64,000 nt of DNA from Pseudobdellovibrionaceae bacterium. GTDB lineage: Bacteria > Bdellovibrionota > Bdellovibrionia > Bdellovibrionales > UBA1609. The position numbers were made by a program, and so were the translations under genes. Shown piece by piece: positions 1 to 64,000 of this stretch (the first letter of the stretch is position 1; the number at the start of each line of letters is the position of its first letter). Under the pieces are notes generated by a model. That model did no database searches and was not told where the DNA came from. It saw only the letters and a program-made list of their open reading frames with translations. The stretch is taken from positions 1 to 64,000 of the forward strand of contig CANEZP010000020.1 of NCBI GenBank assembly GCA_947444305.1. The letters are read 5' to 3'.

Positions 1-1057
1 CGAGGCGGGCGCCGAAGCCGGCGGTCCAATACATTTGGTTTAGTCCGACGGACCAGTGGCCTTTCCACCAGTTAAACATCTTCCAGTACATTTCGAAGCC
101 GGCGTGCAGGCCTTTTTCAGGCGTCCAATTTTCGTGGCCGATGTCGCGCATGTCTAAGGCGAAGTGGGGATCGAAAACCCAAAGATTCGGCAGATCAAAG
201 TTTGAGCCGACATCGAAGCGGCGCTGAAGCTTAGGCGGCTGGCCGGATTTATCGTCGACGAAGTGAAAATTCTGAGTAAAGCCGTAGTCGATCAAGTTGC
301 GGCCGACGAGAGCAAATTGCGGCGCCATGTGTTTCAAAAAACCGGTCGCGTGAGGTTTCCAAAACCACGAGAGATCCAAGTCGCCGGTTAGCCCTTCGTT
401 CGCGTGCGAAGTATCAAAAACGTCTTGCCCTTGCGCCAACTGCCCGGCCGAAATCGCTTCGCCCACGTGCACGCGGTGAATCGCCTTTGCCGTCGCGCCC
501 CAGCTCACCTGATGTTTTTTGCCGAACCATTTCAACTTCTTCGCGTACGAAACGGCGAGCGTTGAATCTAAATACATATTCACGTTCAACATCGGGCCGA
601 TTTGCCGGTGCACGGCCGCGTCCAACGAAAGGTCGGCGGGAATAAAAGCGATTCCCCACCCCGGGCGCGCCCACACCGCGCCGACGGTGGGAACGCGGTA
701 ATAAAAGTGATCGCCGTAGTGGCTGGTGATGAGATCCGAATACGCCTGGGGCTGGTCACTCTCCGGTTTTTTGCCGGCGGCGTCGATCTCATCGAACAAC
801 TTCACGCTCTCGGGCGAAGCACCGCCGCGCAAAAACATGCGGAGGTGCCCATCTTTACGCCAGGCTAATTGCGCCGGATTGTAGAAGATCGCGCTGTGAT
901 CGTCGGCGACGGCGGTAAAGGCATTGCCCATGCCGAGCGCGCGCGTGCTCGTGTATTCCTGGTGAATAGTGAAGTCGAGCGACTTCACCGCCTGCGCTTG
1001 TGCGTGCAATGAGAAACCGATCGCCGAGCAAAGGAACAACGTACGCCATGAACTCAT
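1..1057 (-). CDS. PorV/FadL/TraF-like outer-membrane protein, C-terminus beyond window edge
   Basis: Read by hand; absent from ORF track because it runs off the edge. Starts MSSWRTLFLCSAIGFSLHAQAQA (signal peptide), then TRALGMGNAFTAVADDHSAIFYNPAQLAW, typical of PorV/FadL-like barrels. Confidence 0.75.
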   Translation of the reverse strand, partial: MSSWRTLFLCSAIGFSLHAQAQAVKSLDFTIHQEYTSTRALGMGNAFTAVADDHSAIFYNPAQLAWRKDGHLRMFLRGGASPESVKLFDEIDAAGKKPESDQPQAYSDLITSHYGDHFYYRVPTVGAVWARPGWGIAFIPADLSLDAAVHRQIGPMLNVNMYLDSTLAVSYAKKLKWFGKKHQVSWGATAKAIHRVHVGEAISAGQLAQGQDVFDTSHANEGLTGDLDLSWFWKPHATGFLKHMAPQFALVGRNLIDYGFTQNFHFVDDKSGQPPKLQRRFDVGSNFDLPNLWVFDPHFALDMRDIGHENWTPEKGLHAGFEMYWKMFNWWKGHWSVGLNQMYWTAGFGARL

Positions 1058-1123
1058 TTCGAATTTCCCCATGCCGGTAAAATCAGTTTGCGCTAGTGTG
1101 TTAAAACGAGGTCCAATCTAACA

Positions 1124-1744
1124 ATGTCAAAGCTCGCCATTATTGTCAGTGCGACCATCGTCTTGATTTTCCATCATGCGCAAAGCGCGGCGAGTCCGCA
1201 AAATATTATGCCTGATGTTAAAGAAAGTTCCGAACCGGCCAACGATCTCCCGGTCGACGAAAATCTTAGCATCGCCGAACCGGGACCGACTGATCCTAAC
1301 TTGAAATTTACGCCGCCGAAGTACTATTCGCACCATCAGCAACTCACGCTGCGCTTCGGTTCAACGTCGGAACTCTCGCCGGTGCGCTTCACCGATTATC
1401 TTTTGGGTTTTCAATATTTGTTCCCTAAGTTCCTGTCGCCTAAATGGGAAGCCGGCGCGGATATGATCAAAGACGGTCAAGGTCATCTGCACGCGGGAGT
1501 TCGCTGGATACATAACGAACGCGACTACTTCCGCCCGTCGTACAAGCTGTCGCTGGATCACCTTGCCGACGCCGACCAGCGCTTAGCGACGCTCGCGAAG
1601 ATCGACAACTACTTCGTAAGGCTAAGCGCAACCTTGGAGTATGTGTTTTTAAATCCGTATTCACTTCGGTTTGAACCCGAGTTCCTCTTCAATCATAAAG
1701 ACTCGCATGTCATGATTACCCTAGGCCTAAGCCGGGGTTGGTAG
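1124..1744 (+). CDS. Secreted hypothetical protein, possible small outer-membrane barrel
   Basis: 206-aa ORF with N-terminal signal peptide and alternating aromatic strands ending in ITLGLSRGW. Confidence 0.7.
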   Translation: MSKLAIIVSATIVLIFHHAQSAASPQNIMPDVKESSEPANDLPVDENLSIAEPGPTDPNLKFTPPKYYSHHQQLTLRFGSTSELSPVRFTDYLLGFQYLFPKFLSPKWEAGADMIKDGQGHLHAGVRWIHNERDYFRPSYKLSLDHLADADQRLATLAKIDNYFVRLSATLEYVFLNPYSLRFEPEFLFNHKDSHVMITLGLSRGW

Positions 1745-2338
1745 GCCGAGCTTTAAAAATGCGAGCGCTTTTCGAACTTCGGCTTCTAGCGCGGCGAGAT
1801 CACCGGAGTTATGTATGACAAACGAAGCGCGCGCCATTTTCTGTTCGACGGCGACGTGATGTTTCGAACGCTCGAGAAACTCGGCCTCCGTCATTTGTGA
1901 ACGCTTCGCTAAACGTTCACGTCGCGCGGCTTCGGGAGCGGTGACGACAAGAATAGCGTCAAAATCGGCTTCCATCTTCTTCTCAAACAAAAGTGGTACG
2001 TCATAAAAGGCGGCCGCGTGACCTTCGGTGCGCAGCTTCGACCGCTCGGCGGCGACGCTCGCGCGAACGAGCGGGTGCAAAATTTTTTCGAGCGTTTCGA
2101 GCTTCTTAGCATCGTTGAAAACCAGCCGCCCAAGCGCCCGCCGGTCGAGGTGACCGCCCGTTTCGCGCACGGACTCGCCGAAAGTCCTGATAATCTCACT
2201 TTCGCCCGTACACCCCGGACTTAAGATGAGGTGCACGGTTTTGTCGGCGTCAAGTACGGCATAACCGAGCTTACGGAGTAAACCCGCTACCGTTGATTTG
2301 CCGCTGCCCATTGGCCCAGTGAGTCCGATCCATCGCAT
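1727..2338 (-). CDS. coaE: Dephospho-CoA kinase
   Basis: MRWIGLTGPMGSGKSTVAGLLRKLGYAVLDADKTVH: P-loop and DAD motif of CoaE; likely start at 2338 rather than 2386. Confidence 0.92.
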   Translation of the reverse strand: MRWIGLTGPMGSGKSTVAGLLRKLGYAVLDADKTVHLILSPGCTGESEIIRTFGESVRETGGHLDRRALGRLVFNDAKKLETLEKILHPLVRASVAAERSKLRTEGHAAAFYDVPLLFEKKMEADFDAILVVTAPEAARRERLAKRSQMTEAEFLERSKHHVAVEQKMARASFVIHNSGDLAALEAEVRKALAFLKLGLPTPA

Positions 2339-2404
2339 AGAATATAATCTAAGCCAGACCCGTAATAGTTCAAGAGCTTCGAGCAAAACGCCGATTTTAA
2401 TATT

Positions 2405-4714
2405 GTGTCAGCACATTTCGAAACTTTTGGAAAATATGTTCTGCTCGAGAAGTTAGCCACCGGTGGTATGGCCGAGGTGTTTCTTGCGCGTGGAACGGGT
2501 GCCGGCGGCATCGGGAAGTTCTTTGCGATCAAACGCATTCTTCCGCAGTACGCCGACTCCCCCGAATTTATCGACATGTTCAAAGAGGAAGCGAAGATTG
2601 CGATCAACTTGTCGCACTCGAACATCGTTTCCATCCACGAGTTCGGCGTAGAAAAAGGCCAATTCTTCTTGGTGATGGATTACGTCGAAGGACGTAACTT
2701 GCGCCAAATCTTGAATAAGATGAAGAAGAGCGCCGTGCAGTTCTCGGTCGAGCAAGCCGTCTTCGTCATCAAAGAAGTAGCGACCGGACTAGATCACGCC
2801 CATCGCTGCATCGACGGCTCAACCGGCCGCCCGCTCAACATCACCCACCGTGATATGAGCCCGCAAAACATTATGGTCAGCTTCGACGGCGAAACGAAAA
2901 TCGTCGATTTCGGTATCGCGAAAGCCGAAAGCCAGATCGAAACGACCCGCGCCGGCACCCTCAAAGGTAAATTCGGTTACATGAGTCCCGAGCAAGCCGA
3001 AGGGCAGACCGTCGATTTACGTACGGATATCTTCTCGCTCGGCATCGTGCTTTGGGAGTTGCTCGCGCACGATCGTTTGTTCGTTGCGAACAACGAGATC
3101 AATACTTTAAGAAAAATCCGCGATTGCCAAGTCCCCTCTTTGCGCAAGATCAACCCGAATATCCATACGGAACTCGAGCGCATCAGTCAAAAGGCCCTCG
3201 CGCGTGACCGCAACCTGCGCTACCAAACCGGCGCGGCCCTGCATCGCGATCTCAATAGATTCTTGAATCGCCAATACCCTGATTTTAGCCCGCAAGATTT
3301 CTCGGTCTTTATTAAGTCGGTGTTCGCGGACGAGATTCTATCGCTTCGCAAACGTTTGGTTGAATACGCGAAGGTCAATTTGACCATCGACCTCACCATT
3401 CCGAAGAACAACAACTTTGACGACCGTACGTCGTTGCTCGAGACCAGCACCAATTCACTCGTCGTTTCCGAGACCGTTTCGCGCAAAGACGAAAGCAGCA
3501 TGGTCAACGTCACTTCACCGAACATTACCTCGGTGAACATGAGCAACGCACGGACGACCGTAACAAATCAAACCGAAGTGACCGGCGACGATCGCACGGG
3601 GGGCGCGACCACTCCCAGCATCGAGATTTCGGAATTAACACGAACCGATCCCCGCCTGCGCCGCGAACAAGCCGATGACGACGCGACTCGCGTAGCGAAA
3701 AAAGCCGGTGGTCTGCTCGACGATTCTGCACTCGCCGCCGAGATGAGCCAGCTTCGCGAGCAAACGGGCCGCATGAAAACCGCACCGCTTGACTCCACCG
3801 CTTCGAAATTGCCTGAGCTCCCCAATATTACCGAAGGCAACAACGGCCAAATCATGGTCAACGCGCCCGCGGATATTGAAGACGTCAGTTCGCCCAATAT
3901 ACGTAAACAATCCGTACGCCCGTCTTCACGACCGGAGAACAACAACCGTAATGAATACGGACGCCCCCGTCCCGCGACCGGCGCCCAGCCCGCACGCTTC
4001 GCAACGATGCTCGTTTTTTGTTTACTTTGCGTCAGCGTCTACGCTTACCTCGTAAAATATTTCAACCCCATGATGTGTGACGTAATCGCGACGACGCATT
4101 CGTTCGCTTCACCGTTGCACGGCGCGCTCGGCGTTGAACCTTGCAAAACGGACAGCTTCGCCTCGACCGGTAAGCCGAACGCGCAAAACGGAAATACAAA
4201 CACGCAGCCGAACGACAATTCACAAGTCGGCATCATTATGAACCAAGTTGCGACCAGCATTATCGTAACGAGCAATCCTTCGGGCGCATCCATCTGGAAA
4301 GACGGAAACAACACCGGCACGAGCACGCCGCAAAAGATTGAAGTCCCGCGTAACGAGCCGTTCACCATCGAATTGCGTAAACGCGGCTACCAGCCTTACA
4401 AACGAGCGGACATCACGCTTGAATCCGTAGGGCACAAAATTGATGTAACTTTACAAAAGATGAATATCGGCTACTTAGACGTCGAGATTTTCCCGCCGCA
4501 AGAAGCCGTATTGTTCGTCGGTGGCCGGCAAATCGTTTTACAACGCACGCAAGCTAAAGATATTTTGGTTCCCGCGAACGTTCCGATCAAGGTCCGCGCC
4601 GAGAGCCGGGCCGCGAACACGTTCGAAGAAATCACGGTCTCGGTACCGTTAGACCGCAAACGTGCGATCAAGTTGAATCCCCGCAAGACCGCCCGTCTGC
4701 CCGCCGGTCAGTAA
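2405..4714 (+). CDS. Membrane Ser/Thr protein kinase with C-terminal PEGA domain
   Basis: GKYVLLEKLATGGMAEVFLA, AIKRIL, THRDMSPQNIMVS, DFGIAK, APE-like SPEQAEG; TM near aa 540; PEGA-like SNPSGASIWKDGNNTG. Confidence 0.92.
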   Translation: MSAHFETFGKYVLLEKLATGGMAEVFLARGTGAGGIGKFFAIKRILPQYADSPEFIDMFKEEAKIAINLSHSNIVSIHEFGVEKGQFFLVMDYVEGRNLRQILNKMKKSAVQFSVEQAVFVIKEVATGLDHAHRCIDGSTGRPLNITHRDMSPQNIMVSFDGETKIVDFGIAKAESQIETTRAGTLKGKFGYMSPEQAEGQTVDLRTDIFSLGIVLWELLAHDRLFVANNEINTLRKIRDCQVPSLRKINPNIHTELERISQKALARDRNLRYQTGAALHRDLNRFLNRQYPDFSPQDFSVFIKSVFADEILSLRKRLVEYAKVNLTIDLTIPKNNNFDDRTSLLETSTNSLVVSETVSRKDESSMVNVTSPNITSVNMSNARTTVTNQTEVTGDDRTGGATTPSIEISELTRTDPRLRREQADDDATRVAKKAGGLLDDSALAAEMSQLREQTGRMKTAPLDSTASKLPELPNITEGNNGQIMVNAPADIEDVSSPNIRKQSVRPSSRPENNNRNEYGRPRPATGAQPARFATMLVFCLLCVSVYAYLVKYFNPMMCDVIATTHSFASPLHGALGVEPCKTDSFASTGKPNAQNGNTNTQPNDNSQVGIIMNQVATSIIVTSNPSGASIWKDGNNTGTSTPQKIEVPRNEPFTIELRKRGYQPYKRADITLESVGHKIDVTLQKMNIGYLDVEIFPPQEAVLFVGGRQIVLQRTQAKDILVPANVPIKVRAESRAANTFEEITVSVPLDRKRAIKLNPRKTARLPAGQ

Positions 4715-4759
4715 AATCCATAGACCAAATTTTGGCCCCGTGTTACCCGTTCACCCATT

Positions 4760-6496
4760 GTGAGCGAAAGAAAAACGATTACCCAGCATCTTCTCGAAGG
4801 CCGCAACCGTCCCGCAAAGTGGACCGCCGTTCGCTTTAAGCGTCATAAGCAGTGGCTTGACTTAAATTGGAGCGATTACTACCGAAGCTGCGAAGCTTGC
4901 GCGTTAGGTCTCGCCGCGCTCGGGATCGTTAAAGGCGATCGCGTCGCAATTATCGCGAACACCCGCTGGGAATGGGGCGCGCTCGACTTCGGCACCCTCG
5001 GCCTCGGCGCGGTCACCATCCCCGTGTACCAATCGAATCGCGGTGACGAGATTGAATTCATTATTAAAAATTCGGAACCGAAAGTCGTCGTGGTCGAAGA
5101 TGTCGCACAATTAAGAAAGTGGGAGCAGATTGCGAAACGCTGCCCTACCGTCGAGCACGTTGTCTGCATCGAACCCATCGATGAGAAACCGGGCGCCGTT
5201 ACCGGTTGGGATGATTTTTTAAACAACGGAATCGCCGCCTATACCGATCAACCGGATTTTTACGCAACCGCCGTCGCCGCCAACAAACTTTCAGATCTGG
5301 CGACGATCGTTTACACCTCGGGCACCACCGGTGAACCGAAGGGCGTGATGATTTCGCACGAACAAATCCTAAGCGAAGTCGAAGATCTCGTGAAAGCTTA
5401 TCCAATTTCGCCATTAGATTCGACCTTGTGTTTTTTGCCTTTTGCGCACGTGCTTGGCCGGGCCGAGTTATGGCTGCATACGTACCTCGGCTTCACGCTT
5501 AACTATGCCGAGAGCATCGAAAAGCTAAAGGCCAACCTCAAAGAAGTGCGCCCGACCGTTATCATCGGAGTGCCGCGTATCTTTGAAAAGATCTACGCCG
5601 GTCTGCTTACGCAGATCGAGGGCCAGCCCTGGCGCAAAAAAGTTTTCGACTTCCTTAACGGAGCCGAAGATTTCGCGCGCAACGCTTTGGCCGACGTTAT
5701 GATCTATTCAAAATTGCGCGAAGGCCTCGGTGGCCGTTTGCGTTTCGTCGTCAGCGGCGGCGCCGCGCTCGATCCCAAGCTCGCCAATTTCTTTCAAAAA
5801 GCCGGACTGCTTATTCTTGAAGGTTACGGTCTGACCGAAACGACCGCCGCGATTACGGTGAACACGCCGGGCACTTACCAGTTCGGTACGGTCGGCAAAC
5901 CGCTGACCGACGTCGAAGTGAAACTTGCCCCCGACGGCGAGATTTTAATTAAAAGTCATAAGGTCATGACGGGTTACTACAAAGACCCTGCGGCTACCGC
6001 GCTCGTTATCAAAGACGGCTACTTTCATACGGGCGACGTCGGCGAGTTTACCGACAAAGGTTTTCTACGAATCACCGACCGTAAAAAAGATTTGATTAAA
6101 ACGGCCGGCGGTAAATACGTAGCGCCGCAAAAACTCGAAGGCCTGCTCAAAACCTCGCCGCTGATTTCAAACGTGCTCATCCACGGTGACAAACGAAAAT
6201 ACGTCGTGGCTTTAGTGACGCTCAACGAGCCCTACGTCAAAACGTTAGCGCGCGAAAAAGGCTGGACCTTTCGCGATTTCAAAACGTTGAGCCAGCTGCC
6301 CGAACTTCGTGAGAACGTGCGCAAAGCCGTCGCCCAGGTGAATACGCAACTCGCTTCGTTTGAAACGATAAAAAACTTTGCCGTCCTGCCCGACGATTTT
6401 ACGATCGAACGCGGCGAGCTTACGCCTTCGCTTAAAGTAAAACGAAAAGTGTGCGACGAAAAATTTAAAGACGTCATCGAGCAACTTTATTCTTAA
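4760..6496 (+). CDS. AMP-dependent long-chain acyl-CoA synthetase
   Basis: TIVYTSGTTGEPKGVMISH, GYGLTETTAAITVN, YFHTGDVGEFTDKGFLRITDRKKDLIKTAGGKYVAPQ. Confidence 0.93.
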   Translation: MSERKTITQHLLEGRNRPAKWTAVRFKRHKQWLDLNWSDYYRSCEACALGLAALGIVKGDRVAIIANTRWEWGALDFGTLGLGAVTIPVYQSNRGDEIEFIIKNSEPKVVVVEDVAQLRKWEQIAKRCPTVEHVVCIEPIDEKPGAVTGWDDFLNNGIAAYTDQPDFYATAVAANKLSDLATIVYTSGTTGEPKGVMISHEQILSEVEDLVKAYPISPLDSTLCFLPFAHVLGRAELWLHTYLGFTLNYAESIEKLKANLKEVRPTVIIGVPRIFEKIYAGLLTQIEGQPWRKKVFDFLNGAEDFARNALADVMIYSKLREGLGGRLRFVVSGGAALDPKLANFFQKAGLLILEGYGLTETTAAITVNTPGTYQFGTVGKPLTDVEVKLAPDGEILIKSHKVMTGYYKDPAATALVIKDGYFHTGDVGEFTDKGFLRITDRKKDLIKTAGGKYVAPQKLEGLLKTSPLISNVLIHGDKRKYVVALVTLNEPYVKTLAREKGWTFRDFKTLSQLPELRENVRKAVAQVNTQLASFETIKNFAVLPDDFTIERGELTPSLKVKRKVCDEKFKDVIEQLYS

Positions 6497-6500
6497 AATC

Positions 6501-7844
6501 GTGGTCGCCGGCGCCAGTGGATACATCGGCCGGTCACTCATTCCCAAGCTTCTCGAAAAATTCCCGGAGGCGACGATCACCGCGCTATCGCGGAGCGCGC
6601 AGCCCGGCGAGGATCCGAGGGTGCAATGGCGAGCGTGTGATCTTTTTTCGCTGGAGTCTCTTGAAGCGACCGTTCCCGAAGACATTGATTTGGCCGTTTA
6701 CCTCGTTCACTCAATGGGCCCCACGGCGCAACTCGATCAAGGTTCATTTAGCGATTACGATCTTATCCTTGCCGATAATTTTGCGCGTTGCTTGTCACGA
6801 CGGCCACCGAAACAATTGATTTATCTGGGCGGCTTAATTCCGAAGTCACCCGATCTTTCGAAACATTTGCGCAGCCGGCTCGAAGTCGAAGAAGTGTTCA
6901 AGGAATACAAGCTGCCGACCACCGTCTTCCGCGCCGGGCTGATTCTCGGCGACGAAGGGTCGTCGTTTCAGATTCTGCTTAAGCTCGTCAATCGCTTACC
7001 TTTTATGATCTGTCCTGCCTGGACAAAAACAGAGACAACGCCGGTCGATCTCGAAAGCGTTTTGCATACGTTAAGCGCGGCCGCACTCGATGAACGCCAC
7101 CTGAATAAGGTTTATGATTTGGCGGGCTGCCGGCCGCTAACGTACCTCGATATGATGCGCGAGACGGCGACGAAGCTCGGACGCAAGCGAGCGTTCATCA
7201 GCGTGCCGTTCTTTACGCCGACGTTATCTCGCCTATGAGTAAGCCTCATCACGAATTCACCGAAGGGTTTGGTCTACCCGCTGATCGAATCGCTCGCGCA
7301 CCCGATGGTCGCGCGCGAAAGCCATATGTTCAATCAAGTTTCTTCCCGACGCTCTTACTCACAACTCTTAGACCTCGCCACGTTGAAAACGAAACGCAGC
7401 GGCAGCTCATTTTTTCGGTTCCGGGCGCAAGGCAATACCGTACGCTCCGTGCAGCGTTTGAATCTACCCACCGGGAAGGATGCCGTTTGGGTCAAGCAGC
7501 GTTACCTCACTTGGCTGCCTCGCTTTCTAGCGCCGCTAATTCTGGTGGACGTCGAAGGCTCGCGGATTACCTTCGCCTTACTCACCAAAAAGCTCAAGAT
7601 GCTCGAACTCTATCGCGACGAGGAAAGAAGCGATCGCGACCGGCAATTGCTCTACATCGTCGACGGGCGTTTAGTTGCGCAGAAGCAGGGCTGCTTAGAA
7701 TTTCGGGTCGTGCTGAACCGTCGGTTCGTGCTCGCCTCAATCCACGAGTTCAGACCCGCGCTGCCCTGGTACCTCTACGTGCTCACGCAGGCTAAGCTTC
7801 ACCTCTGGGTAATGTCGGCTTTCGGCCGCGATCTAAAGTCGTAG
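6501..7844 (+). pseudogene. NAD(P)-binding SDR/DUF2867-like protein interrupted by in-frame TGA at 7236-7238
   Basis: ORF 6501-7238 (VAGASGYIGRSLIPKL) and ORF 7269-7844 are in the same frame; the join reads FFTPTLSRL*VSLITNSPKGLVYPLIESLAHPMV. Confidence 0.75.
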
Positions 7845-7971
7845 GACCGAAAGTTGCTTAAGCAAATCGTCTAAACTAAATGGATCTTATGTGCGCTCAG
7901 CGCGCCGATGATGTAATTTGTGTCGCCTCGTCGAAGATCTAAACGCAAAGCTGCCGAAGGCCTACGGACCG

Positions 7972-8778
7972 ATGAAGAGCGTGGTTGAACATCTGCAAAA
8001 TGCCTCACGCCGCCTGAAGCGCGAGCGGCCCGGCATGAGTCTCCGCGCGGTCGCCGGCCGGCTGGACATCTCGCCGTCCTACTGGAGCAAAATTTTGCGT
8101 GGTGAGCGGGCCTTATCAAAGGCTCTGCTTCCCCGCGTAGTCAAAGTGCTCGCGATGGACGTGCAGCAGGTCGCCGAGCTTCAACGCTGTATCTTACAGA
8201 ATATTGAGAACGAAAAGCTTGCGCCCGCGACGGGTTTAAATACGCAGACCGAGCAACGCTCGCCGGTGGCGGATTATAAGGAAATGGGAACTCCCGATTT
8301 TTGGATGCTTGAGGAATGGTTTCACATTCCCATTCTCAATGCGCTAACGCTATCGGCGCAGCCCACGATTGATGAAATCGCCCGGCGCTTAAAAATAGGT
8401 GTCGGTAGCGTCAACCTATCGGTTGCTAAAGCTATCGCGGCCGGCTTTCTGATCCGCACCGCCGGTGGCCAGTTGAAACGCACCGACTTGCAAGTAAGGT
8501 TTCCGACCAGTCGTTCGCATCCCGCGGTTCGTAAATTTCAGGGCGCGATGATCGGCAAAGCGCTCGAAGCGATCACCGCCGGCAAAGCCGCCGATCACTT
8601 TGAAGAACGATTGATTTCGTCGGTCTGTTTCGCGGGTTCGAAAGAAAAAATCCTGGCGGCGCGACTAATCCTTGAAGAGGCCATGTACCGCGCCGCGAAC
8701 CTAATGGCCGGTGAAGACCAGCGCGAGACCGTCTACCAACTTAACGTTCAACTCTTCCCGCACGACCGAAAAGATTAG
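7972..8778 (+). CDS. TIGR02147-like regulatory protein
   Basis: N-terminal HTH-like SLRAVAGRLDISPSYWSKILRGERALS, then DFWMLEEWFHIPILNAL. ORF open from 7918; start at MKSVVEHL preferred. Confidence 0.75.
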   Translation: MKSVVEHLQNASRRLKRERPGMSLRAVAGRLDISPSYWSKILRGERALSKALLPRVVKVLAMDVQQVAELQRCILQNIENEKLAPATGLNTQTEQRSPVADYKEMGTPDFWMLEEWFHIPILNALTLSAQPTIDEIARRLKIGVGSVNLSVAKAIAAGFLIRTAGGQLKRTDLQVRFPTSRSHPAVRKFQGAMIGKALEAITAGKAADHFEERLISSVCFAGSKEKILAARLILEEAMYRAANLMAGEDQRETVYQLNVQLFPHDRKD

Positions 8779-8811
8779 CGAATAAGATAACCTAAATGAT
8801 TCGGGCCCACC

Positions 8812-8831
8812 CGTGTCCACGAATGGACACG
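8812..8831. repeat. Perfect 8-bp inverted repeat CGTGTCCA-CGAA-TGGACACG
   Basis: Read directly; no T-tract follows. Confidence 0.85.
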
Positions 8832-9136
8832 CTTCGTCGCTCGTCCCGGTCGAAAACAAAGAATACGGAATTTGGGGCAACGCCGGCTTGATGCGCTTCA
8901 CGGACGGGACTTTAGAATTTATGATGACCGTCGGTACGCCCGTTCAGTTCCGCAGCAAAGCCATGATCATGCAGAAACAGCCTTAGTTTAGTCGACGGAT
9001 TTTTCCGGGCACAAAACTTGCGGTAGTTCCCCCATATCATTCCTCTCAAACCTGGCGTTCTCGGGAGAGTCATAAATCCCTCGGACGAACGGTTCGGGAG
9101 GATAATTTGAACAACGTCATAAAGGGGGGAACTTTC

Positions 9137-9565
9137 ATGACAAAATATATTCTATTGGCGGCACTATCGTCGCTCGCCGCTTCGGCCTGGGCCATTGATT
9201 TGAGTGGGCGCGATGGTGCGTACCGATTAAGTGAAGATCGCTACGGAATGTGCACCGACCGGATCACCTTTTCTTCCGACACGGCGTCGAGCGTAACTTC
9301 GGTTTACGTCGGCTCGTGGAACTTTGCGCGCGTCGACGGCAACGCTTCGGTGCACGACGATAGTTCTTATCGTTCCGAAACGCGCAGCTTTAGTCGCGGC
9401 AATAAGATCACGAAAGTTCGGTCCGTCTACGATAAAGGGAATCGTACAACCGCGACGCAGAAAACCGTGATGACGTTAGGCCGCGATAGTTTTCGCATTG
9501 TCGACCGCGACGTGGACGTTCCCGCGACGACGATCGACTGCACCTACGTTAAGATTCGCAATTAA
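9137..9565 (+). CDS. Secreted hypothetical protein
   Basis: MTKYILLAALSSLAASAWA signal peptide; strong upstream SD AAAGGGGGG. Confidence 0.8.
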   Translation: MTKYILLAALSSLAASAWAIDLSGRDGAYRLSEDRYGMCTDRITFSSDTASSVTSVYVGSWNFARVDGNASVHDDSSYRSETRSFSRGNKITKVRSVYDKGNRTTATQKTVMTLGRDSFRIVDRDVDVPATTIDCTYVKIRN

Positions 9566-10209
9566 TTAAATGCTTCGCCGCTCGCTGATTTTCTTTTCAA
9601 GGGCGGTGCGGCCGGCGCGCGGGCCGTTCCGCGGCGTAACGGTGTCATCAAGGCCGCGTTCGATGATGAGGCCGCGGATGCCGCGCGCGGTACCGTTGAC
9701 GGGGTGAGGTCGATCACGACCCGGCCCGGTTTATTTTTATTCTTCAATTGGAAGACTTCCAAACGCATCGGACGCTTCAATTTCAAAACCATCGTGCCCG
9801 CTTTGTCTTCGGGATCTAAAGTCAGCGTCGCATCGGCGACGTAGGGACTGCGGCGAAACACGTTCTGCAATTGCGACTCAGAAATTTTAGAATAACGAAG
9901 TTGCGCCAGATCGACGACGACCCGGTTGTTCGCGGCGTCCATGCTCACTTGGAAATAGCCCGGGTTTAGGCCGGCGGGCTTCGATTCATGGTCGCCGAGA
10001 TCGACGATCATGCGCTCGACCTTCGCTTTAGAGGAGTAAGACCGTCGTACGGCGAGCAACGATGAGCCGGTGCTCGCCCTCCCGCCGATAAACACGCCGT
10101 CTTTAACGTACGAGTTCGATTTTACGGTGAGGGTTCGTTTGTACGGTGTCATCGCGTGCACCCCAGTGGCGGCGCCGGCGAACATCAAGATCACGAAAAA
10201 ACGAAGCAT
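9562..10209 (-). CDS. Secreted AMIN-like domain protein
   Basis: Signal peptide MLRFFVILMFAGAATGVHA; VERMIVDLGDH and NRVVVDLAQL/GRVVIDLTPS strands resemble AMIN-type beta domains. Confidence 0.65.
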   Translation of the reverse strand: MLRFFVILMFAGAATGVHAMTPYKRTLTVKSNSYVKDGVFIGGRASTGSSLLAVRRSYSSKAKVERMIVDLGDHESKPAGLNPGYFQVSMDAANNRVVVDLAQLRYSKISESQLQNVFRRSPYVADATLTLDPEDKAGTMVLKLKRPMRLEVFQLKNKNKPGRVVIDLTPSTVPRAASAASSSNAALMTPLRRGTARAPAAPPLKRKSASGEAFN

Positions 10210-10319
10210 GGAATACCCCCTTTTCTCATGATGCCCAGGTTGCGAGAGGGGTTCAATGGTCCTGGCCTATTTCATAGGCACTACTTTTCTCGCTATATAT
10301 AAGGAGGAGGTGCCCCGGA

Positions 10320-10447
10320 GCCGCAAATGGGCTCTTGGCTAATGCCAGTACACACTCCATCGTTAAGTCATTGAAAATATTAAGCTTTAATGGATTTTAA
10401 AGGCATGTACAGAATCTATACCCCCTCCCCCTAGGCCCATTTGCGGC
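10320..10447. repeat. 13-bp perfect inverted repeat GCCGCAAATGGGC / GCCCATTTGCGGC enclosing ~100 bp
   Basis: Arms at 10320-10332 and 10435-10447, with smaller hairpins (TGGC-taat-GCCA; ATTAA-gct-TTAAT) between. Confidence 0.8.
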
Positions 10448-10568
10448 GCTACACAAACCCAGGATCCACTAGGTTGCCTTATAAATATTACATGGGGTGG
10501 CACGGTCCTTGGAATACAAGATATTGAGAGCCAAGCGCTCATTTGATTTTTAATAGGGAGGGAGACCC

Positions 10569-11129
10569 ATGACACTTTTAACTAATAATACCGGACGCTT
10601 CTTGTTTGCAGCCATGTTGGTTGTTGGATTGGGCGCCTGCTCGAAAAAGAAAAACGGCAGCGTTGTTGCCGCTACGCCCGCAAGCTTGCAGTGTGTTTTC
10701 AACGGAACGTCGTACGTTGTACCCGGAACCGCAACGCCCTGCTCGCCGCAAAGCCAATGTGTAATGAACCAAGCAGGTCAGTATTTGAATACGCTCGGTC
10801 AAGCTTGCACGCCTTATCAACAGGTGCCCGGCTATCCGAATCAATACCAAGGCTATAATCAACAGCAACAGCAACTTGGTTGCGGCTCTTACTACTACCA
10901 GTACGGCGTTCAATATGTTCCAGTTTACCTCCAAGGTGGATTGCAGTGTGTTCGGATCGACTTGCTTCAAAATAACCAGCACGCGAGCTACCCGCCCAGC
11001 TATTATCAAAGCGGTTACTACGAATATGGTTACGACTACTATTACGCTTACCCTCCCTACCAGGGTTCGGGCTGTCGTACGGAAGTCAGCTTTGGATCAG
11101 ACCTCGGCGGAATATCACTCTGCTTTTAA
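10569..11129 (+). CDS. Tyr/Gln-rich lipoprotein
   Basis: Lipobox VGLGAC followed by SKKKNGSVVAATPA; SD GGGAGGGAGACCC; terminator downstream. Confidence 0.82.
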   Translation: MTLLTNNTGRFLFAAMLVVGLGACSKKKNGSVVAATPASLQCVFNGTSYVVPGTATPCSPQSQCVMNQAGQYLNTLGQACTPYQQVPGYPNQYQGYNQQQQQLGCGSYYYQYGVQYVPVYLQGGLQCVRIDLLQNNQHASYPPSYYQSGYYEYGYDYYYAYPPYQGSGCRTEVSFGSDLGGISLCF

Positions 11130-11162
11130 TCACCTGATCACACTACATATATAGAGCTTCGC

Positions 11163-11195
11163 AAAGGCCTGGTGAAAACCGGGCCTTTTTCTTTT
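11163..11195 (+). terminator. Rho-independent terminator
   Basis: AAAGGCCTGGT-gaaa-ACCGGGCCTTTTTCTTTT. Confidence 0.85.
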
Positions 11196-11198
11196 GGG

Positions 11199-11287
11199 GG
11201 CGCTTCCCACTGCCAGAGTCGGTCCCCACTGCTGGAAGTACCCCCCACTCCTGGGAGTGGGGGGCGCCCCCAGGAGTGGGGAGCGCC
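11199..11287. repeat. Palindrome cluster with nested cruciform potential
   Basis: Outer arms GGCGCTTCCCACT (11199-11211) and AGTGGGGAGCGCC (11275-11287); inner perfect CCCCCCACTCCTGGGAGTGGGGGG (11241-11264). Confidence 0.85.
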
Positions 11288-11451
11288 TTTCACGGCACTT
11301 TTGCTTCACGCTTCAACAATTTACGTCACCGGGATTGCATAAGATTCACGGTATTTGTTTAGGCGGTGGCACATGCCTCGCAATAAAGACTCCTGAACGA
11401 ACAAACTAATTTTATCGCCCACCTTATATGGTGGCGGAGGATGTAACTGTG

Positions 11452-11880
11452 ATGAACCTTAATTTAACCAAGATCACTTTGGCGATTCTGTGCATCGCGA
11501 GCCTGAGTGCTTGCGGAAAGAAAAAAGGCAATAGCGCAGTTGCGGCTGCACCCGCGGGTTACATGACCTGCACGACGGGCATCAACCCCTACACGCAGCA
11601 ACCTTGCCAAATCGGCACCCAGATTTACGCGGGCGCCGCGGGCACTTCGCAAGTGTGCACGACCGGGATCAACCCGTACACGCAACAGCCTTGCCAAATC
11701 GGTACGCCGATCATCGGTCAACAACAGCCTTACGGCTACGGTCAGCAACCCGGCTACGGCCAACAGTTTGGTGGCGGCTACGGTGGCGGAAATCCTTGCC
11801 AACAGTACCAATATCAATACGGTGTTCCGTACTTCCCGCAAATGACTCAGTACGGAATGATGTGCGTACGCGCCGGCTAG
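11452..11880 (+). CDS. Small lipoprotein with duplicated 17-aa motif
   Basis: Lipobox LSAC-GKKKGNSAVAAAPA; CTTGINPYTQQPCQIGT occurs twice. ORF opens at 11428. Confidence 0.85.
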   Translation: MNLNLTKITLAILCIASLSACGKKKGNSAVAAAPAGYMTCTTGINPYTQQPCQIGTQIYAGAAGTSQVCTTGINPYTQQPCQIGTPIIGQQQPYGYGQQPGYGQQFGGGYGGGNPCQQYQYQYGVPYFPQMTQYGMMCVRAG

Positions 11881-11948
11881 TCGGAGCGTGATTCTGAAGA
11901 GCGATCTGTAGAATCCATCGATCAATAATCAATCAATCAATCGATAGC

Positions 11949-11976
11949 GAAAACCCTCGGTCATGCCGGGGGTTTT
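11949..11976 (+). terminator. Rho-independent terminator
   Basis: AAAACCCTCGG-TCATG-CCGGGGGTTTTT. Confidence 0.8.
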
Positions 11977-12016
11977 TGCGTTTTAGATGCCGCCCAACCG
12001 TGGTAAGAAATTGGGC

Positions 12017-14050
12017 ATGAATCCACTATTACAGCCCTCCAAATTAAAGAATTCGGCCGTCCCTTTTAACGATCTGAAAACGGAGCATTTCGCCGAGGCC
12101 CTCGACGCCTCGATCAAAAAAGGTCACGAAGTTTTGACCCAGATCAAAGAGAGCCCGGCTTCCTTCGACAACACCTTCCGCGGACTAGAAACTTGCACCG
12201 AAGAGATGGAATTCGTCTTCACGCTGTTCAGCAATCTGCTCGCGGCCAACACCAACGATGAGCTCCAACAACTTTCGATGACCCTCGGGCCGAAGGTCGC
12301 TTCGTTCGCGAACGACATCCTTCTCGACGGTATTCTTTTTAGCAAAGTCGAGGAAGTCTATAAGAACCGGCAGAGCCTCGCGCTGAACGCCGAACAAATT
12401 CAGCTGGTCGAAAAGGTTTACCGCGACTTCCAGCGCAGCGGCGCCGCCCTTTCCGTAGAAGACAAAACGAAGTTGCGCGCCTACGACGAAAAGCTTTCGC
12501 AGCTCAGCCCGAAGTTTCGCGAAAACGTACTAAAGGCCACTAACGAATTCGAAATGTGGATCGACAAAGAAGAATATCTCGCGGGCCTGCCCGCCTCCGC
12601 GCGCACCGCCGCGGCCGAAGCCGCCGACGAGAAAGGTAAACCCGGCCAATGGCTGTTCACCCTTCATCAACCGTCGTACGTCCCGTTCGTCACCTACTCC
12701 GAAAAACGTGAACTCCGCCAAAAGATGTACATGGCCTTCGCCTCGCGCGCTTACGGCGGCAAGTACGACAACCAAGATACGATTTTAGAGATCGTCCGTT
12801 TGATGCAAGAGAAGGCCGCGTTACTCGGCGCTAAATCTTACGCCCACTACGCACTTCAATTGCGCATGGCCGAAACGCCCGAACAAGTGATGAGCTTTTT
12901 AAGCCGTTTGATGCGCGCTTCGAAACCGACCGCGCTAAAAGAAATCGAAGAAGTGAAAGCGCTCGCCAAAGAAATGGGCTTCGAGGGCCAATTCCAGGCT
13001 TGGGATTTCGGTTTCTACTCCGAAAAACTAAAACAGAAGAAGTACAATTTCGACGAAGAGAAATTGCGCCCGTACTTTAAGCTGGAGAACGTTATGGCCG
13101 GTGTTTTCGAGCACGCGCGCCGCCTGTTTGGACTCAGCTTCAAAGAAACTCAAGAATACCCGGTGTACCACGAGGACGTGAAAGTTTTCGAAGTGTACAA
13201 AGAGGGACCTGAAAAACAGCTCATCGGTCTATTCTACGCCGACTTCCACCCGCGCGCGTCTAAAGGTCAGGGCGCTTGGATGACCAACTTCTACGAACAA
13301 GGTGTCTTCCGCGGCAAAAAAATCCGCCCGCATGTTTCCATCGTGTGCAACTTTTCAAAACCGACGGCCGAGCAGCCCTCCTTACTCAACTTCACGGAAG
13401 TTTCGACTTTATTCCACGAGTTCGGTCACGCGCTGCACTCGCTTCTGAGCCAGGTTGAATACCGCTCGCTCGCGGGCACGAACGTTTATTTAGATTTTGT
13501 CGAGTTGCCCTCGCAGATTTTTGAAAACTGGGCCGAAGAGGAAGAATCGCTCAAGCTGTTCGCGCATCACTACAAAACGAATGAATTGATTCCGATGGAC
13601 ATGGTAACCTCGCTGAAGAATTCGCAAAAGTTTATGGTGGGCTACACGGCCATGCGCCAAGTGAACTTCGCAACCTTGGACATGGCCTGGTTCTCGATGC
13701 CGCCCGCTAAAGGTGAGTCGGTCGGCGATTTCGAAGAGCGCGTAACTAAAGAGAGTCACTTGCTTCCCCGGGTTCCGGGAACGAATATTTCGGCAAGCTT
13801 CGGCCATATTTTTGGTGGCGGATACGCTTCGGGCTACTACAGTTACAAATGGGCGGAGGCACTCGATGCCGACGCGTTCGAGTTTTTCAAAGAGCGGGGG
13901 ATTTTTGATCCCGAGACCGCACAGAAATTCGAAGAGTTTATTCTTTCCAAGGGGGGCAGCGACCATCCCATGCGACTCTACGAAAAATTTCGTGGACGCT
14001 CGCCCGACCCGGAGGCTTTGCTCCGGCGTGATGGATTGCTTGAAAGCTAA
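12017..14050 (+). CDS. prlC: M3-family oligopeptidase A-like metallopeptidase
   Basis: HEFGHALHSLLS zinc motif; FGHIFGGGYASGYYSYKWAEALDADAFEFF. ORF opens at 11987. Confidence 0.9.
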   Translation: MNPLLQPSKLKNSAVPFNDLKTEHFAEALDASIKKGHEVLTQIKESPASFDNTFRGLETCTEEMEFVFTLFSNLLAANTNDELQQLSMTLGPKVASFANDILLDGILFSKVEEVYKNRQSLALNAEQIQLVEKVYRDFQRSGAALSVEDKTKLRAYDEKLSQLSPKFRENVLKATNEFEMWIDKEEYLAGLPASARTAAAEAADEKGKPGQWLFTLHQPSYVPFVTYSEKRELRQKMYMAFASRAYGGKYDNQDTILEIVRLMQEKAALLGAKSYAHYALQLRMAETPEQVMSFLSRLMRASKPTALKEIEEVKALAKEMGFEGQFQAWDFGFYSEKLKQKKYNFDEEKLRPYFKLENVMAGVFEHARRLFGLSFKETQEYPVYHEDVKVFEVYKEGPEKQLIGLFYADFHPRASKGQGAWMTNFYEQGVFRGKKIRPHVSIVCNFSKPTAEQPSLLNFTEVSTLFHEFGHALHSLLSQVEYRSLAGTNVYLDFVELPSQIFENWAEEEESLKLFAHHYKTNELIPMDMVTSLKNSQKFMVGYTAMRQVNFATLDMAWFSMPPAKGESVGDFEERVTKESHLLPRVPGTNISASFGHIFGGGYASGYYSYKWAEALDADAFEFFKERGIFDPETAQKFEEFILSKGGSDHPMRLYEKFRGRSPDPEALLRRDGLLES

Positions 14051-14928
14051 TGTCAGGCCGCGGAGTTACGCTTTATAAAAAGAAGATTTCAAACGTCGCC
14101 GTGGTGTTTCGCCGCGCGACGCCCGCCGCCCACGCTTCGGCGCGGGAACTTTGCCACTGGTTGCGCGATCGCCGCGTAAAGGTGTTTTCACACCCGGAGC
14201 AAAAGCTCGACGGAGCCGCTAAGCTTCGTAATGCGAAAGCACTCGACCTCGTCATCGTGCTTGGCGGCGACGGCACTTACCTCGAAGCCGTGCGTATGCT
14301 CGGGCCCGAGCGCGTGCCTTTGCTCGGAGTAAATATGGGCGGTTTAGGCTTTCTAACCGTCACGCGGGTGCAGGACTTATTCCCGATGGTCGAGTTGGCG
14401 CTCGAAGGTAAGCTCGAGATGAAGCGCCGCTCAATGCTTAACGTGCAAGTGCGCTCGGGCAACAAAGTGCGTTCGGAGTTTGCGTGCTTAAATGACCTGG
14501 TCATCGAGCGCGGGCCGACCAGTCAGTTGATCCATTTGGCGATGACGGTCGACCGCTTGCCGATCACCACGATCAAGGCCGATGGGCTGATCGTAGCGAC
14601 GCCTACCGGCTCGACGGCTTACAACTTGGCCGGCGGCGGGCCGATTTTACATCCCGAAGTGGACGCTTTGGTCGTCACGCCGATTTGCCCGCATTCGCTC
14701 ACCTCGCGGCCGTTTATCTTTCCGGACAAACGCAAAGTGCAGTTTTCGATCATCGGCGCGGGCAAGAAAGCGGTGCTCACGCTCGACGGTCAAAAGAAGG
14801 CGAAGATCGGACCGAACGACGAAGTCTGGGTCGATCGTCACCCCGATGACCATTTGTTCTTACGCAAGGTCGGGCACAATTTTTTCAGTCTGTTGAAAGA
14901 GAAACTGAAATTCGGCGAAAGGGCTTAA
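14050..14928 (+). CDS. nadK: NAD kinase
   Basis: LVIVLGGDGTYLEAVR, VNMGGLGFLT, LNDLVIERG, DGLIVATPTGSTAYNLAGGGPILHP. Confidence 0.95.
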   Translation: MSGRGVTLYKKKISNVAVVFRRATPAAHASARELCHWLRDRRVKVFSHPEQKLDGAAKLRNAKALDLVIVLGGDGTYLEAVRMLGPERVPLLGVNMGGLGFLTVTRVQDLFPMVELALEGKLEMKRRSMLNVQVRSGNKVRSEFACLNDLVIERGPTSQLIHLAMTVDRLPITTIKADGLIVATPTGSTAYNLAGGGPILHPEVDALVVTPICPHSLTSRPFIFPDKRKVQFSIIGAGKKAVLTLDGQKKAKIGPNDEVWVDRHPDDHLFLRKVGHNFFSLLKEKLKFGERA

Positions 14929-14940
14929 GAGGAGCACGGC

Positions 14941-16638
14941 ATGCTGATCGAACTGAAGGTTCAGAATTTTGCGATCATCGACAACCTTGCGCTCACCTTC
15001 GGTGAGGGTTTGAACATCTTGTCGGGTGAAACCGGCGCGGGCAAATCCGTGCTCTTGAAATCCTTAAGTTTACTCATGGGCGAAAAGGCCGAACCCGATA
15101 TCGTGCGCACCGGAATCGACAACGCCGTGATCGAGGGCTACTTCGATCTGTCGGACCGCCCGGACGTACTGCACCAATTAGAGGAACTCGGTCTCGATAT
15201 TTCGGACGAAACTTTGGTGGTGCGCCGGATTATTTCGACCCACGGCAAAGGCAAGGTTTACCTCAACGGCGCGCTCTCACCGCTCGCCTCTTTGCGTTCG
15301 ATCGTTGCACCATTGATTACGCTCACCGGACGCGCGACACCGCTGATCGAGATGACCGGGCAGCATGACAATCGTCATTTGCAGTCACGCGCGTATCACC
15401 TCGAGATCTTAGATTTGTATTCCGGCACGTGGAACTTGCGTACCGATTTCGAAAAAATGCACTCGCGCTTTTTTGCCATCGAATCCGACATTCAAAAATT
15501 GGAAGAGGCCAACCGATCGCGCGAGCAGCGTCTAGACTTTCTACGCTTCCAGCGCGACGAGATCGAGGCGTTAGATCTAAAGCCCAACGAGGAAGCCGAG
15601 CTCGAAGGCCGGGTTTCGCGCATGCGCCATTCGACCAGGTTGATCGAGTTCGTCGGCGCGAGCGTCGATGCGCTTTACGCCAACGACGAGGCCGTGATGG
15701 TGGGCTTACAAACGGTTCTGCAACGCGGTCAGGAGCTCAACGGCCTCGATCCGGAATTGGCAAAGCGACTGGCACCTTTGATGGAAGCTAAAACTTTGCT
15801 CGAAGACGGCGTCTACGAATTGCGCGACTACGGAAAAAACCTGGATGCCGACCCGGCCGAACTCAATCAGATGGAAGAGCGCTTGTCGGCCCTTCGCAAA
15901 TTACAAAAGAAATTCGGAAAAGGCGTCGACGAGATCTTAAAAGCGCACGGCGAAATCACCGAGGAAATTGAGTCGCTCGAAAAACACGACGAGAACATCA
16001 AAGAACTCAACGACGAGCGCGCAAAGCTTGAAAAGATGATGAAAAAGCTCGCTAAGGAACTGAACGAGCGCCGAAGCGTCGGGGCTAAACTCCTCGAGAA
16101 GGGCGTTAACGGCGAGTTACTTGATCTCAACATGAAGGGCGTCGCGTTTAGCGTGTCGGTCAAGTGGGCCGCGGCGTGGAGCTCGACCGGTCAGAACGAA
16201 GTCGAGTTCATGATCCGAGCCTCGAAAAAAGACGAACCGAAGCCACTCGCGAAGGTGGCCAGCGGCGGCGAATTGTCGCGAATATTATTGTCGTTAAAAC
16301 GCGTCGTGGGTTCAAGCGACCGGCCACGCACCTACCTGTTTGACGAAGTCGACACCGGGGTCAGCGGGCAAACGGCCGAAAAAGTAGGCCGCAAATTAAA
16401 AACGATCGCCAAGGGCCAGCAGTTGATTTGCGTCACGCATTTGCCGCAGGTCGCGAGCTTTGCCGACCAGCATTTCTTGATCGATAAGCGCGCGCAAAAA
16501 GGCGGCGGCCAGCGTATGTCCGTCACGCAATTGGGTAAGACGGAACGAATCGAAGAGATCGCGCGGTTGATTTCGGGCGAAAAGATTTCGAAGACCAGCT
16601 TACAACACGCGCGCCAGCTGCTTGCCGAGTCGACCTAA
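14941..16638 (+). CDS. recN: DNA repair protein RecN
   Basis: LKVQNFAIIDNLALTFGEGLNILSGETGAGKSVLL; VASGGELSRILLSLK; TYLFDEVDTGVSGQTAEKVGRKL. Confidence 0.95.
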   Translation: MLIELKVQNFAIIDNLALTFGEGLNILSGETGAGKSVLLKSLSLLMGEKAEPDIVRTGIDNAVIEGYFDLSDRPDVLHQLEELGLDISDETLVVRRIISTHGKGKVYLNGALSPLASLRSIVAPLITLTGRATPLIEMTGQHDNRHLQSRAYHLEILDLYSGTWNLRTDFEKMHSRFFAIESDIQKLEEANRSREQRLDFLRFQRDEIEALDLKPNEEAELEGRVSRMRHSTRLIEFVGASVDALYANDEAVMVGLQTVLQRGQELNGLDPELAKRLAPLMEAKTLLEDGVYELRDYGKNLDADPAELNQMEERLSALRKLQKKFGKGVDEILKAHGEITEEIESLEKHDENIKELNDERAKLEKMMKKLAKELNERRSVGAKLLEKGVNGELLDLNMKGVAFSVSVKWAAAWSSTGQNEVEFMIRASKKDEPKPLAKVASGGELSRILLSLKRVVGSSDRPRTYLFDEVDTGVSGQTAEKVGRKLKTIAKGQQLICVTHLPQVASFADQHFLIDKRAQKGGGQRMSVTQLGKTERIEEIARLISGEKISKTSLQHARQLLAEST

Positions 16639-17668
16639 CGAAAGCGGGCGGATCCTCGGTGCCGACCTCATCCGCTTCGTTTCTTTCTACGCAATCCTCG
16701 TTTTTCATTTAAGTTACGCCTTTTGGGCGCGCGACGGTCACATGGACGTCGCGGTCGACAGCCGGTGGCTCGATCCATTCGAGATTTACGCGCGCGCCTT
16801 GGTGTTTAGCGGTTTCACCGTCGTTTTTCTCTCGTTCTTTTTGTACGGTTTGAAACCTTCGCTTTCGAGCAAGTGGAAGTACCTTTGGCTGTTGCTGCTC
16901 GTGTTCCTCGTGGTGTGGACGTACGCGACCGAGGAAGTCACCGACGCGTGGGACATTTACCAATTTTTGCTCGCCACCGTCGCCGCGATCGCGTTCGTGC
17001 GTTGGGTTCGGCTGCCCGCGGCGGTGCTGGCCTTCGCGAGTTTTATTTTCGTGTCCGTGCCGTTTTGGAAGTTGGAAGTGCTTGGGCAAATACCGCAGGC
17101 GATAAAACCGGCGCTGTTCGGGAATTGTACGACGCTCGCGTCACACGCCGACTGGCCGTTGTTGCCTTGGATCTTTTATCCGCTCTTAGGCTTCGCGATG
17201 GGTTCGCTGGTCCGTGAGAACCGGCCGGATTTTGCACGGATCTCCCGCGCGGAACTCGCCGTTTGGATCGCGGGCTCGTTGGCCGCTATTCCGATGATGG
17301 GAGCTTATTACGTCACGCCGCTCGGGACCGATTTCGGCTGTTACGTTTTTCGCCGGCCCCCGCTTGAGTTTTGGGCGCACCAAATCTGGATTTGGTTTTT
17401 ACTCCGCTTGTCGTTAACGACTGTGGTCCAGGAAAGCTTGCGCGCCCGCCGCGTGGTTAAATGGATTTCGCGCCGGCAAGTGAACCGGCGCTTCTTCCTT
17501 GTTTACTTCCTCCATTTCCCGCTCGTGTTCCTGGCGGCGGACCTCGCTCATCGTTTCGGAATCGTCTACCGCGCAACCACCTACATTGCCGCCTATTTCA
17601 GCATCGTGCTTTCGCTCGAGGTACTTCCCGTTGTCATTGCCGAAATCTCGGCTAAGATAAAACGATAG
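16622..17668 (+). CDS. Polytopic membrane protein, acyltransferase-like
   Basis: GADLIRFVSFYAILVFHLSYAF near the N-terminus and ~10 hydrophobic segments. Start overlaps recN. Confidence 0.6.
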   Translation: MPSRPNESGRILGADLIRFVSFYAILVFHLSYAFWARDGHMDVAVDSRWLDPFEIYARALVFSGFTVVFLSFFLYGLKPSLSSKWKYLWLLLLVFLVVWTYATEEVTDAWDIYQFLLATVAAIAFVRWVRLPAAVLAFASFIFVSVPFWKLEVLGQIPQAIKPALFGNCTTLASHADWPLLPWIFYPLLGFAMGSLVRENRPDFARISRAELAVWIAGSLAAIPMMGAYYVTPLGTDFGCYVFRRPPLEFWAHQIWIWFLLRLSLTTVVQESLRARRVVKWISRRQVNRRFFLVYFLHFPLVFLAADLAHRFGIVYRATTYIAAYFSIVLSLEVLPVVIAEISAKIKR

Positions 17669-17679
17669 GGGTAACAACG

Positions 17680-18114
17680 ATGGGAATCGAACAGCGCAGA
17701 ATCGCCAATTACGTAAAGATGGCGGGTCTATCAAAGGGTTATTACCTTCACGTTTTTGCGGGGGGCGTCGCGTTTCTAGGCATTCTTTTGGCGTACGCTT
17801 CAAGACTGTTGAGCGAAGTGAACGCCGCGGCGGCAACGATTTCGGATCCGGTGCTCTCGGCAACTTTGCAAGACTACCTGTTTATGATCGCGTTGATTTT
17901 TTTCCTTAGCTTTTTCGCTTTCGTGGCCAGCACCGTTTTCTACATGATCGTTTTAGGCCAGCGCGTGGGCGGGCCCGTCATCGCCATTTGCGCGTACATC
18001 CAAGAGCTGCAAGCGGGCAACTACGACGTCAAACGTGAACTGCGCAAGAACGATGAACTCGTCCCCATCATGACCGAATTAAAAATCTTGGCCGAGACTT
18101 TGAAGAAGCGCTAG
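17680..18114 (+). CDS. Two-TM protein with HAMP-like C-terminus
   Basis: Two long hydrophobic segments, then RVGGPVIAICAYIQELQAGNYDVKRELRKNDELVPIMTELKIL. Confidence 0.7.
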   Translation: MGIEQRRIANYVKMAGLSKGYYLHVFAGGVAFLGILLAYASRLLSEVNAAAATISDPVLSATLQDYLFMIALIFFLSFFAFVASTVFYMIVLGQRVGGPVIAICAYIQELQAGNYDVKRELRKNDELVPIMTELKILAETLKKR

Positions 18115-18821
18115 CGATCGTAATCGAGTGAATCGAAAAGTTGCCTTGTGCGCGCCGGTTGCCGGCTCAACTCTTTGTCGACGACGAAGAGCATGTGGCT
18201 GTTTCCCGAAGATGAATTATAAAAGAAGACCGCTTGAAATTCCTGCCCGTCGTTGGTCACGCCTTTGAATTGCGTCGTCGGGCCGAGATTGCGGCTTTGC
18301 AAAGTGTCTTGCTTAATTTTGTCCAAACCCATTCCGCCGAACTGATCCTGCATCTCTAATCGCGCGCGTTCGGGGGTCATCTTACCGCGGCCCGAAATCA
18401 GGTAGAAATCGGGTTTGCCGTTTTTTAATCCCATTAGGATGCGCATGCCTTCGTTGTTGGCTTCGATGAAAGTGTCGTCTTCGGGAAGCGCGAGTTTTAA
18501 ACCCGAACCGGCGAGATAGTTTTTGGCGACGGCGACGCGGGTGTCCGCCTGGGCTTTTTGCGCGGCTTTGCGCATTTCTTCCTGTCGCTGAGTTACGGCC
18601 GGAGTTTCCTGTTGGTTCCAGGTTTTGCCTTTGTACGCGGGAGTCTTACGGACCGGAGGCGCGACCGCTACGGGCGCGGTCAGTTTTGGTGGAGGCGTCG
18701 CCGGCTTATACTGCGGCAACGGACGAAAAAATGTGTACATCGAGTACACGAGGAAAATTACGCCGACGAGGCCGACGACTTTAGGAACATGTTGATTCAA
18801 ATTATTCATCGAAACTTTCAC
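18111..18821 (-). CDS. Membrane-anchored Pro-rich hypothetical protein
   Basis: N-terminal TM VVGLVGVIFLVYSMYTFF, Pro-rich stretch, globular C-terminus. Confidence 0.7.
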   Translation of the reverse strand: MKVSMNNLNQHVPKVVGLVGVIFLVYSMYTFFRPLPQYKPATPPPKLTAPVAVAPPVRKTPAYKGKTWNQQETPAVTQRQEEMRKAAQKAQADTRVAVAKNYLAGSGLKLALPEDDTFIEANNEGMRILMGLKNGKPDFYLISGRGKMTPERARLEMQDQFGGMGLDKIKQDTLQSRNLGPTTQFKGVTNDGQEFQAVFFYNSSSGNSHMLFVVDKELSRQPARTRQLFDSLDYDR

Positions 18822-18861
18822 CTGTACTTGCGCCTGGCCTTAAGAATATCCTATCGGGGTC

Positions 18862-19698
18862 GTGCAAAGAAATCGATTTATTCTTTCCAATACAGGCTTT
18901 AGCTTGGTCAGCACCCTCATTGCGGTAGCCATCGGCGCGATTGTAGCGGCCCTTGTTGCGCAGGTGATTACCGAAGCCGTCGGCGGTCAGCGCGCCATCA
19001 TCGACCGCGATGAGATGAGCGAGTTCACGCTTTACGTTAAATCCGTACTCACTAACGATCCATCGTGCATCCGAAGCCTGCGTGGACTCACCTTCCCCGT
19101 CACGCCCGGTGAAACGGAATTTGAAATCGGCGGCGGCTACCAAGATCTAGTCGCCCCGATTAAAAAAGATTTTGAATTTGCGGCGAAAAAATTGATCGTC
19201 AGCAAACTCGCCATCTCAAACAAAGGCCTCGATCCCGTCGCGATGAACGCTTCGGTGACCGACGCCGCCGGTACGGTGACCGTGCAACCCGTGACCCGTT
19301 ACATGGCGCGCATTCAGCTCGACTTGAAACACATCAACGGGTCCGGCTATCGCCCGCGCTATTTTGAAATCCCCGTACACGTCGACGCGGCAAACCGAAT
19401 CGTCAGTTGCAACAACGAGTTCAACATCTCGGATGCGTGTGACGCTTTAGGTTTCGAATATAATCCGGCCGCCGCCCCGGGCGAACCGCTCTGTCAACCG
19501 AGCAAAGCTTGCATGTCGGGCGGATCTTACGGCTGCGGTTATACGAACCCGGCCACGGGCGGCTTCAGTTGCCCCGCAGGTTTCACGGAGTACGCCGCGG
19601 GCGCGCACAACATCGGCGCGGTTTCCTGCGGGAAGTGGTGCTGCCGTCCCACTCACTGCCCAACCTTTCATTGCTTAAAATGCAAAACGAGTCCGTGA
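18862..19698 (+). CDS. Prepilin-like secreted protein with Cys-rich C-terminus
   Basis: SNTGFSLVSTLIAVAIGAIVAALVAQVI resembles a class III prepilin leader; C-terminus CGKWCCRPTHCPTFHCLKCKTSP. Confidence 0.65.
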   Translation: MQRNRFILSNTGFSLVSTLIAVAIGAIVAALVAQVITEAVGGQRAIIDRDEMSEFTLYVKSVLTNDPSCIRSLRGLTFPVTPGETEFEIGGGYQDLVAPIKKDFEFAAKKLIVSKLAISNKGLDPVAMNASVTDAAGTVTVQPVTRYMARIQLDLKHINGSGYRPRYFEIPVHVDAANRIVSCNNEFNISDACDALGFEYNPAAAPGEPLCQPSKACMSGGSYGCGYTNPATGGFSCPAGFTEYAAGAHNIGAVSCGKWCCRPTHCPTFHCLKCKTSP

Positions 19699-20606
19699 AG
19701 AATCAGCGGGGCAACGCTTTGTTGGCGGCGTTAGCGCTTAGCGCGTTCGTCGCCGTGATCGCGACAGAGATCTACCGGCGGGCCGACGTAACGGCGATGC
19801 GAAGCCAACAAGCGCAATTCAAAGATGAAACAAAAGTGATCATCGAAGCGTTCGCGTCCAATTTGCAAAATCCCGAGTCGTGTACGCGAATGCTCTTTGA
19901 CCAAACGATCATACCCGGCGCGCAAACGCCCGTGACGTTAAATTACAAGTACGAACAACCCTCGTTTAATCCGGCCGAGACCACGATCGCCGACGAGGTT
20001 GAAGTCACGAACGGCATCGTCGCGCACACCGTTGAGGTTTTTGCCCAAGGCGTACCCGAACTCACCACGCGCGTTTTTCAAGAACCCACCCTTCTAAGAC
20101 GCTACAAGGCTTCGCTTCGCACCACTTGGCGCAGTAAAAACATCGGCAAGCTCGCGATCGTCAACTGGAGTACGGACGTCATCGGTACCGAGCTCGGTCT
20201 TCCTTTTTACGTTTGGGTCGACGACGCTAACCGGATCAAAACTTGTTTCGGCGTAAATTCAGCCGGCACGGTTTGCAACATGGCGCTTGGCTATTACTAC
20301 GTGGCGCCACCGGGTAGCCCGCCGTTGGCGCATCAATTTTCCTGCCGCCAAACCGGCGCGATGAGCACCGATCCCACGGGCGCCAATCCTCGCGGAGGTT
20401 GCCGGTTCGTCGGGCCGCGCCCGAACGGCACTTGCCCGCCCGATGCCTTCACCGCGCCGGGGGGCCAAGGATATTCGTGCATGGGGGGCGCTACGGCCAC
20501 GGGGCCTTTCGGATTTAGTTTCGGTATGGGCGATCCGTGCCTGATGCAAGATGCCACCCCGTTCGGCATTTACACGCCGATGAATTACTGCGTGCAATGC
20601 GACTGA
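19680..20606 (+). CDS. Prepilin/PilX-like secreted protein
   Basis: MQNESVKNQRGNALLAALALSAFVAVIATEIY; overlaps the previous CDS. Confidence 0.65.
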   Translation: MQNESVKNQRGNALLAALALSAFVAVIATEIYRRADVTAMRSQQAQFKDETKVIIEAFASNLQNPESCTRMLFDQTIIPGAQTPVTLNYKYEQPSFNPAETTIADEVEVTNGIVAHTVEVFAQGVPELTTRVFQEPTLLRRYKASLRTTWRSKNIGKLAIVNWSTDVIGTELGLPFYVWVDDANRIKTCFGVNSAGTVCNMALGYYYVAPPGSPPLAHQFSCRQTGAMSTDPTGANPRGGCRFVGPRPNGTCPPDAFTAPGGQGYSCMGGATATGPFGFSFGMGDPCLMQDATPFGIYTPMNYCVQCD

Positions 20607-21238
20607 TTGCTTCTTCGCTCATCCTCGCGTTTTGCGGATTAGTTTACGAATTGGTCCTCGCGCAAACGATGTCGGTGCTCCTAGGAAATTCTTATTTGCA
20701 GTACGGACTAACCATCGGTTTATTCATGGCCGGTCTCGGCGCGGGCGCTTACTGCGGGGAAGGATTTAAAGAACCGCGCTCGCGTCTGCTGCGCTTGCAA
20801 TCCACTCTCTGCGTCGTCGCACCTTTGGGTTTTCTTACGCTTTGGCTGGCGGCACTTTGGTTGCCCGCGTTTTTATTGTGGCCGATGTCGTGCGCGCTCA
20901 TCACCACGATCGGATTTATCACCGGCCAAGAATTACCGCTGCTCATGCATTTGGCGGGCGAGGCCGGCCGGTTCCCCGTGTTATCGGCCGATTATTTCGG
21001 AATGCTTTTAGCTTCCGTCGCATTCCCTTACTTTATACTTCCGCGTTTGGGCTTACTCGGGGGACTATGCACCGCCGCTTTGCTGAACGCCTTGTCTATC
21101 CAATTGCTGATCGACGGCAAAGCTTTGCGGCAACGCTTGATCTTTACCGGCTTCCCGGCTGCACTAACGTTTCTTTTGCTCTGCGAGGAATTCATCTGGC
21201 AATGGTTCAGCCATCGGTACACATCAGGCCTGCTTTAA
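20597..21238 (+). CDS. Polytopic membrane protein resembling N-terminal domain of fused spermidine synthases
   Basis: MRLIASSLILAFCGLVYELVLAQTMSVLLGNSYLQYGLTIGLFMAGLGAGAYCGE. Confidence 0.75.
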   Translation: MRLIASSLILAFCGLVYELVLAQTMSVLLGNSYLQYGLTIGLFMAGLGAGAYCGEGFKEPRSRLLRLQSTLCVVAPLGFLTLWLAALWLPAFLLWPMSCALITTIGFITGQELPLLMHLAGEAGRFPVLSADYFGMLLASVAFPYFILPRLGLLGGLCTAALLNALSIQLLIDGKALRQRLIFTGFPAALTFLLLCEEFIWQWFSHRYTSGLL

Positions 21239-23343
21239 CCTTTGCACTGGCATTTTTATTCAGCGCCTGCGGTTTGTCTTACCAACAACTTCTTGTGTAC
21301 GCGCTGTTCGACGTCAGCGGCAATTTTGTGCTCAGCCAGAGCTTGGGCCTCGGCGCATTCCTCTTCGGCATGGGACTGGGCTCCTGGCGGCCGGGCCGGG
21401 CTTCGTTCACTAAACTTTTCGTCGTCGAAATGTCGCTGGCGACCCTCGGCTTTTTGTCGGTCTTCTTGATCTACGCGGGCGAAGTGGCGCTCCGCTATTT
21501 TTATCCCGCCTTACCGCAAGATCGTTTGTTCCTCGTTTTCCTGCCGCTGGTGACGCTGGCCGGATTTCTCAACGGTCGTGAAATCCCACTGCTCATGGGT
21601 TTGAGCCCGGTTGTCCCCCCCGCGCGTATTTTAGGCGTAACTTATTTGGGAGGATTGCTCGCCTTGGTCGCGGTGCCGGTGATCCTCTTGCCGGCGCTGG
21701 ATTTATCGCGCGCGGTTTTCGCGGTGGCGATCGTGAACTTTATTTTGTCGTGCGTCGTGGCCTGGTTTTTTATCCCGTCCCGCTGGGCGCAAGTTACCGC
21801 GTTGGTGCTCGCGGCGGCTTTGGTGCCGTGGCTTAAGTTCGAGCCGACGTGGCGGGACCTGCATCTTAAGTTTATCTATTTCCCCGTGCGCTATTCGAAT
21901 TGGGACGATGCCGACAAGGACTGGTTAGCCTTCGAAAACATGGACGCACCGGTTCGCTTGCGTAGCCGTTACCAATGGATTGATCTTTTGCCGTCGGCTT
22001 CGAGCCGCTTCGGAGATGAGGAAAACTCTTTAAGTTTATATCTCGACCGTAAGTTTCAGCTTAACGCCTTAACCGAACGGCGCTACCACGAAGGCTTGGT
22101 TGAAGCCGGCATTCATCTCTTAGGGCACGCGCCGAAAAAAGTTTTGATCTTAGGCGGCGGTGACGGCCTGCTCGCGGCCTACCTACTCAAACATCCGGAA
22201 ATTACGGAAATCGATCTAGTCGAGCTTGATCCCGCCGTCTTAAAGATCTCGGCCGACAACGGTGAGTTGAAAAGACTTAACCGCGGTGCGCTTCGTGATC
22301 CTCGCGTCCACGTCGTCGCGGGCGACGCTTTCCATTTTGTACGCACGTCCGAGCAAAAGTACGACTTAATCTTTACCGACTTCCCCCTGCCCACCACTTA
22401 TGAATTATCCTTACTCTACACGCGTGAGTTCTACGCGTTCACACGTTCTCGCCTTAGCCCCGATGGGCTACTACTGATGGACTTCGCCCTCCCCGATAAA
22501 ACGTTGGAGGGGCTAGCGGTGCTCGCGTCGACGCTGAAGTCGGCCGGCTTCGGCAACCCCCTCGCGTTCGGGCACGAAGATTTATTCTTAGCGATGGCGG
22601 CGAACGGCCGCGCGCTCAAATTTAATTACCGAGAGATTCAGTCGAACCGCATTCTCATGAGCGTCAATTCGCAGCGGGCGCCGTTCGAGCAAGCCGCCGC
22701 CAGGAATGCGCCGGTGAATAGCCTTTTCTTTCCCTACCGTTTTGATTTCATTTATCCCGACAACATGCCCGCGCGACGCTTCGATTCCGCGCTCAGACCG
22801 GTTTTTTACGAGCGCTACGCGGCTTTTCACGCCCAAGAATTTTTCGAAGCGGGCGCCTGGCCCACCGCTTTGAAAGAGGCGCTCACCAAAGAGATCGCGA
22901 ATCCCGCTTCGAGCGCCGACATTAAGTGGGAACATAGATTCGAAGGCCCGCGCAATTCGTCTATCTTGCATTGGTACGACTGTGACCACGCCGGCGAGTT
23001 GAAGCAAATCTGGCGTACGGTTTTAAATAAAGCGTTTCCGCCCGGTGATTGGTGCGGGATCACCTACGACGCCCGCGCGCAGACGTTCGTAACGCACACG
23101 AAGACCGGCGATGGCTTCGATTCTTCGGACGGCACCCGCATCGTTAGGACCAGCCAAGGCTTGGAAACCCGCCGCGACAACGAAGTTTTGTTCACGCGTT
23201 ATTTTTCCGAGCGGCAATTAAATTTGACCCCGGGTTCACGCGAACACGTTTTGATGAGTAAGATCTTCGAAGAATTCATGATTCTGCCGTCGTCGTTTAC
23301 GATGTCTTCTAAATTAAAAGTACGCGGCTTATTTTATCCGTAG
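21202..23343 (+). CDS. Membrane-fused spermidine synthase-like protein
   Basis: N-terminal TMs (FLFSACGLSYQQLLVYALFDVSGNFVLSQSLGLGAFLFGMGLGSW), then KKVLILGGGDGLLAAYLLKHPEITEIDLVELDPAVL and YDLIFTDFPLPTTYELSLLYTREFY. Confidence 0.85.
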   Translation: MVQPSVHIRPALTFALAFLFSACGLSYQQLLVYALFDVSGNFVLSQSLGLGAFLFGMGLGSWRPGRASFTKLFVVEMSLATLGFLSVFLIYAGEVALRYFYPALPQDRLFLVFLPLVTLAGFLNGREIPLLMGLSPVVPPARILGVTYLGGLLALVAVPVILLPALDLSRAVFAVAIVNFILSCVVAWFFIPSRWAQVTALVLAAALVPWLKFEPTWRDLHLKFIYFPVRYSNWDDADKDWLAFENMDAPVRLRSRYQWIDLLPSASSRFGDEENSLSLYLDRKFQLNALTERRYHEGLVEAGIHLLGHAPKKVLILGGGDGLLAAYLLKHPEITEIDLVELDPAVLKISADNGELKRLNRGALRDPRVHVVAGDAFHFVRTSEQKYDLIFTDFPLPTTYELSLLYTREFYAFTRSRLSPDGLLLMDFALPDKTLEGLAVLASTLKSAGFGNPLAFGHEDLFLAMAANGRALKFNYREIQSNRILMSVNSQRAPFEQAAARNAPVNSLFFPYRFDFIYPDNMPARRFDSALRPVFYERYAAFHAQEFFEAGAWPTALKEALTKEIANPASSADIKWEHRFEGPRNSSILHWYDCDHAGELKQIWRTVLNKAFPPGDWCGITYDARAQTFVTHTKTGDGFDSSDGTRIVRTSQGLETRRDNEVLFTRYFSERQLNLTPGSREHVLMSKIFEEFMILPSSFTMSSKLKVRGLFYP

Positions 23344-24093
23344 AAATTCTTCGACGGGCGTCAGGCGGCCTTCGCCGTTTTTCAGCTCAAATAATAAAGG
23401 TTCTTTGAGCCACGTGCCGGTATTGATCGCACGGATTGTCCCGTTACTTGCCGGCAAATTCAGCGCGGAATCCTCGGCGACGTGCACGTGACCAGAAACA
23501 AGGTAATCAAACGGCCGCTCCGAAAATACTTTAACTGCGTGCGCGCGAATTTTTGCGCGGGTCTCATCTTCCGTCGTGCTCTTCACGTTAGTTGTGTAAT
23601 CGCGCGACGCGACCGAAGCGCGGCCGCCGAGCCAGGCGACGAAGCCGTTGGGCAAAAAGCGACCTAAGAACCGGAGCACCGGCGTGCGCAGCAACCAACG
23701 TAGAAACAAATAGCCGCGGTCATCGGGGTCCATTTGATCGCCGTGCTCCACGCGCACGGTTTTGCCGTCGAGCTCGAAAAAGGCGGCCTCGCCGTGAACG
23801 TCGAAGCCGAGCTTACGTTCCCAGTATAAACGTAAATCGAGATCGTGATTGCCTTCGAAGTAATGGATTTGGGTGCCCAGGCGTTTTAGCTTCATCAAGT
23901 CATCGATGATCTCGCGGTAGGCATCGACGAAGTAATCGCGGTCGGCCACCCAGAGGTCAAAGATATCGCCGACCAGAAACAGATGTTCCGGCGGCTTCGC
24001 CTGGCAATGAACGACAAAACGCCGGAATAACCCGGCGCGCTCGTCGTTTGGACTTTTGATATGAATGTCGGAAACAAATAAGGCCTGGCTCAC
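23329..24093 (-). CDS. lpxH: UDP-2,3-diacylglucosamine hydrolase-like metallophosphoesterase
   Basis: LFVSDIHIKS, LVGDIFDLW, YFEGNHDLDLR, VEHGDQMD, LVSGHVHVAED. Confidence 0.85.
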   Translation of the reverse strand: MSQALFVSDIHIKSPNDERAGLFRRFVVHCQAKPPEHLFLVGDIFDLWVADRDYFVDAYREIIDDLMKLKRLGTQIHYFEGNHDLDLRLYWERKLGFDVHGEAAFFELDGKTVRVEHGDQMDPDDRGYLFLRWLLRTPVLRFLGRFLPNGFVAWLGGRASVASRDYTTNVKSTTEDETRAKIRAHAVKVFSERPFDYLVSGHVHVAEDSALNLPASNGTIRAINTGTWLKEPLLFELKNGEGRLTPVEEFLRIK

Positions 24094-24136
24094 CTGGATG
24101 CTAACTTAGCATCGCGAAAATGAGCTGTCGCCTATC

Positions 24137-25834
24137 TTATTCCATCCCGTCGGGCTGTTCGAGATTGTGACCGCGCTTGCGGCGCAGGTACGAGGGCACT
24201 TCCAGGCTTTCGCTCTCAAACGGCGAACGTGCCGGTTCGGGAGTTAGGCGCTGGGGTGAATTCTCGTCCAAGCTCATCGAAAGCTGTTCGGGTTGCACAT
24301 GCCCGTCGCGGCTAACCTGGCTTTCACGGTAAGCGCGGGCTTTCGCCAACAACGCTTCGCGCGGCAAAGATTTATCGCGCGTGCCCATGTTTTGCGGCGC
24401 CGGGTTCATCGGAAAGTGCGGCTGTTGTTGATGACCGTGCTGATGTTGCGGCGGATTCAACGGCTGGCTCAACGGCTGAGAATGCTGTTGGGTGTGCGAA
24501 GGCGAAGCTTGTTGAGGGCTAGGCTGATGCAACGGCTGCTGAAAGCTCGGTTGATGTTGCTGTTGATGCTGGTGCGACTGCTGTTGCGGCTGATGCTGAG
24601 ATTGCTGTTGCTGGGGCGCGGGCTGTTGAAAATTCGGCTGCTGGTACGCTTGTTGGTACGGGGGCGCCACGGGCTGCGAAGCTTGGAGCTCAGGGGGCAA
24701 AACCGGCGCGGGCATAGCCATCGGCATTTCGGGTTGCGAAAGTTCGGGGCTCAGGCTGATGTTTTCGAAAGATTGGTTGCCCATATCTTGCTGCAGGCGC
24801 TGCATGCCCGCGTTCATCAATTGCGCTTCGGTAGCCGCGTGCAATTTGTTGATTTGATCGGTGTTGGTTTTTACCGCGTTGGTGCCGAAGCCGGTCGCGA
24901 TGACCGTTACGCTGACCGCGTCGCCCATATTTTCGTCGATGACCGCACCGAAAATAATTTCGGCGTCGGGATGAGCGGCTTCGGTGATCAAAGTTGAAGC
25001 TTCGTTCACTTCCCACAACGTCAAGTCGGCGCCGCCGGTCACGTTGATGATTATGCCGGTCGCACCGTCGATGCAGATATTTTCGAGGAGCGGCGAAGAG
25101 ATCGCTTGCGTTGCCGCTTCGACCGCGCGGTTGTCGCCGTTGGCCCAGCCGGAGCCCATGATCGCCATGCCTTTAGCTTGCATGACCGTGCGGATATCGG
25201 CGAAATCCAGATTGATCAGACCGCGGATGTTGATCAAATCCGAAATACCTTTTACGGCGTGGAGCAAAACTTGATCGGCCTTGCGGAAAGTTTCGAGCAA
25301 GGGCGTACGCTCGCTGGCTACGGTCAATAATTTTTGATTAGGAATAACGATCAACGTATCGACGTTCTCTTGCAGTTCGCGGATACCGTCGTCGGCGTGT
25401 TTCTTACGCTTTTTACCTTCGAAGATAAACGGCTTCGTGACGACCCCGATCGTGAGCGCGCCCAGCTCTTTGGCGATCTTTGCGACGATGGGTGCACCAC
25501 CCGTACCCGTTCCGCCGCCCATGCCTGCGGTAACGAAGACCATGTCCGCGCCTTCAAGCTTCGCGACGATGTCGTTGTACGATTCGATAGCCGCGCGGCG
25601 GCCGATTTCGGGATTAGCGCCCGCGCCCAAACCTTTAGTCAGCTCTTTACCGAGATTGATTTTTCCTTCGGCTTTGTTGTGCGCAAGGGCTTGCCGGTCG
25701 GTATTCGCGACCACAAATTCCACACCTTGTAGGCCACCCTCGATCATCGTTTGAACGGCGTTACCACCGCCGCCACCGATGCCGATGACCTTGATGCTCG
25801 CGCCGAAATTCGCGTTTTCTTCTAACTCAAACAT
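24137..25834 (-). CDS. ftsZ: Cell division protein FtsZ with long Q/H/P-rich linker
   Basis: [39 protein letters not shown]-terminal [12 protein letters not shown]. Start [13 protein letters not shown] at 25834. Confidence 0.97.
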
Positions 25835-25897
25835 GTTGTCTCCCCCTAAAGGAACAGGCCCAGGTATTAGGATGCGCAAACGTGCGCATCCGCAATA

Positions 25898-27127
25898 TCA
25901 GATACCGAAAAGATTCTTCATTTTCGTAGTCCAATCCGAAACCTTCGGCTCGGGACGAAGGGCATTGCCCTTTTCCTGAACCGATAGTCCGTACATCAAG
26001 AGTCCGACGACCGTCGAGCACGAGGGTTGGCGAGCGACGTCGACAAGGCCTCCTACTTTTTCGGGCCAGCCTCTGCGCACCGGTACATCGAGAACGAAAT
26101 CACCCATCTCGACTAAACCGTGCAAAAGACTTCCTCCACCGGTAAGCACAACTCCGCTGCCCAGTTTCGTCAACAAGCCTTTTTCTTCCAAATCTAAGTG
26201 AATCAGTTCGAGCGTTTCTTCCGCACGTGCTTCAAGCACCTCGCAAAGATCGCGGCGCATAAGCGTGCGCGGTTTACGGCCGCCGACGCTTTCGACTTCG
26301 ATGGCTTCGTCTTCGCTGACCATTTCGGGCAGCGCGCATCCGTATTTTTTCTTGAGCGTTTCGCCGTGATTTTGCGTCGTCTTTAAACCGATCGCTACGT
26401 CATGCGTAAAGTTTTGCCCGCCGACCGGAAGTAGGCCGGTGTGAATGACCGAACCCTGAAAGAACGTGATGAGATCGCAAGTGCCGCCGCCGACGTCGAC
26501 CATCGTGACGCCGAGGTTTTTTTCGTCGGGGCTTAAAACCGCCATCGACGAAGCGAGCTGTTGCAACACGATGCCTTCGACTTTGAGGCCCGCGCGTTGC
26601 GTGCACTTCATCGCGTTTTGGATCACGGCGGTGCTGCCGGTAATAATAAAGACGCTGCTCTCTAAACGGACGCCCGCCATGCCGATCGGATCGAAAATGC
26701 CGACCTGACCGTCGATGCGGAAATCTTGGGGCAAGACGTGAAGCACTTGACGGTCTTGCGGGATAGCGACGGCTTTCGCCGCTTCGATTACGCGATCGAT
26801 ATCGTCTTGTTGAACTTCTTTATTACGGATGGCGATCATGCCGCTCGACGCGAAACTTTGAATGTGTTGCCCGCCGGTGCAAAGCCAAACTTCTTCAACG
26901 CGTTGGCCGGCCATTAATTCAGCTTCGTCTTTGGCTTTTTTGATGGCTTCGGACGTGGCGTCGATGTTGACCACGACCCCGTGGCGCATGCCCGAATTCG
27001 GAGCGGTGCCTATACCGATGATGTTTAGTCGGCCATTTTCGAACCGGCCTATAGCACAGGCGACTTTGGTCGTACCAATATCAAGACCTGCGATGACCTG
27101 AGCTTGCGATGTGGCGTCCTTTGCCAT
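25898..27127 (-). CDS. ftsA: Cell division protein FtsA
   Basis: VIAGLDIGTTKVACAIGR; VDVGGGTCDLITF; VVLTGGGSLLHGLVEM. Confidence 0.95.
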   Translation of the reverse strand: MAKDATSQAQVIAGLDIGTTKVACAIGRFENGRLNIIGIGTAPNSGMRHGVVVNIDATSEAIKKAKDEAELMAGQRVEEVWLCTGGQHIQSFASSGMIAIRNKEVQQDDIDRVIEAAKAVAIPQDRQVLHVLPQDFRIDGQVGIFDPIGMAGVRLESSVFIITGSTAVIQNAMKCTQRAGLKVEGIVLQQLASSMAVLSPDEKNLGVTMVDVGGGTCDLITFFQGSVIHTGLLPVGGQNFTHDVAIGLKTTQNHGETLKKKYGCALPEMVSEDEAIEVESVGGRKPRTLMRRDLCEVLEARAEETLELIHLDLEEKGLLTKLGSGVVLTGGGSLLHGLVEMGDFVLDVPVRRGWPEKVGGLVDVARQPSCSTVVGLLMYGLSVQEKGNALRPEPKVSDWTTKMKNLFGI

Positions 27128-27195
27128 ATGACCCTCGACGGGAATCTGTAAAATTCATTGTGAGTCTCGAGACTTCCCTGTCCCCTATCTAAAGG

Positions 27196-27942
27196 CTAGG
27201 GAGCTTTACGCACTCTGACAACAACTTTCTTTGAGAAGCGGGCGTCGATGACGCGGCCTTTAATGTTGCGTGAGTCGAGGTAGGACAGGACCTTTTGCAC
27301 GCGTGAAACCTTAGGACCAAAGTCCGTATCACCCATTTGCACTTCGGCGTCCGCTCCGCTTAAAAAAACTTTGAAGCCGTCTTTTTTGGTGTGAATAATT
27401 TCGGAAACTTTGTTTTTTGCGATCAAGCCGTCATCGGGAAAGGTCTGCAAAAGTTCGAGCGCTTTCTCGCGCAATTCGGGTTCGTCGTTCAATTCCTCGC
27501 CGCGCAAAATAGGAAGATCGGGCGCGTCCGAAACCGGCAACGCGGGCAACAAGGTTGCGTCGGTCGCAACCGGATACACGCGGCCGTCCCGCGCGAGATA
27601 TGCGAGCATCGGCGTGTGCGGCTCGATCTCAATCCGCAAGCGTGACGGGAATTCGCGGAACACCGCCGCCGTCTTCACGCGCTTGTCTTTGCTCGTCACT
27701 TCGAAAACGGATTTTAGCGGAACTTGCCAGAAGTAGCGGCCTTCGTAGACCTTAAATTGTTGAGTAAGACTCGCGCGAATGCGCTGAAACAATAGATCTT
27801 CGTTGGAACTTTTCGAGAGATCGATTTGCACCGACTGAATGCGCACCCACTGCGAATTGAAAATAAGGGTGCCGCCGGCAATGAGTATACACAAACAAAG
27901 GATGGTGATCGGCCAGCGGAGCCAGCGTAAGAGCTTCAACAT
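27196..27942 (-). CDS. ftsQ: Cell division protein FtsQ
   Basis: N-terminal TM, POTRA-like region, FREFPSRLRIEIEPHTPMLAYL; directly upstream of ftsA. Confidence 0.85.
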   Translation of the reverse strand: MLKLLRWLRWPITILCLCILIAGGTLIFNSQWVRIQSVQIDLSKSSNEDLLFQRIRASLTQQFKVYEGRYFWQVPLKSVFEVTSKDKRVKTAAVFREFPSRLRIEIEPHTPMLAYLARDGRVYPVATDATLLPALPVSDAPDLPILRGEELNDEPELREKALELLQTFPDDGLIAKNKVSEIIHTKKDGFKVFLSGADAEVQMGDTDFGPKVSRVQKVLSYLDSRNIKGRVIDARFSKKVVVRVRKAP

Positions 27943-27954
27943 GCTCCAAGCGTA

Positions 27955-30327
27955 CTAAAATCTCTTCTCCCATTGCAAGACCAGCTTCCCGACTTGCTGG
28001 TGGTCTTCGGTGGGACTCCAGCTCGCGGTCAAGACCCAGCGGCGCGATACGCGTTTACGAACTTCAAGGTGCGCGGCGCGCTCCCAATTGGTACCGACCC
28101 CGGCCGTCAAACCGTCGGCCAACTGAACGGTCGCGGTGTAAACCTTCGTGACCGCGTTGTACGAAAAGCTACGGATGGGCGTCGTCGCGAAAGCCCACAG
28201 ACCGAACAACCCGATCGCGCGGTCGGCCATGGCGGCGTTCACCCCACCGGCGGTGTCGGCGTCGGCCGAAACAAGCTCGCCGCTAACCCGGTCAAACAAC
28301 AACACCGAAATGATGTCGGCGCGCTCGAGGTAAGGTTCACTGTTAAGGTTGATGATCGGTGAACCCGCGGTGCCCGCAATGTCGACGAAAATTTTGTAAG
28401 CCGTCTGATCAATGCGCAAACGGCCGCCGATCGGGAAATCACCGTCTTCGTTTTCGGTCAGCGTCATTTGCAAGCGCTCGAGCATTACTTTGCGGCGCAG
28501 GTAAGTCAGTGTGAACGGCTCAAGGCGCAACGAGCCTGATGACTCACCTTGCTTATTATTATTCACGTCGACGGTGATCGGCGCGTACGGGTCGGCCAAC
28601 TTAGACAACAGTTTTACCGCGCCGGGATTTACCGTCTTAACATCGAAGAAAACCCGCATTTTAAAGGCCGAAGACTTTTTCGGTTCCGCTTGCTTGAAAA
28701 CCAGTCGTGAATCGGTCTTGAGCGAGGGAATCCCGCGGATGGGATCGATCGGCGGCAATTCAATCTTCAGCTCTTTGATCAAGGTCTGCACGATGACGTC
28801 TAGAGATTTAAAATCACGCGTGAGGTTGAGCCGTACCGTCGATTCGATATCGATCTTCTGCGTGGGCGAGTTTAGCGCGACCTTGATGTCGACGGCGGTG
28901 CGGATCAACTTATCGTCGTGATCGACCGAACCCCGCGCGAGCAAAGAAATTTTGCCGTCGAGAATATCCAGCGGCGCGGGAATCATTACGTTACGCGCGT
29001 CTAGGAATTGCCTTAGCCCTTGGAAGCTCTGCACGAGCACGCTTGAGTCTAAACGCGGCTCAAGAATCCATTCCTCGCCTAATTTATTTACCTTCAGGTG
29101 AGCGTTCAGATTGACCGTTAGAAGTTTATTGTCGACGCCCTCGACGGAAAGTTTCGAATCGAGAACCGTAGTGCTGTCGGCCGGCTTGCCTAACAAGTGC
29201 TCAAGCCACGCGCGTCCTTCGTAGGTCACGACCAAGCGCTCGGGGATTTTGCAGCGGCAAGATTTTTCGAGCGGCGGCCGCATATCTTTATCGACGAAGA
29301 ATAAGTCGGCCGGAAACCAAACCTTGAAAGCCGCGGGACGTTCGCTCCATGCGTAACCGTTATCGAAAGGCACGCGCAGCTCAGCCTCGAGCTTCTCGAT
29401 CTTCACCATCGGTCCGGGTATGTTGATCACGGGGGATTGAAGTTTAAGAAAAGCTTCGGCCGCCGTCATCGTCACGTTTAACTTCGGATGCGCTTTGATT
29501 TCTTTGCCCGGCTCACCGACCGCGAGATCCGATTCGGTTTCAAACTTCGCGGTCTCGCCTTGGTAAAATCCCGAAGCGGCCGTTTTAATCTTCCAGCCTT
29601 TACCCGCGCCTTCGGCATCAAGCTTTAAAAAAGGCGCGGCAACGTCCAATTTCGTCGTGTCCGCCCAACCCTTCGCCGCAAATTTGTTCACGCCGTCCGC
29701 GAACGTGACTTCGAAATCCGCCAGGGCTTTGTTCTGATCTTTGCCCGGCTTTGTAAGCTTCGCACTGATGATCGATTCCGATTTGCCGTCGCTAGAAAGC
29801 AACGCAAACTTGGGCACTTGAAGATTCATGTTTTCAACCGTCAGCCACTTCGAACCGGTCTTCAGATATTCAAGGTAGGTTTGGAATTGTTCGAAAGGAC
29901 TCTGCGCCGTTTTCGCCGCCGGTTCTTCGGCCGAGCTTCGGAACGAAGCGCTTTCGCCGGTCGCCACTTTTAACTCTCGGAAAGATAGCAAGGGCCCGGG
30001 CTGGAAGAAGCTCAGCGCGAATTTCATCGAAGCTTGCTCGACCGGGAGATGTATTTCCGGGCTGCCTTTATCGACGGTCAACTTTGCCGTCGACCAATCG
30101 ATTTCCCAATTGCGCCAAGTGACTCGCTTGGCGTCGAAATCCATTTGCTCCCATTTTATTTTTAGATCCGCGGGTAAAACATATTTTTCCGCCAGCGCGA
30201 AGGCTTTGCGGGGATTATTAACCGCCCAGAACACCGCGCCGGCGGTCGATAACAACAGTACGGCCACGAGGATTAAAACCGACGCGATCGCTACCTTTAC
30301 CCGCCGTAACCAAACATCTTCCTTCAT
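27955..30327 (-). CDS. TamB-like translocation/assembly protein
   Basis: N-terminal TM, long beta-rich body, C-terminal DUF490-like ERADIISVLLFDRVSGELVSADADTAGGVNA. Confidence 0.78.
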   Translation of the reverse strand: MKEDVWLRRVKVAIASVLILVAVLLLSTAGAVFWAVNNPRKAFALAEKYVLPADLKIKWEQMDFDAKRVTWRNWEIDWSTAKLTVDKGSPEIHLPVEQASMKFALSFFQPGPLLSFRELKVATGESASFRSSAEEPAAKTAQSPFEQFQTYLEYLKTGSKWLTVENMNLQVPKFALLSSDGKSESIISAKLTKPGKDQNKALADFEVTFADGVNKFAAKGWADTTKLDVAAPFLKLDAEGAGKGWKIKTAASGFYQGETAKFETESDLAVGEPGKEIKAHPKLNVTMTAAEAFLKLQSPVINIPGPMVKIEKLEAELRVPFDNGYAWSERPAAFKVWFPADLFFVDKDMRPPLEKSCRCKIPERLVVTYEGRAWLEHLLGKPADSTTVLDSKLSVEGVDNKLLTVNLNAHLKVNKLGEEWILEPRLDSSVLVQSFQGLRQFLDARNVMIPAPLDILDGKISLLARGSVDHDDKLIRTAVDIKVALNSPTQKIDIESTVRLNLTRDFKSLDVIVQTLIKELKIELPPIDPIRGIPSLKTDSRLVFKQAEPKKSSAFKMRVFFDVKTVNPGAVKLLSKLADPYAPITVDVNNNKQGESSGSLRLEPFTLTYLRRKVMLERLQMTLTENEDGDFPIGGRLRIDQTAYKIFVDIAGTAGSPIINLNSEPYLERADIISVLLFDRVSGELVSADADTAGGVNAAMADRAIGLFGLWAFATTPIRSFSYNAVTKVYTATVQLADGLTAGVGTNWERAAHLEVRKRVSRRWVLTASWSPTEDHQQVGKLVLQWEKRF

Positions 30328-32060
30328 TAAAACTCCTGGCCAAAGCTAAGGAAGAAAACCCACTCTTGCGGATACATGGCGGTGTCCTGGTTTTCGTTAT
30401 AAATCCTTCCGCGCGCGGCCGACCCGCGCAAAGTGCCGAACGGCGAAGGCCAGCGTAACCCGAGACCCCACGAAGTAAAAATAGGATCATCGAGATTGGC
30501 CCGACCATCACCGAGCTTGGCGATGTCGTAGAGCACAAAGGGCTCGAGATGGTACGGCAGCTGTTCAATCAGCCGCATCTCGAAACCGGCGTAGCCCGCG
30601 GTAAGATAACCAAAATCATTGTTATTCAAGATTTTGCGTCCGAAGCCACGGAGGTTGTCGTCGCCCCCGAAAAATACGCGGTAATCACTAGGCAGTTTTT
30701 TTGCGTTCGGATCCCGAAGATCGGTCTTGCTGTTCACACTCGTAAGTTCGAATCGTGTGCCCAGCACCACCAACGGGGGCGAGAAGCCGCCGAGATTGAA
30801 GAGCTGCTTATAATTAAATTGGTATTTATCGACGTTCAAATAAGATCCGAGTTCGGCCCGTTGACCGCTGTAATCCAGGCTGGCCTGCCAGCCCTCGAAC
30901 TGTGTTGATAAACCAGATTCATAGACATGATTCATCGCGAGCAATGAAGCATCGTAAGAAAGGAACAAGACGTCCCTGGGGCCTTTTCCCTTGACGGTAT
31001 TGACGTAGTTCAACGTCGGACCCGCGCGGCCGCGCCAGCGTACGCTCCACTTATCCCAGTTGCGGCCGACGTCGGCGCCCGCCTTGCCCGAGAGTTCTTC
31101 CAAAAAACGTTCGGTCTTGCGGGCCGTTTGAAAACGCGGGCCGAAGTAGCCTCGCTTAGTGAACGGTAGAATATAAAGTTCGGTCCCGAGATTGAAACGT
31201 TGGACCCGCGGCGAAGCGTACAGCGTTGCGGTTAGCGAAGACGCCCGGCCGTCTAACTTTGTATTTTTAAACCAAATATCCAGAAACGGGAATTCTTCGG
31301 TCGAGGCACCCACACCGAACCGGAACAGTCTTGGCCGGCCCACGTCGGCGCGCAAATGCAAATCGACCTGATCGCCCCGGCAAGACGAGGTGAAGTAAGC
31401 GCTTTGGATCAAACCGTCCGATAAAAGCCGGTTGACCGAAAGTTGTGTTTCGCGAACGTCGTACCAATCCCCCGCTTCGAACGCGAGGTATCTTGCGAGC
31501 GTGTCCTCGTCTAAATTGTCGAGCCCCGTACGGCGAATGCCCGCGACCGTCTGCCGAATACCCGGGTTAACCGAAACGTTGACGAGCCCGTCCCAAACTT
31601 GCGCTTTGACGTCAACTTGCGGGCAGGCATAGCCCTTACTCCGCAAGTCGGTATCGGCCCACTGATTGATTTCATCTAATTTTGCCGGCGTGATCGTTTC
31701 GCCGATGACTTTTCGTTTCTTACTACCTTCGAGCAATCCGTCGGCGCCATGAACCTTAAGATCTTTGAAAACGGTACGCGGGCCCGACCACACGTCGAGC
31801 CGGTCGCCGGTACGCTCGAAGCGCGGCGTGAGGTATCCACTCTCCTGCAAGAGAACATTTAACTGATACTGCGCTTGGGGTATCGGCACATCACGCCAGC
31901 CCTCGCCGCCTTTGGGGCTTCCGCAAACGATAACTTGTTCGTTAGAAGAGAGCTCAAGCCGGCCCTCCTTCAACGTAACGTTGTCGCATAATTTAGTTTC
32001 CTTGTGAGCACAGGATAAGAAGAGGAAACAGGGAATAAAAAGGGCGAGCGCGCGCATCAC
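30327..32060 (-). CDS. BamA/TamA-like outer-membrane protein with lipoprotein signal
   Basis: Lipobox FLSCAHKE; POTRA-like N-terminus; L6-like FFGGDDNLRGFGRK; C-terminal FLSFGQEF. Confidence 0.82.
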   Translation of the reverse strand: MMRALALFIPCFLFLSCAHKETKLCDNVTLKEGRLELSSNEQVIVCGSPKGGEGWRDVPIPQAQYQLNVLLQESGYLTPRFERTGDRLDVWSGPRTVFKDLKVHGADGLLEGSKKRKVIGETITPAKLDEINQWADTDLRSKGYACPQVDVKAQVWDGLVNVSVNPGIRQTVAGIRRTGLDNLDEDTLARYLAFEAGDWYDVRETQLSVNRLLSDGLIQSAYFTSSCRGDQVDLHLRADVGRPRLFRFGVGASTEEFPFLDIWFKNTKLDGRASSLTATLYASPRVQRFNLGTELYILPFTKRGYFGPRFQTARKTERFLEELSGKAGADVGRNWDKWSVRWRGRAGPTLNYVNTVKGKGPRDVLFLSYDASLLAMNHVYESGLSTQFEGWQASLDYSGQRAELGSYLNVDKYQFNYKQLFNLGGFSPPLVVLGTRFELTSVNSKTDLRDPNAKKLPSDYRVFFGGDDNLRGFGRKILNNNDFGYLTAGYAGFEMRLIEQLPYHLEPFVLYDIAKLGDGRANLDDPIFTSWGLGLRWPSPFGTLRGSAARGRIYNENQDTAMYPQEWVFFLSFGQEF

Positions 32061-32098
32061 GCATTTGTACGTTTATCAGCGGCGGTCCTCAACCTTTT

Positions 32099-33004
32099 TT
32101 AAATTTCTTTAGACCACCGGCCGAGGTACTTCACCTCAGTTTCGAAGATGACTCCGAACTGCTTTTTCACTTCGGTTTTTACGTGTTCGATGATGTTTTG
32201 CACGTCCGTCGCGGTCGCGCCGCCGACGTTAACGATAAAATTAGCGTGTTTAGGTGAAACCTGCGCGCCACCTACCTTATAGCCTTTCAGACCCGCCTTC
32301 TCGATCAGCGCGCCGGCGTGGTGGCCCGGTGGGTTTTTGAAGGTACTACCGCAACTCGGGAGCTCGAGGGGCTGCCGCGCGAGTCTGTTCTTCGTCGCTT
32401 CACGAACTTTTAGCGGTATCTGCTCGTCGGCTTCGTTGGGCCAACTCACCTGCGCACGCACGATGATACCGGGCTGCCATCCGTCGGTGTGCCGGTAGTG
32501 CCATTGAGCTTCGTCTTTATTCAAGCGCCGCAACGGCAGCTCGGGCTTGGAGAGATCGATAAATTCAAACCAATCGGTGATCTCGGTAAACTCGCGGGGC
32601 GCGACTTTCTCGCCGATGCCGGCGTTCATGACGACGCCGCCGCCGATATCCCCCGGTAGTCCGCAGAGAAAGAGTGCCGGCGCCAGCTTTCGCTTCATGT
32701 AGATCTTGGTTAACTCGGACTTCATCGTTCCCGCGAGTGCCACCACGGTGACACGGTCGCCCTCTTCTTTAACTTCACAGGCGTTGAGTTGCTTCATCGC
32801 GATGACCAATCCTTCAACGCCTAAATCGCTGACGAGAACGTTCGTGCCACCACCGAGGATCGTAACCGGAATTTTTTTAGTTTGCGCGAAGCGGACCGCT
32901 TCGCGAACTTCCTCGATGGATTGTGGCAGGCAGAAGTAATCCGCCGGCCCGCCGATCTTCCACCAAGTCCAATCTTTGAGCGCGACGTTCTCGCGGATTT
33001 CCAT
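32099..33004 (-). CDS. murB: UDP-N-acetylmuramate dehydrogenase
   Basis: WWKIGGPADYFCLP, TILGGGTNVLVSD, GLPGDIGGGVVMNAG, GSTFKNPPGHHAGALIE, PKHANFIVN. Confidence 0.95.
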   Translation of the reverse strand: MEIRENVALKDWTWWKIGGPADYFCLPQSIEEVREAVRFAQTKKIPVTILGGGTNVLVSDLGVEGLVIAMKQLNACEVKEEGDRVTVVALAGTMKSELTKIYMKRKLAPALFLCGLPGDIGGGVVMNAGIGEKVAPREFTEITDWFEFIDLSKPELPLRRLNKDEAQWHYRHTDGWQPGIIVRAQVSWPNEADEQIPLKVREATKNRLARQPLELPSCGSTFKNPPGHHAGALIEKAGLKGYKVGGAQVSPKHANFIVNVGGATATDVQNIIEHVKTEVKKQFGVIFETEVKYLGRWSKEI

Positions 33005-34362
33005 CAGGTGCCCTTGATCATGCTTTCGGTCATCTGTTCACCGAGCTTCGAAATATCACCCGCGCCTAACGTGAGCATGATGTCACCCGGTTTGAGGAAG
33101 TCGCGTACGGCATTCAACTGCGGATCTTCCTGGCGGGAGATAAAGCGGCGGTCTTTATGTACGATTTGTTCAACCAGCAGCGGTCCCGACACGCCGTCGA
33201 CCGGTGCTTCGCCCGCGGCGTAAATGTCGGTCACGAACAAAACATCGGCGTCGGTAAAACATTTTAAGAAATCATCCCAGCAAATTTTCGTGCGTGAGTA
33301 CCGGTGCGGTTGGAAGACCGTCACTAATCTCCGCTCGGGAAAGCGCTCTTTGAAACCGGCAAGCACGGCGCGCACTTCGGTCGGATGATGGCCGTAGTCG
33401 TCGTAGAAGTCTATTCCACGAATGGTGGCTTTGTGTTGAAAGCGGCGGTCAACTCCGCCGAAGCTACCGATGGCTTTCGCGGCCGTTTCGAAGGAGATTC
33501 CGGCCTGCATGCCCGCGAGGATCGCCGCGATGGAGTTAAGCGCGTTATGTTGGCCCGGCATCGAGGGTCGCATCTCGCCGCATTTTTTGCCCTCGAATCT
33601 GACGTCCCAATGCGACTCCCGCTTTTCGATGACGTAATCATTGTGCTCTTGCAAACCGTAAGAGATCCAGCGTTTACCGAAGTTTTTAAACAGCTTCATC
33701 AAGTTCGCGTCGTCACCGCAAACGATCGCGACGCCGTAAAAGGGGATGCGGGTCGCGAAATCTAGAAACGCGTTCTCAAGGTTTTGGAATGTTTTGTAGT
33801 AATCCAGGTGATCGTTATCGATGTTCGTGATGATCACGATTTCGGGGCTCAAGTGCGTGAAGCTGCCGTCGCTTTCGTCCGCCTCGGCGATCAACCAATC
33901 GCCCTTACCTAAAGCCGCGGTCGATTTAATCACGTCCAACCGGCCGCCGACGATGATCGTCGGATCGAGGCCCGCTTGCAAAAAGATCGATGAAGTTAAA
34001 CTCGTCGTGGTGGTTTTACCGTGAGTGCCCGCGACCGCGATACCGCGTTTGAGATTCATGATTTCGGCCAGCGCTTCGGCCCGGCGGATGAGCGGAATCT
34101 TTTTTTTACGCGCGGCTTTGAATTCAACGTTGTCTTCTTTAACGGCGCTAGAATAAACGACCACTTCGCTTTCGCCGAGGTTGGCTTCTTCGTGCCCTCG
34201 ATAAACGGGGATGCCGATTTCTTTCAGACGCACGGTTTGCATATTTTCGCCGGCGTCGCTGCCGGTGACTTGCGCACCTAAATTGTGCAGCAGCTCGGCC
34301 AAGCCGCACATGCCGATACCGCCGACGCCGATGAAGTGAACTTTGGCCCTAGCGAGTCGCAT
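33004..34362 (-). CDS. murC: UDP-N-acetylmuramate--L-alanine ligase
   Basis: HFIGVGGIGMCGLAELL, AGTHGKTTTTSL, FQPHRYSRT. Start MRLARAKV overlaps murG. Confidence 0.96.
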   Translation of the reverse strand: MRLARAKVHFIGVGGIGMCGLAELLHNLGAQVTGSDAGENMQTVRLKEIGIPVYRGHEEANLGESEVVVYSSAVKEDNVEFKAARKKKIPLIRRAEALAEIMNLKRGIAVAGTHGKTTTTSLTSSIFLQAGLDPTIIVGGRLDVIKSTAALGKGDWLIAEADESDGSFTHLSPEIVIITNIDNDHLDYYKTFQNLENAFLDFATRIPFYGVAIVCGDDANLMKLFKNFGKRWISYGLQEHNDYVIEKRESHWDVRFEGKKCGEMRPSMPGQHNALNSIAAILAGMQAGISFETAAKAIGSFGGVDRRFQHKATIRGIDFYDDYGHHPTEVRAVLAGFKERFPERRLVTVFQPHRYSRTKICWDDFLKCFTDADVLFVTDIYAAGEAPVDGVSGPLLVEQIVHKDRRFISRQEDPQLNAVRDFLKPGDIMLTLGAGDISKLGEQMTESMIKGT

Positions 34363-35440
34363 TTGCTTCGATCCTTTCGACAAACTTTTCGACCAGCGCC
34401 CGCGCGGCGCGCGGATGATGGAAGGTCCGTACCGCCTCGCCCATTTGGCTGAGACGCGCCGGATTCGCTTTGAGATCCAGGATTTGATCACGAAGCCCGG
34501 CCGGTGTCAGATCTTTTTGCACGATCATAATCGCCGCGTTTTTCTTCACTAAAGATTCGGCGTTTTTCTTTTGATGGTCGTCGGCGGCGAAGGGAAACGG
34601 AATAAGGATGGATGGCTTAGCGCAAGCGGCGAGCTCCGACAACGTGCCCGTGCCCGAGCGGCAAATCACCAAATCGGCTTTTTGATATTGGTGGCCCATG
34701 TCATGAAGGTATTCACGCAAATCCACTTTCGAAATCGCGTCGCCGTACAAAGCTTTAATCCGTTCGAAATCGGCCGCGCCGGTTTGGTGAATGAACTCGA
34801 TCTGCGCGAGTTCGGGGCCGCCGGCCTTGATCATTTCGGCCGCGGCGGTGTTCAGACCGCGCGCCCCCTGACTGCCGCCGAAGATCAAGACGCGGAATTT
34901 GCCGTCGCCCGTTTTCGTCATCGGCATTTCTTCGATCTCTTTGCGAACGGGCATTCCCGCCACGTGGACCACGCCCTTGAGCAGCGCACGGGCTTCATCA
35001 AAAACCACCCAGGCTTCGTCGACAAATTTCGAAAGAATTCGGTTCGCCATGCCGGGCATCGCGTTGGGCTCCCAAATGGCGGTGCGGTATTTGAGCATCG
35101 AAGCCATCAATAGTAACGGGCCCGAAGCGTGACCACCGACGCCGAGCACGAAATCGGGTTTTTCTTTACGCAGGAGCATTATGCTTTTGATCATTGCCCA
35201 CGGTAAAAGCAAAACGGTTTTGATTCGCTCGGCTTTACCGACGTTTGAGTTAAGGCGGCCGACCGGCAGATGGTGAACTTTAAATCCCTTAGCGGGAATG
35301 ATTTTATTTTCGAGGCCGTGCGCGGTGCCGACGAATTCAATTTGCACCGCGGGCCGGTAAGTTTGAAAAGCTTCGGCCATGGCGAGGGCGGGATAAATAT
35401 GCCCGCCCGTTCCACCCGCCGCGATCAAAATTTTGGACAT
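34349..35440 (-). CDS. murG: Lipid II synthase glycosyltransferase
   Basis: ILIAAGGTGGHIYPALAMA, LGVGGHASGPLL, FGGSQGARGLN, CRSGTGTLSELAA. Confidence 0.96.
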   Translation of the reverse strand: MSKILIAAGGTGGHIYPALAMAEAFQTYRPAVQIEFVGTAHGLENKIIPAKGFKVHHLPVGRLNSNVGKAERIKTVLLLPWAMIKSIMLLRKEKPDFVLGVGGHASGPLLLMASMLKYRTAIWEPNAMPGMANRILSKFVDEAWVVFDEARALLKGVVHVAGMPVRKEIEEMPMTKTGDGKFRVLIFGGSQGARGLNTAAAEMIKAGGPELAQIEFIHQTGAADFERIKALYGDAISKVDLREYLHDMGHQYQKADLVICRSGTGTLSELAACAKPSILIPFPFAADDHQKKNAESLVKKNAAIMIVQKDLTPAGLRDQILDLKANPARLSQMGEAVRTFHHPRAARALVEKFVERIEANATR

Positions 35441-35452
35441 CTAAGGTGCTTC

Positions 35453-36565
35453 CTATTCAATCTCTTTTTCTCGAAAGTTGAGTGGAACAATAGACTCACG
35501 CTCGAGATTGAGCAACCATCCAATCAACAGTCCGGTGCAGATCAGCGAACTTCCGCCGTAGCTGAGCAAGGGTAAAGTCAGACCCTTCGTGGGCAATAAT
35601 CCCAGCGCAACGCCGCAATTAATAAATACCGAAATCGAAAGTAAAAGCGAAAAGCTCAAGGCCATCGCTCGCTCACGGTAGCGTTGTAAATGTAGTGCAA
35701 TTTGAAAACCCCGGAACACGATGAAGCCGTAGACCATCATGAGAATAAAAAATCCGATAAAGCCCATCTCCTCGCCGAGTACGGCCAAGGTGAAATCGGT
35801 ATGCGCTTCCGGCAGGAAAAACAATTTGCCTTGGCCCTGCCCAAGTCCGCGCCCGGTTAAGCCACCCGAGTAAAAGCTGAGTAAGCTTTGGATGACCTGA
35901 AAACCTTTTTCGGCGGGATCGGCCCACGGGTTGATGAAGGCTTCCACCCGCATGCGGCGGTACGGCGTCGACATCACCATGTACGCCAGCGTCGGAATCG
36001 CGAGCGCCGCGCCCGTCACGAGCACGCGCCAACGCAGACCGAAGGCCACGAGCAGACTAAACGCGAGCAGTAAAATAATAACGAAACTGCCGAAATCCGG
36101 CTGCGCCAAAAGCAACGCCAACGGCATGAACGCCGCGCCCACCTTCAACAACCAATTGCGGTCGATGTTACCGCGCGCGTAATCGGCGATGAGCGTCGCG
36201 AGCACAAAAGGATAGGTGACCTTTAGCAATTCGCCGGGCTCGAAACGAAAACCCATCGGCAGATTTAGCCAGCGGTAAGCTCCGCCCACTTTCGTTCCGA
36301 GGCCGGGCACGAATGTCCCGATCACCGCGATGATCGCGACGCCCCACAAGGCCCAGCCCAGCCGCATCGCGTTTTTCCAGCTAATGTAAGATGAGCCGAA
36401 AACGACGAACACGAACGCGACCGAAAACAAGAGTTGTTTACGAAAGAAAAAAAGCCCATCGCCGTAAACCTCGGTCGCAAAAATATAGCTGGAGCTATAA
36501 ACTTGCACGAGACCCAAACCCACCAGAAAAAACACCGAGAGAAGAATGCCGCGGTCTAAAATCAT
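35453..36565 (-). CDS. ftsW: Peptidoglycan glycosyltransferase FtsW
   Basis: SEDS motifs: AYRWLNLPMGFRFEPGELLK, EAHTDFTLAVLGEEMGFIG, LLPTKGLTLPLLSYGGSS. Likely start MILDRG at 36565. Confidence 0.94.
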   Translation of the reverse strand: MILDRGILLSVFFLVGLGLVQVYSSSYIFATEVYGDGLFFFRKQLLFSVAFVFVVFGSSYISWKNAMRLGWALWGVAIIAVIGTFVPGLGTKVGGAYRWLNLPMGFRFEPGELLKVTYPFVLATLIADYARGNIDRNWLLKVGAAFMPLALLLAQPDFGSFVIILLLAFSLLVAFGLRWRVLVTGAALAIPTLAYMVMSTPYRRMRVEAFINPWADPAEKGFQVIQSLLSFYSGGLTGRGLGQGQGKLFFLPEAHTDFTLAVLGEEMGFIGFFILMMVYGFIVFRGFQIALHLQRYRERAMALSFSLLLSISVFINCGVALGLLPTKGLTLPLLSYGGSSLICTGLLIGWLLNLERESIVPLNFREKEIE

Positions 36566-36676
36566 ATCCCTAAAGCTTAGGATCGTTAGAACGGAAAAGG
36601 TAGCCTCCCCGCGGGGCGCAAGGCTAAAGGCCTGCTGCGCTTTTAGCGTCTGCCAAAAGCGCATAAATGCGCAATC

Positions 36677-38452
36677 ATGGCCAAGGTGAGATATTGGTCC
36701 ATCGCCCTTATCGTTGGTTCCTGCCTGGCGGTGTACGGCGTTACGCTCGCCGGCGAATTTTTAGCTTGGGACGACCGGCAGCATTTCTTTTTGAATCCGC
36801 ATCTGGTGGCGGGTGAATTTCAGTTCTTTTGGACGAACGCCTACTACGGATTTTTTGCTCCGGTCACCTACACGGTTTGGACCACGCTCTTCCAGATTTC
36901 TCACGAGCCTTGGCCGTTTCACCTCCTCAACTTAATCCTTCATACGTGCAACGCCCTTTTTGTTTTTTCACTGATTAAGGCGTTGCTCAAAACCGACGAC
37001 CGAACCGCCGCCCTCGGTGCGCTCGTGTTCGCGCTTCATCCGCTACAGGTGGAGCCGGTGGCATGGATTTCGGGCGGCCGGGATCTGATGGCGGCATTCT
37101 TCGGACTGGCCGCGATGCGGACACTGCTAATTGGCTGTCCGGAGGTGCAAATGGCGGGTGGGTTGGCTCTGAATGGACGGAGTTTGTCTGTACAGAGTTC
37201 GGAGGACAGCACTCTGTCTGTACAGAGTTCAAATACACAGACTCTGTCTGTACAGAGTGCGATAGAACAGACTCTGTACAACCAGAGCTCCGATATCCCG
37301 ACTCTGTACAAACAGAGCTCCGAAACCCCCACTCTGTACAAACAGAGTCCGAAAATTCCGACTCTGTACAAACAGATCCCTTTATTCGCCACCGTGCTTT
37401 TCATCCTCGGGCTCCTCGCCAAACCATCCCTCGCCGCGCTTCCCTTCGCTTTATTCGCCTTCGATGTTTGCCGGGGCCGGACGGCGTTCCGCCGCCGGAC
37501 ACTTAGTCTTTGGTGCACGCTCAGCGCCGGATTGTTAGCGTACACCTTGACCCTCCAGGCCCCATATTCCGACCCACGTTTAACGGCGACTTTTTTCGAA
37601 CGCGCGCTTGTTGCCATCGATGCCGCCGGTTTTTATTTAAAATCGTTCCTCTGGCCGTGGCCGCTCAGCTTTAGCTACGACCGGCAGATCGCCGAAGTGT
37701 TGAGCGAGAAGTCGTACTTGCGGGCCGCTGTCTTTTTATTTTTAGGCGCGCCCGTCCTCGTGCTTCTTGCATGGAGGTTCGGCAAGATCGTTCCCGCAAG
37801 TCTCGCGTTCGCAGTAGTTTTGCTCCTGTCCACGTTAGGTTTTGTTCCTTTCGCGGGTCAGGTCCAGTCCACCGCTTTTGACCGGTACATGTACCTTACG
37901 CTCGCCGCCGCGGCGCTCGTTACCGCTACCGTTGTTCGCGGGAAAGCTTCGCGCTTCGCGTGCATCGTACTAATCAGCGTGATGGCCGCGCTCAGTTTCT
38001 CGCGGGCGCGCGACTGGCTCAATGATCGCAATTTGAACGAAAGCGCAATCGCGATCAACCCCCGCAATTACATTGCCCTCAATAATCTTGCGATTTACGA
38101 AATCTCGCAGAAGCAATTCAAAACCGCCGAAATTTATCTGCGCCGGGCTTGGGTGGCGAGACCGAAGCATGCGCTCGCGCCGGCGAACCTCGCGCATGCG
38201 CTTTGGTTGCAGAATGATGTCGGCTCGGTCCTCAAAGAAATTCTGCCGCTGACCGGTGACGAGCACTTTCTCACGTACAATGCGCGTGAGCCCGAATCAC
38301 TCGCGCTTATCTTTCGCATGACTGCCCGGGCGTTAACCGCCACCTTAGATCATGACGGCGCCCGGAAAAATTACCTCAAGGCGCTTCACTACGGCGCAAG
38401 CGACGCCGGTTTGCAATCCGAGTACGGCCTCTACCTGCGTGAGAACCAATAA
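36677..38452 (+). CDS. TMTC-like polytopic membrane protein with C-terminal TPRs and an internal repeat array
   Basis: ALHPLQVEPVAWISGGRDLMAAFFGLAAM, LGLLAKPSLAALPFALFAFDV; TPR-like INPRNYIALNNLAIYEISQKQFKTAEIYLRRAW. Confidence 0.82.
   Translation: MAKVRYWSIALIVGSCLAVYGVTLAGEFLAWDDRQHFFLNPHLVAGEFQFFWTNAYYGFFAPVTYTVWTTLFQISHEPWPFHLLNLILHTCNALFVFSLIKALLKTDDRTAALGALVFALHPLQVEPVAWISGGRDLMAAFFGLAAMRTLLIGCPEVQMAGGLALNGRSLSVQSSEDSTLSVQSSNTQTLSVQSAIEQTLYNQSSDIPTLYKQSSETPTLYKQSPKIPTLYKQIPLFATVLFILGLLAKPSLAALPFALFAFDVCRGRTAFRRRTLSLWCTLSAGLLAYTLTLQAPYSDPRLTATFFERALVAIDAAGFYLKSFLWPWPLSFSYDRQIAEVLSEKSYLRAAVFLFLGAPVLVLLAWRFGKIVPASLAFAVVLLLSTLGFVPFAGQVQSTAFDRYMYLTLAAAALVTATVVRGKASRFACIVLISVMAALSFSRARDWLNDRNLNESAIAINPRNYIALNNLAIYEISQKQFKTAEIYLRRAWVARPKHALAPANLAHALWLQNDVGSVLKEILPLTGDEHFLTYNAREPESLALIFRMTARALTATLDHDGARKNYLKALHYGASDAGLQSEYGLYLRENQ
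37181..37380 (+). repeat. Seven-unit palindromic repeat array with 30-bp period, in frame within the TMTC-like gene
   Basis: 20-bp repeats start at 37181, 37211, 37241, 37271, 37301, 37331, 37361. Consensus ACTCTGT-NNNN-ACAGAGT + 2 nt; six intervening 10-bp spacers differ. Confidence 0.97.
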
Positions 38453-38526
38453 GGCACCTTGTACATAATCGCCGAAGCGGAATAAGCGTTTGACCCCGGC
38501 GCAAGGATGCCGCACATACGAAGCTT

Positions 38527-39360
38527 ATGTACATTGGACTTCTGATTCTCACCTCGCTGTTCGCGCCGCTACGAGCTTCGGCGAACGAAACTTTCCGTCT
38601 CAACTTCTCGCCGACCTGCCGGGATTGGTTGGCGCCGCGGTGGGAGCAAAATATGCGAATGCTCAATAGCATCGTCACCGGATCGGGCGAGATTATTCTC
38701 CTGACCGAAGCGGAACTTTTTCGCTTCGTCGACCTGCCACCCGCGCGGCCGCACCCATATCACCGGAGCGTTTTTGTATTGTTGCCCGCAACCGCTAACC
38801 ATACCCTGCGGAGCGCGGCGGCCACCTACTCCGACAACCCCACGAAGTATCTCACCTTCGGTCATGATCACCGCTGGCTCGCGACTCATCTGCCAAACGC
38901 GACGGATGAATTACCTCAGCATCTGCTCGTGCTCAATCATCCAGGAAGCGTTGCGATCGCGCGCCATGAGTTAACGCACGCCGAAGATTTCTCGGAGATC
39001 TATAATTACGCTTTAGAACGCTTAGGACCCGGCACTAAAAAGACTTTGCTGATCAGAATGAGCGTTTTTCTTCTCATCACCGAACTGCGCGCTTACGCAC
39101 TGGAGTTCCGTTTGATGCCGGAGGGCGCACACGCCCGGGACCTCGTCGCGACGGCGGCGTTGATCTTGGAACCGATGATCGAGGAGAGCCGCGCAAGTAT
39201 TCCCCCACAAGATTGGGATTCCCTGCTAAACCGCTTGGGCGTAAAGGATCTTTCGCGTGACGGCATCGTTCGGTTATTCCGTTCGAACAGACCCATCCCG
39301 TCGTGGAAGGACATGCTGGACGGACTCGGGCCGGATGTCGTTCAGGAGCTTGAACCTTAG
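38527..39360 (+). CDS. Secreted protein with HExxH motif, candidate metallopeptidase
   Basis: Signal peptide MYIGLLILTSLFAPLRASA; VAIARHELTHAEDFSEI, then ITELRAYALEFR. Confidence 0.65.
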   Translation: MYIGLLILTSLFAPLRASANETFRLNFSPTCRDWLAPRWEQNMRMLNSIVTGSGEIILLTEAELFRFVDLPPARPHPYHRSVFVLLPATANHTLRSAAATYSDNPTKYLTFGHDHRWLATHLPNATDELPQHLLVLNHPGSVAIARHELTHAEDFSEIYNYALERLGPGTKKTLLIRMSVFLLITELRAYALEFRLMPEGAHARDLVATAALILEPMIEESRASIPPQDWDSLLNRLGVKDLSRDGIVRLFRSNRPIPSWKDMLDGLGPDVVQELEP

Positions 39361-39367
39361 CCACTCC

Positions 39368-39402
39368 AAAAAAAACCGGCCCCGTGGACACATCGGGACC
39401 GG
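39368..39402 (-). terminator. Rho-independent terminator for minus-strand operon
   Basis: On minus strand: CCGGTCCCG-atgtgtcca-CGGGGCCGG followed by TTTTTTTT. Confidence 0.8.
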
Positions 39403-39433
39403 CTAGGAATATACATCCCACTTTCGTAATTAA

Positions 39434-39793
39434 TTATAAGGCTAAATCAAAATGACGTGCGCGCGAGCGGCGGTTTAAATCCCGGCGTTGCTCAACCATC
39501 TTTTGCAACTGAGTCTTCACCGCGCCTTCACATTCGGAGATAGTCGACCAGAAGTCTTCGCCGGTTTCTTTGGCAAAGATTTTCCGGTGCAGTGACGGCG
39601 ACCACAACGACATATGAATTTCGAACATGGGCCCACCGAGCTCGCTCGGTCCCGCAACCGCCGAGATGAACAAATCCATCACGAGATCGCGTTCGTTGCC
39701 CAATTTGCCGAACCTTTGCGCGACCGCTTGGCGAACGATGCCTTCGAAGTCAGGTTCGATATCGAGATGGCGAATGTGCGTACGTACTAACAT
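39434..39793 (-). CDS. HPF/RaiA-like ribosome-associated protein
   Basis: Size and layout fit HPF: FEIHMSLWSPSLHRKIFAKETGEDFWSTISECEGAVKTQLQKMVEQRRDLNRR. Confidence 0.5.
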   Translation of the reverse strand: MLVRTHIRHLDIEPDFEGIVRQAVAQRFGKLGNERDLVMDLFISAVAGPSELGGPMFEIHMSLWSPSLHRKIFAKETGEDFWSTISECEGAVKTQLQKMVEQRRDLNRRSRARHFDLAL

Positions 39794-39841
39794 AAATCCC
39801 CCTAAAAAAATTTGAGTTAACGTTAAATTAAAAGCTATAAC

Positions 39842-40147
39842 CTAAAAACGATTTCCTGCCGACCAGCTACGAACCTTCTCCCACGCTTGGTTCAGCGCCC
39901 TTTCGGAAGCGATGAACGGGCTGCGCGAAGTTGAGTTCAGCACAAACTGCAAACCTTCCGAAGCCAGCGCCATGGCGACCTTGAACTGATCGCCCACCCG
40001 CGAGATATGCACGAGTAAGGTGCTGTCGGACGGCGCCCTCTGCAGCAGGCGTTCGGCATCAAGCTGCATCGATTGGGTTAGATCTTCACCGATCGCTAAC
40101 CGGCTTACGTCGGTCTCGACGATCATCTTCATGTTCTCGAGATTCAT
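39842..40147 (-). CDS. Small protein, possible divergent HPF-like fold
   Basis: 101 aa; order of predicted strands/helices similar to the adjacent HPF-like protein. Confidence 0.4.
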   Translation of the reverse strand: MNLENMKMIVETDVSRLAIGEDLTQSMQLDAERLLQRAPSDSTLLVHISRVGDQFKVAMALASEGLQFVLNSTSRSPFIASERALNQAWEKVRSWSAGNRF

Positions 40148-40149
40148 AA

Positions 40150-40626
40150 TTAATTTCCTCCCTGGCGCGCGAGTTCGAGAATGTCATCGACGACTTCTAC
40201 GCATCGCTTAGCCGAAAGTGGTTTCTGTAAAAACACGGGACAGCCAAAATCTAAACTCATCAATAAATTATCTTTCGACAACGGCGCGCCGCTGACGAAA
40301 ATGAAGTTCGCGACTTCTTCGCCGTAACGATTCCACAGGTCCACGCCCGTGCCGGTGCCTTCCAAGAACACATCGGCGATCACGAGATCGTAGGGCCGGC
40401 CCATGCGGTAGCGCGAGCGAATCATTTCCTCAGCTTCTTCTTCGGTCGCCGCCCAATCAATCTTCGGAGTGGTTCCGTGAAGCGAAAACACCTTTTCCCA
40501 AAACGGCCAGAAGGCGCGGTCATCCTCGACGACCAGTACGCTCGGGGCTTCGCGCCCGACCAGACGAAGGATAGCTTCCTTCGGTTGGATAGTAATTTCG
40601 GGTTGTTTGATCATTGTTGTTTCCAT
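40150..40626 (-). CDS. Stand-alone receiver-domain response regulator
   Basis: VLVVEDDRAFWPFWEKVF; YDLVIADVFLEGTGTGVD; FIFVSGAP; FLQKPLSAKR. Confidence 0.88.
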   Translation of the reverse strand: METTMIKQPEITIQPKEAILRLVGREAPSVLVVEDDRAFWPFWEKVFSLHGTTPKIDWAATEEEAEEMIRSRYRMGRPYDLVIADVFLEGTGTGVDLWNRYGEEVANFIFVSGAPLSKDNLLMSLDFGCPVFLQKPLSAKRCVEVVDDILELARQGGN

Positions 40627-40744
40627 AACTCTCTCCCTGTTCCCAGTTACCTGTTGGCGTTCATGATTATTTATCGGGGCGAGGTTTCAAACTGGATTGA
40701 AGGCGGATTGAAGATATCGCAACATCTGTTAGTCTCATCCTGAG

Positions 40745-41437
40745 ATGGCCAAACTCCTCTGCGTCGAAGACACCAAAGAATTCCAGATCTATTTGGGGAG
40801 CATCCTGAAAGAGCACACGCTCACGTTCGCCGGCTCCGTCGCCGAAGCGATCCAGGTCGCGTCGGGCGGCGGAGAAATGTTCGACTTGATTCTGTTAGAT
40901 ATCTCACTTCCCGACGGCAACGGGATGAAGGTCTTGCCGCAACTCAAAGAGTTTTTCCAGGCCCGTCCGATTCCGATCATCGTCCTCAGCTCAGACGACG
41001 ACATCCTCACGAAAGTCGCCGCCTTCGGCATCGGGGCCGATGACTTCGTGGCCAAACCGCCCAACCCTAGCGAACTGAAAGCGCGCATCGAGGCGCGCCT
41101 ACGTTGGGCGAATTCACAACCGTCTCGCAAGAGCCGGCTGAGCGTAAAGGATCTCACGGTCGATCTCGAAAAAATGGCGGCCGAAATCACGCTCGACTCA
41201 GGACTACACTTGGCGCTTGAACTCACACCTTTCGAATTCAAAATTCTAACTTTACTGATCGGCAGGCCCGGCCAGGTTTTCTCGCGCGACCAGATTATCG
41301 AACGCGTTTGGGGCCACGGTAAACACATCACCGCGCGCACCGTCGACGCCCACGTCAGTCACCTGCGCAAAAAATTAATAAAGAGCGCGGTGCAAATCGA
41401 TACCGTCCTCAGCGCCGGCTATAAAATCTGCGCTTAA
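40745..41437 (+). CDS. OmpR-family response regulator
   Basis: Receiver FDLILLDISLPDGNGMKVL; DNA-binding FEFKILTLLIGRPGQVFSRDQIIERVWGHGKHITARTVDAHVSHLRKKL. Confidence 0.94.
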   Translation: MAKLLCVEDTKEFQIYLGSILKEHTLTFAGSVAEAIQVASGGGEMFDLILLDISLPDGNGMKVLPQLKEFFQARPIPIIVLSSDDDILTKVAAFGIGADDFVAKPPNPSELKARIEARLRWANSQPSRKSRLSVKDLTVDLEKMAAEITLDSGLHLALELTPFEFKILTLLIGRPGQVFSRDQIIERVWGHGKHITARTVDAHVSHLRKKLIKSAVQIDTVLSAGYKICA

Positions 41438-41444
41438 TAAAACG

Positions 41445-41867
41445 TTAGCTTAGAAGATATTTACCCAGCCCGGGGCAGCAGGCCGCGATGGTGGTTTTTA
41501 TTTCGGCGCCTAGCTTTTCGAAGTTTGCGATGCCATCGGCGAAAGACGCAGGGTCCGGATTTCGCCGAAGGCCCCCGTCGAGATCACGCCCTTGCCGCCC
41601 CAACCCCACGAACCCGAGCAGCTCGGCCGAGCCGGCGACCTTGTGAAAAACCCGGCACAGGATATTCACATCTTCGGCGGCGGCGACATCGACCAGCGCC
41701 GCGGCCAGCGTTTGGTCGAAACGCGCGAGGATATTGAGGACCGTCTTTTCGTCCGTATCTTCGAGCAGAGTCAAAAATCTTTCGCGCTCGAAACCGGGCC
41801 GCTTTTCCATCGCGAGATAGAGATTCTTTAACTCGACATCATGAAGATCAGGACCGGCGTTTCCCAT
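41445..41867 (-). CDS. HPt-domain phosphotransfer protein
   Basis: CRVFHKVAGSAELLGFVGLG resembles the HPt phospho-His motif HKxxGSA. Confidence 0.75.
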   Translation of the reverse strand: MGNAGPDLHDVELKNLYLAMEKRPGFERERFLTLLEDTDEKTVLNILARFDQTLAAALVDVAAAEDVNILCRVFHKVAGSAELLGFVGLGRQGRDLDGGLRRNPDPASFADGIANFEKLGAEIKTTIAACCPGLGKYLLS

Positions 41868-41890
41868 AGATTCATATATACTAAATTAAT

Positions 41891-44368
41891 ATGCCGCTGG
41901 GTACAGAACGAAAGTCTTGGTTGAGACGTGAATTACGCATGCCCGTGGCCGCGTTCCTGTTCGGCATCGTACTCACGCTTGCGGTAGCCATTTTGCTACA
42001 CAAGGCGGAACGCAAAGCGCAAGAGCGTGATCTTTACGCCGAGGCCACCGAATTCTTCCGGCACATGGACTTGCTCGCCTTGAATAGCGTTTTAAAAATT
42101 CAGGCCTACGAAGAAAATGCACCGGCCCGCAGCCTTATGCTCGAAGTGCTACGCCACACGATCTTCCAGCGCGCTTCGATCTTCTTGCTCGAAAAAGATT
42201 TGGACGACGACGGCCTACCCGTCCTTACCCGCAAGCGAATGGTGGAAGTCGAAAACGCGACCCTGCAAAAAACGAAAAGTCCGCGGATGCGTTCGCCTAC
42301 GTTGCGCAGAAACATCGGCAGCATGGTGCCCGACGGCGAATACAGCCGCATCGTTATTCATCACGACTCGGGCTCGGAAATTTTGAGCGTCGTCCTACGG
42401 TCCACGAAGGGCCGGAATGAATATCTGGTTTTCTCGACCCCGCTCCGTGCGCTGATCTCCGAGATCCGCTGGAAATCGGATTCGGCCATTCTTATCAGCT
42501 CGGACAACGCCGACGTAAAATGGCTTATAAATACTTGGCGCGAAAAGGAGCCTCAGATTACCAACGCGCCCGGCGAAGTCGCGCAATTCACGCAAGCCCG
42601 CCCGCGCTTGGTAGCGAGCCACGTCCTCGCCAATTCCGAAATCAAGCTGAGTTGGTATTACGGTACGGTCGTCGGTCTCTCCGGTCTTACGCTCATAGCG
42701 CTTGGCTCCGGCATCCTGATTTCATTCTTGGCCGCGCTGCTGATCTTCTCGCTACTCGCGCAAAACTCTCGCATTTCGGAACTCGTTATTTCGCGTACGC
42801 GCGAACTCGCCGTGGCCTTACACGAAGCGCAGGAAGCAAACCTTGTTAAAACCCGCTTCTTAGCCAACATTTCGCACGAAGTTCGCACGCCGCTGAATTT
42901 AATCTTAGGCATGCTTGATTTGTCGGCCGAGCGTTCGACCGACGCTAAACTCAACGACTACATCAAAAGCATGCGCGCGGCGGGCGATCACTTGTTGGGA
43001 TTAATTACCGATTTGTTGACGATGTCGCAGGTAGATCCCGTTGATCCGCAGATAAAGAACGTGCGGTTTGAATCCTTAGCGTTCTTCGAAGAAATTGCGC
43101 GCATCATCGGTCCGAGCGCCCGCAAAAAAGGACTTCAATTTGAATTTGAGATCGAACCTTCGGTTCCGGGTCAGCTGCGTGGAGATCCGGCGCGCTTACG
43201 CCAAGTCGTAATGAATCTGCTGCGTAATTCGGTCAAATACACGAACGCCGGTTTCGTCTCGTTGCGGATTCGGTCCGCGCCGTCGACGAAGGCCGAGGAG
43301 TTCCGCTTGGCGATCGACGTTAGCGATTCGGGCGTAGGTATTCCCAAACGTCACCGTTCGGATGTCTTCAACCGCTTCTTCCAACTCGAAAGCTCACGGC
43401 GCTTCGCCGAGGGCGGCGTGGGCCTCGGTCTTTCGATCGTGAAGGAATTGGTGGATAAGATGAACGGTAAGATCCGTCTTGAATCCACAGAGGGGCGTGG
43501 TTCTACGTTCACCGTTGACCTCGCGTTGGCCGTGACCGATCGCACGTCGTGGACGGAAAACTTCAAAGCCGACGGCCGCTCAAAAGTCCTTGCGGTCACG
43601 CGCCGTGCTTCGCTGATTCATCTGCTTGATCACTTAGCGAGCGCGGGACACGTTGAGGTCAAACAAGAATCGCGAAACCTAAGTGATGGTTTAGCGAAAT
43701 CAGATTTGCCGAATTTTGATAAAATCATTGCCGATTCGGGCTTTGAACGATCAACGCTCGTTCCGTCCTTGTTACCTACGGACCTCACTTCGTTCGTCGT
43801 GCTGGACAGCGACGACCGCCTACCCGGTGAGATGAGAACAAACGGCGCCGTGATCATCGATGACGCTCCGGTTTTACCGAGCAATCTCCTCCGTGCCCTG
43901 AATTTTAAAATGGTGCGTGAACAAAAGCCGGCGGACGAAAAGATTGAATTCAGCGCCCTGCCGCTGCCGCAGAACTCGCGGCCCGAACGCCTGCGCTTGG
44001 TGATCGCCGACGACGACGAGGGCAACCGTTACCTGATGAAGTCTTACCTCGAGGGCAGCGGCTGGGACATTGAGTTCGCGAGCAACGGCGAAGAAGCCCT
44101 CAACGCGTGCATCATGCGCCCGGCCGATATCTTGATCGTCGACTTGCGCATGCCCGTGATGGACGGCTTCCAGACCGCCGACCACCTGCGAGCGTACGAA
44201 TCGACGAACAACCGTTCCGCGACAAAAATCATCCTCGTTACCGCCGATGCCCTGCCCGAAACCAAGCAGGAAGCAAAAAGCCACGCCATCGATATGCTCC
44301 TCACCAAACCGCTCCGCAAAAAGCATTTGTTCGAAGCGATTTCAAACTCCCGCACCGCCGCTTCGTAG
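41891..44368 (+). CDS. Membrane hybrid sensor histidine kinase
   Basis: H-box FLANISHEVRTPLNLILGM; N/G boxes and EGGVGLGLSIVKELVDKMNG; C-terminal receiver ADILIVDLRMPVMDG. Confidence 0.94.
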   Translation: MPLGTERKSWLRRELRMPVAAFLFGIVLTLAVAILLHKAERKAQERDLYAEATEFFRHMDLLALNSVLKIQAYEENAPARSLMLEVLRHTIFQRASIFLLEKDLDDDGLPVLTRKRMVEVENATLQKTKSPRMRSPTLRRNIGSMVPDGEYSRIVIHHDSGSEILSVVLRSTKGRNEYLVFSTPLRALISEIRWKSDSAILISSDNADVKWLINTWREKEPQITNAPGEVAQFTQARPRLVASHVLANSEIKLSWYYGTVVGLSGLTLIALGSGILISFLAALLIFSLLAQNSRISELVISRTRELAVALHEAQEANLVKTRFLANISHEVRTPLNLILGMLDLSAERSTDAKLNDYIKSMRAAGDHLLGLITDLLTMSQVDPVDPQIKNVRFESLAFFEEIARIIGPSARKKGLQFEFEIEPSVPGQLRGDPARLRQVVMNLLRNSVKYTNAGFVSLRIRSAPSTKAEEFRLAIDVSDSGVGIPKRHRSDVFNRFFQLESSRRFAEGGVGLGLSIVKELVDKMNGKIRLESTEGRGSTFTVDLALAVTDRTSWTENFKADGRSKVLAVTRRASLIHLLDHLASAGHVEVKQESRNLSDGLAKSDLPNFDKIIADSGFERSTLVPSLLPTDLTSFVVLDSDDRLPGEMRTNGAVIIDDAPVLPSNLLRALNFKMVREQKPADEKIEFSALPLPQNSRPERLRLVIADDDEGNRYLMKSYLEGSGWDIEFASNGEEALNACIMRPADILIVDLRMPVMDGFQTADHLRAYESTNNRSATKIILVTADALPETKQEAKSHAIDMLLTKPLRKKHLFEAISNSRTAAS

Positions 44369-44462
44369 AGAACTTACCAAATCCGCTTACCCGCAGTCTT
44401 ATTTTGCCTCCGGCACGCGGAAGGTATTGGATTGAAGCTTAACCAACTTCTACGGGGGATTT

Positions 44463-44894
44463 ATGAAGTTATTGATCTTGGTTTTATCGTTGCTCACGGC
44501 CGCTTCGGCGCACGCCAAAAACTATTCGTTCAAGGGCGACGACGCTCGTAAACTGATGGAGACTTTGGCCGGCGCCGGCTTCGAAGTCTCTAATGCCCAA
44601 CAAGAATGGGGCGGCAAGACACTAGTCATTCACACGAACGAAGTCTTCTGCCACTACACGGCCGTCTCCCACCCCGATGACTGGATGTCGAACGTCGACT
44701 GCTACAAAGGCACGGACCAAAGCGGCCCGAAACTAGCGAACCCGTTAGCGCTGGCCCAAGCGTTAGCACCCTACGCCACCCAAGAGGCGGGACTCGGCAA
44801 CCGCTGGCTCAACGTGAATAGCGTTTCGTGCTCGCTCGTTTACGACAAACGTAAATACGACTGCGTGATCTCAGCGGAAGAAAGCCCGCGCTAG
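44463..44894 (+). CDS. Secreted hypothetical protein
   Basis: Signal peptide MKLLILVLSLLTAASAHA, several Cys. Confidence 0.72.
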   Translation: MKLLILVLSLLTAASAHAKNYSFKGDDARKLMETLAGAGFEVSNAQQEWGGKTLVIHTNEVFCHYTAVSHPDDWMSNVDCYKGTDQSGPKLANPLALAQALAPYATQEAGLGNRWLNVNSVSCSLVYDKRKYDCVISAEESPR

Positions 44895-44924
44895 AGCGGC
44901 GCGCGCAGCGCGCCGGTATCTAAA

Positions 44925-46307
44925 TCACTTGAATTTATTGATGATCTCTTTGAAGTAATTCCCACGCTCGACGTACGAGTCGAACATGTCGAACGACGAG
45001 GCGCCGGGCGACAGCAACACGGTGTCGCCGATGCGTGATTTTTGGTAAGCGATTAAAACCGCTTCTTCAAAAGTACCGATCAGGAAGGTTTCGCTGAAAT
45101 CGCCGATGTCGCGATTGATGCGCTCTTTAGCTTCACCGACCAGAATCAAGGTCTTCACCTTGCGCTGAATTTTATCGCGCAGGGGCGCGTAGTTCAGGTT
45201 GGTCTCTTTACCGCCCATGATAAGAATCACGTTCTCGTCGAAGGCGTCGAGGCCGCGCAAAACCGCGTGCACGTTGGTGGCTTTTGAATCGTTAAAGAAT
45301 TCTACGCCCCCGACTTTGCGGACGTATTCAAGGCGGTGGGGCATGCCTTTGTAGCTATCGATCGAGCGCTGGATGCTTTCGTGCTTAGCGCCGTGTTCAC
45401 GCGCGGCCAAGATGGCGGCCATGATGTTCTCGTACGAGTGCTTGCCCTTCATCTTCATGTTTTCGACGTTGTAGTATTCGATCTCGGGACCGGTGCGCAC
45501 GCGGATCGAATTTTTGATCGTGACCGCGCCGCCGATGTTCATGATTTGCGGTTCGAGCGAAGGTTTGCGCGAGAAATAGAAAATGCGGCCGCGCTGAACC
45601 ATCGGATCACGCGCGAGTTCAACGACGGCGTTGTCGTCGGCGTTCAAGATCGAGGTCGTGCCCTGATTGGTGTTCAAAAAGATTTTACGTTTGGCGTTCA
45701 CGTACTCTTCCATCGTGCGGTAACGGTCGAGGTGATTTTCGGCCAAGTTCATGAACACGATGTTCTTCGGATTAAACTTCTGTACGTGTTCCAATTGGAA
45801 AGACGAGACTTCGACCACGAGAACTTCGGCACGGTTATCGGCCATCAAATACTCGCACAAAGGTTCGCCGAAATTACCGCCGACCCACGATTTCACGCCC
45901 GATTCGAGCAAAAAAGTATGAATCAGGTGCGTGGTCGTCGTCTTACCGTTGGTGCCGGTGACCGCGATCATCGGTTCTTTGATGAATTGCGAGCAGAACT
46001 CCATCTCGCCGGTGACGTACACGCCTTGCGAGCGAGCGTAGTCGAAGATTTTAAGGTGAGGGGGCACGCCCGGGCTCAAGACGATGAGATCTTGGTTCAA
46101 AAAAGTTTTGGGCGTGTGGCCACCGAGTTCGAGCGTTACGGGTAAACCGTCGAGCTTTTCGAGGTGACCCGAAAGCTCGGCCTTCGATTTGTGATCGGAA
46201 ACGGTAACGACCGCGCCGTGTCGGCACAGGAACTTCGACAACGTGACGCCGGTTTTGGCAAGGCCGACGATAAGAACGCGTTTGCCGCTAAGTTCGCTAA
46301 ATTCCAT
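44925..46307 (-). CDS. murD: UDP-N-acetylmuramoylalanine--D-glutamate ligase
   Basis: VLIVGLAKTGVTLSKFL, AVTGTNGKTTTTHLI, FFNDSKATNVHAVLRGL, LLSPGASSFDMF. Confidence 0.96.
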   Translation of the reverse strand: MEFSELSGKRVLIVGLAKTGVTLSKFLCRHGAVVTVSDHKSKAELSGHLEKLDGLPVTLELGGHTPKTFLNQDLIVLSPGVPPHLKIFDYARSQGVYVTGEMEFCSQFIKEPMIAVTGTNGKTTTTHLIHTFLLESGVKSWVGGNFGEPLCEYLMADNRAEVLVVEVSSFQLEHVQKFNPKNIVFMNLAENHLDRYRTMEEYVNAKRKIFLNTNQGTTSILNADDNAVVELARDPMVQRGRIFYFSRKPSLEPQIMNIGGAVTIKNSIRVRTGPEIEYYNVENMKMKGKHSYENIMAAILAAREHGAKHESIQRSIDSYKGMPHRLEYVRKVGGVEFFNDSKATNVHAVLRGLDAFDENVILIMGGKETNLNYAPLRDKIQRKVKTLILVGEAKERINRDIGDFSETFLIGTFEEAVLIAYQKSRIGDTVLLSPGASSFDMFDSYVERGNYFKEIINKFK

Positions 46308-46351
46308 GGACGCTCCGGTTCCTGGGAGGGCATGACCCTCCCCACTTCAGA

Positions 46352-47431
46352 CTATCTAAGTTTGAGAGTGGCTAATGACAGAACCGCGAGCAGGATGGAG
46401 ATAATCCAAAAACGAACGATGATCTTCGTTTCGTCCAATCCCTTGAGCTCGAAATGGTGGTGTATCGGCGCCATTTTAAAAATACGACGGCCTGTCAGTT
46501 TGAAAGAAATAACTTGTGTGATCACTGACAGCGCTTCTACCACAAAAACGCCTCCCAACACCAACAACAAAAGTTCGTTTTGCGTGATAACGGCGGTGAT
46601 CCCGACGAAACCCCCTAGGGACAGGCTTCCTACGTCACCCATAAAAACTTGGGCGGGGTAAGCGTTGAACCACAAAAATCCCATGCCCGCGGCCACAACG
46701 GCACCGGCAAGGACGCAAACTTCACCCGTACCGGCCATATACGGAATGGCGAGGTATTCGGCGATTTTGGCATGACCCGCCACGTAAGCAAAAATGGCTA
46801 AAGTAAACGCGCTGACCATGACCGGCACGATCGCGAGCCCGTCCAAACCATCGGTCAAATTCACCGCGTTAGCGCAGCCCACCACGACGAGCGCCGCGAA
46901 AGAAACGTAGGCAAAAAAGCCGATATCGAGATTCGCTTCTTTGAAGAACGGGAACGTCACCACGGTGGGTAAATGGTTGTGATACGCGAGAAGACCGATC
47001 ACCACGCCCGCGATCAAGAATTCGGCGGTGAGGCGGACTTTGCCCTTAACTCCCTTAGAATTCTTTTTGCTGACCTTTAACCAATCATCCCAGTATCCGA
47101 TCAGGCCGAAACCGAACGTTACGATCAAAACTGCCCACACGTAAGGGTTGAGGAGATCCACCCATAACAACGTCGGGATGAGAATGCCGAGCAGCATGAG
47201 ACCACCACCCATGGTGGGCGTGCCCTGTTTTTTCTTGTGCGTTTGTGGGCCGTCGTCGCGGATGCTCTGGCCGAAATGTTTATTGCGCAGATGCTGGATA
47301 AAATAAGGACCGACGAAAATGCAAACGAAGAAGCCGGTGAAAAAAGCGGTGAAAGTACGAAAAGTGATGTAGCGAAAAACATTGAGCGCGTTAAAGACAT
47401 CGGAATTTTCGTAAAGCCATTTGTACAACAT
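46352..47431 (-). CDS. mraY: Phospho-N-acetylmuramoyl-pentapeptide-transferase
   Basis: [51 protein letters not shown]. Confidence 0.97.
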
Positions 47432-47446
47432 AGGAAGATTTCCTTA

Positions 47447-48886
47447 CTAACCCGGCTTCTTACCGAGCGGGGTGCTCAATGGCCAGCCATCGAGGACATG
47501 TTCGAGTTCCATTCCGCGCGAACCTTTGATCGATATCAGGTCGTCGCTCTTCAATAGTTCAAGCATTTTTTGGGCGAGCCCTAAATCCACTTTCGGACTC
47601 GCGAAGAAGGGTACGCCTTTACGTGTTTTTTCGAAACCTTTTTGAAACGCTTTTGCAAATTCGCCGACGTAGTAGACCGCTTCGAAAGGAACGCTCGCCG
47701 CGCGCTCGCCCGCTTCTTCGTGCGCCTGCGCGCTGAATTCGCCGAGCTCACGCATATCACCGAGCACTAAAAATTTGCTGCCCGCGACATCCATTTCAAA
47801 GAGATTTTTAAGCAGCGCTTGCACGCTGTCGGGATTGGCGTTGTAAGCATCAAACAAAACGCGCGCGCCGTTTTTAAGCGGCAGTATTTGATTGCGCCCC
47901 CACGCCGAATCTTGAATAGACGCTAAGCCAGACCAAATCTGCGGTGCGGTCAGACCCGCCGCGAGCGCGAGTGCCGAAGCGGCCATTAGGTTGACGACAT
48001 TATGCCGCCCCAGAATGCGCACCGAAACTTCACCCGGTACCCCGGCGATCGTGCCTAAAAGATCGAGCCCGTCCCAGTTCATACGTTGCGCACGGAGGTG
48101 AACGTCGGCGGAGGCTTTAAAAGACGAAAATTGAATTTGTTTCGAAGTCGAGCGCGCTTGCATGCGCATCGTCCACTCGTTATCGGCGTTGAAAACGTGC
48201 AAGGCTTTAGGGCACGCGACGTAGATTTCTTCCTTAGCGTCGGCGATCGCTTGCTGTGAACCGAGCTCACCGATGTGCGCGCGGCCGACCGTCGTCGCCG
48301 TTACGATATCGGGCTCACTAATTTGGCAAAGCCGCCAAATCTCGCCGGCGTGATTCATGCCCATCTCTAAGATAAGATGCGTATGTTCGGGCCCCGCGTC
48401 GAGGATACTTAAAGGAACGCCCCAGTGATTATTAAAGCTGCCCTTGGACGCGTGCACCGCGAAGTGAGACTTCAGAATCGTGTAGGTAAACTCTTTGGTC
48501 GAAGTTTTGCCGTTCGAGCCGGTGATCGCCAATACTTTAAAACCATGTTTGCGACGCCAGAATAATCCCAGCGATTGTAGGCCCTGTAAGGTGTTCGCGA
48601 CTTTTACGAAACTCGCCTTTGACTTGAGCGTTTCCCATTCGTCGCGCCACTCGCTGATGAGTACGGCGTGCGCACCCGCCTCGACCGCCTTCACGACAAA
48701 ATTATGACCGTCGAAATTATCACCTTTGAGCGGAATGAAGAGCTTGCCCGCGAGCGATCCTCTGGAATCGGTGCCGACCTTCTGGAAATTTTTGTGCGGT
48801 TCGGAAATAATTTGCCCGCCGGCGGCCTGGGCCAGCTCCTGAACCGTGCAATTCCAGCTTTTGATGTTTCCGTTGACCGCGCTCAT
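47447..48886 (-). CDS. murF: UDP-N-acetylmuramoyl-tripeptide--D-Ala-D-Ala ligase
   Basis: LAITGSNGKTSTKEF, FNNHWGVPLSIL, LEMGMNHAGEI, DAYNANPDSVQALL. Confidence 0.95.
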   Translation of the reverse strand: MSAVNGNIKSWNCTVQELAQAAGGQIISEPHKNFQKVGTDSRGSLAGKLFIPLKGDNFDGHNFVVKAVEAGAHAVLISEWRDEWETLKSKASFVKVANTLQGLQSLGLFWRRKHGFKVLAITGSNGKTSTKEFTYTILKSHFAVHASKGSFNNHWGVPLSILDAGPEHTHLILEMGMNHAGEIWRLCQISEPDIVTATTVGRAHIGELGSQQAIADAKEEIYVACPKALHVFNADNEWTMRMQARSTSKQIQFSSFKASADVHLRAQRMNWDGLDLLGTIAGVPGEVSVRILGRHNVVNLMAASALALAAGLTAPQIWSGLASIQDSAWGRNQILPLKNGARVLFDAYNANPDSVQALLKNLFEMDVAGSKFLVLGDMRELGEFSAQAHEEAGERAASVPFEAVYYVGEFAKAFQKGFEKTRKGVPFFASPKVDLGLAQKMLELLKSDDLISIKGSRGMELEHVLDGWPLSTPLGKKPG

Positions 48887-50364
48887 AGCATTTCCGTTAA
48901 GACTTTGACGTCTGAGAAATCGAATTTTTTGTCGCCGATGATTTGATAATCTTCGTGCCCTTTTCCGGCAACCAAAATGACATCACCTTCACGCGCGGTT
49001 TGCAAGGCTAACGCTAAAGCTTTTTTGCGATCGGGTTCACTCTCGAGATGACCCGCCCAAGCTTGCGGCACGCCGGCGCGAATATCGGCGATGATTTGCA
49101 GCGGATCCTCGCTACGCGGATTGTCGCTGGTGATGATCAAACGATCCGAAAATTCGCTCGCGGCTAACGCCATTAACGGGCGTTTGCCTTTGTCGCGATC
49201 GCCGCCGCAACCGAACACGGTAATGATCTTAGCTTTTGAATTTCCTTTAAGTTGTTTGAGCGCACGACCCACCGTTCGAACGGCGTCGTCGGTGTGCGCG
49301 TAATCCACGAAGATGTGCAGATTTCTTTGGTTCACAACTTTTTCAAGCCGGCCGGGCGCGCCGTAGAATTCAGCGAGCGCTTCTTTCGCGGTTTGCAACG
49401 AGCAACCGGTCGCGAGCGAGGCCGCGAGCGCCGCGACCGCGTTGTAGATGTTGTGTTCACCGGTGCACGGTAAGGCAATCTCGGCGGTGCCGCGCGGGGT
49501 TTTTACTTCGAAGAGACTTCCGTTCAAATCTTCTTTGATCACCCGGAATGAAAAATCGGCGTCCGTCCCGCGGCCGTACCACCAGACGGTGCTGCCTTCG
49601 CGAACTTTCGTTTTCTTGATCCAAGGGTCATCGGCGTTGAGCACGGCGACCGAAGCCCACTTGGATTTGCCGAGCAGCTCGTTAAACAAGCGCTCCTTCG
49701 CGGCGAAGTATTTCTCCATGCTAACGTGATAGTCCAAGTGATCGCGGGTAAAATTGGTGAACACCGCCACGGCGAAGGGCAGGCTCTCGACCCGCGCTTG
49801 ATCAAGAGCGTGCGACGAGACTTCGAAGGCCGCGGCCCGGGCCCCCGCGTCCGCAAATTCGCGAAGCCGCAAATTCAAAGTTAACGGGTCCGGCGTCGTC
49901 AGCTGGCTAACCCACTTACGCTCCAATAAATGGTGATCGATCGTTCCGATCACGCCGCAAGGCAAGCCAAACCGGTTTAGGATTTTTTCGATCATGTACG
50001 TGATGGTCGTTTTGCCGTTGGTCCCGGTCACGCCGATGCAAAATAAATTTTGCGCGGGGTCGCCGTAAAATTGCATCGCCAATCGGTCGAGCGCGTGGCG
50101 CGTGTTCGGTACTTTGAGAACGGCGCCGGTAAATGCCGGGCTGATGTCCGCGTCATCTTCAACGATCAGCGCGAGTACTTTGTTTTGCGCGGAAAGCTCG
50201 GGCAAAAATTTATGCCCGTCGGCGGAATGGCCTCGGATCGCGACGAACACGGTACCGGCATCGCAGCGCCGCGAGTCCTGCGTGAGCGAAGTAACCTCTA
50301 CGTCGCCGGCGGCGCCGAGTTTTGCTTCCGGAAATGGCGACAACAATTGCGCTAGCTTCATCAC
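48883..50364 (-). CDS. murE: UDP-N-acetylmuramoyl-tripeptide synthetase
   Basis: GVTGTNGKTTITYMIE, FEVSSHALDQARV, NFTRDHLDYH, FVDYAHTDDAVRTV, SDNPRSEDPLQI. Confidence 0.95.
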   Translation of the reverse strand: MMKLAQLLSPFPEAKLGAAGDVEVTSLTQDSRRCDAGTVFVAIRGHSADGHKFLPELSAQNKVLALIVEDDADISPAFTGAVLKVPNTRHALDRLAMQFYGDPAQNLFCIGVTGTNGKTTITYMIEKILNRFGLPCGVIGTIDHHLLERKWVSQLTTPDPLTLNLRLREFADAGARAAAFEVSSHALDQARVESLPFAVAVFTNFTRDHLDYHVSMEKYFAAKERLFNELLGKSKWASVAVLNADDPWIKKTKVREGSTVWWYGRGTDADFSFRVIKEDLNGSLFEVKTPRGTAEIALPCTGEHNIYNAVAALAASLATGCSLQTAKEALAEFYGAPGRLEKVVNQRNLHIFVDYAHTDDAVRTVGRALKQLKGNSKAKIITVFGCGGDRDKGKRPLMALAASEFSDRLIITSDNPRSEDPLQIIADIRAGVPQAWAGHLESEPDRKKALALALQTAREGDVILVAGKGHEDYQIIGDKKFDFSDVKVLTEML

Positions 50365-50389
50365 GCTCCCCTAGAACCCGGAGCACAAT

Positions 50390-52321
50390 TTAGTCCGGAT
50401 TCTCCAACACTAAAGTAACGCGGTGGCGTCCGGCAACTAAGGATCCGGATTGGGGGATGGTGCGCACAACGACGCCGTGGCCGCGCACTTCGATCTGACT
50501 CGATTGCGCGCGCACGCGGGTGAGCGCTTCGCGCAAAGTCATCCCGAGTAGATTCGGAAAAGTGCCCGCCGCTTCGTCGGCCGCTAGAATCTTAAGATCG
50601 TTGACCGCTCGCGCTTGCAATTCGCTGCGGCGTTTTTCGGGCGTCTGCCCGCGAACCATGTTGTTCTCGGTAAAAAGAACCGGCGGCAGGCCCGCGCGGC
50701 GAACCATGTACTGCGCGATGCGCGAGAACACAGGCGCGGCAACTTGGCTGCCGTAGTAAGCTTTTTTCGGATCATCGATCGTCACCAAGATCACGTAACG
50801 CGGATTATGCGCGGGTACGAAGCCGGCGAAGCTCGAGACGTAAGAGTTAGGGATGTACCCCCCCTTAACCGCGTCGACTTTTTGCGCGGTGCCCGTTTTA
50901 CCGGCGACGTGATAGCCGGGAATGCGCGCGTTCCAACCGCTCGCTTTTTCCTCCGTGGCCGCGGTGAGCATCAGACGCATGGTCGCGGCGTCGGCGGAGT
51001 TAAGTACGCGGCGGATTTCTTGGGCGGTCAACTCTTGCGCTTCTTCTTGACCGGGCCGGCGGATCTTCCTGACGAGCAAAGGCTTTTTAAGCAAGCCACC
51101 GTTCGCGATCGCGCCGTAAGCCGCGACCATCTGCATGGGGGTCACCGCGATCCCGTGGCCGAACGAAATATTGCTCATGAGATGCGGCCGCCAAGGCAAT
51201 GGATTGACGATACCGCGCGCTTCGCCGGGTAAATCTAAACCCGTCTTCGCGCCGAAACCGAAATCGGTCAGACCTTGAAACAATCTTTGCGCGCCGAGAT
51301 CGAAAGCAATCTTAGCCGTACCGATGTTGCTCGAGAAAGCGAGGATCTCGGTGACGTTCAGCCACTCGAACTTTTCCTTCTCCATCGCCTCTTTGATCCA
51401 CTTGTCGCCGATTTTCCAGCGCCCGCCCTCGCAAAAGTACCTCGTCGAAGGGCGAACTAAATTTTCGCGAAGCGCGCTCGCGATCACGAAGGTCTTCATG
51501 ATGCTGCCGGGCTCGAAGGCGTCGGCCACTAAACGATTGCGCAAATTATTAAGCGGTAGATTGGCCATCGCTAAAATCTCGCTGGTCTGCGCGTCCATCA
51601 CCACGCCCATCGCGGAGGTCGCGTCGAACTTTTCGACCACCGAGCGAAGTTCTTGCTCCAAATTAAACTGTGCTTCGTAATCGATCGTTAATTCCAGGTC
51701 GGCGCCGTCGGGCACTTCGGTCAACGACCGGCCGTCGGCGAGCAGCGGGCGGCCGCGCGCGTCCCTCGGCAATAAGACTTGTTTAAGCTGCCCTTCGAGA
51801 TCTTTATTAAATTGCAGTTCGAGCCCTTCGAGCCCGCCGCCCTCGCTGCCCACGAAGCCTAGCACTTGTGAAAGCAAGCCCCCGTTCGGGTAAACGCGTT
51901 TAGGCTCTTCGATAAAACCTAAACCGGGCTCGTCCCACTTTTTAACTTTGTCACGCTCGGCTTCGGACATTTGGCGTTTGAGCCAGATGAAGCGGCGTTG
52001 TTTTTCGCGCAAGCGTTTGCGAGTGTTTTTTTCGGGAAGGTTAAATTCTTTCGCGAGCCGCTTCGCCAAACGGTAGGGATCTTCGATTAATTTTGGATCC
52101 GCGAAGAGCGAGTACGCGGGCACGCTCGCGGCCAACTCATTCCCCTGCCGATCGACGATCGCGCCCCGACGTGTGCGGATTTGCAACGCGGTTTCGAACT
52201 GCCGCTTCTTTAAAGCGTCGAGTCTCGAATCGGGCAGCATTTGCAACATTCCGGCGCGTACGATCAGCACGCCCCAGAGAACTAGAAAACACGAGAAGAG
52301 TACGAGAATGCGGCTGCGCAT
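50390..52321 (-). CDS. ftsI: Division-specific penicillin-binding protein with C-terminal PASTA-like domain
   Basis: FEPGSIMKTFVIASAL, LAFSSNIGTAKIAF, VAGKTGTAQKVD; C-terminal FPNLLGMTLREALTRVRAQ. Confidence 0.94.
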   Translation of the reverse strand: MRSRILVLFSCFLVLWGVLIVRAGMLQMLPDSRLDALKKRQFETALQIRTRRGAIVDRQGNELAASVPAYSLFADPKLIEDPYRLAKRLAKEFNLPEKNTRKRLREKQRRFIWLKRQMSEAERDKVKKWDEPGLGFIEEPKRVYPNGGLLSQVLGFVGSEGGGLEGLELQFNKDLEGQLKQVLLPRDARGRPLLADGRSLTEVPDGADLELTIDYEAQFNLEQELRSVVEKFDATSAMGVVMDAQTSEILAMANLPLNNLRNRLVADAFEPGSIMKTFVIASALRENLVRPSTRYFCEGGRWKIGDKWIKEAMEKEKFEWLNVTEILAFSSNIGTAKIAFDLGAQRLFQGLTDFGFGAKTGLDLPGEARGIVNPLPWRPHLMSNISFGHGIAVTPMQMVAAYGAIANGGLLKKPLLVRKIRRPGQEEAQELTAQEIRRVLNSADAATMRLMLTAATEEKASGWNARIPGYHVAGKTGTAQKVDAVKGGYIPNSYVSSFAGFVPAHNPRYVILVTIDDPKKAYYGSQVAAPVFSRIAQYMVRRAGLPPVLFTENNMVRGQTPEKRRSELQARAVNDLKILAADEAAGTFPNLLGMTLREALTRVRAQSSQIEVRGHGVVVRTIPQSGSLVAGRHRVTLVLENPD

Positions 52322-52322
52322 T

Positions 52323-52682
52323 TTATTGCGGCATCGCTAACTGACTGCCGGCCAATTGAATAATCTGGCCGGTACGGGCGTCGTTTAAGGTCAAATGCCG
52401 AACGGCGTATTTGCGCACGAGTTCGGGGCGCGTGAGTTGCGCGTACTCCATGCTCATCAAGCGGTAACGATCGCGAAGCGCGCGGTATTCCTGGCTCGCT
52501 TTTAAAGTTTGGTAACCCATGCGGCGTACTTCCATCTTCAGAAGTACGAGTGAGAAAAGAGTCGCGACGAAGATGAGTACGCTAAAGAACGGTAAGAATT
52601 CGGTGAACTTAGTCCCCGCTATCTTCCTCGGCCCCGGGCTTTTTGTATCCGGATTTTTTGTCTGCGTACTTGTCTCTAACAT
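52323..52682 (-). CDS. ftsL: FtsL-like cell division protein
   Basis: Single TM plus short coiled coil between rsmH and ftsI; 5' end overlaps rsmH by 74 bp. Confidence 0.75.
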   Translation of the reverse strand: MLETSTQTKNPDTKSPGPRKIAGTKFTEFLPFFSVLIFVATLFSLVLLKMEVRRMGYQTLKASQEYRALRDRYRLMSMEYAQLTRPELVRKYAVRHLTLNDARTGQIIQLAGSQLAMPQ

Positions 52683-53559
52683 CGTTGTTCACCCCTCGCT
52701 GAAAGACCCTTAGCTTTGCGCTTCGTGAGCGTGGATTTGCGCTTTCTTCTTCGCGCGTCGGAACGACCACTTTTTTGAACAGTGGATAGCCCAATCCCCA
52801 ACCCTCTTTGAAAGCATACTTTACGATTCGGTCTTCGAGAGAGTGAAATGTGATTATTATCAAACGTCCGGATGGGCTTAACGCGCGCATCAAGTCGGGC
52901 AAGCAAGACTCAAGTCCGGAGAGTTCGTTGTTTACCGCCATACGTAGAGCTAAAAAGAAACGCGTGGCCGGGTGGTGTCCCTTACGCGACCAACCTTCGA
53001 CCCGTTCGATCAGCGAAGCGAGGTCACGGGTCGTAACGAAAGGTTTCTCTTTGCGGTCGTTGACGATTGCGCGCACCACCCTTTGCGGGCGGCGGATTTC
53101 GCCGAGTTTAATAAACAAATCATTCAGCTCGACTTCGGGCCAGGTGTTCACAACGTCGGCGGCCGAATATTTCAAAGTTTGGTCCATGCGCATGTCGAGC
53201 GGCCCGTCGTGATAAAAACTAAAACCACGGGCGGCTTCATCGAGCTGCGGTGAACTGACGCCCAGATCTAGCAAGATCACGTCAAAACCCTCTGGCGGCG
53301 CGCCTTTCAGCGAAGCGACGTTGTGGAAATTGAAGTGCTGAATCGAGAAACGGTCTTCCGTGATTTCGGCGGCGAACTCTTTTTGGGCGTGCTCAACCGC
53401 GGCTAAATCTTGATCGATGCCGTACACTTTCGCCTGAGGCATCGCCTCAAGCATCGCGCGGCTGTGCCCGCCCCGGCCGAAGGTTCCGTCCAACACCGAG
53501 CGAGGTCGATTTTTTTGCGCAAATTTCAGGACTTCCTCGAGCAGAACCGGCTTGTGCAT
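52609..53559 (-). CDS. rsmH: 16S rRNA (cytosine-1402-N4)-methyltransferase
   Basis: HKPVLLEEVL, DGTFGRGGHSRAML, DVILLDLGVSSPQLDEAARGFSF, GPLDMRMD, IITFHSLEDRIVK. Confidence 0.96.
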   Translation of the reverse strand: MHKPVLLEEVLKFAQKNRPRSVLDGTFGRGGHSRAMLEAMPQAKVYGIDQDLAAVEHAQKEFAAEITEDRFSIQHFNFHNVASLKGAPPEGFDVILLDLGVSSPQLDEAARGFSFYHDGPLDMRMDQTLKYSAADVVNTWPEVELNDLFIKLGEIRRPQRVVRAIVNDRKEKPFVTTRDLASLIERVEGWSRKGHHPATRFFLALRMAVNNELSGLESCLPDLMRALSPSGRLIIITFHSLEDRIVKYAFKEGWGLGYPLFKKVVVPTREEESANPRSRSAKLRVFQRGVNNDVRDKYADKKSGYKKPGAEEDSGD

Positions 53560-53606
53560 AGAAATTCAGTAGCATGGATTTTTGGTTAAGGTTAGCCTGA
53601 TAAAGC

Positions 53607-54638
53607 ATGATGATGGAATGTCCGCGCTGCGGTTTTTCGCAACCGAAAGATCAATATTGCGCCAGCTGTGGCGTGAACGTGGACCATTTGTTGGCGAAAC
53701 CCAAACCCTTCTGGTCACGGCTGCTCGCCAATCCGAATTTTCACCTTTCGCTCATCGGCGGCCTCATCGTGCTCGTCGTCGGTTGGATTTTCTTCACGCA
53801 ATCGGCGCTCGTAAACCGCGAGGTACGCCGTGTTCTCGATTTGCCGGTCTCCTCCCGCAACGCCGGCGAACCCGGGGATCCGTTGAGCAAAGCTATACCG
53901 GAGCAATTTGACATCCTTGAAGAGGCCGAAGACGAGAACGAGGATCAGGCCGCGCCCGTGCCCGCCGCCGCGGTCGGCGCCGTCGGTGTCGGCGAAAGCC
54001 GCACACCCGAAGAAATTTTAGCGGCCGCGGTCGGGGCGCCTCCCCCTCCCGGTTCGAAAGCGGCGGTGGCGGCCGGCGATCCGCAGACGATTCAGATTCT
54101 TTCGTGGGAAGTGCCGCGCGAAACTTTGACCGCGCTCTTTACTTCCGGCCAGCGGGTGGGCGAAGGCCTCGGCGGCCGTTCGTACGCGTGGGCCCAGGGC
54201 GCGAAGGTGCTCGAAACTTTACAGACGACGGGCCAAGCGTTGGGCGCCGGCAAAGTGGCGCCGCTCGCCGCGAACGCGCAGCTATTTCAAATTACGCCGC
54301 CGACCGCTCCCGAAATGTTTCAGTTCGACATCGCGATTCAGGTTACGAAATTTGAAAATAAGGAAGCGACGCTACGCTGGGCGATCAACTACGCCCTTCC
54401 GCAACCCGAGCCGCCCGGCCAGGCCGCGCCGGCCATGCGGCAAGTGCTCGAAGGAAGCTTCACCGGCAACGGCACGCTCACCGCGCAAAGCTTAGTGATG
54501 ATCGTCATGGAACCGATGAATCGCGTCGCGCGCGAAGATTACCTGACGAAGGCCGGCGAGGGCCCGTGGTCGGTCTTCGCTTCGCCGGAATTTCGCTCGG
54601 GGCTCACCGACTGGGTCATGGTCATTCAGTTAAAGTGA
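53607..54638 (+). CDS. Zinc-ribbon membrane-anchored hypothetical protein
   Basis: N-terminal CPRCGFSQPKDQYCASCG, TM LSLIGGLIVLVVGWIFF, acidic linker, C-terminal domain. Confidence 0.75.
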   Translation: MMMECPRCGFSQPKDQYCASCGVNVDHLLAKPKPFWSRLLANPNFHLSLIGGLIVLVVGWIFFTQSALVNREVRRVLDLPVSSRNAGEPGDPLSKAIPEQFDILEEAEDENEDQAAPVPAAAVGAVGVGESRTPEEILAAAVGAPPPPGSKAAVAAGDPQTIQILSWEVPRETLTALFTSGQRVGEGLGGRSYAWAQGAKVLETLQTTGQALGAGKVAPLAANAQLFQITPPTAPEMFQFDIAIQVTKFENKEATLRWAINYALPQPEPPGQAAPAMRQVLEGSFTGNGTLTAQSLVMIVMEPMNRVAREDYLTKAGEGPWSVFASPEFRSGLTDWVMVIQLK

Positions 54639-55172
54639 TTTTACGAATTCCAAAACTTCTTCGGCGTGGCCGTCGACTTTGACCTTGCGCCACTCCTTAA
54701 CGAGCTTGCCGTCTTCGCCGATGACGAAGGTGGAGCGCTCGATGCCGCGCACTTGTTTGCCGTACATGTTTTTCATTTTAACGACGTCAAAGATTTTGCA
54801 AAGGGTTTCGTCTTCGTCGCTGAGCAGATCGACTTTGTACTTTTGATTGAGTTTGAATTTCTCGTGCGACTTCATTGAGTCGCGAGAGATGCCGAAGACT
54901 TCCGCGCCGAGCGCTTTGAACTTGGGCAGTAGCCTTGAGAAATCTTGGCCCTCGGTCGTGCAACCCGGGGTCGCGTCCTTCGGGTAAAAATAAAGAACGA
55001 CTTTCTTGCCCTTTAATTCTTTGAGCGACACGGTTCGCTCGCCGGTCGACGCCGCTTTGAATGCGGGCACGGTTTTCCCGACGAGGGTAGAAATTGGGCT
55101 GCTTAATTTAGCGGCAGCTTTTTTAATCGGCTTCTTCACGGTTTTTTTAGTCGCGGTCGTAGTTGTTTTCAT
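54630..55172 (-). CDS. bcp: BCP-type peroxiredoxin with basic N-terminal extension
   Basis: VLYFYPKDATPGCTTEGQDFSRLLPKF; N-terminal MKTTTTATKKTVKKPIKKAAAKLSS. Confidence 0.9.
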   Translation of the reverse strand: MKTTTTATKKTVKKPIKKAAAKLSSPISTLVGKTVPAFKAASTGERTVSLKELKGKKVVLYFYPKDATPGCTTEGQDFSRLLPKFKALGAEVFGISRDSMKSHEKFKLNQKYKVDLLSDEDETLCKIFDVVKMKNMYGKQVRGIERSTFVIGEDGKLVKEWRKVKVDGHAEEVLEFVKSL

Positions 55173-55261
55173 GACCGCGTTGTTACCATAAATTTTCCGC
55201 TTTCCTCAAGCCGCCGATTGCCCTAGCCTAGGCGCTTACTTTTAGGGATAGGGAGAATTGG

Positions 55262-55879
55262 GTGAACGACGGATTTACGCGTCCGCAGCCGCATAGCGGG
55301 TGGATTGAAGTCATCGTGGGCTGCATGTTCAGCGGCAAGACCGAAGAATTGATTAAACAAATGCGCCGGGCGCACATCGCGCGCCAACGCTGCCAAACTT
55401 TCAAACCGCAGATTGACTCGCGCTATTCAAAAACCGAAGTCGCTTCGCACGATCAAAACCGGCTCGCGGCGTTTCCCGTTGACCAAGCCGCCGAAATTCC
55501 GCCGCTCGTTCACGCCAACACCATGGTCGTTGCGATCGACGAGGGACAATTCTTCGGCCCCGAAATCGTCGATATCGCCACCTTGCTCGCCAACTCGGGC
55601 AAGCGGGTCATCATCGCCGGTCTCGACACGGATTGGCGAGGTCGCCCGTTTGGCCCCATGCCCCAATTGATGGCCGTCGCCGAGGTCGTTCGCAAGCAAC
55701 ACGCCATCTGCCGCACTTGCGGAAGTCCCGCGACACGCACCCAGCGCATGACTTCTGCGACCGAGGATATCTTGGTGGCCTCTTCCGACGCTTACGAGGC
55801 CCGTTGCCGGAAGCATTTTGACCCCGAATTAGGCATGCATCCCTTGACAGAACGCGCGCAAAATTTAAATTTGTCATAA
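55262..55879 (+). CDS. tdk: Thymidine kinase
   Basis: GWIEVIVGCMFSGKTEELIKQMRRA; VVAIDEGQFFG; VIIAGLDTDWRGRPFGPM. Confidence 0.94.
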   Translation: MNDGFTRPQPHSGWIEVIVGCMFSGKTEELIKQMRRAHIARQRCQTFKPQIDSRYSKTEVASHDQNRLAAFPVDQAAEIPPLVHANTMVVAIDEGQFFGPEIVDIATLLANSGKRVIIAGLDTDWRGRPFGPMPQLMAVAEVVRKQHAICRTCGSPATRTQRMTSATEDILVASSDAYEARCRKHFDPELGMHPLTERAQNLNLS

Positions 55880-55893
55880 TCTAGGAGACGACC

Positions 55894-56421
55894 TTGGAAA
55901 ACTTGCGCCTTTCGCCCTTAATTTCTGAAGATGAGATCCGCAACCGGGTGGTCAAACTCGGCGCCACCATCACCGATAAATTTAAGGGCAAGGACGTCGT
56001 GGTCGTGGGCGTACTCAAAGGTTCGTTCATGTTTTTCGCCGATTTGATCCGCGCGATCGATACGGATTTATCCTGCGACTTCGTGGGCGTAAGTTCCTAC
56101 TCCGGCACCCAATCTTCGGGCGAAGTAAAAATCAATTTAGATTTAAGCCGCTCAATCAAAGGGCGCCACGTGGTTTTGGTCGAAGACATCGTCGACACCG
56201 GTTTGACCATGAACTACCTGCGCCGCCACCTGGAGAACCATAAACCGCAAGCTTTGCTTACGGCGTCCTTATTGCTTAAACCCGACGCCTTAAAAGAAAA
56301 ATGCGAAGTGGATTTGGTCGGCTTCAAAATCCCGAACGACTTCGTCGTGGGCTACGGTTTGGATTACCAAGGCTACTTCCGCAATCTGCCGTACATCGCG
56401 CAGGTTTCAAATATCAATTAG
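55894..56421 (+). CDS. hpt: Hypoxanthine phosphoribosyltransferase
   Basis: VVVVGVLKGSFMFFADLIRAI; VVLVEDIVDTGLTMNYL; PNDFVVGYGLDYQGYFRNLPYI. Confidence 0.94.
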   Translation: MENLRLSPLISEDEIRNRVVKLGATITDKFKGKDVVVVGVLKGSFMFFADLIRAIDTDLSCDFVGVSSYSGTQSSGEVKINLDLSRSIKGRHVVLVEDIVDTGLTMNYLRRHLENHKPQALLTASLLLKPDALKEKCEVDLVGFKIPNDFVVGYGLDYQGYFRNLPYIAQVSNIN

Positions 56422-56439
56422 TTCGGTATACAAATTTAG

Positions 56440-56770
56440 TTTGCCGCAATTCGCCCGTCGTTCGATAAGTGCGTGAAATGACTGATGACACAACGTCTCT
56501 TTTCCAGAAAAGAAAAGACGCGTTATCTCCGCTTTCAAGAGGGCTAATCTCGTGTGCGCGAGATTTATCCATCCATGCGAAGGCCATCTCGCCGCCGTCC
56601 ACGGCGTCGAGACCGAAAAAATTAACTCGGATTTTATTTCTTAAGACACTCCGCCCGGAAGGCGGAGGGGAACCACTCTCATGGATGGAAGATCTTCGCG
56701 CCGCACAGATGGGGTAGTCGGAGACCAAACCCTCAAGCTACTATGTCCAAAATCGGACATAGTAGCGATA
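56440..56770. other. Unassigned hairpin-rich region between hpt and the transglycosylase gene
   Basis: Inverted repeats incl. AATCTCG-tgtgcg-CGAGATT, CTCCGCC-cggaa-GGCGGAG and GCTACTATGTCC-aaaatc-GGACATAGTAGC; competing ORFs on both strands, none recognisable. Confidence 0.5.
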
Positions 56771-56781
56771 GGTCAAAAAAA

Positions 56782-58110
56782 CTATTCCAGCTCCGCGCGG
56801 GCTTGGCTCTCTTGCACCAACGGGACCCGCAGGATGTGCTTGCGGGATAAAGGCGTGCGGCCCTTCCAGACGGAGTCGGTCACGTGGGGGTTCAAGATCT
56901 TGGCGAGTTCGATGTCGTTGTTAAACCACTTCAGCATGTCTTTGACGTTTTTGTTCTGCACCAATTTGATTTCGGCGCCGCGCACTTCGGGCATAACTTC
57001 GAGAGGACCGAAATATTTTTCGGCGTTGCGCTCGACATCGACGGCGGCCAAAAAGCTTGCGTAAAAGCTAGCCGAGGCAAAACCGAAACGGCCACGGCGG
57101 ACGTCGGTCAGTTCGGCTAAATCGGTGGTGCCCATCTTTTCCGTCAAACGGCGTACGCCCGAGGGACCGTGGTTGTACGCGGTCACCGCCAGCGGCCAGT
57201 GTTTCAGCATCGTGTAGTTGTCGCGCATCTTGCGTGCGGCCGAAGCGGTCGCGCGCAAAGGATCGTTGCGTTCGTCGGCCGAGCCGTCGAGGCGCATGTA
57301 CATGCGCGCCGTCGAACGCATGAATTGCCAAATACCGCTGGCGCCGACCCGGGAGCGGGCGCGTAAGTTGAAAGAACTTTCGACGAACGGCAAACGGGTC
57401 AGTTCAACCGGGACGCCTTCGCGGCGGAAGATGTCTTCCATCTGTTTTATGTAGCGGCCGCTTGAGTAAATTCCGTTGATAAACTGATTGCGCTGCCCGA
57501 GTTGAAAGCGCAAACGCCCTTTGCGTCCCGCTTCGATGAACTTGCGGGGTTGGTCGACCTTCGCGAACATTTCCCAGTAGCGTAAGTCTTCGCCGGTTAG
57601 ACCCTCGGCCGTTTTTGATTCACCTACGCGTTTTAAACGCGCGGCGATTTCTTTTTTCTTTTCGTCGACACGTTTGCGACGCGCTTTTTCGCGCTGTCTA
57701 TCGGTCAAATCTTTTTGCGCCGTTATGTCGCCGAAGTCGATGCTTTCGTAAATGATGTGCACGTACTGGCTGTCGTGCAAGATTCCCTGGTCGGACGTGT
57801 ACTTGGTGTAAATGTCTTTCCAAAATTGTACGCGCTCTTCCATGCCTTTGGGCACGGCGAAAGCTTCGGGCGTCCAACCGAGGGCATTTTCTTGGCCCGT
57901 GTATACCGGCGGCGACCACTTCGGGTTCAGCGGCGTGAACTCCAATTTCTCCTCGGGCAAAGGCATAACTTCTTCGGTTTGCAAAAGAGGTTCGCTCTCG
58001 CCGAGTGAGGTGATGCCGTCATCGGGAGTCATCTCTAAAGCGAACGCACATACGCCGATGCCGGAAGCAACCGCGACCACGGAAATCCATTTCCATTTAT
58101 TTTTTAGCAT
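56782..58110 (-). CDS. SLT-domain lytic murein transglycosylase
   Basis: GVPVELTRLPFVESSFNLRARSRVGASGIWQFMRSTARMY; AVTAYNHGPSGVRRL. Confidence 0.92.
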   Translation of the reverse strand: MLKNKWKWISVVAVASGIGVCAFALEMTPDDGITSLGESEPLLQTEEVMPLPEEKLEFTPLNPKWSPPVYTGQENALGWTPEAFAVPKGMEERVQFWKDIYTKYTSDQGILHDSQYVHIIYESIDFGDITAQKDLTDRQREKARRKRVDEKKKEIAARLKRVGESKTAEGLTGEDLRYWEMFAKVDQPRKFIEAGRKGRLRFQLGQRNQFINGIYSSGRYIKQMEDIFRREGVPVELTRLPFVESSFNLRARSRVGASGIWQFMRSTARMYMRLDGSADERNDPLRATASAARKMRDNYTMLKHWPLAVTAYNHGPSGVRRLTEKMGTTDLAELTDVRRGRFGFASASFYASFLAAVDVERNAEKYFGPLEVMPEVRGAEIKLVQNKNVKDMLKWFNNDIELAKILNPHVTDSVWKGRTPLSRKHILRVPLVQESQARAELE

Positions 58111-58113
58111 TAC

Positions 58114-59547
58114 TTATTGCACCAGCTCCGTGGCCAACTGGTCAAACAGCCGTCGGACCAGATCTCCTTGTTCGGCCTTTCCGTTGAATATGAAGGCGAA
58201 AGCCTGGACCGACCCATCCTTGTGTCCAGCATAACCAGCGAGCGCGACCACCCCGGTGAGAAGCCCCGTCTTCGCGCGTACCCAACCGGTCGCCGGCGAA
58301 TTCTTCATTCGGTTTTTCAAAGTGCCGTCGATCCCAGCGAGCGGCATCCCGCTCATGAACTCGGCGAAGGTGGGAAAGTTTTGTTGCTGCTTCGCCAAGA
58401 CCATCGCGAGATCCACCGGGCGGATCCTGTTCTTGCGGCTTAAACCGGATGGGTTGAGCAGAATAAATTTCTTCGGATCGAGGCCCATATCTTCAAGATT
58501 GTCGCGGATGATCTTCATGCCGCCGTCCAACGTCGCGGGAACGGTGCCCGCCTGCGCCGCTAAATTTTTGGTCAACATCTCGGCCACGAAGTTGTTAGAA
58601 AACTTAAGCATGTCGGCGACGTGAAGGCTTACCGGTTTGGACTCGGCCTTCGCCAGCAGCGTGGCTTTTTCCGGCCGTTTGCCCGCTTTGACTTTGCCGC
58701 TTACGGTGATGCCACGTTGTTCGAGAAAGAAAACCAAATTATTTCCGGCCCACTCGTCGGGGTCGTCGATATTTTTAAATACCGCCGCTTCATTGCTGCC
58801 GAGACCGATCGTCCCCGACACGCGAACCGTATTGCCCGAGCGCGAGACGTCCAAGTTCGTGCCGGTTTTGTTCACGGTCTTGGCGCGATTGTCGATTTTG
58901 AAACCATTCGCGATCGGATCGAGCACGACCTGCGGCGCCTGCCCGACTTGTGCCGGACGAATGAAGATATTGATCGAATTCCAATTAAAGGACATAGCGC
59001 CGACGGGAGCGTCGTAAGCGCGGTCGACCCGCTCGGGATCGCGGCTCGGATCCGAGCGCACGCTATCGAAATCGCTGTCGTCGACGACGATGTTGCCCTC
59101 GACTTTTTTGATTCCCGTGCGCACGAGCTCGTTCACCAAGAACCACATGCTCTCGCTAACGAAGCCCGCGTCGCCCCCGCCCTTCAAAACTAAATCGCCG
59201 TCGAGTACGCCGTTCTTGACCGAACCCGAAGACCAAAGCGTCGTTTGGAATTTGAAACTCGGTCCCAACTTTTGTAATACGGCGGCCGCGGTCGCGATCT
59301 TCGTGACCGACGCGGGAATGAACGCTTCGGTCTCGTTTAAGCCGTAAATCATCCGTTGCGGCGTGGCCCCCAAATCGACCACCGCCAAGCCCAATTTCGT
59401 TTGCGGAACCGAGAAAGATTTGAGCACCTTCGAAAGACGCGCGTTGAGGTCCTTATTGTCCGCATTTTTCTGCGCGAAGGCGGGAATACCGAAAATCATT
59501 GCGGCGAGAAGAAGGATTCTGGACACGGCCACCTCGATTGCTATCAT
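58114..59547 (-). CDS. dacB: D-alanyl-D-alanine carboxypeptidase/endopeptidase, PBP4 type
   Basis: FIPASVTKIATAAAVL; KFSNNFVAEML; NPSGLSRKNRI; VRAKTGLLTGVVALAGYAG. Confidence 0.93.
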   Translation of the reverse strand: MIAIEVAVSRILLLAAMIFGIPAFAQKNADNKDLNARLSKVLKSFSVPQTKLGLAVVDLGATPQRMIYGLNETEAFIPASVTKIATAAAVLQKLGPSFKFQTTLWSSGSVKNGVLDGDLVLKGGGDAGFVSESMWFLVNELVRTGIKKVEGNIVVDDSDFDSVRSDPSRDPERVDRAYDAPVGAMSFNWNSINIFIRPAQVGQAPQVVLDPIANGFKIDNRAKTVNKTGTNLDVSRSGNTVRVSGTIGLGSNEAAVFKNIDDPDEWAGNNLVFFLEQRGITVSGKVKAGKRPEKATLLAKAESKPVSLHVADMLKFSNNFVAEMLTKNLAAQAGTVPATLDGGMKIIRDNLEDMGLDPKKFILLNPSGLSRKNRIRPVDLAMVLAKQQQNFPTFAEFMSGMPLAGIDGTLKNRMKNSPATGWVRAKTGLLTGVVALAGYAGHKDGSVQAFAFIFNGKAEQGDLVRRLFDQLATELVQ

Positions 59548-59555
59548 TGAGTCGC

Positions 59556-61070
59556 ATGACGCTTAATTTAAGACCCATTTTTCTTTCCCCGCTACTGATT
59601 TTTGCCGGCCTCCTCGTTTCTTCGTGCACGGGCGGCCGGAAAACTCCGCCCGACACGCTGGTCGTCGCCTTGGGTGCGGCGCCTTCGACGCTGGACCCGC
59701 GCTTTGCGACCGACGCGAACGGTATGCGCATCGGCGGTCTGATTTTCAATTCGCTCGTCAGGCCCGGAACGGATTTTAAGCCCACGGCCGACGGCGCCGA
59801 ATCGTGGTCATATAAGGACCACGCCTTCATCTTCGAACTTCGCAAAGGCCTAAAATTCCACAACGGCCGTGAAGTGACACCCGAAGATGTTTTGTTTTCG
59901 TTCGAACAGTACCGGCTGCCCGCCTCACCGTTCGCGTCGATATTAGATTCGGTAACCGGCGTCGACGCGGTAAAAGCCGGGGACGGGCACATCACCGTCA
60001 CGCTGAAAGTTAAAAACTATTCCGACAAATTCTTGGTGAGTGATTTACCGGGAGTAAAGATCCTACCGAAAGAAGAAACGCTTAAGGCCGGCCCCGACTT
60101 CGCGAAGGTCTTGCTCGGCACGGGCTCATACAAATTCGTTAGCCAAGATTCGTCGAACGTCCACCTCGAAGGCGTCACGGCAAAAACTAAAAAACTAAAT
60201 TTTAAAATCATCCGCGACGATTTCACTCGCTACCAAAAATTATTGAAGGGCGAAGTCGATTTAGTCCAAAGCGATATTCCTCTCGATAAGGTCGACGATT
60301 TTGAGAAACGCCAAGACGAATTTCAGGTCATTCGCTTCCCTGGCTTGACGATGACTTACGTGCTGCTCAACTTTAAAGATCCGGCTCTCAAAACGAAGGA
60401 AGTCCGGCAAGCCCTTTCACAAACGCTGCAGCGCCAAGACATCATTACGCACAAGTTGAGGGGCCTGGGGGTTGAGGCGACCTCGTTGCTCACGCCGAAC
60501 AATCCCTATTTCAACACGGAGCTGGTGAACCCGGCGTTCAATTTGGCGGCGGCGAAGAAGACAATCGAAAAGCTCGCGCTCGCCGGTAAAAAGCTGACGC
60601 TGAAGACGTCGAACCAACCGGCGGCGGCCGACAACGGCAAGGTCATCGCGCATCAGATGTCACAGTCGGGTTTAAACGTCGAATTACAAACTTACGAATG
60701 GGCCACCTTTTACGATGACGTAAAGAAGGGTAATTTCCAAATGGCGACGATGAAGTGGGTCGGTACCATTGATCCCGATCTTTACCGCATCGCTTTTCAC
60801 TCGAAAGAAACTCCCCCGGGCCGCAACCGTGGTTCGTATTCGAATGCCAAGCTCGATCCCTTACTTGAAAAAAGCGCCGTGACCGAAGACCTTGGCCAAC
60901 GCAAAAAAGTTATGCTCGAGATCCAGAAGATCGTGCACGAGGACCTCGTGATGATTCCCCTGTGGTACGACCAACAGGTCGCGGTCGCTCGCAAAAACAT
61001 TTTAGATTATCACCCCGTGCAAACCGGCGAATTTCAACCGTTCGCCGAGATTAGAAAGTCGGATCAATGA
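59556..61070 (+). CDS. ABC transporter solute-binding lipoprotein, peptide family
   Basis: Lipobox LVSSCTGG; SBP_bac_5-like APSTLDPRFATD, FELRKGLKFHNGREVTPEDVLFSFE. Confidence 0.92.
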   Translation: MTLNLRPIFLSPLLIFAGLLVSSCTGGRKTPPDTLVVALGAAPSTLDPRFATDANGMRIGGLIFNSLVRPGTDFKPTADGAESWSYKDHAFIFELRKGLKFHNGREVTPEDVLFSFEQYRLPASPFASILDSVTGVDAVKAGDGHITVTLKVKNYSDKFLVSDLPGVKILPKEETLKAGPDFAKVLLGTGSYKFVSQDSSNVHLEGVTAKTKKLNFKIIRDDFTRYQKLLKGEVDLVQSDIPLDKVDDFEKRQDEFQVIRFPGLTMTYVLLNFKDPALKTKEVRQALSQTLQRQDIITHKLRGLGVEATSLLTPNNPYFNTELVNPAFNLAAAKKTIEKLALAGKKLTLKTSNQPAAADNGKVIAHQMSQSGLNVELQTYEWATFYDDVKKGNFQMATMKWVGTIDPDLYRIAFHSKETPPGRNRGSYSNAKLDPLLEKSAVTEDLGQRKKVMLEIQKIVHEDLVMIPLWYDQQVAVARKNILDYHPVQTGEFQPFAEIRKSDQ

Positions 61071-61981
61071 ACCGTCCGCTCTTACTCTGCGTCGATGATG
61101 AAAGCGCGATTTTACAATCACTCGAGAGAGTTTTTAAGGACCAGTTCCGCGTACTCACCTCGGAATCACCCGCCGAAGCGCTCGAAACCTTGCGACTCAA
61201 TACCGATTGCGCGATCGTTCTCAGTGATTACCGCATGCCCGGAATGAACGGCGTAGAATTTTTAAGACACGCACGCACGATCGTGCCGCTGACCTCACGC
61301 GCGATACTTTCCGGCCAAATTGATTTGTCGCAAATCAGCGAAGCGATCAACAACGGCGACATCCATAAGTTTTTTCTCAAACCTTGGGAGAACGAGTACC
61401 TCGCCCTACAAATGCAGGAAGCTTTGCAGATGCACCGTACGCTGCGCGAGAAAGCGCATTACGAGCGTCTGGCCATCACCGATCCCGTTACGCAATTGAC
61501 GAATCACCGTTTCTTTCAAGATCAAGTGCGGTTAGAGATCCGCAAAGCGAGTGACGCGAAATCACCGTTATCGCTGATGATCGTCGACGTCGATCACTTC
61601 AAAGGTTTCAACGACCGCTTCGGGCATCCCGAAGGCGACCGCTTACTGTTTAAGCTTGCGGGTTTTTTGCAAGATACGGTCAAGAACCGCGGCTACGTTT
61701 CACGTTACGGCGGCGAAGAATTCACCGTGATCCTTCCCGGCTTTGATACCGCCGAGGCCACGACTTTCGCGAACGAAATTCGCTCGAAGCTTGAACAGAC
61801 TCCGCTGGCCGGACCCACGTCGAGCCCAACTTTCGTCACCGTTAGTTCTGGTCTGGCTTCGTATCCTCAACACGGAATCAACGCGGCCGACCTGATTGAA
61901 TCGGCGGACAAAGCGCTTTATCAAGCCAAAAGGCAAGGCCGAAACCAAGTCGCGATTGCTGCGCCGTCTAAGCCCGGCTAG
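61067..61981 (+). CDS. Receiver-GGDEF response regulator (diguanylate cyclase)
   Basis: CAIVLSDYRMPGMNGVEF; LMIVDVDHFKGFNDRFGHPEGDRLL; SRYGGEEFTVILPG. Confidence 0.95.
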   Translation: MNRPLLLCVDDESAILQSLERVFKDQFRVLTSESPAEALETLRLNTDCAIVLSDYRMPGMNGVEFLRHARTIVPLTSRAILSGQIDLSQISEAINNGDIHKFFLKPWENEYLALQMQEALQMHRTLREKAHYERLAITDPVTQLTNHRFFQDQVRLEIRKASDAKSPLSLMIVDVDHFKGFNDRFGHPEGDRLLFKLAGFLQDTVKNRGYVSRYGGEEFTVILPGFDTAEATTFANEIRSKLEQTPLAGPTSSPTFVTVSSGLASYPQHGINAADLIESADKALYQAKRQGRNQVAIAAPSKPG

Positions 61982-61992
61982 AATTTAAGGAT

Positions 61993-62928
61993 ATGAAAAA
62001 ACGCGATTGGCTCTTAGTCATCTCCCTTGTTCCCGCAACCTGGATCTTCGATCAACTGACCAAAGCTTGGGCCATGTCTTCGCTCGCGGAATTAAAATTC
62101 TACGGTTTTTTTGGTTTGGTTCTGCACCACAATCCCGGCGCGATCCTCGGCACGTTTGCCGATCTCCCGCCCGTTTTGCGCGTGGTGAGTTTATCAACCG
62201 GCGGCGCATTTTTAATCACGATCTACGCGGCTATCCAGTACTTGTTGCCGTCACGCTCGCTTCCGCTACGCGCGGGCATGTCGCTCTTGCTCGGCGGTAT
62301 TTTAGGTAACGTGACCGACCGTATCGTTTACGGCGCGGTCACCGACTTCCTCGTGTTCGGCAGCCGTCAACTATCGACGCCCGCCTTCAACGTAGCCGAC
62401 GCCGTTCAGTGGGTCGGCTACCTGCTCGTCGTTTACGGACTCGTCCGCGACGGCTCACTCTTCTGGCCCGACGCTAACGTTCGCAAAACGATCTGGGTGA
62501 ATCCCCGCTTTCAATTGCGCTTTTGTTTCACGATGGTCGCGATCGGCGCGTGCTTCTCGATCGTCAGCGGCGTCTTTGCTTATACGTTTTTAAAAATTAC
62601 GATCGACGATCTCGTCGTCGGCCCCGCCCGCATGATGGAAAAACGTTTCCTCGTGCCGTTCTTGCAAACTTACATCATCATCGCGTTCGGCTTTATGGCG
62701 ACCCTATTCGCGCTCGGCCGCATCCTCTCGCACCGGATGGCCGGCCCGATCTACGGGTTCGAAAATTACCTGAAAGATTTAATGCGCGGTAAGGACCGTA
62801 AGTTCCGCGTGCGTCAAGGCGATGAATTCAAACACCTCGAAGACCTCGCCGACCAAATGCGCCCGCTCATCGCCGCCGCCGTCGCCGAAATCCAACGCGA
62901 AGAAGAAAAACGCCTAAAGTCGGTTTAG
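61993..62928 (+). CDS. lspA: Signal peptidase II fused to a two-TM HAMP-like domain
   Basis: DQLTKAWA, HHNPGAILGTF, GGILGNVTDRIVYGAVTDFL, FNVADAVQWVGYLLV; ~150-aa C-terminal extension ending in HAMP-like RMAGPIYGFENYLKDLMRG. Confidence 0.88.
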   Translation: MKKRDWLLVISLVPATWIFDQLTKAWAMSSLAELKFYGFFGLVLHHNPGAILGTFADLPPVLRVVSLSTGGAFLITIYAAIQYLLPSRSLPLRAGMSLLLGGILGNVTDRIVYGAVTDFLVFGSRQLSTPAFNVADAVQWVGYLLVVYGLVRDGSLFWPDANVRKTIWVNPRFQLRFCFTMVAIGACFSIVSGVFAYTFLKITIDDLVVGPARMMEKRFLVPFLQTYIIIAFGFMATLFALGRILSHRMAGPIYGFENYLKDLMRGKDRKFRVRQGDEFKHLEDLADQMRPLIAAAVAEIQREEEKRLKSV

Positions 62929-62953
62929 GGCTGAATACTTTCAGCCCGCAATA

Positions 62954-63820
62954 TTAAATCGGGGCTATCGTCACGGCCGAGATGTGTTCTAAGAAATAGC
63001 GTTTCGGGCGAATGTCGTCGCCCTCGTTGTTTCCTTCGGTCGCGACTAAGTAATCGCCGTCGGGATTTCGCACTAAACCCATCGGAAATACCTTGCGCGG
63101 CTCACCGGGCCGCGACCCGGATTCATAAACTAAAATAATTTCGCGCTTATCACGCAGCGCACGTACCATCGCGCGGAAGTGATCGCGTTCGGTTAATTCA
63201 TCGACCGAAAAACGCTTCCAAGGCAGATGCGTGTTCTGAAAACCCATGATGTCGGACAGCTTCGCTTCGCGCCCTAGCTTTTCGAAATACTTCATCGCGA
63301 CCGCTAAGCAAGTCTTTGCGTCGTCGAGCGCACGATGCGCGGCCCCAGCTTCAACGCCGAAGTGTTTGGCCAGAGTCGCCAAGCGATGATTCGAAACGTC
63401 GGCGTTGATCGCGCGGCTAATGAGGCTGGTACAAAACCCGGGATTGTCGGGCAAAAGCATGCGCGCTTTTTCGAATTCCCAAGTCAAAAAGCCCATGTCG
63501 AACGGCGCGTGGTGAGCCAGGATGAAACCGTCTTTGATGAACTCGTGAAACTCGGCCAGCTTATGCTGAAGCAAAGGCGCGGTTTCGACCATTTCGTTCG
63601 TGATGTTGTGAATCGCGATGACCTCATCCGACATACGGACCGCAGGCTTCAACAGCGTTTGGTAAGTGCCGACGATCTCGCCCGCACGCCACTTCACGGC
63701 GGCCATTTCACAAATTTCGGCGTCGAGCGGGTATTTGCCCGTCGTCTCTAGATCAATGGCTACGAAAGTCGTCTCGAACCATAGTTTTTTTAGGATTTCC
63801 ACCCCACTGTCTTGCCTCAA
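62954..63820 (-). CDS. DnaQ-like 3'-5' exonuclease
   Basis: VAIDLETTGKYPLDAEICEMAAV, LAHHAPFDMGFL, HRALDDAKTCLAVAMKY. Confidence 0.88.
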   Translation of the reverse strand: MRQDSGVEILKKLWFETTFVAIDLETTGKYPLDAEICEMAAVKWRAGEIVGTYQTLLKPAVRMSDEVIAIHNITNEMVETAPLLQHKLAEFHEFIKDGFILAHHAPFDMGFLTWEFEKARMLLPDNPGFCTSLISRAINADVSNHRLATLAKHFGVEAGAAHRALDDAKTCLAVAMKYFEKLGREAKLSDIMGFQNTHLPWKRFSVDELTERDHFRAMVRALRDKREIILVYESGSRPGEPRKVFPMGLVRNPDGDYLVATEGNNEGDDIRPKRYFLEHISAVTIAPI

Positions 63821-63912
63821 TTTCGTCCGCCTAGCAACACCTGGACTATCTCGGGGGTCAGATTTGGCTTTATCCTAGAAGTAATCCCGGCAGATAACCA
63901 CGGAAGGCTAAC

Positions 63913-64000
63913 GTGAATCGATTCGCAATCACTTCGCTCATTACTCTGATTACCTTGTTTAGCATTCCTTCCCAGGCTGAATTGATTTGTAAGTGGACCG
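63913..64000 (+). CDS. Secreted protein, 3' end beyond window
   Basis: GTG start; (V)NRFAITSLITLITLFSIPSQAELICKWT looks like a signal peptide. Confidence 0.55.
   Translation, partial: MNRFAITSLITLITLFSIPSQAELICKWT

Follow-up and report, generated by a model that had tools for sequence, protein, structure and literature searches.

A HAMP-fused second signal peptidase II in Bdellovibrionota and its candidate link to a non-canonical lipobox

The window, by which we mean the whole 64,000-nucleotide stretch of DNA analysed here (contig CANEZP010000020.1 of a Pseudobdellovibrionaceae bacterium), carries a gene encoding a signal peptidase II (LspA) that continues into a two-transmembrane (TM) HAMP module, hereafter LspA-HAMP (Table 1). 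Its reading frame (61993-62928) is uninterrupted, with zero internal stops. The layout found across the order Bdellovibrionales places LspA-HAMP divergent from dacB and convergent with the exonuclease-WYL gene, with the SBP lipoprotein gene, the response regulator-GGDEF gene or both lying between LspA-HAMP and dacB in some genomes.

Table 1. Coordinates of the LspA-HAMP gene, its parts and its neighbours in the window
Feature	Position	Strand	Basis
dacB-like D-Ala-D-Ala carboxypeptidase (S13), divergent; most constant neighbour in the order	58114..59547	-	Pfam, neighbourhood comparison
SBP_bac_5 solute-binding lipoprotein, canonical lipobox VSSC; often in the same gene string	59499..61070	+	Pfam, neighbourhood comparison
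Response regulator-GGDEF, upstream, 11 bp before lspA-HAMP; in a minority of relatives	61067..61981	+	neighbourhood comparison
lspA-HAMP gene, 311 aa plus stop, ATG start	61993..62928	+	orthologues found
Signal peptidase II (Peptidase_A8) domain, residues 1-155, four TM helices	61993..62457	+	Pfam, alignment, AlphaFold, Foldseek
NPGAILG motif (residues 47-53), candidate specificity position; canonical LspA of the phylum mostly NxGAAFG	62131..62151	+	alignment
Codon of catalytic Asp D118 (VTDF motif)	62344..62346	+	sequence, alignment
Codon of catalytic Asp D136 (FNVAD motif)	62398..62400	+	sequence, alignment
Q139-W140, one turn past catalytic D136	62407..62412	+	alignment
TM5 and TM6 (residues 171-240), short periplasmic loop between	62503..62712	+	AlphaFold, module comparison
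HAMP domain (residues 241-290), predicted cytoplasmic	62713..62862	+	alignment, homology to HAMP-matching proteins
Exonuclease (RNase_T) fused to WYL domain; conserved neighbour across the order	62954..63820	-	

An earlier note, made from the letters alone, had read the N-terminal part as LspA with both catalytic Asp motifs. Our searches bear this out, since Pfam Peptidase_A8 matched residues 15-150 (E=4e-25, 89.2 bits against a cut-off of 25) and both D118 and D136 are in place. The TIGR00077 lspA equivalog scored 46.9 bits, below its cut-off of 73.95 bits; by these profile searches the window protein is an LspA homologue that falls outside the TIGR00077 housekeeping equivalog call. All ten LspA family residues are present in the protein, and D20, K24, N47, G49, N106, D109, R110, D118, N133 and D136 were invariant in 30 of 30 fused orthologues. 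The AlphaFold model built on this 30-member alignment (pLDDT 85) contained the four LspA helices, followed by helices at residues 171-207, 212-264 and 281-310. A Foldseek search with the whole model matched LspA structures only, 5DIR, 6RYO and 6RYP (E 1e-5 to 1e-7, probability 1.00), over its first half, and none covered the C-terminal half. LspA-HAMP thus resembles known LspA (PF01252 Peptidase_A8; 5DIR, 6RYO) in fold, four-TM core and all catalytic and motif residues, and it is strongly implied that it would use the same aspartate chemistry. It differs in a two-TM HAMP extension of ~155 residues and in the altered motifs described below.

The three helices beyond the enzyme fit a pair of TMs that lead into a two-helix HAMP domain. 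No notable Pfam or NCBIfam match was obtained for the residues after the LspA domain, and none of the 30 fused members matched Pfam HAMP (PF00672) directly in the profile scan. The same genomes do encode small free-standing proteins that match residues ~165-290 of LspA-HAMP; three of them (L044, L047 and L051) score above the Pfam HAMP cut-off, and other free-standing relatives have their matches in TM2-HAMP segments from histidine kinases, BaeS among them (E=3e-8). Aligned with hhalign, the profile of the fused tails matched the profile of the free-standing HAMP proteins with 99.5% probability, while a PDB sequence search with the module profile returned marginal HAMP-containing matches only, with NarQ at E=0.01. 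Both groups share one module, NPxFQ-TM-TM-SHRxxGP-HAMP, in which the NPxFQ motif starts the TM5-TM6 segment and the HAMP segment has the consensus LSHRxAGPIYxFExxLxDL..GK..R.R.GDEF..LE.LA; unlike LspA-HAMP, the free-standing proteins are not fused to an enzyme. The two TMs and HAMP-like segment of the earlier note are confirmed, and the segment is a real HAMP in character. It may serve as a regulatory or oligomerisation element. Mean column conservation in the 30-member alignment was 0.72 for the HAMP region and 0.70 for the enzyme part. Altogether, LspA-HAMP is almost certainly a true paralogue of LspA that carries a HAMP module.

Several variants of this architecture were observed. The small free-standing two-TM HAMP proteins (L041, L042, L044-L053) form a family without an output domain, with several members per genome. 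One natural fusion (L156:3924-5378) consists of LspA-HAMP and then a C-terminal AhpC/TSA redoxin domain, and at two further loci (L154:3633-5594 and L155:4463-6418) LspA-HAMP continues into a CxxCH outer-membrane-barrel-like protein, a part that is a separate adjacent gene in relatives (L159, L171).

We then asked whether the fusion could be an artefact of an overlooked frameshift, a misplaced start or the merging of two genes. In the initial search of 40 genomes, that of the window among them, every genome contained an LspA match; 35 of them, again including that of the window, encoded the full-length fusion without stops at 42% identity or more, and three others encoded a divergent fusion. 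A frameshift or merged gene was rejected on the basis of these 35 genomes and the invariant residues of the 30 orthologues, and we give the artefact practically no credence, as the same uninterrupted architecture recurs in dozens of genomes from many families.

The named-genome scan retained 80 loci. Almost all carry the label Bdellovibrionales, Bdellovibrionota or Bdellovibrio, and a complete genome of Bdellovibrio bacteriovorus (L101) is represented. A Bdellovibrionota LspA-HAMP locus lies on a metagenome-assembled contig labelled Streptomyces griseus (L095, CALQIT020000013.1), a record that is probably misnamed. In 241 genomes of the phylum the fusion was near-universal in the order and patchy in the other families of Bdellovibrionota. 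Genomes with LspA-HAMP also retain a canonical lspA, and the second, canonical copy that the earlier note had suggested looking for was found between ileS and an lgt-like gene (L001, 181 aa). The genome of the window has three LspA-domain genes in total. The third (L003, G000:C3:273699-274535) encodes 292 aa with all catalytic residues and a HAMP-like tail, and forms a long branch of its own on the tree. A single branch of the tree of LspA domains split LspA-HAMP from canonical LspA (99/98 support, 98% of bootstraps). The two form separate clades and coexist in one genome. On the best reading LspA-HAMP is an additional signal peptidase II, a paralogue that occurs across the phylum and is parted from housekeeping LspA by one deep split. 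The literature searched, whose coverage left out most subscription journals, described neither an LspA-HAMP protein nor an FQNC lipobox, so that the fusion is not one we could find already described.

The catalytic Asp pair was intact in all aligned copies of the phylum except one. Three full-length LspA-HAMP proteins have eroded active sites (L035, L036 and L037, in G004, G016 and G017), all from small genomes that retain canonical LspA, and in G004 both catalytic Asp are lost. HAMP domains are normally signal transmitters, and it could be argued that the LspA domain acts chiefly as receptor or scaffold, binding signal peptides and reporting via HAMP to another protein, with catalysis secondary. 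Signal transmission would then be the normal role of the HAMP part, and the three reduced genomes, where active-site residues have eroded and the protein retains its full length and its HAMP region, are in line with it. However, the Asp pair is intact in the other 51 aligned fused copies, and those eroded proteins that were placed on the tree are very divergent (branch lengths >3), as fits decay; we consider a receptor of this kind very improbable.

If LspA-HAMP is a working peptidase, how does its active site compare with that of the housekeeping enzyme? With 14 canonical LspA from the phylum as reference, the fused enzymes change GAAF to GA[IM]L or similar, GNY to GNV and DFLD to DFL[LV], and at the second Asp the canonical ADxxIV becomes ADxxQW in the fused enzymes of the order. 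The Q139-W140 pair was present in 30 of 30 orthologues and in 0 of the 14 canonical proteins, with some distant families differing. As these changes flank the active site, it is fair to infer that the substrate pocket of LspA-HAMP is altered.

In family f17, outside the order, LspA-HAMP sits in a different gene string, and the lipoprotein signal peptides there end in YTHC, YNQC, YNHC or FNHC. This string (L159:1504-7628; also L160 and L169-L171) encodes a secreted protein whose start is Tat-like, a pair of non-canonical lipoproteins, LspA-HAMP, and proteins of CxxCH barrel-like and TPR-like type. Because of these endings, we scanned signal peptides for lipobox classes, using a home-made heuristic rule set. 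Signal peptides ending in Cys fell into two main classes, the textbook lipobox, given as [LV][ASTVI][GAS]C in PMC8689077, and [FYL][QNT][NQH]C. In 2.07 Mb from the order, 68 were canonical and nine had N at -1, eight of these nine being F[QT]NC. FQNC was enriched throughout the order: across 69 of its genomes with intact LspA-HAMP, there were 981 matches against 217 for a reversed-pattern control. The pattern [FY]N[QH]CV was tried as a phylum-wide marker and dropped, being near background and non-discriminating.

In the genome of the window, 18 of 20 FQNC[SAG] matches fell exactly at the end of the signal-peptide h-region, with a basic n-region, an uncharged hydrophobic h-region and the Cys at its end. 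Among the proteins concerned are DUF1592-type, carbohydrate esterase, VWA and cytochrome proteins; two of the FQNC proteins (L284 and L287) are related, with 43% identity, and L284 matches a sialic-acid-esterase-like (SASA) family. These linked proteins share with textbook lipoproteins the n-region, the hydrophobic h-region and Cys at +1, and many also carry a Ser/Gly-rich tether after the Cys. They differ in having N, Q or H at -1, where the lipobox rule asks for G, A or S, with Q, N or T at -2 and F, Y or L at -3.

Is this second class linked to LspA-HAMP? At five f17 loci the gene directly upstream of LspA-HAMP, at a spacing of -3 to 22 bp, encodes a lipoprotein with YTHC, YNQC or YNHC, and unrelated lipoproteins directly adjoin it elsewhere, ending in LQNC (f12), YQNC (f17) and FQNC (f16; f20, two loci). 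Outside the order, the non-canonical lipoproteins adjoining LspA-HAMP represent no fewer than five unrelated gene families. In the surroundings of these loci we counted 18 non-canonical and 4 canonical sites, against 1:17 elsewhere in f17 (Fisher test, p=1e-6; p=3e-4 after collapsing homologous genes), a comparison made post hoc, after the pattern had been noticed, and rough because its baseline is two small f17 genome samples, one of them with few lipoproteins.

Within the order, the neighbourhood of LspA-HAMP was without non-canonical enrichment (2 non-canonical versus 34 canonical), and the operon partner was rejected as its substrate there, as the lipobox of the SBP lipoprotein is canonical. 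Another explanation, which takes up the idea of the earlier note, is that LspA-HAMP serves as a second LspA of general purpose, with HAMP gating its activity or location and with its choice of substrate unchanged. The HAMP part is conserved as strongly as the enzyme, the gene is often beside the canonical-lipobox SBP and sometimes beside the response regulator-GGDEF, and the C-terminal redoxin of L156 is consistent with a cytoplasmic regulatory end, all of which would suit such an enzyme. Nevertheless the protein has neither a periplasmic sensor domain nor an output domain, and unchanged specificity leaves unexplained both the recurrent linkage to the non-canonical lipobox and the systematic alteration of motifs close to the active site, so that we regard gating alone as unlikely. 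The regulated or localised processing proposed in the earlier note is compatible with these data, which through the lipobox linkage speak more specifically for altered substrate choice.

The genomes in which LspA-HAMP is eroded or absent were also compared. Five such genomes belong to family f1: in the three with eroded copies (G004, G016 and G017) none of 13 FQNC matches stood at a signal-peptide position, and the two without the gene (G020 and G243) had zero FQNC matches, with canonical lipoboxes retained in G020 (9 in 166 kb). As all of these genomes are reduced (1.2-2.0 Mb), a confounder, the co-loss of FQNC and LspA-HAMP may be general. Another genome, G241, had nine signal peptides ending in FQNC, and LspA-HAMP was not detected in it. 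Its dacB is apparently split between contigs, and on the contig with the start of dacB only ~2.5 kb of sequence lies upstream of that start; where relatives have both the SBP and the GGDEF gene, LspA-HAMP begins at about this distance, which makes an assembly gap in G241 plausible.

In three genomes outside the order (G077, G066 and G123) no LspA-HAMP was found and there were 9-11 raw FQNC pattern matches, against 0-2 in the control. With G241, these genomes are exceptions that speak against a tie between FQNC and LspA-HAMP. Such raised counts would suit an explanation in which canonical LspA processes the non-canonical lipoproteins, or they go uncleaved, and LspA-HAMP is a backup or antibiotic-tolerant copy. 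Myxococcus xanthus, which has several LspA copies (lspA1-4) in one bacterium, offers a precedent, as LspA paralogues with a presumed self-protective role are documented there and antibiotic tolerance has been proposed for lspA3 and lspA4 of the myxovirescin cluster (PMC8689077). Unlike LspA-HAMP, those genes are lgt-linked or lie in the antibiotic cluster, and the passages on them describe no HAMP tail or lipobox link (PMC8689077). Moreover, a biosynthetic cluster was not seen among the neighbours of LspA-HAMP, the gene is conserved across the families of the order with largely fixed synteny, and the non-canonical linkage recurs with unrelated genes. A backup copy is in our judgement rather improbable.

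The reading we prefer, at roughly even chances, is that LspA-HAMP would be an additional signal peptidase II dedicated to the second class of lipobox. In this scheme Lgt would lipidate prolipoproteins in the usual manner, and LspA-HAMP would then cleave those with [FYL]-[QNT]-[NQH]-C in place of [LV]-[ASTVI]-[GAS]-C, its targets being FQNC proteins in its own order and YNQC, YNHC or FTQC proteins in another family. Cleavage would use the same aspartate pair in an altered pocket, and the HAMP module might dimerise the enzyme or couple its activity to a partner.

More broadly, and with somewhat less than even confidence, Bdellovibrionota may run two parallel lipoprotein tracks, one pairing canonical LspA with the textbook lipobox and the other pairing LspA-HAMP, under HAMP control, with the polar [FYL][QNT][NQH]C class, perhaps for a surface- or predation-related set. 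The rule of G, A or S at -1 is the basis of lipoprotein prediction; if a second lipobox with its own peptidase exists, rule-based predictors may miss many lipoproteins of Bdellovibrionota, predatory species among them. It would also make the reading of substrates by LspA testable with two natural enzymes of one cell, and Bdellovibrio bacteriovorus, which carries the gene, is genetically tractable.
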